Source: Nautilus pompilius (lineage: Eukaryota > Mollusca > Cephalopoda > Nautilida > Nautilidae). From it: a DNA stretch of 64,000 nt. Location: contig JACATO010000654.1 of assembly GCA_018389105.1 (NCBI GenBank), forward strand, positions 434,001 through 498,000. The letters are read 5' to 3'. Below the pieces are notes generated by a model that saw only the letters and a list, made by a program, of their open reading frames with translations, made no database searches and was not told the origin of the DNA. Both the position numbers and the translations under genes were made by a program. Shown here in pieces: positions 1-64,000 of this stretch; the stretch's first letter is position 1, and each line of letters begins with the position of its first letter.

Positions 1-1693
1 ATCACAATGCTTCTTAATATAACAATTTTATAGGTTACTTTACTTTTAGGAAATCTTAACGTTTTAGTTTCTGCTCACCAGACAACTGTGTGAGATACGT
101 ATAGAAAAATTAATTTTTCTCACCATAATTGTTTTCCCTAAAACAAATTGCATTACTAACCCTCTTCCTTAACAAAACAACTCGATTCTTCATTCCATAC
201 ATCAATTTTTAAAAAAATGGTCTTCACAAAACTCAAAGATACGAATTAGTATATATATAAACCCTTTGGAATCCGATTGATCTATAATGTAATCAAGAGT
301 AATGTTTATAACTTTCACATTATTTACGATTACACGTTTTCTTCAACTTAACAACAGCATGTCTTTCAAATTAAAAAAAATTTTGTCATAAGCCTGAATG
401 GCTCACGATCTCAGACCAGGTAACATTTCAATCGCTTCCATTTGTTTAAGCGAGATCTGGCACTAGCAAACATTTATTAATACATCTTTCAAAGGTGTCT
501 TTCTGAGTTTATATTATGCTGATTTTCAACAAATGATTTAAAAAACTGAGATTCAAAACTAAATTCTAAAATTTGTAGCTTTAATTCTTTGAAAGATTTA
601 ATTTGTTTTAAAATAGTTTTTTTCATCTAAAAATCCTCAAGTCCAAATATGAATATCTGTGAATCTATTAATAGTTCCACCAAATTCTTTGTCATATTTA
701 ATTGTTACTTTGCTAAATAACTAATATAGTAGTTAATTTTCATTGCAATATCCTTTGATAAATTCCTCTCAAAAAAATAATTGAAGTCAACATTTTATTT
801 AGTTATATAAATATTTATTAATTAAAAAAAAAAATAGCTGGCAACTTGTAACGACAGAGAAGGGGGTTAAAATAAGAAAGAGCATGTCGGATCTTTTAAG
901 CTTCCCAATAAAAAAAGGTTTTAATTTTCTACATAGCTGGACAAATCATTCTATTAACTTATGTACAAAACACAGCTGTTATTGTATGTGATGTCAGCCT
1001 GACATTTTAAGCCAAGCCTCTAGCATTCTATAAAGTCTTTAGCATTAAGGGTGCCTCTTAATACACGATTGTTAAATTTATAATAGATATTCCAATCTCT
1101 GTATGCATTTCAGTGGTGTCACATTTATCCTTAAGTGATATGGACAAGACAAACCATTATTGAGTATGTGACTGAAAAACTGGCATCATACTGGAGACTG
1201 CTGGGCACCTTCTAATTAGTGTAGTCCCAGCATGAAGCTGATAATAGCTTGTGTGATTTTAGATTTTTAAATTCTGTGGTGCAATGATTAAGATGGTGCA
1301 GAAGCTCAATGTTTGAGATGAATGGAAAAGTGGTGTGGAATCACAATCACAAATACAGAAGGCAGGCACAATAAATCTTTAGGAAAAAAAAAATGATAAA
1401 GTTTTATAGAGTCATGCAGAAGTTCCCCATGCCCATACTACTAGTACTGAATTTCAGAGAACATTAGGTTACAAAGCTGCTAACATCTGTTGTTCTAAGT
1501 TAATTTTTTATGGATGTATTTGAATGTTTCAGATCTTTTAATTTAAATAAAATCATTACACAGTTCAAAGATTTTCCATTGTTAATCATATATTTATTAA
1601 ACTTTTGCATGTCTAGGTATTCACATCAGATTATTACATAGCCATTGGCAAAATAAAAATATGTTAAGTCAAATAATCAAGTGGAGTTTGCTA

Positions 1694-18416
<16,723 letters not shown>

Positions 18417-18420
18417 TGTT

Positions 18421-20870
18421 GCTCTCTCTCTCTTTTTTTTTTTTTTTAGCGTAGGTGCTGACACCTACCGACCGAAGGGAGATAATAAATATTAAAAAAA
18501 ACACCGTGTTTATTAAAATGTTACTGATATTAAAAAAAAAACAAACCCAGAAACCATTGCATTTTTTAAAAATAATAAGCAAAAAAAAATGATCTTGAGT
18601 CAGACATAATTAAAAGAGGAGTAAATAAAGCGAACTCGACAATCCGCCTGCGCAGTAAGGGAGACCACCGGGGATAGCACGCTGTGGCAGTGCCAGTCTG
18701 TATCCGACCTTACACTCTTAACTGAATTACACTCATCCCTTCACGATATAATTCAGTGCACCCGCACTCTTGATGCCATTGCTTGTTGAACAAAACCCAC
18801 CAGGCATTTTTGCATGTTGATACTAATTGGAGGGAATGTGGTGTACGCCCGATGGGCAGAATTCTGTACCCAGAATACCTGTCTTAATGGCTGCTGCTGC
18901 TGATGATGATGAAGATGATGGGCTGCTTGCTCTCCGGTGCCCTACTGTGATACGGCCTTCAGAGTGTTGGAAACTCACAGAAAATTAGCGACTTTGTGAT
19001 ACGACCGATGTACAGTAGTTGATAATCAAACTCAAAGAATAAAATTAGTTGTGCAATTCAGAAATCCGAGGTAGGAATATCCCAACTGGAGCAAACTCAC
19101 CTTGTCGTGATGCTGCTGCTGCAGAAAAGGCGAGATGCATCGAACAATTATTGATCATCAGTTGGCTGCAATCAATCCGTGTTCAAAATCAAGTGTATGA
19201 TCTGTTCAACAAGGGACATTTAAAAATACTATCAAGTTATAATTAATACGCCGGATGTTGTTATTAACTACATATTTAATTTTTTGAAAATAATCAGTTT
19301 TGAGTACTTTCTTGTTTAATTCTAATAAGTTGCTGGTGACATCCAGAATACAGTATAGCTTAATGTCATGGATATTCTTGGAATATGAATCAGAATGTTA
19401 GCATCTTTGAATCTTAAAAGTTGACAGTAATCATGCCATGATTATCCCCAGAAGCTAGAGTATACATGATAGGCCTTCAGAACAATCCCCTCAAAAGGCC
19501 CCTTTAATTTTAGACATGAGAAAAAACCTGTGTGGTCAGCTGGGGAAGAGCGAGAAGAAATCAAGCCAGTCTTGAATGGGATTCGAACTCAGCTCCTCGA
19601 CCATGGCAGTCCAGGAGTTTAACCATCAGTACAAATGCAATCCTTGAAATACTGAGCCAAAATTCACACATTCACAGAAATAAATCAAAGTGAAGTATGG
19701 AACCATTAATATGCATGTAGTTATAGTACAATCATTCATGGGGGTCACTACCTCCACATATTTAGACAAAAATCCCACTCTTCAGTCCATTGTATTGGTA
19801 AATGCCAGCTGGTTTTTTGAAGCATTCAGCCTGCAGTTACAGTGCTCCAGGTTTACAAGGAATCTATTGCAAACTCAACAAGACAAGGATGTACTCAGAA
19901 CATTCAAGTGGCTGTAGATGCTTAGTAGTTTGAAATTAAACTCTTACTGTCAGTTGAAAGCTGTCCTGTTTCTGGAGTCTGTGGTATGGTATAATTTTGC
20001 TGGCACAGCTTCACTCGTTCCTACTAGTCATTGATGATCCGATTTATCATCAAACGGTTGTCCATAATCAGTGAAAAGTGTTTAATAAAATGTGAATAAG
20101 AAAAATAAACTTATCACTTATTTCATTGGTTTAATCTATAATTCCCTTTGTTTGGTAAAACTGAATTTTTCCAGAGAACATTGACCTTTTTTTACAAACT
20201 TACTTCAAATATTTGAAAGCATAGATTTATGTAATATGACTTTTTCTCTTCTCTTGTTTGCCTATTTATCATTTTGTTTGTTGAAAATAAACACAAAGTT
20301 CAAAATATATCAAACACCTCAGGTTAAGTATTTTGTTTGTGGCTATTTTTAATGTTAAAACTGAAGGGGTCCCCCCCATACTTGGTTTTTCTGTTGTAAA
20401 TGTCTTATTGCATAGAGAGATTTTTAATTGTTAGAATGAGAGGATAAACCAAACAGCTTTGAAGAATGTAAATCCTGTCTGAAACTTCAATGACATGACT
20501 CTGTTCCAGTTACTATAGCCGTGGTTCTTCCTTGTAAGAGGAAATCACGCTTGTTTGAAAGTCAAATCCCAGACCCCTTCTATTTGATATAAAAATAATC
20601 TAGACCTTGCCAACATCGTGTTATAATGCATTGACAATGCTTTAACACTGCATAACAATTTCCTTGTAAGAAGTGTTAACAGCAGCACTCTTTCATCTGT
20701 ATGCTCTTGCAGTTCCTCCGAGGGATAATAATGAGGTTGGTCCAGATATATTTGCATATACAGTATTGTTTTCTCTTTTATACTAAATATTTCTTAACAA
20801 ATCATTTTACAATGCTAACTATTGGAGTAATTCAGTACAACCTCAAAAAAAAATTATTCCAGGAAATATA
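18421..20870. other. Intergenic region upstream of RUVBL2
   Basis: No gene was recognised. The region holds a poly-T/CT run and a short palindrome TAGGTGCTGACACCTA just upstream of the RUVBL2 ATG (about 18450), a GCT/GAT simple repeat near 18890-18920, a SINE at 19480-19645, and otherwise AT-rich unique-looking sequence. Confidence 0.6.
19480..19645 (-). mobile_element. tRNA-derived SINE with good B box
   Basis: On the minus strand the head reads …CTCCTGGACTGCCATGGTCG… and then GAGTTCGAATCCC. The GTTCGAATCC core is a near-perfect RNA polymerase III B box. The body has TGATTTCTTCTCGCTCTTCC and TCATGTCTAAAATTAAAGG. This is the least decayed head of the larger SINE family in the window. Ends approximate. 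Confidence 0.65.
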
Positions 20871-20871
20871 A

Positions 20872-22178
20872 CACTGGTCAACAAGTATTTTTCATCAAGC
20901 ATATGTCAAGGTGTACTTAGTGTAGTTTTTAATGCTGATTTTAAATATACAATTAGTTTTTTGACATCACCTACAGTTTTCAAGATGAGAAAGTTTTTTG
21001 GTTTTAGCTCATGCATTATATAGAAATTCCAATTAATGACGTGCATGCATGTATTTCATTTACATCATGGAAACATACCTTTAAAATAAACTACATTATT
21101 CATTGCCTCATAGTTCAGATGCAATATTTCATCATCTTAAATTAACCAATCAAGTTTTGTCTGATGAAATAGATATTTCAACATCTCAAATTGTCCAGTC
21201 ACAATTGGTCTGATGTTAATGGGAATGCAGGCAGGTTTCACAAAATACTGTTGTTTCTTGTGTCTATGGGATAGTCAGGCAACTGACAGACATTATTCGG
21301 AATCAAACTGGCAGACAAGAACATCATACCAGCCAGGACTGTCTAGCATCAAGAATACACCTCTTGTAGATCCATGTAATGTCCTATTGCCTCATTTGTA
21401 CATAAAGCTTGGACTGATGAAACTGTGTGTAAAGACACTAGGGAAGAGAAGTTTCCCAAAATCACACAGGCGAAGTTGAAAGAGGGTATCTTTGTCGGAC
21501 CCCAAATTAGAGAAGTACTCAAAGATGTCAACTTCAAGACAACACTGGATGAACTGGAACTGCCTGCCTGGAATGCTTTCAATTGGATCTGTGAGAATTT
21601 CTTGGGCAACAAGAAGGCAATGGACTACAAGGATGGCATCAAGAATCTTCTGAAATGTTACTCAGCAATGGGTTGTCGCATGTCACTGAAAGTTCACTTC
21701 TTGGACTTCTTTGCAGATAACCTTGGAGCAGTGTCTGATGAACATGGTGAAAGATTTCACCAGGACATTAGTGCTATGGAGAAACGGTACTAAGACTTCT
21801 GGAATGACAGTATGCTGGCTGACTACTGCTGGACACTTTATTGTGATCAACCAGATCAGGAAATCCAAATCACAATGTTTCTAACTCTGTTGTTCTAACT
21901 TTGTCTGATCCATTTTTTGTGTATTCACTCTTTGTAGAATGATAGTGATGATTTTTAACTCAATAAACTCATTTACTTTCTAAAAATAATATGTCCTTAT
22001 TTATTATGTTAATGATTTCATATATACAAATATGTAAATATTTGCATGTATCTACTGAAAAACTGATACGTGCTGCATACAAATGGAGTGGAATTTTGAA
22101 ATCAGCATGAAAAATTAGTCTAAAAAAGTCTGTTTGCATTCATAATGAGTATAATACATTTAATTTTGTTGACCAGTG
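20872..22178 (+). mobile_element. DNA transposon with CACTGGTCAACAA inverted ends
   Basis: The left end CACTGGTCAACAA (20872) is mirrored exactly by TTGTTGACCAGTG at the right end (22178). TAA immediately flanks both sides, a possible 3-bp target duplication. About 55-65 bp inside each end lies a matching inverted subterminal motif, TTTTTAATGCTGATTTTAAA on the left and TTTTTCATGCTGATTTC on the right. Between them is the C-terminal part of a conserved protein (see 21190-21793), with an AATAAA signal near 21960. At 1.3 kb it is too short to hold the whole protein, so it is a shortened copy. I could not assign the superfamily: a TAA duplication would suit PIF/Harbinger-like elements, but the protein shows no transposase motif I recognise. 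Confidence 0.75.
21190..21793 (+). pseudogene. Fragment of a conserved transposon-borne protein of unknown function
   Basis: Two overlapping reading frames give consecutive parts of one protein. The first has GFTKYCCFLCLWDS, LVDPCNVLLPHLYIKLGLMK and similar blocks; the second has KLKEGIFVGPQIREVL, the aromatic AWNAFNWICENFLG and DEHGERFHQDISAME. The same blocks in the same order occur at 61123-61956 on the other strand. From memory, this family appears as 'uncharacterized protein' in many invertebrate genomes; I know no assigned function. The CCFLC pair and the DEHGERFHQD segment (acidic and histidine residues) are the most striking invariant features. The copy is partial and broken. It is enclosed by the inverted repeats at 20872 and 22178, which ties the protein family to a mobile element. 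Confidence 0.7.
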
Positions 22179-22179
22179 T

Positions 22180-24986
22180 AAGCTATAAAAAGATGACATC
22201 ATGCCTGAGGCTACTGAGTGCAATAATTTTTGACATTAATGTATAAACAAAGTCTGGGTAACTGAAGAAAGAAAAAAGAAAAATATCACTACTTTATTTA
22301 AACAAGTCTCTACTGTACTGTAATGTATACACATACAACTACCTATCCATATGTACTGGAGTAGACGGATGAAGATTGGAAAAACTTCATTCTAGAGAAG
22401 CAGCAAGGATATAAATGCTCCTTCACTGGAGTTTAGGTACATCAGCCCATGCACTCTTCAGATTAATTGTACCCAGAAAGCCTGTCACTCAAAAGGCTTT
22501 AGGCGCTCGTCAAAGTTTGGTTTGAATTTTTTCTCCGGCTAAAAGCGCAGATCAATAACAATTTCAAAGTTAAGACATCTAAATGACGCATAGCTGTTAA
22601 AATAATTTATTGACGCATTACTGACACATCATAAATACACAGTACACAAGTTCCAGCCATCTCTTTTAAACATTTAAAAAGCACTGAGCAGAGAACGAAG
22701 CAGGAAGCTCAGCCACAGCTGTTCATCTTTCACATGGTAATTTTTTCCAGTATTTCAGGACTTAATATTTTGCCCAAGACTCTTCTACAAAAGCAGATAC
22801 AAAGAACTGCCCACAGGTGAGACACAACAGTCAGAAAACAAGAAATTGCCTGGTATCAGATGAAAACCTAGTACATAATTTATGTCAAGCTATAGACATA
22901 TTACAGAAAAATTCTAAAACTGAAACTTAGAAAATAAGTTGTCAAAAGTGGAGCAAGCCTCTTTTTATGCATATCTGAATATGAAAACAATAATAATCTA
23001 TAAACAGACAAATACAATTAGTTTTATGGATATTATTATTACTATTTGATGTGCTTCAATTATGATTAACTTTAGAGCAGTAAGGAATGAGGAGAAAAAA
23101 ACTTCGAATGTTAGGGGACTAGAAGGGGATGTATAGGTCAATAAAGTTGTTAAGTGAGATAACTCACTTTGAAGCTCTGATATTATGAAAGTTTATATGA
23201 AAAGATTAATGGTAATTAAAAAAAATGCAAAGTGTTGTTAAATGCGTATAGTAAAATTTGGAATTTAAATTTTAGAATTATAGCTCTTGTGAGAATAAGC
23301 AAAACTAAACTAAAATTAATTTTAAAAACTTAAGAGCATGTTAATTGTTTAGGAAGCAACTTTTAATATTTAATTTAATTTTAAACTTTACAGTTCATCT
23401 TAAATAATCTTTTCTCTGGATTTTTAAGAGCTAAAATATTTGGAAAATCTTGCCCGTTTAATTTTCTGTCAAATAAGGGGTGCAGTTCAAAACAGAACTA
23501 CTAAATACTTTAAATACATTAGAATGAAAGCGAGAGAGTTACTCATAAATTGCTCTCATTATGGAAATAGCTATAGGTTTAAAATGATTGTATAATTGGT
23601 ATTTATAAAAAACAATGCAAGAACCAATGTGTGTGTTGTTGGCATCTTAAACAATCTGAAGGGTGTACGGAGTTTATCAATTCAACCATAATCTGCAACT
23701 TTCCTTTAGGTTGCAATATCTGAAAACAAATACAATGAGCCAAATAACATCACATTAACCTGGTAAATAATCACAAAATACAAATTCCATTTAACTGGGC
23801 AAAATTTGCAAATTTATATAAACAAATTCTGACCTAATTCTTAGAAATGATTTACAACAGAACTGCATTTTTTTCTTTTTTAAGATTAGGATGAACAAAT
23901 ACTATCTTTATCAACCTAACACCTTCGGAAATAACTTGGTAACTTACTGTATGTTCCCATAAAAAAAGTAGAGTTAATACTTGCTACAAACTAATATTCC
24001 ACCATCTGTGCTCTCATCAGAGGTTCAAAGGCTTTGTTTTGTTAACACACAAAAGTGAAAATTAAAGTGAAAAATATTTTGCTGTAGCACCAGTAATTCC
24101 CAATTAAACAAGTATATAGATGGGCTATAATCGATGTAACATGCTTTAACCATCAAAATCCAGAACGAAGCATATGTCAATTATAGTGCCGTATTCTCCG
24201 AGATTGAAGGTCAAGGTATATGACATTGATTATCATGACCTCGTCTCTGTTTAATTAGGAATTGCTAGTGCTGAAACAACTAGTCCCAGGTTTACTCTAC
24301 TGGATATTAAATTTTTTTTTTAATCTTTTTAGCAGAATTCTGAGGAAATACTGAAGAACTGTAATCATAGTATTACTAATATTATATTAAAAAAATTTAT
24401 AGTAATAATTTTAGTTAGGTTACTATCTATGGGTAAATGATGTAAAAAAACAAAAACAAAAACTACTACAATGGTGCAATGAACAGTTTTTAGAGAATTT
24501 TATTTCAAATATAAACATTTTTCCATCTCATCATATCAATTATTTATAGATAATCTCTGAAAAGAAAAAAAAAAAAGAAGCACAAAACAGTTTTGGCTGC
24601 TGAGAACATCTCAGCTTCTCTTATAAATGGGCCGATTTTAAGAGTATATTAGGAAACATATCTGAAGACAGATTTCTTTCAAGAAAATGATATAATACCA
24701 CCACCAACAATTCAAGTAGCTAGAGCTAAGAAAGAATGTAATGGTGGTAGGAGTTGTAACTCCGCCCTTAATGGTTTAGGGATAAGTTTCTAGTCAATAA
24801 GTTAGGCACAAAATCTCTAAACATTTACATAAATATCTATAAACAAATCATCTCCATATTTAAGACATTAAAATTAAAACAAGACTTTTCAAAAACGTTT
24901 TCTTGTTGTTACTCTTATGCAACACAAGCCACAGCATTTGCAGTTCTCTAAGATAAGTGTGTCAGCCCTAACCTAGAAGTGTAACG
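22180..24986. other. Region downstream of the phosphatase gene; probable 3' UTR plus intergenic DNA
   Basis: No coding sequence was recognised. The minus-strand phosphatase stops at 24987, so its 3' UTR must begin here. A minus-strand AATAAA lies about 480 bases past the stop (near 24500), and others occur farther left; which one is used cannot be told. A MITE lies at 24085-24285. Confidence 0.5.
24085..24285. mobile_element. Short MITE, copy 1 of an AGCACCAGTAATTCC family
   Basis: The left side reads AGCACCAGTAATTCCCAATT. The right side, complemented, reads CAGCACTAGCAATTCCTAAT. The inverted repeats extend inwards for tens of bases, with shared GATGT and ATATACCTTGACC blocks. The second copy at 29521-29652 has the same ends and core. 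The element has no coding capacity. Ends to within a few bases. Confidence 0.6.
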
Positions 24987-27900
24987 TTATTTTGGAAGAA
25001 ATTCTCCCAAAGCACCAAGTCTTGGAGCAAAATAGTTAGGAACAATCTGCTTGGTGGCACAGCTTTGCCTCAGATCCTGTTCAGTTGAAATGCCAGAGAG
25101 AACAAGCATGGATTTCAAGTGACAGTTGACAGCTAGTCCCATATCTGTATTTAGCCTGCAACAAAGATGAATACACACTAACAGATGAATGTAGCCAACT
25201 CATTTTTAAATCACAATATAAACTCAGCTGCAGATATAATACCAACAGGAATCTAAGCATAGCACCTTCAACCTGTGAAAACATTAACGGTGCTTATACT
25301 TTTGGCAAAAGTATAAGAAACAAGATTCGTTGTTTGGGAAAAGTTATCAGAGAGTTTTATTCAGCTCCATCTTTTTAAAAAACCAAGACAAGCATCTAGA
25401 TAAGACTCTGCAGTTGTCACACAATTCAGAAACAAAGTGGGAAAGTTGCCGGAGCTGAAGTAAAATTGGCTGTTAGTACCAGCATGTCTAACACCCGAGC
25501 ATTAGTGAAGAATTACAGATTTCTAGGAATGCTGATGAATGGATACACCAATAGAAGAATTAGCACAGAAAACTGCAACAAAAGTAAAAAGATGTGGATT
25601 GACTATTGCATGTGAATAGAATTTTGGTTAATCAATACCAAAAATCTACATATTTCTTTTTAGTTCCTAATTCCCAAAAAAAGATGTCTTACATATTTAA
25701 ATTGTTTAATATCTTTTCTCAGATTTACTAGTATTTGCTATGCATCTGTATGTAATAAATAAATAAACCAGAATGGTTAAAAGATATGGGAACTATAACT
25801 GCCTTACTAATCTGACATTATAAGACAACAAAATAATTAGGCATTTAACTAAGCTTCTTCATGCCAAATATTTTTTTTTTTTTAGATAAACAAAGAAAAA
25901 GCTTCTGGCATATATATAAAAGAACAAAGTCTTATGGTAGCTTAGAATAGAAAAAAAAAATCAAGTAAAAGTAACCTGTCTCCTATCATGATGGTTCTAG
26001 ATGGATCCAGGCTGTGCATTTTCATCAACAGGTTAAAAATTGGCGAATGGGGCTTCCCCATAACTATGGGTTCTCTCTGACTGGCAAGTTTCACTGCTTC
26101 GATCATGACACCAGTACCTGACAGATTAAAAACAAAAAAAATAAAAGCTTTAGCCAGTTTAAATAGTCTTTATCTGATTTATAGAATTGAGGCTAGCTCT
26201 TTCTCCCTACTGTCTGGGGCTGTAGACCTACCAGTTGAGGCTACACTCATATACATGCACGTACTGAGAGGACAAAATGGGAGACAATGATACATGAGGA
26301 GAATAAAAAAGAAATGACATCAGGTTAGTGGAAGAAGAAATGGTAAATATAGTGGTTCTTTTTGTGCTTCAGTTGGAGAGAAGTCAGCAAATGTGTTCCC
26401 TGTCAGTGCAGAGTTAAGAACCAGTTTGCGATTACAGCTGAAGTTCTTCCAACCAGTCTGCTGTGTCTTGTGAAATGTAAATTAAACAAAATGGCTAAGT
26501 GAAAGTAAATAGGTAAACCAAAGCACCAAAATCATACAGAGTTTAATTAAAAAAGAACAAACATGCAGACTTATTCACAATAATAAGGGGTTTTCAATGT
26601 GAACTGCAACCTGTTTTTTTCAGCCATCTATAAATACTAATACTAGTGGACATAATTATAAATTAGCCAAAATTATATACATAAATATATAAATAATTCT
26701 AGTAACAGAGTTGTTAAAAAAGTAGAATAGACTGCTGGTAAGTGTAGTTTGGGCCCTAATTAATTATAAGAAAGTAACTATTTGGACAAATCTAACTTTT
26801 CCACACAAAATGTAACACCTGTGGAAATACCAGAACAAACCCACAAGAAGCAGACTGATGCTTTTCCACATAATCACCAGTTCTGGTAACACTTTTCTCA
26901 CTAATGCTTTCAGTTGGCAAGCCTCATGGTGATAAGATCACAGTTTATCCGGTAATATTCCTGTAATTTCAGTTAGACCCTTTCAAGAATTATATTGTCA
27001 TTTCTATTCCCCACAAGTACCTATACAAGCCATGATGGTTTCCTGTCTCCTTGTAATTACTATAGTATATGGTTAAGAACCCAGGATAAATTTCCATTGG
27101 CCTAAATTTGGCCATTTCCTCCCACAGCTAAATAGACTCCTAGTGGAGTCTGTATTTCAAACTTCATCTTGCACCTCTCTGTATGTGCCATAGTCTAGAT
27201 TAACACATTCATGCTCACTTGCTTATGGCTGTGAAGGTGGATAACTCAGGAGTAAATTCACACTACTCCCACTGGCCATCGTCAAGTACAACACGACAAC
27301 CAAAACAAACTATCTGAAACTTTGCAAACACTGGAATGAATGCTAAAGATGGAAAAAATTATTAATTAAGTAGATTAATATCATATGAAAAAAATATGCT
27401 GATTAATTTTCCTAACACTTGAGAAATTAAAATTTCTTACCTGGCATAAGAATATCACCATTAACAGGCAAACTGGCATCTTCGTTAGTGGCCAAAAACA
27501 GACAGTTCTTTTTCTGAAGATAACTTGCTGCTTTTAACACTTTTGGGTAACTCAGGTGGGGATCAAATGCAATTAGAACACAGTTCACCTAAAATAAGTG
27601 TAAAAGGGGCAAGTTGAAAAATCCTTCAGTTCTCAAAAGATGAAGATGTTTAACACAAGGTACAATGAAACTTCTAAGCAGATTTGAGGTACTGATTGCT
27701 TGGTTTTGCATGAGAGAAAAAAAACTGTAGTTTATCTCTGGTGAATGGTAAAATCAGGGATATCAAGTTTTACATAAATGAAGACAAGATACCCACTGTC
27801 AAATATTAACCAGTCAACAGTCTGGGATGTTGGTAGTCCTACTTACAGATCATCATTGTGGAAAGGTGAAGACAACAATGAAGGAATGCATTAAAAAAAA

Positions 27901-30900
27901 ATAATCGATGTATGGGTTATCAGGCAAAAAACAAAAGAAAAAAAGAAGCTTCTACCTGGATGTTATCTAAGTGAACACTGCATTACTTGTTGGATCTTGT
28001 GATCGCTGGTGAACCTCCCAAATTGGAGAGTATCTTTCAGAGGTCCAAGAGGCGAAAATCAGATGGGGCAAGATCCAGACAAACTGTAGGCAAGATTTGG
28101 CAGAGGTTCACAGTGTTGATGGCTATTCCTATGAGCTGTGTCCATCTTGCCTATGTTTTCACCAGTGGTGGCACTGCCAGGGTGTCCTAGTCAATCTTCA
28201 CCCACTACTGATGTTTGGTCATTTTTAACCCTGTCCACCCACTCTACGCCAGAAACTTCTCTCCCCCACATCACACCAACATTCTCCAGTGGATTCCAGT
28301 TGGCAGAACACCTTCAGATCTCAGAAACAACTGTGTGGCCATGTTTATTTACTCACTAGCAACACGGCACGAGTGAACAAATCCTGAACAAAAATGTTCA
28401 AGTACTCAATTGTCATTGTAGCTTGGCAGCATGGCATTTACCACTTTGTCACATGTAGATAACGCTGATGTGAATATTGTCTTTATTTTCTGAAATTCTC
28501 TGGACCTATCATCATAAAAAGATTTGAACTGACAGACACACCTAAGTAAAATAAGTCCCTATCAGAAAATCCTCAACCGAAGCAGGTTTACCATGAAGTA
28601 ATCAAGAGATAAGCCTCCATTTTGAGTTGTAGATTTGATGTAAAAAGTCAGACATTGGAAAAGATGTCTCTTCAAGGTCATCTAGCCAAATACGAAAAAA
28701 AATACACTTAAAGTTTAGATAACGAACATCTTCCTGTAAATTGAGGAAACTCTGAACATTACTTTCTATCCTAGTCTCACATGTTCAATCAGCCATGTTT
28801 GATTTTTATTCTAGCTAAATAAAATAATAATAGGAACAACTTACTTCTGGATCAAGTTCAGTCTTTGTCCAATCTTCAAGAGTTCCTTGAACAAGATCTG
28901 GCTAGAAATAATTTTTTAAAAAATGAATACCATAGATACTAAAATTCTAAAATAATGCAAAGAAAATAATTTCTGTAACTTATCTTCTAAGTTCAAACCA
29001 ATACAGATTTCCATGTTGGTCTATTCCACTAGATATTCCCTAATCTAAACCTTTCTAAATTGTTTCAAGTTAAACTATCTTAAAGAAAATCATGAAGTTT
29101 TACATAAAAAATGTCCAGAATTAGTGGTAAAAAGAGTGTGAATTCTGTAAACTTTCCATGTAGCTCTCAAAGATTACAAATGGAAAGGTTAAGATAGGAT
29201 GCTCACAATTTTTGTAGTTGAATATTCCCTAAATTATAACAGAATACAAGATGCATATACATTTTAATTTTCTAGTATGAACAGCTGGTTACCTAGTGGT
29301 CAGCTTCTACAGAAGCCCCAAGTTGAAATCTTGATGCAGCACTAAAAGGTCTGTATTGGTCTCTTTGCCACTTCTGTTTATACATTAATTGTTCCCACCT
29401 TTCCATTAAACACAAACACTAATTGTACTTTCTTTCAGAATTTGTAGGATACAGGCACAAGATAAACTCAATCAAACCATCAATAGGGGAGACCACTGGA
29501 GCTATTTGTCAAAGAGGTTACAGCACCTGTATTTCCTAATTAAAGGTAGAGAAGGGCTATAATTGATGTCATATACCTTGAACCTCAATCTCAAAGGATA
29601 CGTTGTTGATTATGGCCTTGTCTATACTTTTAATTAGAAATTACTGGTGCTGTAACAATGTAATGTGTTACACCCCTGTATCAACTAGCACAGGTTTCCA
29701 TTTCCTTATTTTCAATGCAGAAATAGATTTTAAAACAATCTAATCACTGTTAAATTATATTATCAAAATAAAATTATATAAAATTCTGAAATAACTTGCA
29801 GAGAAATCACAATTTCTACTTTGTCTCTAATCCTTTAGCTGACATTTTCGCCGATTTATTTGCAGATTAGTTAACTTAGTGGATGTACGACATAAACCCT
29901 GAAATAGCTTTAGATATGATGAGTGTTATTCTAAGCAGCTTGAAAAGACTTAAGCATACAGTCAAAACAAATATTGGGCTGTACCCCTATTTCTGTATGC
30001 TTGATCCCATAATCATCGAGCTCTTTGGCAGACCCACTTCCTCCAATGAGGTACACTTTTCCTTGGAAATCCATGTTTTTCAAATATGTAGCAGCAACAT
30101 AGGGGGTAGAGATGATCTGATCCTAGAAATCATAATATATTATAATATATTAGCATACACAGACAACAGAAGCAAGCAACACTGATAAAGTCAGTGGAAT
30201 CCCAGAGACTATCATGTATAAGGAAATGCCAGTCACGTTATCGCCACATTCGCAATAACCACTTCACAGGCAAAAGGTTGGAAGAGAGAACCACAACAGC
30301 ATCTCACCAATTCAGCCGGAAACCCCAAACTATGGAATTTTCTAACGTACTCGTGTCTTGTCTTTGAACTGTTGTTTGTCACATAGAAAACTTGTTTTCC
30401 CTAGAAATAGAGAAAAATCAGATATCACAACAAAGCAGGAGATCAAAATAAGTCTTTTACATTTCTTAATATTTATTATTTCTGTAGGTATGAGAGTAAG
30501 AGCTGCTTCTGCATAGCCCACCACATTCTGAGACTGGCTATAGAGGGCATGATCAACAGTCGCTGGACAGGGGTGACAGAAAAATCAATGAACTTTAAAA
30601 TAAAAAATTTTTTTACTTAAGCAAGGATTAAGGACCTACAATAATAAAACACATACCCTCCAAAAGACGCACAATTTACCTGATTTAATAGTAAATAATT
30701 GACACAGCGCTACAGTAGTTCTAACAGGTAAAAATACTTCATAAGTTTGCAACCAAAGGGCTTATAAAGGAAGCATCTTCTTGGTCATCACCATTCTCAC
30801 TTAATTGCAAACTTCTCCTGCAGATAATACAACTTAGTGGGAACTTTCAAGTGAAACTCGGCTGAAACGTTATCGTCAAAAAAGTATCCGACCAGGCTCC

Positions 30901-32284
30901 ATTGAAATGCCCCCACCAGTCCTTTAATAAAGTGAAAAAAGGTCTGGTCATGATATAATGATTGTAACAGGTACTACTAATTTACCTTGACCATCTACTC
31001 TCAACAAACTGTAGCTAAGGTGAGGATGTCTACCTGAGGACTTATGTTGTTGAGCAGGAAAAGTGTTGTTATGAACTGTCTAACTGTTCATTCTTAGATG
31101 TGGAAGTAAACCAATACGACCAGGTAGCTGGTGATGATGATCGAGAAGAAATCATCCCAGGAAAGGTACATCACAGCAAGCCGGTTCCTAGCCGGAATCA
31201 AGCTCCCATAAAAGATAATTAATTGAGACTGTATCTTGCTATTATATAAAACAAAAATTATCTTGATCTTTACCAGTTGAGTCAATCTTTGAACCGTCTC
31301 CACTGATCCAGGGATTGCATCTGAACCTCTCCACAAAACACCTGTCAAAATAGATTTCATTGTGAAACAAAGGTATGTAAATGTTCTCAATCACCGTACA
31401 TTCTGCCGCTTCTCAAATTACTATTCATGGTTTTTTTTTTTTTTTACATTCCAAGCCAATGAAAGCATCCAACGCTATTTGGGAACAGCAGATAAGAGAT
31501 TACTATATGATTACCTATAGACAGTAAAAACGCCAATAAATAGAAATCTATGTTTACTGTGGAATATACTACTCCAAGAAACAGGACGACCTCTGCTTGA
31601 TTTAAAGGCCATCTTATAAACCAACACAATTTCTGACTTCATTTATTCATTTCTTGAAAATCATTTAAAAAAAAATAATAATAATAATAAAAAATGTGCT
31701 GAAAAGTATTAGATTTCTTATTCGTTACAACCGAGGTCGGCATTTCCGGGTTGGCTGAGTAGGGAGGGAGCTCGGGCGTCATTCTATGTCCATACCAATA
31801 AAATCTGTTCTATAAGATAGGGCTTTAAAATATGGGGAAAAATCCGATTTCAAAGAAGAATAGTGGGGGGTTCAAGGAATTTTGAGAAAACCCTTGTAAG
31901 CACCTTTATGGAGACAATGAAGTTTGAAAATAAGTGGGTAGGTGGGGTGCTGAGGCTCTGGCTCACCCATGGCGGGAGAGGTCACCTCCAGACAGACAAT
32001 GTCACGGGCACTCGGCAAATCCCCTCCACCTCGGGCAAGTCATCGCCGCTTGGAAGGTGATCAACCCTAAAGACTACGACTAAGGTGAGAACAACAACGC
32101 ATCCTACGGCGAATTCCCGAAAGATCCCCACGGCGGCGACCTCGGGCGCGGACCCTAACGGCGAGACACACACGTGGAACGTTCGGGATTCCGAGTACTT
32201 ACCATCACAATCCAGGAGAAAGGTGTCCACCTCCGACAGCAGGTCGTCCGCCGATTCTCGGTCGATCTTCCGACAGCTCTCCAT
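24987..32284 (-). CDS. PGP: Glycerol-3-phosphate / 2-phosphoglycolate phosphatase-like HAD hydrolase (PGP/PDXP family), complete, 8 exons
   Basis: The exons on the minus strand are 32203-32284 (ATG at 32284), 31274-31341, 30308-30400, 29985-30122, 28845-28901, 27441-27588, 25976-26117 and 24987-25155 (TAA). All junctions are GT-AG and the phases agree, giving 298 residues against about 321 in human PGP. HAD motif I is DCDG (Asp25 nucleophile, Asp27 acid/base) followed by VLWRG. Motif II is VTNNSS (Thr58). The C2-type cap spans roughly 90-195. Motif III is MGKP (Lys217) and motif IV GDRLNTD (Asp242, Asp247). Human PGP has Asp where Asn245 stands; this site varies in the family. These cytosolic Mg-dependent enzymes hydrolyse glycerol-3-phosphate and 2-phosphoglycolate (PGP) or pyridoxal phosphate (PDXP). 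Sequence favours PGP (SGISTEQDLRQ near the C-terminus) but does not settle the substrate. The catalytic set is intact. Confidence 0.93.
29521..29652. mobile_element. 132-bp MITE, copy 2 of the AGCACC family
   Basis: The left end CAGCACCTGTATTTCCTAAT is matched by the complement of the right end, CAGCACCAGTAATTTCTAAT, and the pairing continues inwards. TA flanks both ends, so it may have been mobilised by a Tc1/mariner-type transposase. It lies in the phosphatase intron between exons 4 and 5. The core GGGCTATAATTGATGTCATA is shared with the copy at 24085-24285. Confidence 0.65.
31075..31245 (-). mobile_element. SINE-like copy, pair of 48720-48912
   Basis: On the minus strand it reads TACCTTTCCTGGGATGATTT, a GATCATCATCACCAGCTAC block and TTACTTCCACATCTAAGAA. 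The same series is found on the plus strand at 48800-48905. The CATCTAA block recurs in the other SINE copies of the window. It lies in phosphatase intron 2. Confidence 0.5.
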
Positions 32285-32900
32285 CCTTCCAGACACCTGC
32301 GGGGAGATGGAGGTATTCGGCCTACTTATTAAGGTACAGGTCAATAACGGGGGATCGGTCCCCCAGGGTAACAACCGCGAACGTCGCGATGGCAACAAGC
32401 TGATGAGATGGACGGGCACTCACCTCAGCCGGATCTGATTATAACCTATTTCCAGCCTAATTCTAAGAACCTGAGTTCTACGAAAGAAAAACAACAACAA
32501 CAACAGAGAGAAGTAGGAGAGGGAAGACCAGGAATCAACTGAGAGCTGCTTTCGGATTCATCCTTCAACCAGAAGCTCACAGAGTCATCAGGGATGGTCG
32601 GAGGCCTTAACGTCTCAGACCTGGCTACGATCGGCCCAGCCGGGTCATCATCATCAGTAACCAGCAACGACCTCCTGCTCCTGCTCCTCCTCCCTCCTCG
32701 TTGGAAGAATCCGGATAATTTTTCTAACAGGATGCGGATGGGAGCACGTGAGCCACCACTTCCGGAGCCATGACATCAGGTCGGTAAATAAAGCGCTGTA
32801 TCTTTAAACACGCGGGAAGGGCTAAAGAACCCGGATATCAGACGGCGGAAACTGGAACCGGAACAGTCTAGAAATATTAGAATATATCGATTTATTTTAG
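32285..32900 (-). promoter_or_regulatory. CpG-rich promoter region of the phosphatase gene
   Basis: The stretch upstream of the ATG at 32284, together with exon 1 itself, is rich in CpG compared with the flanking AT-rich DNA. It contains a CACGTG E-box near 32745 and no clear TATA box, as expected of a housekeeping promoter. The transcription start cannot be placed. Confidence 0.5.
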
Positions 32901-33356
32901 TAACCAGCGTCTGCTCGCCTCCCTTAACCCTTTCTATACCAACAGGGGAGCATAGTCACCCCGCAACCCTCAAAATCTGTATTACTAGGCATAAATTGAG
33001 GAATAGGGGCTGCGTCAAGCGCAACTCTCCTTGCCGATATAACCCTCTCTAACCCCAAATCCATATATCTCTTCATCCCTCCTGTTTTACATCACCAGTC
33101 TGCTGATTACATGCCCAGACAGTTCAACACAACACTTAGACTGGGACCAGGTGGAGTAAGGGAGGTAACACCTGACCTGATATGTACAGGATAAAAACAA
33201 TATTAGTGCCAAATCTTTTTCTTCATCTTCTATGTGCAGGAAGATCAGGCATATTGACAGTAGTGACATTTTAGTTAAACACATACACTCAATCACTTAA
33301 CAAATGCAATAATTATGACAGGTAAATTGCTTTCTACACAAAACAGATGAAGTTAC

Positions 33357-33488
33357 CTGTATGCAGTCCCACCTGATGTTAACAGCATCTAACACAAGTC
33401 CAAGATGATTTGAGAAGGACACTTCTCCATTATTGGAGTTTCGTGCAGCTGAACCTTTGTAACAGAGAACGCCAAATAGATCTGGCCC
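33357..33488 (-). other. Unassigned exon-like open block (44 codons), arm A
   Basis: Flanked by an acceptor TATCTAG and a donor CAG|GTAACT on the minus strand, the 132 bases stay open in one frame. They encode a peptide containing VLCYKGSAARNSNNGEVSFS and, near the end, VNIRWDCIQ. The twin at 47956-48086 encodes a nearly identical peptide with several replacements and keeps the frame. I do not recognise the protein. It lies 1.1 kb upstream of the phosphatase start and in the same orientation, with no obvious partner exon nearby. It may be a relic exon of a duplicated gene. Confidence 0.4.
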
Positions 33489-34718
33489 CTAGATAAGTGG
33501 CACCAAGTGTCAAGGGGTCACAACTGGAGCGAGTTGATGTGTCATGGATATTCTACCAATTAGCACACATCATTAGCTATTACTACATCATGGCCAACAT
33601 AACTAAGAGCTTCTTTTTAAAGTGTTTGAGGATACTTGCAGCTTTCCTGATGATGATGGCCACGGTACATCTTCCTCATACAAAGTTTGTAACAGAATTT
33701 CATAATGGCATTATTTACCCTTTTCCATTATTTTTGGGTAATAATAACTGCTGCAAAATTGTTTGTTTTTTGTAACTTTGCTGAAATAGGATTTAAAATA
33801 AATTAATGTTTTTTACGATGAAAAAACAAAAGCCTGATAATTATGACAATAAATTCAAAAGTAGAATAAATAATTAATGAATTAATAAATGTTACAACAG
33901 AACATAAGTGTACTGATTATGGAAACTTCTACTATGAAATATAGTCACTGGGGATCGTCAAGGGAAGCCTAGCAAAAATAGTGTCACGATAATTGTAATT
34001 TTTCCTAAGCAAGAATTTATTTCAATAATTCTACCAGTGTATGAAATCTACATTTTGTGTGCCATCATCAGATAGCTATTTTTTAAAAATCCAAGAAAGC
34101 TGCTGAGGAGAGTTATGGATTACAATACGAAAGGATCCAGACGCAGTCACACAAGATGTAGTCCTGTATTTAATATTAATTTTCAAGCTGTTATCTCCAA
34201 ACATCGGCAGACACGGATACTTTCTAACAAACTTGCCAACCATTTTCATTAGAGATCAGCATTGTCCATGTAGGTTTCATATCGTGAGGCCTTTCTACCA
34301 AGCAAATCATGGGTTTAGGAAACCAGACCATTCAAATCATCAAACATCCTTAAACTAATTATTATTATTAGTAGTAATCAAGAAAACGTTTTTATGTAGT
34401 AAAGAGTTGTGTCCCTTTTTTCGTGAATATTTTTATTCGAAAATTAGACTAGCAGCCTATAAATTAAATTTTTCTTTTTTTTTTGTTGACAGATTTAAGA
34501 GAACAAATATCTGATTCGCTGCCCTACGAACAACTCGAAACATTTTGGTTTTTCTTTGACAATATGAAATTAATTGAGACAATTATAAGAGATCAATTTT
34601 TTGATTGTCTCAAGTCAATATAAACAGGTAAAAAATAATAAGTACAGATTTCTGTTTTCCTCGGTCTCCCTGAAGCTGAGATGTCTTTCTGTTTCCTTAT
34701 AAGGTGAAAACTATATTA

Positions 34719-35265
34719 TCTATGGGAACATATCAAACCTGAACACCTTGTATAAGTCCTGATAACTTCCAACGACCAACAGTAACCACAGTATTATACT
34801 ACTGTATCTTGATGGTAAACCCTGTTCACACCTTTGATGTCTACAGACATCACACAGTTGCGAGCATAAGTGATGGAGAGAGGGGTGAGGGCTCTTGATC
34901 AGTGCGCAAGGTGACAATTGGACAAGAGTTCCTTGCAGAATCTCTGGCAGATGTACTGGAAATCACTAATAGAACTTTTTATTTTTGATGTGGAAGGAAA
35001 ATGTAGAATCTGGAAGAAACTCATGGTCAGCTGATGAAAGAACAGTGCTAAGGATTGAGCTACTTACAACCATAATTTGACCCTCAGGCCTTCAGTCTAC
35101 CATTGGACCGCTGCTCTGCCCACTACAATATCTATGGGCACATCTTAAACAGAAAAACATTGTATAAGCTGTGATGTTTCAACGCCATATTGTAACACAA
35201 TACTATCTTATCTATGGAAACCTCTCACACTTGGGAATATTGTATATGCTGTGATAGCTTCCTGT
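34719..35265. repeat. Three diverged ~50-80 bp repeats interrupted by a SINE
   Basis: Units starting with TCTATGG at 34719, 35131 and 35211 share TTGTATAAG/TTGTATATGC and GTGATAGCTTCC-type blocks; the last two are exactly 80 bp apart. A SINE-like copy (34970-35125, minus strand) separates the first unit from the others. Confidence 0.5.
34970..35125 (-). mobile_element. tRNA-derived SINE-like copy
   Basis: The minus-strand head reads GTGGGCAGAGCAGCGGTCCA, then AATGGTAGACTGAAGGCCTG and GAGGGTCAAATTATGG (a decayed B box). The body has GAGTTTCTTCCAGATTC and CTTCCACATCAAAA, matching the TTTCTTCTC and CATCTAAAA blocks of the other copies. Confidence 0.5.
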
Positions 35266-36264
35266 CTGATGTAGGAAAATAAACTACACTGTGCTGCTAT
35301 AACAACTGAAATATAAATTAATACTGTAGTGAAAATATACCTGCGAAAAGGATAATTGAATGTAATATTAGATCAGTGATGTGTATTTGACCACACCTGT
35401 AATATGCTAGGTTCCAAGCAAATGGCAAGAATAGGACATCAGTGTTAAATGTCAGCAGGAAATTATCTTATAATTTTGATATTTAAAGCTGACCACCCTT
35501 TAAAAAAAGAAGCTTGTCCTTTTGTGCAACTTCTGTAGAGGAGGAATCACGTGTTCTAAAAGTGTCAACATAATGCACTCAGGATTTTAGATTTGATAAA
35601 CCCGATAAACTTTCAATTCTATTTATCAACATCAAAGATTCAATGTAAAGAAAATAGGGATTTTGGCTTAGGTAGAACCATCCATACACTTTTATATAGA
35701 GGATAAAAAGAAAACTGATGTAGAAAGGATAGTGTGCGTGTTGTTACCTTTGGATGTTAATATCCAGTTGTTTTTTTCTGTTTCTTACATTTCCTCAAAA
35801 AGAAACACATCTACAGACACCAATTCCTGACTTTCTATGGGCTTTATGAATAAAAGACACTGGACGATGAAGAGAATCCTCCAGGCTACATGCTGCACTA
35901 TCATTCACCACGCCTGGGGTATCAAGCTCATGTCTGCTGTTGTTAAGCCGAAAAACAGCCCCTGAACTGGCTGTTACCATTTTCAACATGAAGAAAGAAG
36001 TCAGTGTAACCCATTCACATCCAGCCTGCATCTTTACTAATTGGAGTTGCAGAACATTCTGATGTCAATCATTTCTGTCAGCTGGCTCTTCATCTTCCTT
36101 TTACATCAGAAGATTGGGGTATTTTGTTTGTTTGTGTGTTTGTTTTTTTTTTTTATTGTAATAGGGTCACGCATTTCCCCCTATTTTCGTTTGTTACTTG
36201 AAACAATTATCTCCCTTTCCTCGATACGTACGACGCCCCCCCCTCCCTCGTCAGCTCAGGTGAT

Positions 36265-36930
36265 GTAACTAACCGAAGCTTCAGTCCCACGAGGCCACAG
36301 TGACAGGTAAAATTAGATAGCAGAGCAAATACACTTCCCTCCCGAGCGGTGATCCGGAGGACCGGTCCTCAGGGGATCTGCAGCAGTCAGTCGGAGAGAC
36401 TTCGGAAACTACTGGCGCCCCCTGCTCCTATTGGCTGCATACAGAAGTCGTTATCAATGTTTTTCATTAAGTTACCCAATTTTTCATTTATTTCACAATT
36501 TATATGAACTATTTTTACGGTTAATCAATTTTGTATCCTTCCTTATAGACTGGCCTATGTAGGGGCCCCCTAGACCCATCCCTTATAGACCGGCCTGGGT
36601 AGGGGCCCCCTAGACCCATCCCTTATAGACCGGCCTATGTAGGGGCCCCCTAGGCCCATCCCTGGTTGCGTTAGTGATTCCAGTGGGAGTCGGTTTGTAC
36701 AAATATTTTTATTATAATATTTCCATGGCTTATAATTTATTTCAAATACATTATTTACAATATATCTATCTTTGTGAACGATCACCAAACTGTAAATGAG
36801 ATCGATAAGTTAATTAACGAAACCCACAAATTCTACGTACGGTGTTGTGGTTCATTGATACTCCTTTCAAATAAGGTCACCGGTGACATTAAATATGGCG
36901 GAGACAAACCTGACGTACAGTTATCAGATA
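36265..36930. repeat. Inverted duplicate of 59470-60060
   Basis: Reverse-complementing 59470-60060 reproduces this segment with moderate divergence. Shared blocks include AAGCTTCAGTCCCACGAGGC, GGATCTGCAGCAGTCAGTC, ACAAATATTTTTATT, CGATCACCAAACTGTAAA and AAGGTCACCGGTGACATT. The part at 36270-36345 (minus strand) corresponds to the 5' half of the exon-like block at 59914-60165, encoding NFTCHCGLVGLKL here and NFTCHSGLVGLKL there. Confidence 0.8.
36541..36660. repeat. Three perfect-register tandem copies of a 40-bp unit
   Basis: The 40-bp unit starts CCTTATAGAC, contains GTAGGGGCCCCCTAG and is repeated three times with only a few substitutions. The related site in the inverted partner near 59710 has just one GAGGGCCCCTT, so the tripling is local to this copy. 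Confidence 0.9.
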
Positions 36931-37094
36931 ATATGAAGCCATTAACTAAACATCATTCGAGTTAATACAGAAACGGGAATTAATTACGATGTATTCAACC
37001 CCCCCAACCTGTCTCCACCAAGGTTGATGGCAGTTTTAATCGACTAAGCGATTTTTGTATTTCTATAGATTCAGAAGTTCAATAAACAGAATAA

Positions 37095-38345
37095 GGAATG
37101 CCCTCTCTCCCTCTACCTCTCTGTCTTCTTTCCACATTTCGTCTGTCTCCTTTTCTCTACCTCTGTAGCTTTCTCATTCTTTCGCCTCTTCACACTCCTT
37201 GTTCTTGACTCCCTGTCCGCATCCCAATTACTAACCCTCTCTTCTCTGTATTTCGCTTCCTGATAATCGTTTCCCCTTGACAGCCTTCCTGTTTCTTCTT
37301 TACTATCCTCCTCCCATCCGCTGTGTATCGCTGTCTGTATCCACTCCCTCTCCATCTTCTGTCACCTCCTGCATGTCCCTCTCTCCCTACCCTCTCTCTC
37401 TTGCTCTCCGTTCTCTCTCTCTTAGCTCTTCCCTCCGTTTGATTTTCTGTATCTGACTTCTTGTCTCTCCTTGTCTATCTCTTACCCCTCTTTGATTCTC
37501 CCTGTCTGTCTCTCCCGTTCCCTTTCTCTTTTCCAATCTTTCTCATTCCCCCTTTTTTCGTGTCACCGGTGTCTCTATTTGTTTCACTGTCTGTGCCTTA
37601 CGCTCCATGTATATCTTTCCCACTCTCTCTGTCAGCCTTCTTCTGGATCTCTCTGTCCTCCACTACCCTCTGTCTCACACTCTCTTCTCCATTTCTGTCA
37701 CTTTCTTTGTCTATTTCTCTACCTCTTCATCTTTCTACCGCCATATCTGTCTGTGTCTACTTCATTCTCTTCTCTCTCTGGTCTCTCTCTCTCTCTCTCA
37801 TTTCGCTGCACATCTCCATCTACCTCCTTCTGTCTGTTTTTTTCCTCGATTATTTTCTCTGTCTTTCTTCTTTCTCCTTTTTGTTACTATTCTTTATCTG
37901 CCTCTTCCCCGCTGTTTCTCCTACTTCACGAAAATTTTCCCTCCTTTGTTTCTGTGCCTCATCTTTATTTCTCTGTTTCTCTTCGGTTTTTACCTATTTA
38001 CCCCCCTCCCTGGCCTCTATCTTTCCGTCTGATACCTTGTCTACTTCCCTTTCTCCTTGCCTCCCTATTCCCCTCTTTTTCTTCCCTCAGTGGTCCTTGT
38101 TTGTTTGTCTTCCTGTCTCCACCATCTCACCCCCCCTTTTTAGTTTTTTTTTTCTCTCTGTCTCCCAGTCTGTCTCTCTGTCCCACCCTCTTTCTGACCC
38201 TGTTTGTTTCTGTCTTTCTCCCTATCCCTCCACCCTCCCTTTTCTCTTACTCGCTCCATGTTTGTCTGTATGTCTCTCCCTCTGTCCCTTTCACCCTCCC
38301 TCTCTGCCATTCTCTCTTTTCTTTCGCTCGCTTGTCTCCACCTGT
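37095..38345. repeat. 1.25 kb pyrimidine-rich (C/T) tract
   Basis: The plus strand is overwhelmingly C and T, without strict periodicity (TCTCTGTCTC, CCCTTTTCTC and similar). Long open frames on the plus strand (up to 320 codons from 37461), made almost only of Ser, Leu, Phe and Pro, result from this composition and are not a gene. Confidence 0.85.
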
Positions 38346-38603
38346 CTGCAGATGCGTCATCACCGGAATACTGCCAACATCGTTTTATTTACTGCTGTGA
38401 CAAACAAGGAACGAATAATCTGAAGGACTTTTTACCGTAAAATGTATTTTACCCTCTGCTACAGTTTCTGGCACTTCTAAGTACCGTGTCTACTGATTTC
38501 AGTCAGCAGTCAGCAACACTGGTCTGTTTGTCTGTCTGCAGTCTGTCACACTTCAAGTGATGATAATCTGTTTTTCTCCCTTAATAAACTCTCCAATTTC
38601 TCC

Positions 38604-38670
38604 CTATTTTTGCCAAAGTAAAACGCTGAAAAAAACAAACAATATTACGGCTACAATACCAGTAGTTGTA
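38604..38670 (-). other. Possible terminal exon with a membrane segment
   Basis: After a minus-strand acceptor GTGTTTCAG, the frame reads a hydrophobic run (TTTGIVAVILFVFFSVLLW) and then a stop. That is the layout of a last exon of a single-pass membrane protein. Upstream codons are open as well (to 38897) but unrecognised. The isolated hydrophobic run could be chance in AT-rich DNA. Confidence 0.25.
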
Positions 38671-39364
38671 CTGAAACACAAACCATTCGACTTATTCAAA
38701 TACACTGCTGTCCATAATTGTGGGTGACCAGTTAAATATCCATATTTTATATTTGGTCGATTTATTGGCGACTTCGAGTCAGTAGACTCCCTGACAAAAG
38801 CTGGGGTTACGATAGGTTTGTATCGGACCTTTGAGGACCCGACTCTGTTCGTTGGACGGGAAACACAAGGTATTTCATCGGTTTGTCCAGAGTTCACATC
38901 GCCGGTTTATATGCACACATCAGGTGAATGACGTCGTGTGAAAGTCGTTTTTTTTAAAAAATCTGTATCTGACTGCGGAAAACTCCTTCTGGCGGAGGAT
39001 CGGCCGTGAATTGTGACGTCATTTCCTGGAAAAGGTTTCGACATAAGGGAATAAAAACACTGGGAATGTGGTGAGGCATCAGAAGTATTGAAAAGATAGA
39101 CATCCGAGTGTGGTCATGGATACAGAATCACGCAGAATTCGTGATCTGAAGATAGGTTTTGCTATTGTTAGTGTGACACAAACCGTTTGGCCCCTGCTGT
39201 ATTCCGGGATCAGCAGTACCCAGAACCCTTCTTTGTTTGCTCGATCTTTGCGTGCCAACATATTCTTCAGCAATGCTCCTGTAGACAACTGGTGGTGAAA
39301 TGGTTAAATACACAATATCTCCTTTATATCATGAATATCTAATGTATAAGATACGCGCTGAATA

Positions 39365-41874
39365 TTAAATCTCTCTCTCTCCTCCATCTCACTCTGTGTA
39401 ATAACGTCATCTCTCTCTCCATCTCTCTCTCTGTAATAACGTCATCTCTCTCTCCATCTCTCTGTAATAACGTCATCTCTCTCTCTCTCTCCACCCTCTC
39501 TGTAATAACGTCATCTCTCTCTCCATCTCTCTACCCTCTCTTAATAACGTCATCTCTTTCTCCATCTCTCTACCCTCTCTGTAATAACGTCATCTCTCTC
39601 TCTCCATCTCTCTCACTGTAATAACATCATCTCTCTCTCTCCATCTCCATCTCTCTCTCTGTAATAACGTCATCTCTCTCTCTCTCTCTCCATCTCTCTC
39701 TCTGTAATAACGTCATCTCTCTCTCATCTCTCTCTACCCTCTCTGTAATAACGTCATCTCTCTCTCTCTCCCATCTCTCTCTCTGTAATAACGTCATCTC
39801 TCTCTCTCATCTCTCCATCTCTCTGTAATAACGTCATCTCTCTCTCTCTCTCCATCTCTCTCTCTGTAATAACGTCATCTCTCTCTCTCTCCCATCTCTC
39901 TCTCGTGAATAACGTCATCTCTCTCTCCATCTCTCTACCCTCTCTGTAATAACGTCATCTCTCTCTCCATCTCTCTACCCTCTCTGTAATAACGTCATCT
40001 CTCTCTTCATCTCTCCATCTCTCTGTAATAACGTCATCTCTCTCTTCATCTCTCCATCTCTCTGTAATAACGTCATCTCTCTCTCTCTCCATCTCTCTCT
40101 CTGTAATAACGTCATCTCTCTCTCCATCTCTCTACCCTCTCTGTAATAACGTCATCTCTCTCTCCATCTCTCCATCTCTCTGTAATAACGTCATCTCTCT
40201 CTCCATCTCTCCATCTCTCTGTAATAACGTCATCTCTCTCTCCATCTCTCCATCTCTCTGTAATAACGTCATCTCTCTCTCCATCTCTCCATCTCTCTGT
40301 AATAACGTCATCTCTCTCTCCATCTCTCCATCTCTCTGTAATAACGTCATTTCTCTCTCCATCTCTCCATCTCTGTAATAACGTCATCTCTCTCTCCATC
40401 TCTCCATCTCTCTGTAATAACGTCATCTCTCTCTTTCTCTCCACCCCCTCTGTAATAACGTCATCTCTCTCTCCATCTCTCTGTAATAACGTCATCTTTC
40501 TCTCCATCTCTCTGTAATAACGTCATCTTTCTCTCCATCTCTCTGTAATAACGTCATCTTTCTCTCCATCTCTCTGTAATAACGTCATATTTCTCTCCAT
40601 CTCTCTGTAATAACGTCATCTTTCTCTCCTCTCTCTCTGTAATAACGTCATCTCTCTCTCCATCTCTCTGTAATAACGTCATCTCTCTCCCATCTCTCTG
40701 TAATAACGTCATCTCTCTCTCCATCTCTCTGTAATAACGTCATCTCTCTCTCCATCGCTCTCTCTGTAATAACGTCAATCTCTCTCCCTGTAATAACGTG
40801 ATCTCTCTCTCTCTCATCTCTCTCTCTGTAATAACGTCATCTCTCTCTCCATCTCTCTCTCTGTAATAACGTCATCTCTCTCTCCATCTCTCTCTCTGTA
40901 ATAACGTCATCTCTCTCTCTCCATCTCTCGGTAATAACGTCATCTCTCTCTCTCTCCATCTCTCTCTATGTAATAACGTCATCTCTCCTCTCGCTCCTCT
41001 CCATCTCTCTCTCTGTAATAACGTCATCTCTCTCTCTCTCTCTCTCTAATAACGTCATCTCTCTCTCTCTCCATCTCTCTCTCTAATAACGTCATCACTC
41101 TCCATCTCTCTCTCTGTAATAACGTCATCTCTCTCCATCTCTCTCTCTGTAATAACGTCATCTCTCTCCATCTCTCTCTCTGTAATAAGTCATCTCTCTC
41201 CATCTCTCTCTCTGTAATAACGTCATCTCCTCTCTCTCTCTCTCTCCATCTCTCTCTCTGTAATAACGTCATCTCTCTCTCTCTCTCTCTCCATCTCTCT
41301 CTCTGTAATAACGTCATCTCTCCTCTCTCTCTCCATCTCTCGCTCTGTAATAACGTCATCTCTCTCTCCATCTCTCTACCCTCTCTGTAATAACGTCATC
41401 TCTCTCTCCATCTCTCTACCCTCTCTGTAATAACGTCATCTCTCTCTCTTCATCTCTCTGTAATAACGTCATCTCTCTCTCTCTTCCATCTCTCTCTATG
41501 TAATAACGTCATCTCTCTCTCTCTCTCCATCTCTCTCTCTGTAATAACGTCATCTCTCTCTCTCTCTCTGTAATAAAGTCACTCTCTCTCTCTCTCCATC
41601 TCTCTCTCTGTAATAACGTCATTCTCCTCCATCTCTCTCTCTGTAATAACGTCATCTCTCTCCTCTCTCTCTCTGTAATAACGTCATCTCTCTCCATCTC
41701 TCTCTCTGTAATAACGTCATCTCCTCTCCATCTCTCTCTCTCTCTGTAATAACGTCATCTTCTCTCTCCTCTCTCTCTGTAATAACGTCATCTCCTCTCT
41801 CTCTCTCTGTAATAACGTCATCTCTTCTCTCTCTCTCGCTCTCTCGCATCTCTCTCTTCTCTGTAATAACGTCA

Positions 41875-41925
<51 letters not shown>

Positions 41926-42296
41926 ATAAACGTCATCTCTCTCTCTCTCTCTGTAATAACGTCATCTCTCTCTCCTCCTCCATCCATCTCTCTCTCTGTA
42001 ATAAAAACGTCATCTCTCTCCATCTCTCTCTCTGTAATAACGTCATCTCTCTCTCCATCTCTCTCTCTGTAATAACGTCATCTCTCTCCATCTCTCTCTC
42101 TGTAATAACGTCATCTCTCTCCATCTCTCTCTCTGTAATAACGTCATCTCTCTCCATCTCTCTCTCTGTAATAACGTCATCTCTCTCTCTCTCTCTCTGT
42201 AATAACGTCATCTCTCTCTCTCTCCTCTCCATCTCTCTCTCTGTAATAACGTCATCTCTCTCTCTCTCTCTCCATCTCTCTCTCTGTAATAACGTC

Positions 42297-42339
<43 letters not shown>

Positions 42340-42412
42340 CGTCATCTCTCTCTCTCTCCATCTCTCTCTCTCTAATAACGTCATCTCGCCATCTCTCTCT
42401 CTCTCATATCCA
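39365..42412. repeat. 3 kb satellite: ~80 units of a CT-rich repeat with a GTAATAACGTCAT core
   Basis: I counted about 80 copies of (G)TAATAACGTCAT, separated by variable CT runs of the type CTCTCTCTCCATCTCTCT, for a mean spacing near 38 bp. Some subregions have regular 39-bp units (40100-40500), so the minus strand stays open there and encodes a Glu/Arg/Asp-rich repeat; this is a by-product. The core contains ACGTCA, a half-site-plus of the CREB/ATF element. The conserved core and sliding CT spacers suggest that selection, or unequal exchange anchored on the core, keeps the core uniform. Confidence 0.95.
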
Positions 42413-42429
42413 GGATACTCAACCTCAGA

Positions 42430-44900
42430 TCAGTTTTATTTAAAGAATATGAATTAAAAATTAGTTATAGAGAAAGGAAAAGGACTTTTTAAAATAAAGT
42501 AAATATAATAAATAAAAACAAAAAATATATATTATTTTACTTTTGCAATTCAGTAATTATTGAATTATAATTTCAAATTATATTTATAAAAGCTGTTTGC
42601 ATATTTAATTCGTATTAAATATAACTGTTATTTAGGGATCTGAATCTTGTCCAACAGCTCATGTAGTTTGAAACAAAAATGTCCTGAAATCGAAAAGTAC
42701 TAAGATGCAGATTCTACAAATGACTTATTATCTTTGGTCGACAGGGAATTTAAAAAATTGAAACTACAAGTTCTTCATGTACAACATCGCTTGATATTTT
42801 CAAATCTTAAAGTTTAAGGATAGAATATACTGATTATCCCATTTTATGTTAAACAGATAGCAAAAATACCAGAGAGAATAGGCTCCAGTAAGCTTTATTG
42901 CCTTTTGGTTATTGATTATGATTGGCAAAAATTAGCCACGTTACGTGCGCCCTTAGGAAAATCTATTTCTGTCCGTGCTTCTTAAATATGATCAACAAAT
43001 AATATCGACTTTCTAGCTTTTTGATTGAGGAGAATCAGAAACGAAGAATAATGATACCCTTATAATGAATGGTACAAGCGGCCACAGATGTGATATTTAA
43101 ATACAGTTGAGTATTTCTCGTATTCAATACGAAGAACACTGACAAACTGTAGAAAGAATGGAAGAATCGTGGAGAAAGTTTTGCTTTCTAAATTTAAAAG
43201 TAAAATGGTAAAATAATTCTTTATAAGAATGCACAGAAGACACAGCCATACGTTTCACTAGATTTGCATCACAGAGAACCATCAAATCCTTCTCCACCCC
43301 ATCTGAAAATGGTCGAAGGGAAATTCTAAATTCTACTGATTTACGTGGATCAGAAACTTCTCCATTAGAACAAAGTAATTTCGCTCTCGAAGACATGTCT
43401 GGTTTCTTTCCAGACATTGACATTCAATATAAGAGACAGGGAAAATAAAACATTTATAAAACACTTTTATAGGGGAGATAGAAATGTATCCAGCAAATAA
43501 TTACGTGATTAAAAGTATTGCGTAGATAATCAGTAATTGCTTACCTGCATTCAACTGACTTAATCCACGAAGGTTTCAGTTAATCTTTTAAACTTTTATA
43601 CGGTGGTTTCACAAAGGGAGAAATAGAAATACAAACCGCTCCCCAAGGGAGCGCCACAAAGTCAGGGGCAAACAGAAAATTCCCTTTTCCTGTTTAAAAA
43701 AAAAAAACGAGTTAGAATAATTTAGAAAATCAGAGAAATTTGCATAAATGTGAATTAGATACAAAAATTGTGACTTTGCTTATAAAATGAAATAAGAAGC
43801 TCACCTCGGAGTCTGTTAGACTGAATACATGAGGTTCACCAAGGATGTCTGTGTCCGGAGTCTTGTCCAGCAGCATTCTGGGTAATACGTAAGACCTGAT
43901 CATGCCGACCGAGTCCGGGATCCGGGACTAAACCCCCCCTAAAGATCTTTTATTAATTAGACGGATCTTTAATGAAACAATTTAGCCAAACCTGTTAAGA
44001 ACACGTAGACGTTAGCGACCAGAGAGATGGATCATATATGAAACTGACACCACGTGATCGGTTTCTTCTGCTCTGTGTTGAAAGTCGATTTATTGGTAAT
44101 AAATCAGTCGGCTTAAAGCGTTGGATCCAATAGATTAAATAAACAGTTTCCGTATTATCACGAATGGCATCGTTGGTCTAGAGATTAGCTCTACATTCTG
44201 ACAGAATCCACCAATTTTAAAACGTAGATAATTACATCTGAAGTCAAGAATTGTTAAAACTTTTAAATAAGATAACATAATAATAAATAAATATATTGGT
44301 TTTAACGATTTTGTTTTATTGTCATCTTTGATATTCACGTCATTTTCACGACTTTGATATCCCTTCAAATCACCTTATGACCTTTTTACAGGTACACGAC
44401 AGTTTTGACTACTACCCTGTCTCTTTAAATTAGGTAACACCTCACGCATGTGTTCATAATTGGCATTTAAAGGTTTTCATGCTGACAGACTACTGTTAGT
44501 GGGTGTCTATCATTATCGGGATTACCTGGACATTAGGAGCTCACATCTTCCATTTCCTTCGGGAGGGTTAATCTTGAGAGATCGAGATGAATTATACAGA
44601 TACCTGACACACAAAGAGAAAAGAGATGGGCCCAAGGCCATTCCTACTAAAGTCTTAACAATAGCCTATCAATATTTTAGAATATGTTTCAGAAGCTATC
44701 TCACCTGAAACCCAAACATCTATCAAACGTCAAGAGAAAATCAATTTACCAATATTTGGAATCGAATGAAACACGGAGCGCATACGAGAGGACTGAGTTT
44801 GTACTTGACATCGTAAAGGTAAAAGCAGTTTAATATTTTTTTAGAAAATAATAAAAAAATCTGCTTTAATATGAGACGCGTTGTCTCAAACCTATTGTCA
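42430..44900 (-). pseudogene. Decayed duplicate of the region 55050-58960 next to the GON gene
   Basis: Matched blocks, in the same order and orientation, are: GGGATCTGAATCTTGTCCAA at 42635 with GGGACCTGAACTTTATCCAA at 55145; GATTATGATTGGCAAA at 42913 with CAGTTATGACTGGCAAA at 55560; ACAAGCGGCCACAGAT at 43073 with ACAAGCAACCACAGGT at 55687; ACCATCAAATCC at 43279 and 56095; and ACCAATATTTGGAAT at 44750 with TCATCAATATTTGGTAT at 58870. The block at 43250-43310 corresponds to the short GON-gene exon at 56076-56136 (GGATTTGATGGT on the minus strand) but no longer reads through or ends in a usable donor. No GON exons remain to its left, where the satellite now lies. Confidence 0.65.
43805..43903 (-). 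other. Possible first coding exon, unrecognised (33 codons)
   Basis: On the minus strand an ATG opens a clean 33-codon frame beginning MIRSYVLPRMLLDKT and ending EPHVFSLTDSE at a good donor (GAG|GTGAGC), phase 0. An acceptor after a pyrimidine run lies 115 bases on (exon start 43689), but the joined frame stops after 26 more codons. It may be a small protein, a relic, or the start of a gene whose next exon I did not find. Confidence 0.35.
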
Positions 44901-44909
44901 GATTGTACA

Positions 44910-47120
44910 TGACTGAATATAGTAATTGCCTTACATATTTTGTTACCTGTGTCAGAATTATCATAATTACTCTGCTGTCCGGGTTGTACCACAAGTCTCA
45001 GATACAGAGGCTGTGACGACGAGGAGGTTGAGCGCGTCTCTCCCCCCCCCTGATTGTCGCTCAGCCACAGAGAATCTGAATTTTCCCATTTTTTTTTTCT
45101 TCTTCAAGAAAAACTGCTTTTGGTTCGTTAGTGCCCACCTGTTTACGTCACCTGTTTGTTCAGTTTGTATCTTTTTCATGAAATTAAACCATAATTCCCA
45201 TTTCTTCAAAAATGCCACCTAAGTCCATAAGGCAGGAGCAAGCCACACAATGTGCGGGTCAGATTACCAAAATTTCCGATTCCAGTTGAACCGCAGAATC
45301 TTATCTTCAGACAGGTGTCGGTGATGATCGCCATGGGTCAGAATTCGCCGGTCCTCTCTGTTCGAATTTCGGTAAAAGCATTTAACACTCAACAGATTTT
45401 ACTTGGAACAATAAATTTAGAAAACGCAAACATATTTCGACAATTTTCCCACCCAAAAACCTGCAGTCGGTTGCATCATTCGCCTTAGAGGCAACACTGT
45501 TAATGCGATGTGAAGCAAGTGAATGGAATAACAAGGAAGTCGATAATAGTTATTGGTCAGATGTGGTAGCGCGACCAGAATTGGGGTTTACTTTGTGCCG
45601 GTGACTTTCCAGCCCCTACCTGTCATAGTTGACACTAAAGCAGCAATAAAGAGACCTGACGTGTAAAACAAAGGAAGTCATAAATCTATAAACATTTCCC
45701 ATAATTCTTATTCTTTAAATGAAAGATCTCACATCTAAATCTTATATCCTTATGTTTATGACTAAGTGATTGCAAACATTCAGTTCATCTCATAACACCG
45801 ATGAAGCAATAATTATTTTATCGATTAAAAATGTCTTTTTTTTTTATTTTCAGTAGTGCCTGGGATTATGGACTCCAGTGTATCTTGGAATTTTTACAAA
45901 TATTCTTCCAATCTCTAATAACTGACTGTCTACTCAAACTCGTTCAGTGCTCATCAGATTTTGTATATTTCCTCTTTTGATTGATTTTATTCCAGCTTTT
46001 AAAATTATGTTCCTATTTTGGTGGGTTTCTTTCTCGAGTCTTTGCCCCTTGAAACGTCTCTTGATTTCTCAAACTGCGCTCTGTTTTGTGCCTGACTTTA
46101 CACCTTAAGGATCCCGGGAGGACGAGGAGTCTTTAATATCCAACGGATACTGAATTATTGGAGAAAGTTTGACGTAGATTTACTGGAAGGTTTCCAGATC
46201 TTTACCATTTGGAATACACAGAATGATTAGAAGTGCTGTGTACACCAAGGCTAATTTCTTGACTGTCCTCCGTAGACTAATAAAGGTGAGGGTTTTAATT
46301 AGGCAATTGGCTGAGACCCTGGAAGTTCATTTTAAAATAGAATTGTTAAAGAGTTGGATAAATTGCAGGTGTGGGATGTTAACAGGGACAGCATTGAACA
46401 GTTTATAAATTGGGTCCATGGCCATTTCACTTCCTGGGAGCCTCTTGTAAGACCCTTGACAGGTTTACTTACCCATTGAACTTCCTTCAACTATATTAAG
46501 ATAAACTATAAGAAAGTATGCTAAACTATTAACCTTCTTTGGATAAGAAACAAATTTAATTAACAAGTAGGTGGTAGAAGAAATTACTGATATAGATAAA
46601 TAGATCCAATGGGGTGCAGCGTGTTATCGAAGGTGTAATTTTATCCATCATCAGCTGACATATGATTATATGTAATCATTGGTGAAATAAGAAAAAGAAA
46701 GGGAATTTAAACTTCAACATCTAAATACAATTCTTTGCCCTCTCCAACCATCATCCACCTGACCTGAAGTGCTGACAGGTGCTGTGGACCCGCCTACAAG
46801 CAAGGAGACTTGTCTCTCTTACCCAGAGGTTTCTATTAACCGGACTCAACACGTGACATACTCGTCTAATTTACTATTTTAGGGAAACCGTCAATTAGGA
46901 AAGGCCAAGTGGGCCCTGAAACCCTATTTAATAAAAACCCGTCGAGTTTTATACGCAGAAATTACTTTGATTATCGTTTTAGTTACCAGCCCTACAGGTC
47001 TTTTTTAAAAGATGTGGGGTGTCCACCTTAATTTCTAGGCTGTAATCTGATTTTCAAATAAAAGTATTTCCGGTGCAAGGGACAAAACTCTTTATACCAT
47101 TAAACATGGTATTGCTTTAT
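44910..47120. other. No gene recognised
   Basis: This is AT-rich sequence with short, unrecognised open frames and no convincing splice-bounded exon. There are no clear repeats except poly-C/poly-T runs near 45045-45100. Confidence 0.5.
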
Positions 47121-47175
47121 TTTAATAATAATAATATAATAATAATAATAATAATAATATAATAATAATAAATTT
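47121..47175. repeat. (AAT)n microsatellite
   Basis: A run of TAATAATAA units with two one-base interruptions (ATAATATAAT), next to the left end of arm B of the inverted duplication. Confidence 0.9.
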
Positions 47176-47955
47176 ATAGGTATTTGAATCGTCTGATATC
47201 TTACACAGGGCAGAAAAGTAACATACAGAGCCTTATACATGTGAAATGGTGATTTCTAATGAAAATGGTTGGCAAGTTTGTTAGTGAGGATCCAGCAGAT
47301 ACTTGGAGATAACAGCAACTTGAAAGTTCGGATTAGTTTCAGCAATACAGCTTGTGTGACCATCTCTGAGAACTTTCCGTATTGTAGTCCGTAAGTCTCT
47401 CCAGCAGCTTCCGTGGATGTTTTAAAGTTAAATAAAATACATTCTGATGTCTGTTGCCAAATGACAGGATATTTCTGGTTAACTGGAGAGAACAGAGAAT
47501 TTAGCTTTCATATACTAATAGAATTATTGAAATAAATTTTTGCTTGGGAAAATTACAATTATCATGATACTATTTTGGTCAGGCTTTCCTTGATCATCCC
47601 TTGTGACTATATTTCATAGTAGGTTCTGTAGCCAGTACACTTATGACCTGTATACAGTACATTTATGTTCTGTAGTGAGTACGTGTTCAGTCGTAATACT
47701 TATTAAGAGAATTACATGCATAAAAAAGTGAAAAACCAATGGAAAGATGGTAAAAGATTTATGGTGTATATGGTGTTTATAAATTTGTGTTACCTTTGAA
47801 TTCATGCACATAACAGTAAATCTAATAGTGTGTGTGATAGTTGGTAGGACATCCATGATGTATCAACTTGCTCCAGCTGTGACCCTTTGACACTTGATGG
47901 TGGAGATTAGAACACAAGGCTTGATTTTATAAACAGTCATTCTCACTTATCTTAG

Positions 47956-48086
47956 AGCCAGATTCTATTCATGTTCTCTGCTACAAAGGTTCAGCTGCAC
48001 AAAATTCCAATAATGGAGAAGTGTCCTTCTCAAATCATCTTGGACTTGTGTTAGATGCTGTTAACATCAGGTGGGACTGCATACTA
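47956..48086 (+). other. Twin of the exon-like block at 33357-33488, arm B
   Basis: Acceptor CTTATCTTAG, then an open frame encoding VLCYKGSAAQNSNNGEVSFS and VNIRWDCI, then GTAACT. Relative to arm A the start of the block has changed by one base in length, while the frame in the shared part is intact. The product is unrecognised. Confidence 0.4.
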
Positions 48087-48719
48087 GTAACTTCATCTGT
48101 TTTGTGTAGAAAGCAATTTACCTGTCATAACTATTGAATTTGTTAAGTGATTGAATGTATGTGTTTAACTAAAATGTCACTACTGTCAATATGCCTGATC
48201 TTCCTGCACATAGAAGATGAAGAAAAAGATTTGGCACTAATATTGTTTTATCCTGTACATATCAGGTCAGGTGTTACCTCCCTTACTCCACCTGGCCCCA
48301 GTCTAAGTGTTGTGTTGAACTGTCTGGGCATGTAATCAGCAGACTGGTGATGTAAAACAGGAGGGATGAAGAGATATATGGATTTGGGGTTAGAGAGGGT
48401 TATATCGGCAAGGAGAGTTGTGCTTGACGCAGCCCCTATTCCTCAATTTATGCCTAGTAATACAGATTTTGAGGGTGTTGCAGTGACTATGCTCCCCTGT
48501 TGGTATACAAAAGGTTAACACAGGTTAACAAGCACCTTTTACTAAAAGTAATATTTGCTAATTTCTTGATTAGTCAATGATCAAATAAGATTAAAGTGTC
48601 ATTGCTCACTCTATAGGATTATGCAGATTAAGTGATTACCCAATCACAAGTAACGGGCATAACCTGTTGGAGTATTACATACACATATATATATATACAC
48701 TACATATTAACATGATACA

Positions 48720-48912
48720 TCTTGGGTTATCTCTTATGGAGCAGGTGATGACCTGTGATTACATCACTGTGCTGCTGAGGTTGAGTCCTGGTAAAACCCA
48801 ACTCACTGAGGTGTACCTTCCCTGGGATGACTTCTTCTCCATCATCATCATCATCACCAGCTACGTGATTGTATTGATTTACTTCCAAATCTAAAACTGA
48901 ACAGTTAGTCAT
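48720..48912 (+). mobile_element. tRNA-derived SINE-like copy
   Basis: The head contains GCTGAGGTTGAGTCCTGG, with a B-box-like GGTTGAGTCC. The body has CCTTCCCTGGGATGACTTCT, a CATCATCATCATCACC run, and ends with ACTTCCAAATCTAAAAC. It pairs with the copy at 31075-31245 and lies at the right edge of arm B. Confidence 0.55.
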
Positions 48913-49945
48913 TTCTTAGCAAGTCCTTGGGTAGACATCTTCCGGTAGATGGTTGAGGTGTTGATTCAGTAGTACTGGTTAATTTCCTATCACTTACTTG
49001 TAATCAGTCAGTATCTTCCATGACCATCTTCAGTATTCTCATGCTGTGGTTATAGAGAAACAGAAAAAAACAGGTCTTTGATAACTATACCTGTAATAGA
49101 TCTGTATAGCATCAGGTAATCATTATTGACAACATGGAAGGTTTACCTTCATTGCATCATGACCACCCCCCCCCCCCACTATTTTCACCTTATTTAAGTA
49201 CTGGGGCCATTAAAATGGAGCCCAGTCGGATACCTCTATGGTGCTGGGATTTACAGGACTGAGATGTCTTCTGTATAACCTTTGGCTGTAAACTCATTAG
49301 ATATTTGCACCTGTCAAAACTTAAAACAATATTTCATCTATTTACCATTAAAGCGGGTAAACAGAGTAGGACATCTTTACGAATCACAGTGTGAATCCTG
49401 TTCTCCCAATTTGCAACTAGAAGCCGATAAGTTTAATTAGTGTACAGGTGATATACTTCAGCTCTAAGACAACAGATCGGTTCTGCTCGGATAATACTGA
49501 CCCTGTGCAGACATTTTGAAGATTTATTCACTGATAGGTTACAGCTGATTATTAGTAAACATGGTAAATAAAACAGAACATTATCACTTACGGAGTTTGC
49601 TGATTTTATGGCGAATTTCTGCTTTGTAGTTAGGGTTGTCATGGGTACAGGGTTGAGCTCTGAGTATACAGCTGAAGGTAGATATTTATATTGTTATTTT
49701 ATGGTGCCGCCAAGTTTTTGGTTACGGCTGTAGTTTTTTAACTGAAGTACGATGTTTCTTTAGTGTATATTTTGATTCCTAAGGTTGACAGCTCTTGATG
49801 CCCATAAAAGTAGTCTGGTTAATCTCCCTTTTGTAATATCCCAGCATCCACACCGGATGTGCAACACTGACTTATATCAAAGATGCTATGGAACATTGTG
49901 GTGGTCTCCTGTATCCAAAGAAGGTGAATAACGACAATATCAAGA

Positions 49946-50281
49946 GTGGGCCGCATTCACTCACATCCAGATACTGAAGAAGAATGTTGGTTTCATCAGC
50001 TGCGGATTTTAATCTGTGTCATAGATATCTTTATTTTGTGTTTCAATGAAACGTCAATCGACCGTGAATTCAAACACTTTCTTATTGTAACTATTTCAGA
50101 CTTTATAAGTGAAACTCAGCAAAATATCTTAGTTAACTATCAAAAATGGACAACTGATCAGATCGATGAGGTGATTAAATTTTATTTCAAAACAGTAAAA
50201 CATCTACAGATCTGTGTAAACTCACATAAACCACCCAGAATCTGCTCAAATGATTATCAGCCAACAACAAATCACACGTGA
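49946..50281 (+). other. Unrecognised 111-codon open frame
   Basis: The frame is open from a GTG codon, with no clear ATG, to a TGA. It has an ordinary amino-acid mix (HPDTEEECWFHQLRILI, then an Asp/Glu/Lys-rich helix-like part ending KTVKHLQICVNS). A possible acceptor CCCAG lies about 100 bases upstream (near 49844), followed by an open stretch in another frame. No family was recognised. It may be an exon of a lineage-specific or decayed gene. Confidence 0.25.
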
Positions 50282-51497
50282 CACTGGTGCCGTCAACTTT
50301 CGCCCCTTAACCCTGACTCCAACCCTTTTTGGGGCCCTCAGCCCCACAGTACTCGAATATTCTCCAGGACACCTGACATGAACTTAAACATTTGGCCTCC
50401 TGATTTCCACCTAAGTCTGCAGACTTCGTTCATTAGCGCATAAAGGCCATTTTATAGCTGGGGACACAGAATGGAATCAGCTTCACATTCAGCATCTGAT
50501 GGCCACAGATCCGTCCTGTCTGAAGCCTCCGCCGAATGGTGGAGTTCCCACCAAATCAGCAGAGTATCTCTGGGATCAATTTATCACAATCGATAATAAA
50601 AAATCCTTGCTCATCAGTGGTGAAAAATATTTACCTGTTGTTAATGATATTTAGGAACCTCAGCTTTGATGCTGAAAGTGCCTACATTCCAAAATTATCA
50701 GATGGATGCTGTGTTCATTGATCCGTGGCGATTCTTGAGCAGTATATTACAGTGAAGAGATGTGAATACGACAGCAGTCAAGCGAAACATACGGCAGACG
50801 TATCTTTTGATAATCGACCTGAGCTGAGAATTTAGTTGCTTGTTGTACTGTTAGAGACATTAGTGCCGCCATTCGTCACATTGATGAAATTATGAGATAC
50901 GGAGGATGAAAAGAATACAGTTTAACACTCCTGTCTGATTGAGGAAAGATTTTGAAGTTGTAAGATTGTAAGGTGAAGTGAATTGTGGCAAAGTTTGGAC
51001 AGAAATCAACAATTTTTCTGGACACAAAACTTAAAAGATGATTAAATATTTTTCGAGTAACCAAAGGAAAGATGTCAGATTATGAGCCGGTCTGCTTCCG
51101 GTTTATATAAGATGGGATTTATCACTAATCAATTCTTTTCAGAGATTAACTAATATCAATTAATAAAGAATCCAGTTTGTGTTGTGTCCAGATGTGGAGA
51201 AAGGGCCCCTTTCATAATTTGGTGCTTAATGTAGTTTAAATAAGGTTAGCACGTGATTACATCCAGGCTTCCAGAAGTGATACCTTGGGATTGTATCACC
51301 TGTGTGAATCTTGTGAACAAATAATCAGCACTGAGGTGAAAATTGCTATTCATCAAATTGAATTATCTACACAAATTAGAAAGATGCTGCACCTCACCCT
51401 ACAATGGCGGGCTTAAGGTAATATGGCCGGAGACGGAGATTTCGTAAGTTACAGGCTGAATAAATTCGCTCCTCTTCAGCCGGAGGTGGTGAAGATG

Positions 51498-54400
51498 TTA
51501 CTTTACCGAAAAGTTAGCCCCCATAGTACAGGGAGGCGCAGTGTTTGGCGCTGGAGTCGGGTGGAGCTGAAACAGAGAACACAGCACAAAATAAGAAGTT
51601 AACTTGAAAATACAGGAAAGAAAGCTACTACATCAGGTAATGATGCTGAATGTCAACAGGTAAAATTATCTTTATACAAGATGATTGCTACCTGGAAAAT
51701 ATTTTTAAAATGATTAAGATAATCGGATTAACAATTATTCCCTATTTCTCAAAAGAATACAATCATTTTGTACCTGAATAATTAAATAAGACAATTTAGT
51801 TCTTTGATTACTAAGTCACACCTGAATTTCATAGATGTTCTGTGAGGCAAACAGTGAAATAGGCCGCTTGAAGGTTTCCTGCTTCTTGGTGCTAATTTTG
51901 ATGAAGAATAGAAATATAGATGCAGAGAAAATCACTGCTACAGGTGAGGAACCAGAAGACAAGAAAAACAAATGCAAATTATCGATGTCTTTAATTATTT
52001 TACTGTTGTTTTTGATGGTTGTTGTCATACCTGTGGAGTCTAATTGGAGAGTCATTGGACCGTCAGGTCTGCAGCCTCCGCACCAACCTCCGCACACCGC
52101 TGTTATCTTTCTGCCATCAGCTGACCTCTCTAAACTGTCCCTTCTTCCCTTATGGCCCCTAAGCTTCCACTGCAACTGAAACAATCACCGAAAACGTAGA
52201 GTTGACTTAGCAATACCTTTACTGATTGGCTCCTCCCCTCTACCTTCTGGGGTTGATGGCTGCCAATATTGTAGATAAAGCAGGGAGAAAACGCTCGAAA
52301 CAATGGCAGACTCTCATTGTTTGATATTTAAAGGAACTTCGATCCTGCAAATTGAATATTTTATAGTAACTAATTAAAAACCCCAAATTATTTAACGGTA
52401 ATTGGTCCCTAAAGGTGTCCACTACACAGCCCCGAATACATAATGAAATAAAACAGGTTTGTTTGATACGATATAAAATTCAGAATTGTTTTTCACATTT
52501 ATATCCCAAGGAATATGGAACACTTACCGTCCTATTGACCAGCAAACCTGATCCTCTGGTGTTGATGGTCATGGTGCCTAATTTTCTACAACTGCTTAAT
52601 GTGTCAGTGTTATACACACAGTCTGCGGCAGCACCAAAGTTCCGCCGATTCCCTGTTGTACTGCTGAAGGTGAAGTCACTCCTCACAACCTGCATTGTCT
52701 GCAATTGATACGATTCCCTCTCATCATCTCAATGGAGAGTTTATAATTCTCAAGATAGCACTATTTCTCTTGTCTACAAAATGTTTAAGCAGAACATAAC
52801 AAAGATACATTGACGCAAAACTTTTAATGTGAGAGTCCCCCCCTGTCATTATTTAAGGAAATGGTAGTGCGTGTTCCTCGAGGTATCGATTATACATATC
52901 ACTTAGTAATCATCCGGATCATAAATGAAGCTGAGCGATCTGTTATATTGTAGATTAGTAAATGTAAGTGTTAACGTCTAAAACCGCCATTATACCATAG
53001 ACATGGCGTCGTCGCATTAATGTCTTTAAAGGGGGACTCTTACATAATGATAACAGCCCCTAACCAAGACGTTAGGTGCTGTAACAGTAGAATAAATAAT
53101 GTATTAATATTTTTCTTGTTGAACTCATTCACTTTCCTTTATGCTCTTCAGTAATTAAATCTACCTCTTCCCTTGTCCATGGTAAAAAGTACAAACGATC
53201 GTATTCACTCTTGGTTGGTACCTCCAGCTGACCAAAGGTTCACTCGGCAGCTCTTATTTCTCCATTCTAGGTATCACGTGGTTATCTGTTGGTATCACGT
53301 GGTTATCTGTTAGGTATCACGTGGTTATCTGAACCCTGCTGAACCAGATTTATTCCACAGAACAGCAGTGTACCATGAAGCTGACTGCCAAACCCGTCCT
53401 GGGAAACCTAAATAAGCCATATTTCTAATATAACCTTATTAGAGTATTTAATACTTAGCACTTTCGATAATCACAAGGTGCTTTGTTTGTTCATATCTGT
53501 TTAAACCAGACTTACTTTAATTTGGATTCTAATTTTGTTGAATCTTGTAGTTCCATGTTTTCCCAAGGACCAGTCTTCCACGGTTGAGCAGTCAGCGTTC
53601 CCTGTCATTTTCCTGGGTGGGTAGATGACGATGTTTTTCTCGGGTAGGGTCACGTATTCAGTGGGCGAGTCGGTGCTCATGTTATGACAGTAAATCTTCA
53701 CCCTTCTACCCTGGAGGCCGACGGGGTAGATCCAGTACTCGCCGTCCGGCAGCTCCTCGTTGCTGCAGTCCTGCACATCTTTACAGCTTTGTACAGCTGT
53801 TGTGAATAAAAGAGAAGGGAAATATGGACGAAGTGTAGCCACTGTCCATTATACCGGCGGTACAAGGGGGTCGTCTTTTCTACTGTTTAATAGACAGAGT
53901 CACCACCGGATCTCAGGAAGAGTGAAGCATTCTGGGACTGAAATTATTTAATCCCGCTTGCAGTCATAGAAAAGGGGGCAGAATTTTCAAAATGATGAAG
54001 AGGTTTTCTCTTAGACGTTTTTTTTTTTTTTTTTACGACCCAGAAAAGCCGGGATTTAAGTCCCTCAGTACTTTCTTTAGGTACGCCTTTCCATCGTGGC
54101 GAATTCCCGGAGGTCCCCCGTGTCGGCCTAGGTGTGAACCCCGAATGTCGGACAACATGAAGCCCAGTTGAATAACGACTCGTGTCACCCACGAGAGATT
54201 GTGAGATGAATTTCTGAATCTGGCTGCGCCATCAAATCGCAGAATAAAATAATACAAGTGTTGAAGATCGGAAAACCTGTCACGGTCGGTTTGTTAAAGT
54301 AGGCGATTCGACAGAGAGAGAGAGAGAGAGAGCAAAGAACACGGGATCACCTGATGATGGCGGATGTCAAACGGTAACCGAAAAAAGAACCCGGGGGCTT

Positions 54401-57277
54401 TCGATACCAGAGCAGATAATAACGGTTACAGTTCGTGCATCAGACATCTCTTCATCATTACAGACATTCGGAAAAACTATTTGAAGGTCCTATTAACCGG
54501 GACACCGGCCTGCTTTTGGAGTTAAATGAAATGTAGAAGCAGCTCATTAATATTTATGAGCCTGGAAGTACCGCAGACAGGGACGCGACGCGCGAATAGT
54601 ATGAAATATTTGACTGTTGTTCGGGACGGGTTGACAGATTGGCCGAATACCCTCCTGGCTGATTGATCTGGTCTCCTCTCAGACTCCAAGACGAAGCAGA
54701 AGACCTACAGTATTTAATATTGCCTTCCTGTGATAAAATTATTGGTTTATTTTCTGTAGGTTTCAATAAAAGCGAAATAACGGAATAGATAAAGTGACGA
54801 ATTTACTATAGACGAAATGTGTAAATGGAAAGTAAGAATAATAGTTTATCTTTGGCGATTGGGTCATTTTCTTAGTGAATTTCCGTATAAACCCATGAAG
54901 AACAGTTTAATTGAATCGATGATGTTTTTGGTATCAATCAACTTAATTAAGAGCGCACGACTTTCATTCGCAAAAAAAAAAAAATTGGATCAGACACAAA
55001 AATGTGATGTTTCATTCTTTCATGTATTTTTTTACGGAAATTTTTTTTTAAAAATTCTTTTAAAATTTTCTTATTTTAATATGAATCATCACGAATTTTT
55101 AGTCTGATGAGTAATAAGAAAAACGAGAAATAATTCTGATTGAGGGACCTGAACTTTATCCAACAACTCAAGTGTTTAAAACAAAATGTGATAGGTGACG
55201 GACTGTGGAGCATGGACTTCAATAGAACCGTCTGTACCAGGGTCCTGATCTTGAGCTAATTCGATTAATACTCTGATAATCCATGAAGAAATTCGAGAGC
55301 CATTAATATTAAGAAGTCCTGAAATTAGAGACATAATATTTATCTTAGCAACTGCTCGCTACCTTAAGTGGACGGTGATAGTTGACAGCAATCTGGGTAG
55401 ATCAATCAGTAGGACATCGACTTACGTTTCCAAACCATAAATTATAAGTATAGGATGCAATGATCACCTTTTACCGTCCTAAGTGGTTTGTCGAAATTCC
55501 AGAGAATTTACCACCCGTAAGGTCTCGCTCTCTCTCTCTCTCTGTTGTTGTCCTGGTGGTCAGTTATGACTGGCAAAGACTAGCAAGACCAAGCCGTGCT
55601 GGCTGCCAATGTTGACCAATAAATTAATGTCTTTGTTGTTATTTCTATATAGGTGCATCAAATAATGAAAATAATATTACCTTTATGGTGAATAATACAA
55701 GCAACCACAGGTATGGGATTTAGCTACGACGGAATACCTTTAACTAGTATTAGGAACATTAATATTCGGTATTCTTTCATACGTAAAGTCAAAACTAAAT
55801 GCAGCAATTCCTGTAAGAACATCTTCACTTCACGTGTCCCATAACCCAAAGGTCGTTGGGGCATCTTAAGGTTTTTTACAACCTGGCAGAGCCCATCCCT
55901 ATCTAGGTTGAGAGTAAAGGTAAATGTTAGCGTCCAGTAGAAGGCTGTACAGCTGTTTCGAGCTTTCGACGACACCGGGTATCGAACCCGCGACACAAGG
56001 ATTGAGGAGCGAACTCGCCACCCACTGCGCCCCGAAGCCTTAAAAGTATGCGGAATATAAAGAGAATCGTCTTACCAAAGTTGGAGCACAGGTGACCATC
56101 AAATCCCGATCCACAGCGATCATCTGTGGCCCCTTTCTGAAAATAATAAAAGAAATCCGTTTTAAATTCTCCAGGTTTCGCTGAACCGGAGGTGAAATAA
56201 AATGTTTTTTTTTTTTTTTCTTCTCTGAAAATAGTTGCTGATTTATTTCTAGAAATTTATTAGCGAGGGAAGACAGCACCCGAACCGAAATTCTTCTCAA
56301 ATCTTCAAAGCAGCCGCCGACATGTTCTGGATCATCTACCCCGTTCTCTGCAGTATCGACCGGTCTGTTCTCGAAAATGAGGAAACGTGAACTAAGGTAA
56401 TCAGGACAGATAGCTCCCTCTAGCGGATGACACGCGCATTTCGAAACAAACGACTATGCCGAGATGAAACTACCCATTTAAACGAAAAAGAAAAAGAAAA
56501 AAAAATCGCCTTAGAACCGATCGATTTTGTAATCAGGTAGAGAATGACACCGAATATTGCCAGAGAAGTCTTCGAGCTTACAGGCGGTAACTGTCTTGGT
56601 GGATATGGATTACATGGAACAGCAGTAGACTGTTTCGTACCACAACATTTATAATATGGTACGGCATCCTTTGGGACGATACTCCAGCTATCACAGACCC
56701 TTTAAACTTGTAGGGATTCTCCATCATAATTTAATATCCAGAATCAACGGGTTTTTTGAATTTAATTCACCTGTCTTCACATCTCCCAAATTTTTCAGTT
56801 GTGCCACAATATCATCTAGGTGTTAAGTCCAATAGATTTTAATGAAACTATTTATCTAACAATCGCTTGAATTCATTCCCCGTGAGAATGATTTAAAGAT
56901 ACTTACCTCATCTATTGTAACTGCTACATTCATTAACAGAAATTAATAATTATTTGCGTACTCACCATTATCCTGTAGGAGCACCCGTCTTGCTGCTCCT
57001 GACCGTGGCATTCTTCCATGCGGATGTAGCTGAGGGAACACGTCACGGCCTTATCCCTGTTATCACAGACGTTCACAGACAGACATTTCCTGTCTTCCTG
57101 ACAGAAGATGTGGCATTCTATCTTGCTTCTAGCTACGAGTGACCTGTACACACCTTTAGAAATGCGATTGTTCTCACATCGCGGGGCACTCTCAAAGGTA
57201 TGCTCTGCTATTTCAGTAGCTAAAGTTCCCAGGTAAGGAAAAACACCTAATAAGAACAAGAGTCTTTTGATTTCCAT
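51498..57277 (-). CDS. Secreted/membrane protein with PAN/apple-like and GON domains
   Basis: Exons on the minus strand: 56966-57277 (ATG at 57277), 56076-56136, 53516-53796, 52528-52698, 52031-52175, 51822-51934 and 51498-51566 (TAA). The phases fit, giving about 383 residues. Residues 1-20 form a signal peptide (KRLLFLLGVFPYLG). Residues 30-104 carry spaced cysteines (IECHIFC, KCLSVNVC, MEECHG) like a PAN/apple module. Residues 105-125 form a small Gly/Cys linker (RCGSGFDGHLC). Residues ~126-322 are a GON domain: DGEYWIYP, TEYVTLP, FNKIRI, the central Cys-containing part, and DGRKITAVCGGWCGGC. A hydrophobic run (VIFSASIFLFFIKI) follows, then a short tail. GON domains are known from ADAMTS9/20, where they are C-terminal; here there is no protease. 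The start is placed at the ATG, not at the GTG nine bases upstream. The last two exons are the least certain. Expected at the cell surface or secreted; function unknown. Confidence 0.8.
53266..53332. repeat. Three tandem ~22-bp units, each with a CACGTG E-box
   Basis: GGTATCACGTGGTTATCTG occurs three times in a row, with 21- and 23-base spacing, in the intron between the two main GON exons. Each unit holds the palindrome CACGTG, the class-B E-box bound by Myc/Max, USF and Clock-type bHLH factors. Whether it acts as an enhancer is unknown. Confidence 0.8.
55795..56040 (-). mobile_element. tRNA-derived SINE with intact Pol III boxes (second family)
   Basis: The minus strand reads GGGGCGCAGTGGGTGGCGAG (A-box region, about 56009-56033), then CGCGGGTTCGATACCCGG, with a canonical B box GGTTCGATACC at 55978-55988. 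A body of about 180 bases follows, ending near 55795. The sequence differs from the other SINE family. It ends a few bases from the exon at 56076-56136 and is missing from the duplicate region near 43.2 kb, so it inserted after, or only in, this copy. Confidence 0.75.
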
Positions 57278-57289
57278 TGTTAACACCTT

Positions 57290-57350
57290 AGTTTAGTAGA
57301 AATTATGATTGACTGAAAGTTGGTTTTTCCTTGTTTAAATAGCTGTTTGT
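57290..57350 (-). promoter_or_regulatory. Possible core promoter of the GON gene
   Basis: On the minus strand, about 55-65 bases before the ATG at 57277, there is CTATTTAAACAAGG (TATA-like). About 30 bases downstream lies TTTCAGTCAATC, which resembles an initiator (TCAGT). This spacing suits a TATA/Inr promoter with a very short 5' UTR. Judged only from motif and spacing. Confidence 0.35.
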
Positions 57351-57611
57351 CCTCCTCTCCACGAAGTCATTTGGTAAATAGATTTCTTGGTGTGTCTCTC
57401 TGCTGCTGTGGCGATGTGTTCAATGTAAGGAGGCATATCTCACATCAACATATATTGATCCAGAAAATATCTGGTGGGACAGGCCACAGAAGACCAGTCA
57501 GGCAGCAGTGTGACTAGTCCCTGTCATCCTGGGTTGTATCGATCATATTGTACATTAAATTGGTTTGTTACCTCTTCTTTTCTATGACAAAGAAATACAC
57601 CGATTTCCATC

Positions 57612-57747
57612 TCGCTCTCTCTCTCTCTCTCTCTATCTCTCTACTCTCTCCTCTTCTCTCTGTAATCTCTGTACTGACGTCATCTCTCTCTCTCTCTTCT
57701 CTCCTTTCTCTCTCTCTCTCTCTGTAATCTCTGTACTGACGTCATCT

Positions 57748-57796
<49 letters not shown>

Positions 57797-57822
57797 CTCT
57801 GTACTGACGTCATCTCTCTCCA

Positions 57823-57853
<31 letters not shown>

Positions 57854-57856
57854 CTC
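57612..57856. repeat. CT satellite with perfect CRE cores (relative of the 39-42 kb array)
   Basis: Three units of CTGTAATCTCTGTACTGACGTCATCTCTCTC occur in a CT background (cores near 57674, 57738 and 57807); each holds the full CRE palindrome TGACGTCA. It resembles the large array (CTGTAATAACGTCATCTCTC) and lies just upstream of the GON gene start. Confidence 0.85.
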
Positions 57857-58467
57857 TCCAATCTGGCAAGTCCCTTAAAACGGCGGTGACAAATTCCTCA
57901 GCTGGTAGTTTTCTATTACGGGGTTCGGATCCTCATTCTCATGACTCTCGGAATGGTGTCCCTAGTATGGGCTGAACAGTTTCCAAGCCACAGCCACTTC
58001 CCTCCATTTTACGAAGATTTGTTTCTCTAAAACTACTCGATAGTAAACGGTTCTGAAATTATCTTCATTCCAAGATAAATTGGTATTTCATTCGATCAGT
58101 TGTCAGAAAAGACTTTTACTTTACCGCAGCAAGGAATCGCTCAGATTCTTCCAATAAAAGGCGGATCTAAGAATTTCTGTCTTGGCCGCAGCCGGGAACT
58201 GATGCTACCTGTGAGTTCCTAATTCCCGTAGCGTAAATCGGCGCCCCTAACCCCATCGAACTGTTTTCTGTAACACCTCCGGCAGAATCACACCCGCGGC
58301 AGGTGTTCGTGAACTCCCTGTTTTCCCGTTAGACTTTTAAATCACCCATTTTTCGGTTTTTACTATTTTTCAAATTCCCAGGTAGAAATCAGCCAGGCGC
58401 GGATTATTTTTCTCTTTTTTTATTCGGTAAAATCAACCGGCTTCCGGTATCTCATTGAGCATCGTGA

Positions 58468-58647
58468 AATATCACAGGTGAACCATATCAGCTGAACATC
58501 TGTGGCGATCGAGATAAACACAACAATGGCTCGCCCATAAACGATTCTCCATTAAATCACAGGTTCGGTGACAGAATTAAGGAGCTCGGTGGTTCCAAGC
58601 ATTATATCAGTTTCCAGGAAAACGGCAGGAACCACAAAATGAAGTAA
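58468..58647 (+). other. Short open block, unrecognised
   Basis: This frame of about 59 codons between stops reads GEPYQLNICGDRDKHNNG and ends ENGRNHKMK. The YQLNICG part faintly recalls mannose-6-phosphate-receptor homology repeats, which usually have an aromatic-x-hydrophobic-Asn-x-Cys-Gly step, but that is too little to call. There is no clear splice frame. Confidence 0.15.
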
Positions 58648-59008
58648 AAACAAGACTATACAGAAGAGAGGGAAGCCGGCCTGAAGTAATTTAGCATGAA
58701 GAGCAACAACAATGAACCCGTGTAGCTCTGGGAGAAAAAACCATTTAAATTATTTGGGTGTTAAGCAAAAGCTGATTTATATTTTATAGTATCCTTTCAG
58801 AAACTTTCACGCTCAACAGCTAAGGATCGGTTACAGACCTAAAAACATAGAAAGTCACAATCAATTCATCAATATTTGGTATTGTTCAAAAAGCAGGTAG
58901 ATAGAGGAGTTTGCACTGAATATCGCTTAGGCAAATTCAAATAAATATTTAAGGACAAATACAGTTCTGATGGACACATTAACATAGAATTTTTGGCAGA
59001 TTTTAGAT

Positions 59009-59012
59009 GACT

Positions 59013-59071
<59 letters not shown>

Positions 59072-59128
59072 GAGAGAGAGAGAGAGGAGAGAGAGGAGAG
59101 AGAGAGAGAGACAGATGAGAGAGAGAGA

Positions 59129-59178
<50 letters not shown>

Positions 59179-59352
59179 AGTTACTACAGAAAGAGATGGA
59201 AAGATGGAGAGAGGGAGAGGGAGAGAGAGAGAGATGGGACAGAGAGAGAAGATGGGGGAAGATAGGGGAGAGAGAGAGAGAGACAGATGAGAGAGAGAGA
59301 GAGAGAGAGATGAAGTTAGTACAGAAAGAGATGGAAAGATGGAGAGAGAGAT
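59009..59352. repeat. GA-rich satellite, inverted decayed relative of the CT array
   Basis: (GA)n runs enclose two long units with GATGAAGTTACTACAGAAAG and GATGAAGTTAGTACAGAAAG, each followed by AGATGGAAAGATGG. On the opposite strand these read CTGTAGTAACTTCATC, equivalent to the array core CTGTAATAACGTCATC. The orientation is thus inverted relative to the arrays at 39-42 and 57.6 kb, and the core has lost its CpG. Confidence 0.8.
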
Positions 59353-59469
59353 TACTTTCTTTATTCCATTTATTCAACCTCTGAGTATAGAAGAATAGGA
59401 AAAGAGTAAACCATCTAAAACTATCTTTAGTGTGATGTTGAGTTAATTGTTTTATATAACTGGCCCGGA

Positions 59470-60060
59470 CACCAGGTTTGTCTCCACCATATTAAATGTC
59501 ACCGGTGACCTTATTTAAAAGGAGTCTTAAAGAACCAGAACACCGTACGGCGACTCTGTACCTTCGTTATAAATTTATCGATCTTGTTTACAGTTTGGTG
59601 ATCGTTTATTTAAATATATTGCGTTGAAATAATTTCAAACCTTGAAATTAAGTGAATAAAAATATTTGTAGAAGCCGACTCACACTGGCGTCAGGCACGT
59701 AAGGGGCCCTCTACCGAGCTCAGTCTATCAGGCGGGGGACTCAAAATTTGATTAATCTTAAAAAGTTTGTTATAGAAATTGTAAAATAAAGATGAAAAAT
59801 TTGGGCAGTTAATACAAAACATTGACAAAGAATTCTGCACAAAGTAAATAGAAGCAGGTGGTGCCAATACTTCATTGACTATTTACCTAAATCTCCCTGA
59901 CTGACTGCTGCAGATCCACTGATGACCGGTCTCCTGGATCTCTGTCCTGGAGGGAAGTGGCTTTGTTCTGATATCTAACTTCACCTGTCACTCTGGCCTC
60001 GTGGGACTGAAGCTTCCATATGTTAATGTTGAGGGAAACACATCTCAGGTCGACTATGGT
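59470..60060. repeat. Inverted duplicate of 36265-36930
   Basis: See 36265-36930. The shared segment runs from TGTCTCCACCATATTAAATG (59480) through GGTGATCG and AAATATTTGTAGAAGCC to the exon-like part ending with TCGTGGGACTGAAGCTTCC (60000-60020). Confidence 0.8.
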
Positions 60061-60165
60061 CCAGCAATCTTCTCAACTGAACCTGACAAAGGAAAGGATA
60101 CAGACTACGGTAAAATACCCAATGAATTTACTCTGGTGATGGATGGTAAAGATGTTTTTAACGAG
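59914..60165 (+). other. Exon-like block, unrecognised (plus strand)
   Basis: The block lies between CTGCTGCAG and GAG|GTATGG. After two early stops it is open for about 79 codons, including FVLISNFTCHSGLVGLKLPY and ending NEFTLVMDGKDVFNE at the donor. Its first half is duplicated, inverted, at 36270-36345 with the coding sense partly kept. The true acceptor may lie a little downstream of 59914. I do not recognise the protein. Confidence 0.35.
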
Positions 60166-60931
60166 GTATGGATGTTGATGCTACTGATGTACACGGAATG
60201 GAAACCTTGTTATTTAACATTTTAATTAACATAAAATAAGCAATTCCCTTAGATGTCATTGTATACATCCGAAAATACATTTTCTTTATTATCTTTGTCT
60301 TCAGATGGCCTAAGCAAAGCCAATCAAAAGCCATCAATTGTAGCATTTTGCCATGTGAGATTTTTCGGAAGTCAAGTTATTTTAAACGGTACAGTGGCTC
60401 CACTCGGCGAGAATAGGCTAGTTACAGCAGTGAACACTGGTTTCCAAAGGATATGCATCAAAAATACCAAAAACATTTTCCAAGAAAAGGTTAACTCTAC
60501 TCACCAAATCTACACCAAAATCTTCTTTCTATATAACACAACTTTTATGACAGAATTATGCAAATGAGTTTCTGCAGATAAAGAAAAGTTTTGGGCACGA
60601 CTGTTGGGACTTACCATTTCTAAGTTGGCAAAATTCATCTACACCAGACTAAGAAGATGGAATACAAGAGATATGTAAAAGATAACGTGTGTATTAGTGA
60701 CACGCAAGAAGAAAAACAAAACCATTTTGCCAGAACTAATTCTTTATTAAACCCAGATATGATGACAAGATTCCAAAACATGGTAGCTCTTTGCCATATT
60801 TCAGTCCAAAGAAACAAGTTGTAAAATTTAAAAAAAAAACAACAACAAACAAACTCATAATAAATCTCTGCAATATGGTAGAGAAAACAACTGGTAAAAA
60901 GTAATTGTTATAATGGAAAGCTACAAAAATG

Positions 60932-61970
60932 ACACTGGAAAACCAATTTTAATGTTTTCTTGCAATCTCATGGGTGTTTCCTATAGCATTTTTGACGCTG
61001 ATTCCAAATATGGTCATGGAATTGCGCTAACTCCCCTAGTTACTGTGTAAATTGTGTTTAAACGTGAAGAAACCGAGTTTAAACATATAAGGAAATTACA
61101 TAAAGAACTTATTATTATTGATTTAAGATTTCTTGGCTAGGGATTTCCGTTTGTAGCTAACTTCAGGAGCATCTCTCATTAGTGTCCGGCAGTAATCAGG
61201 GTCCAACCGGCCTTGAGAGCGTTTTCCTATGGTTGAAATATCCTGGTGAAATCTTTCGCCATGCTCGTCATCTACATCTTCAAGGTTCTCTGGAAAGAAA
61301 TCTAAACGAGATTGCATAAAATGGATCTTCAAGTACATATTGTATCCCATTTGTCTATAGGCCTCAATCATTTCATGCACCAGTTGTTCATAGTTTGGAG
61401 CCTTGATGTTTCCTAAAAAATAATGACGACAGATTTTAGGGCCTTCCATGCTGTTCTTTCCCTGTCCCTTAAGACTGCATCAAAATGTTTGTCCCTCATG
61501 AGTTCCCTAATTTGGGGACCAACAAGAATCCATTCTTTTATCTTTGGCTCACTAATACCAGGAAACTCTTGCTTCAAATGTTTGAATCCGTGTCCATCTT
61601 TGTTCATTGATTTGACAAAGTTCTTCATCAGTCCTAGTTTAATATGAAGTGGTGGCAAATATATTTTTTGGGTGGTCCACCAATGGTTGATGAGAAACAT
61701 TCTTTTGTCCTGGAACAATTTTACGAGCAGACCATTTTTTAACAATGTGATGGGATTCTCCGACCCTACTGTTCCATTCACATAGGAAACAGCAGAATTT
61801 AGCATATCTGAGCTGCAAGCCCAGAAGTAATGCTAAAACATTTAAATCGCCACATATGCGCCAGAGAAATTTGTTTAATTGTTTAAGAATGGTCTTCATG
61901 TTATCATAGGGTTTTTCCATGTGGACAGCGTGCCCAACGAGAATTCCACCCACCATAGAACTTGAAATTA
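60932..61970 (-). mobile_element. Second copy of the CACTGG-type DNA transposon
   Basis: The left end reads CACTGGAAAACCAATTTTAA, close to the CACTGGTCAACAAAATTAAA end of the copy at 20872-22178. About 58 bp inside is TTTTTGACGCTGATTCCAAA, matching that element's subterminal motif. The protein remnant runs on the minus strand, so this is the element's 3' end, as expected. I found no matching right end beyond 61960; it is probably truncated there. Confidence 0.6.
61123..61956 (-). pseudogene. Conserved transposon-borne protein of unknown function, second copy
   Basis: Three overlapping minus-strand frames together cover more of the family than the first copy. Blocks in order are HAVHMEKPYDNMKT, ICGDLNVLALLLGLQ, CCFLCEWNSR, IYLPPLHIKLGLMKNFVKS, ILVGPQIRELMRD, LDFFPENLEDV and DEHGERFHQDIS, then PDYCRTLMRD and a basic KRKSLAKKS end. 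The protein differs from the 21.2 kb copy at many positions, so the two are separate old insertions rather than a recent duplication. The copy is broken. It shares no order or motif with the DDE, RNase-H or tyrosine recombinase families I know. Confidence 0.7.
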
Positions 61971-61989
61971 TTTATTTGAATTAAAGAAA

Positions 61990-62170
61990 GGCCAATCTAT
62001 ATTATAAGTTATTTTCTCAGAAACTATCACACTTGAACGCCAAAGATCTGCTAGATTTCTAAACCATTAAATATGGCAACCATTTCATCAATATTTGGAA
62101 TAGGTCCAAACGCAGAACAGATAACAAATGGAAGAGTTTGCTCTCGATACCTCAATGGCAAGCGCAGATG
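61990..62170. repeat. Diverged repeat, third copy of a block also at 44690 and 58790
   Basis: The block has TCAGAAACTATCACACTTGA, TTCATCAATATTTGGAATAG and GAGTTTGCTCTCGATA. The same order is seen at 58795-58930 and, more diverged, at 44690-44820. It suggests a further partial duplicate of the upstream region of the GON gene. Confidence 0.5.
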
Positions 62171-64000
62171 AAAATTTTTTTTTAAAAGTGACTTTCTACA
62201 AAGCTGGCTGTCTCAAAACTATTTTTCGGAAACTAAAAGATTAAATATTATAATTTTCACGTATTTTGTCGCACATATCATACTTATTTTAATTTGTGAG
62301 ATTATCCACCGTTCATCCCCTTCTGCAAAAGATTTGGATATTTTTTCCCTCAGGTAAACTGATTTGACCTTTTGGTGGGCAGGTAATTCCCATGTCTTGA
62401 TCGCGCAGCATTTTCACTTTATAATATTAAATGGACCTCCTAAAACATCACTGTCGTGTAGATATGTAGTGTGTATTTTTCACGCGATGGAAATGCTTTT
62501 TGATTGGTGTTTAGAAATTTATGAGACGAGTGAGAATATTTCTGTAAAGCAGACTATTGATTCTCTGTATTTGAAGAACAAACTCAGGAAGGCATTCAGT
62601 AAAACGTACTGGTCCCTCAAGGTGACATTGAGCTATGTCACAACGTCTCCTCTCCTTAAAACGTTAAAAGGGGGCTGTCAAAGAATAACTTAGGCCATAT
62701 TAGGGTCCCATGCTGCGCAAAGGGAACTATTTTAGAGGAGGTCATGCTATAAACTGACTCCTTTCCACAGTTTTCTCGTCATCAGTTGGAGCGTTTTCAT
62801 AGGTTCTCGAATACCATTGCTGTATTTCTTTGTTTGGTTTGGCCAAAAGCAGAACTTGTTGTTTATATCCAAGGTAACCGTGCACTCACTGGTAGGAAGC
62901 TGCTTGGAGATTCATTAACTCTTCAACAGCAGACAACCTCACACTTAAATAAACGGAATGTTGTTATCACAGTGATAAAAGTTTTGATGGTTGAAGGTAT
63001 GAGAGGGCGGAGGAAAAGAGATAAACTCGAGACAGCATCCACATAATGATGATCAAGCTGGTGATGCTGTTGATGGAAGTCTGTAGCCAATTAGCGAATG
63101 GTTATTCTGTTCAAATTTACCTGATAAACAAAGAATATTCACACACACACACACACACATACTAGGGCTTTCTTATTGATTCCCTAAAGCTCGAAAGAAA
63201 TCATTTACCTCGAGGCAGACAGACTTTGTGGTCGAAATGTCCACAAGAATGATTCTGCCTCGGTATTTTTCAGATATTATGACTACACCTATTTTCGTAT
63301 AAAATATAATGCTGCCAATTAAACCGTCAATAATTGCTTTAGTAGTGGCTATCATCTTTCCGGCATTATCTTAACACTTCAGCGTTACTTCTAAGTGAAA
63401 AAATTTACAATTTGTTCAAATTTAAGTTCTATGCTGTAAGGAGAAAACCAAGTAACGCCATCATGACAGTTCTGCAGGAGAGAAACCTGGTTTATGGTAC
63501 AGACAATTTCTATGGACGAGAAGAAAATTTTGGATAATTTCTATGGATCCCGTGACACCTTCACAAACAGGCTGATTAGAAGTAGGGACTTCTCTGTAAT
63601 GGAGCCGGAAGTTAACTGTATTACAGAAAATACCTGCAGGTTTATCCAAAAAATTTTTTAGACAGATCCATTGACTTATAGTTCATGTTTTATCACACAT
63701 ACACCACAATGTCCGGATGGACGTGTTCTACACATTGCCCATTCCACTGACGCTGTAGCCCATGGGCTTGATATCCCGTTTTTTAAACGTGTGAACCGGA
63801 CACCTGGCGTTACTATAGCATCTCTCATCTTTTTGAAACCTTTTTTCTAAGGCAGATCAAGTAAGCGTGACGAAAACTGCTAACCTTTTGAACAAGCGTC
63901 GATTAAGTAATTTGTAAAATCGGACATTTTCTAATTAACTTGGTCTTAGTTATTACACTATTCCACATAGCGGGTGACTACGAATTCGATTTCTGCAGTC
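62171..64000. other. No gene recognised; (CA)n at 63138-63162
   Basis: Short open frames (for example 62364-62693, 109 codons, plus strand) have no recognisable motif, start or splice context. A CACACA microsatellite lies at 63138-63162. The rest is AT-rich unique-looking DNA. Confidence 0.5.

Follow-up and report, generated by a model that had tools for sequence, protein, structure and literature searches.

Two elements in the window (the whole 64,000-nucleotide stretch of DNA that was analysed) are very probably remnants of Chapaev3-like cut-and-paste transposons of the CMC group, and the seemingly orphan protein that they share is very probably their DDE transposase. The two elements, copies A and B, represent separate families within one transposon type. 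On the sequence evidence, the protein is most likely the transposase and not a passenger, because full-length copies in the genome encode it, because it has the motif signature of such an enzyme, because the insertions are of the TWA type and because copies share a deletion subfamily.

Copy A, which preserves both terminal inverted repeats (TIRs) and a target site duplication (TSD), has the following features:

20872..22178, plus strand: copy A, a 1,307-bp non-autonomous deletion derivative of a probable Chapaev3-like transposon of about 2.36 kb, from its TIRs, its TAA TSD and its mapping to the long genome copy L013
20872..20884, plus strand: left (5') TIR, CACTGGTCAACAA, an exact match to the reverse complement of the right end
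22166..22178, minus strand: right (3') TIR, the exact reverse complement of CACTGGTCAACAA
20869..20871, no strand: left TSD, TAA, in the context ATAA
22179..22181, no strand: right TSD, TAA, followed by G where the type usually has T
20923..20943, plus strand: left subterminal motif, TAGTTTTTAATGCTGATTTTA, 18/21 against the right motif (an overlapping 21-mer is 17/21 against copy B)
22097..22117, minus strand: right subterminal motif, TAATTTTTCATGCTGATTTCA in the minus-strand reading, from motif comparison and blastn
21215..21216, no strand: internal deletion junction, about 1.0 kb absent, with a breakpoint shared by genome copies
21216..21868, plus strand: transposase remnant extending from C(2)C almost to the C-terminus, frameshifted and with one in-frame TAA

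The exact inverse 13-bp ends at 20872 and 22178, with TAA outside both, had been reported in an earlier note on this DNA, and the sequence bears them out. Taken alone, these ends and the TAA are weak evidence, because shuffled windows hold such pairs equally often: exact 13-bp inverted pairs with a spacing of 0.5–3 kb number 5 in the window and average 5.3 over 100 dinucleotide shuffles of it, and a pair of this kind flanked by matching 3-bp sequences is present in 10 of the 100. Copy A maps to positions 1–344 and 1360–2383 of L013 at 94–96% identity. The segment that it lacks holds, in long copies, the N-terminus and both catalytic aspartates, and coding in copy A begins at residue 314 of 554, just beyond the second catalytic Asp.

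Copy B lies nearer the far end of the window:

60933..61937, minus strand: copy B, the 3' half of an element from a second, related family, truncated at 61937, 80–87% identical to the corresponding half of 13 genome copies
60933..60945, plus strand: 3' end, CACTGGAAAACCA (family form CACTGGGAAACAAATT)
60989..61009, plus strand: subterminal motif, TTTTTGACGCTGATTCCAAAT
61126..61937, minus strand: transposase remnant with the second catalytic Asp, C(2)C, LH and E, carrying two frameshifts and with the second His of H(4)H changed to Arg

The earlier note had placed the same protein at 61123–61956, and copy B does encode it, the proteins of copies A and B being 42% identical (E 2e-56). Its peptides were partly misplaced: LPPLHIKLGLMK belongs to copy B, and copy A has LPHLYIKLGLMK. 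The view that two independent copies define the ends holds for copy A, which shows both, and not for copy B, which shows one; the similarity of copy B to its family ends at 61937, and a copy of the 3' end form, sought as far as position 64000 for the 5' end, was not found. The end that copy B retains shares 17 of 22 bases with the copy A right end. Past CACTGG the two agree at 11 of 16, a level reached by 0.12% of random window 16-mers. CACTGG itself occurs at 26 sites on both strands of the window, and outside the elements the best match to the copy A ends covers at most 8 of the 16 following bases. The subterminal motif is 17–18/21 identical in all three end pairs, with 17 or more reached in 1 of 316 random pairs, and blastn of the 3' stretches of copies A and B recovered the right subterminal motif (18/21, E 0.003). 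The GCTGATT within this motif is present at all three ends, as the note had it, starting 62, 72 and 64 bases in and not at about 58; with offsets that differ in this way, its claim of an equal distance is not exact.

Over 203 codons, copies A and B differ at 44, 26 and 65% of codon positions 1, 2 and 3, and because of this pattern we infer past selection on the protein before the copies decayed. N-terminal remnants were sought upstream of the coding regions of both copies and none was found, because of the internal deletion in copy A and the truncation in copy B.

We searched the source genome, that is, the assembly of the window (727.6 Mb in 2,558 contigs), for further copies. The exact 13-bp end CACTGGTCAACAA occurs 2,100 times (1,059 forward and 1,041 reverse), against 23 occurrences (15 + 8) of a control pattern in which the end is read backwards. 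Among the first 100 places listed, 29 inverted pairs were matched by eye, of which 20 were fetched; by size, the 29 comprise five copies of 2.3–2.4 kb, nine of 1.6–1.8 kb and 15 of about 1.3 kb. Sampling was non-random, from the start of the list or by protein score, and the A-family copies were picked by their exact ends. CAC…GTG TIRs are seen in copy A, and the 20 fetched A-family copies, having been selected by their ends, provide no independent count of them.

The check by ends in the source genome that the earlier note had called for came out in favour of the protein, which is encoded by all five fetched copies of 2.3–2.4 kb. By tblastn these contain 547, 554, 554, 554 and 552 of its 554 residues in one to four coding segments per copy, full in length and with frames mostly broken, and the longest frames in the five (at most four listed for each) are the transposase gene or antisense to it. 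The breakpoint of copy A, at 344/1360–1363 of L013, recurs to within 2–3 bases in all seven short copies compared (copy A and L027–L032), and pairwise identity among the 1.3-kb copies, copy A included, is 95.6–97.5%. Because the breakpoint and the high identity are common to them, the 1.3-kb copies are best interpreted as non-autonomous derivatives amplified as units. Other internal deletions occur in the nine copies of 1.6–1.8 kb (L018–L026), and two of these deletions recur, with L013 breakpoints at about 688/1275 (L018, L020, L021 and L022) and at 537/1195 (L023, L025 and L026). Because breakpoints recur among these copies too, deletion derivatives appear to have arisen and spread more than once.

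The reverse search started from the protein. With the joined copy B protein as the query, 138 of 6,468 first-look candidates were scored, and the genome yielded at least 139 matches, of which copy B itself accounts for two and many have no internal stop. Among the matches listed, 30 loci were scanned for ends, allowing at most one mismatch for the A type and at most three for the B type. At least one recognisable end is present in 29 of the 30, which answers the second check that had been proposed, by protein, and 13 of the 30 have both B-type ends at element spacing (1.6–2.2 kb apart). In the B family, the 5' ends are like CACTGAGGAACAAGGT and the 3' ends like CACTGGGAAACAAATT. This passage from ends to protein and back therefore adds support for transposon ownership of the protein.

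The target-site comparison covered 34 copies: copy A, the 20 others fetched from its family and 13 from the B family. Of the 34, 22 are flanked by exact 3-bp duplications, and 19 of these are TWA (A family, 11/21 exact and 10 TWA; B family, 11/13 exact and 9 TWA). The base before the left site is A in 31 of 34 copies (19/21 and 12/13 for the A and B families, respectively), and the base after the right site is T, likewise in 31 of 34 (18/21 and 13/13). When flanks were re-paired at random, 44 of 2,000 A-family trials and none of 2,000 B-family trials attained the observed count of exact duplications; the A-family count beats random re-pairing only modestly. Three A-family copies (L014, L016 and L028) are flanked by TTA at one end and TAA at the opposite end, for which later mutation or exchange between copies is possible.

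The enzyme is best represented at the L056 locus, which shows one exact A-type end and an open frame of 618 codons, 554 of them counted from the conserved protein's first Met. Residues checked by position in this frame (D254, D308, C327, C330, H376, H485, H490 and E507) make up an ordered set consisting of D, D, C(2)C (C327-x2-C330), L-H376, H485-x4-H490 and E507. In DEHGE, the second Glu would be the third catalytic acid. The frame begins with a Cys-rich N-terminus, seen in long copies as CYVCG, CSAC and CYFC, and the first-Asp region, LFIDSSK, is present in genome copies. Both window copies are without the first Asp, and the second His of H(4)H is deleted in copy A and replaced by Arg in copy B. 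When the copy B protein was shuffled 20,000 times, the order D-x18-CxxC, LH, H, E arose 15 times and a looser form 179 times, for a pattern that was defined after the motif had been seen and that left the choice of H and E free. The first option of the earlier note, that the protein is the transposase and that DEHGERFHQD holds a metal ligand, gains support from the full-length copies and the motif set.

Neither the window remnants nor the 554-residue protein has a Pfam family match above cut-off (zf-AD, at E 0.11 and 0.68, falls far below), and the DDE assignment therefore rests on motif order and spacing. A profile search of solved structures in the PDB gave unrelated proteins as its best matches (E 0.1–0.3), NCBIfam returned nothing for the protein, and Rfam found nothing above gathering score in the 64-kb window. 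Searching by protein gave no relative in IMG/VR, phages or GTDB, and a pattern search of IMG/VR gave none of the window protein. A pattern match in Arthrobacter (L001) was taken as chance, as were three in IMG/VR (L002–L004; tblastn E 0.2 or worse). In the open-licence PubMed Central literature, the peptides LPPLHIKLG and GERFHQDI were not found; nor did that literature yield a CACTGG-ended TIR transposon with a transposase, and Chapaev3 appears in four of its papers. We take the protein family to be common among other invertebrates, with many such proteins uncharacterised. A family consensus as we presume it to be matches copy A at 61% over 142 residues, which is weak support given that the window sequence had been seen beforehand.

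Structure prediction was of little help. The model of the copy A window piece has a mean pLDDT of 39.5 from a shallow alignment, and that of the copy B piece spanning the second Asp and C(2)C a mean of 54.6, also from a shallow alignment. The copy B piece is modelled, at low confidence, as one long helix with no strand at the second Asp, where an RNase-H fold needs one. Both models are poor and are given no weight either way; the RNase-H fold is without their support.

By its anatomy, set against published descriptions of Chapaev3, the element would be filed under that group, and the recombinase type, which the earlier note had called not obvious, can be assigned from motifs and anatomy as DDE, of the CMC group and Chapaev3-like. 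Zhang et al. 2014 (PMC4079192) give as Chapaev3 hallmarks CAC…GTG ends, C(2)C, LH, H(4)H and a TWA TSD between A and T; they also describe Garfield, a Chapaev3 element of 2,289 bp with a 556-aa transposase, report MITE derivatives of Chapaev3, and give two exons for Merrow and Garfield and one for most other Chapaev3 elements. The N-terminal Chapa zinc finger of Chapaev3 is named in PMC4411706. For the wider CMCT clade, Kojima 2025 (PMC12730594) describes C(2)C and H(3–4)H between the second D and E, mostly CA…TG ends and 2–5-bp TSDs. The nautilus element shares with Merrow, Garfield and Conan the CAC…GTG ends, TWA between A and T, internal-deletion derivatives, a length of about 2.3 kb and a transposase of about 555 aa with D, D, C(2)C, LH, H(4)H and E, a likeness drawn from published descriptions. 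The intact frame found here is a single exon, whereas the Merrow and Garfield genes have two.

The motif order D-D-C(2)C-LH-H(4)H-E is also that of Transib and RAG1, the antibody-gene-shuffling enzyme to which Chapaev3 is distantly related. In mouse RAG1, numbered along the full-length chain 9jpu_A, D708, C727 and C730 have spacing identical to that of D308, C327 and C330 here (D2-x18-C-x2-C; +19, +22), and H937/H942/E962 parallels H485/H490/E507, with a distance from first His to E of 25 in RAG1 and 22 here. No significant sequence similarity to the RAG1/Transib core was found by PDB profile search or hhalign. Against RAG1 698–816, hhalign gave non-significant P values of 0.04 and 0.11, with D308 on D708 and C(2)C on C(2)C; against the E962 region it gave P 0.66, and the H and E motifs were unaligned. 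A TransibSU copy has a 5-bp duplication, according to PMC4411706, whereas the duplications here are of 3 bp.

Could the element be a CMC transposon of another kind? The boldest version is a separate unnamed CMC lineage outside Chapaev3 that shares the A-TWA-T target, with the invertebrate proteins that we presume uncharacterised as its transposases, intermediate between Chapaev and RAG1/Transib; we regard this as unlikely. Assignment to an animal EnSpm/CACTA lineage, or to a separate one comparable to CNEST, ESTA or Lanisha, would leave the working of the element the same and is, in our judgement, decidedly unlikely. EnSpm/CACTA and CNEST do share the CMC motif set and CAC…GTG ends with the nautilus element; EnSpm also has 3-bp TSDs and C(2)C/H(3–4)H, according to PMC12730594, and fungal CNEST groups with unclassified animal transposases (PMC12810828). 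Against these readings, A-TWA-T, the target found here, is the published preference of Chapaev3 (PMC4079192), and the length of the element and the size of the protein also suit Chapaev3. The CNEST element is described, in PMC12810828, as 7.2 kb long with TA duplications and 33-bp CACGG ends. For EnSpm/CACTA, a Pfam transposase domain above cut-off is absent from the remnants and the 554-residue protein, with which a diverged member would still be compatible.

That the protein is a passenger, or a host gene fragment inside an unrelated MITE, is extremely improbable, and the captured-passenger option of the earlier note is disfavoured by the full-length copies, which encode the protein. Copy A by itself is indeed a short element with a broken gene fragment. 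Against this stand the 547–554 of 554 residues encoded by all five long copies that carry these ends, the conservation of end type and gene position between two families whose proteins are 42% identical, the ends at 29 of 30 listed loci found through the protein, and the transposase motif set; no other transposase was seen in the five full-length copies examined. PIF/Harbinger elements also make 3-bp TWA duplications, as seen here, but neither the remnants nor the 554-residue protein matches a Pfam DDE family, the Harbinger DDE nuclease included, the ends are CAC…GTG, and the combination of C(2)C, LH and H(4)H is characteristic of CMC elements, leaving that reading with a negligible probability.

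The Chapaev3-like reading leads us to propose the following scheme. A complete element is about 2.36 kb long, with 13-bp CACTGG inverted ends and one gene, and its insertion into an A-TWA-T target duplicates TWA, as the flanks show. By analogy with the family, the Cys-rich N-terminal part of the transposase would bind the TIR and the subterminal motif, and D254, D308 and E507 may hold two metal ions in an RNase-H fold; C327, C330, H485 and H490 may form a Zn site as in RAG1. The enzyme would then cut both ends and join them to the target with a 3-bp stagger, giving rise to the TWA duplication. Excision may also leave hairpins on the flanking DNA, as it does in RAG and hAT. The internally deleted 1.3-kb and 1.6–1.8-kb derivatives, copy A included, have spread with recurring breakpoints, and such deleted copies would be mobilised in trans by those in which the gene still works.

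Other parts of the window carry unrelated features. A remnant of a CENP-B N-terminal DNA-binding domain (6930–7418, plus strand; PF04218, E 6e-6), with a long overlapping antisense frame, is probably a piece of a Tigger/pogo-type transposon, and a GON domain match (53501–53848, minus strand; Pfam PF08685, E 5e-14) is probably a host gene exon. TC-rich repeats with strong strand skew and long open frames on both strands occupy 36000–42500 and 58900–59400, and GC skew falls to −0.73 in the 36000–42500 stretch.

Taken together, these data give an apparently orphan protein family, with no matching model in the copy of Pfam that was searched, a likely function as a Chapaev/RAG-related DDE transposase. 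Several deletion subfamilies that share these ends make the element a clear case of non-autonomous amplification. Because the genome holds an open full-length frame, the activity of the enzyme is testable.
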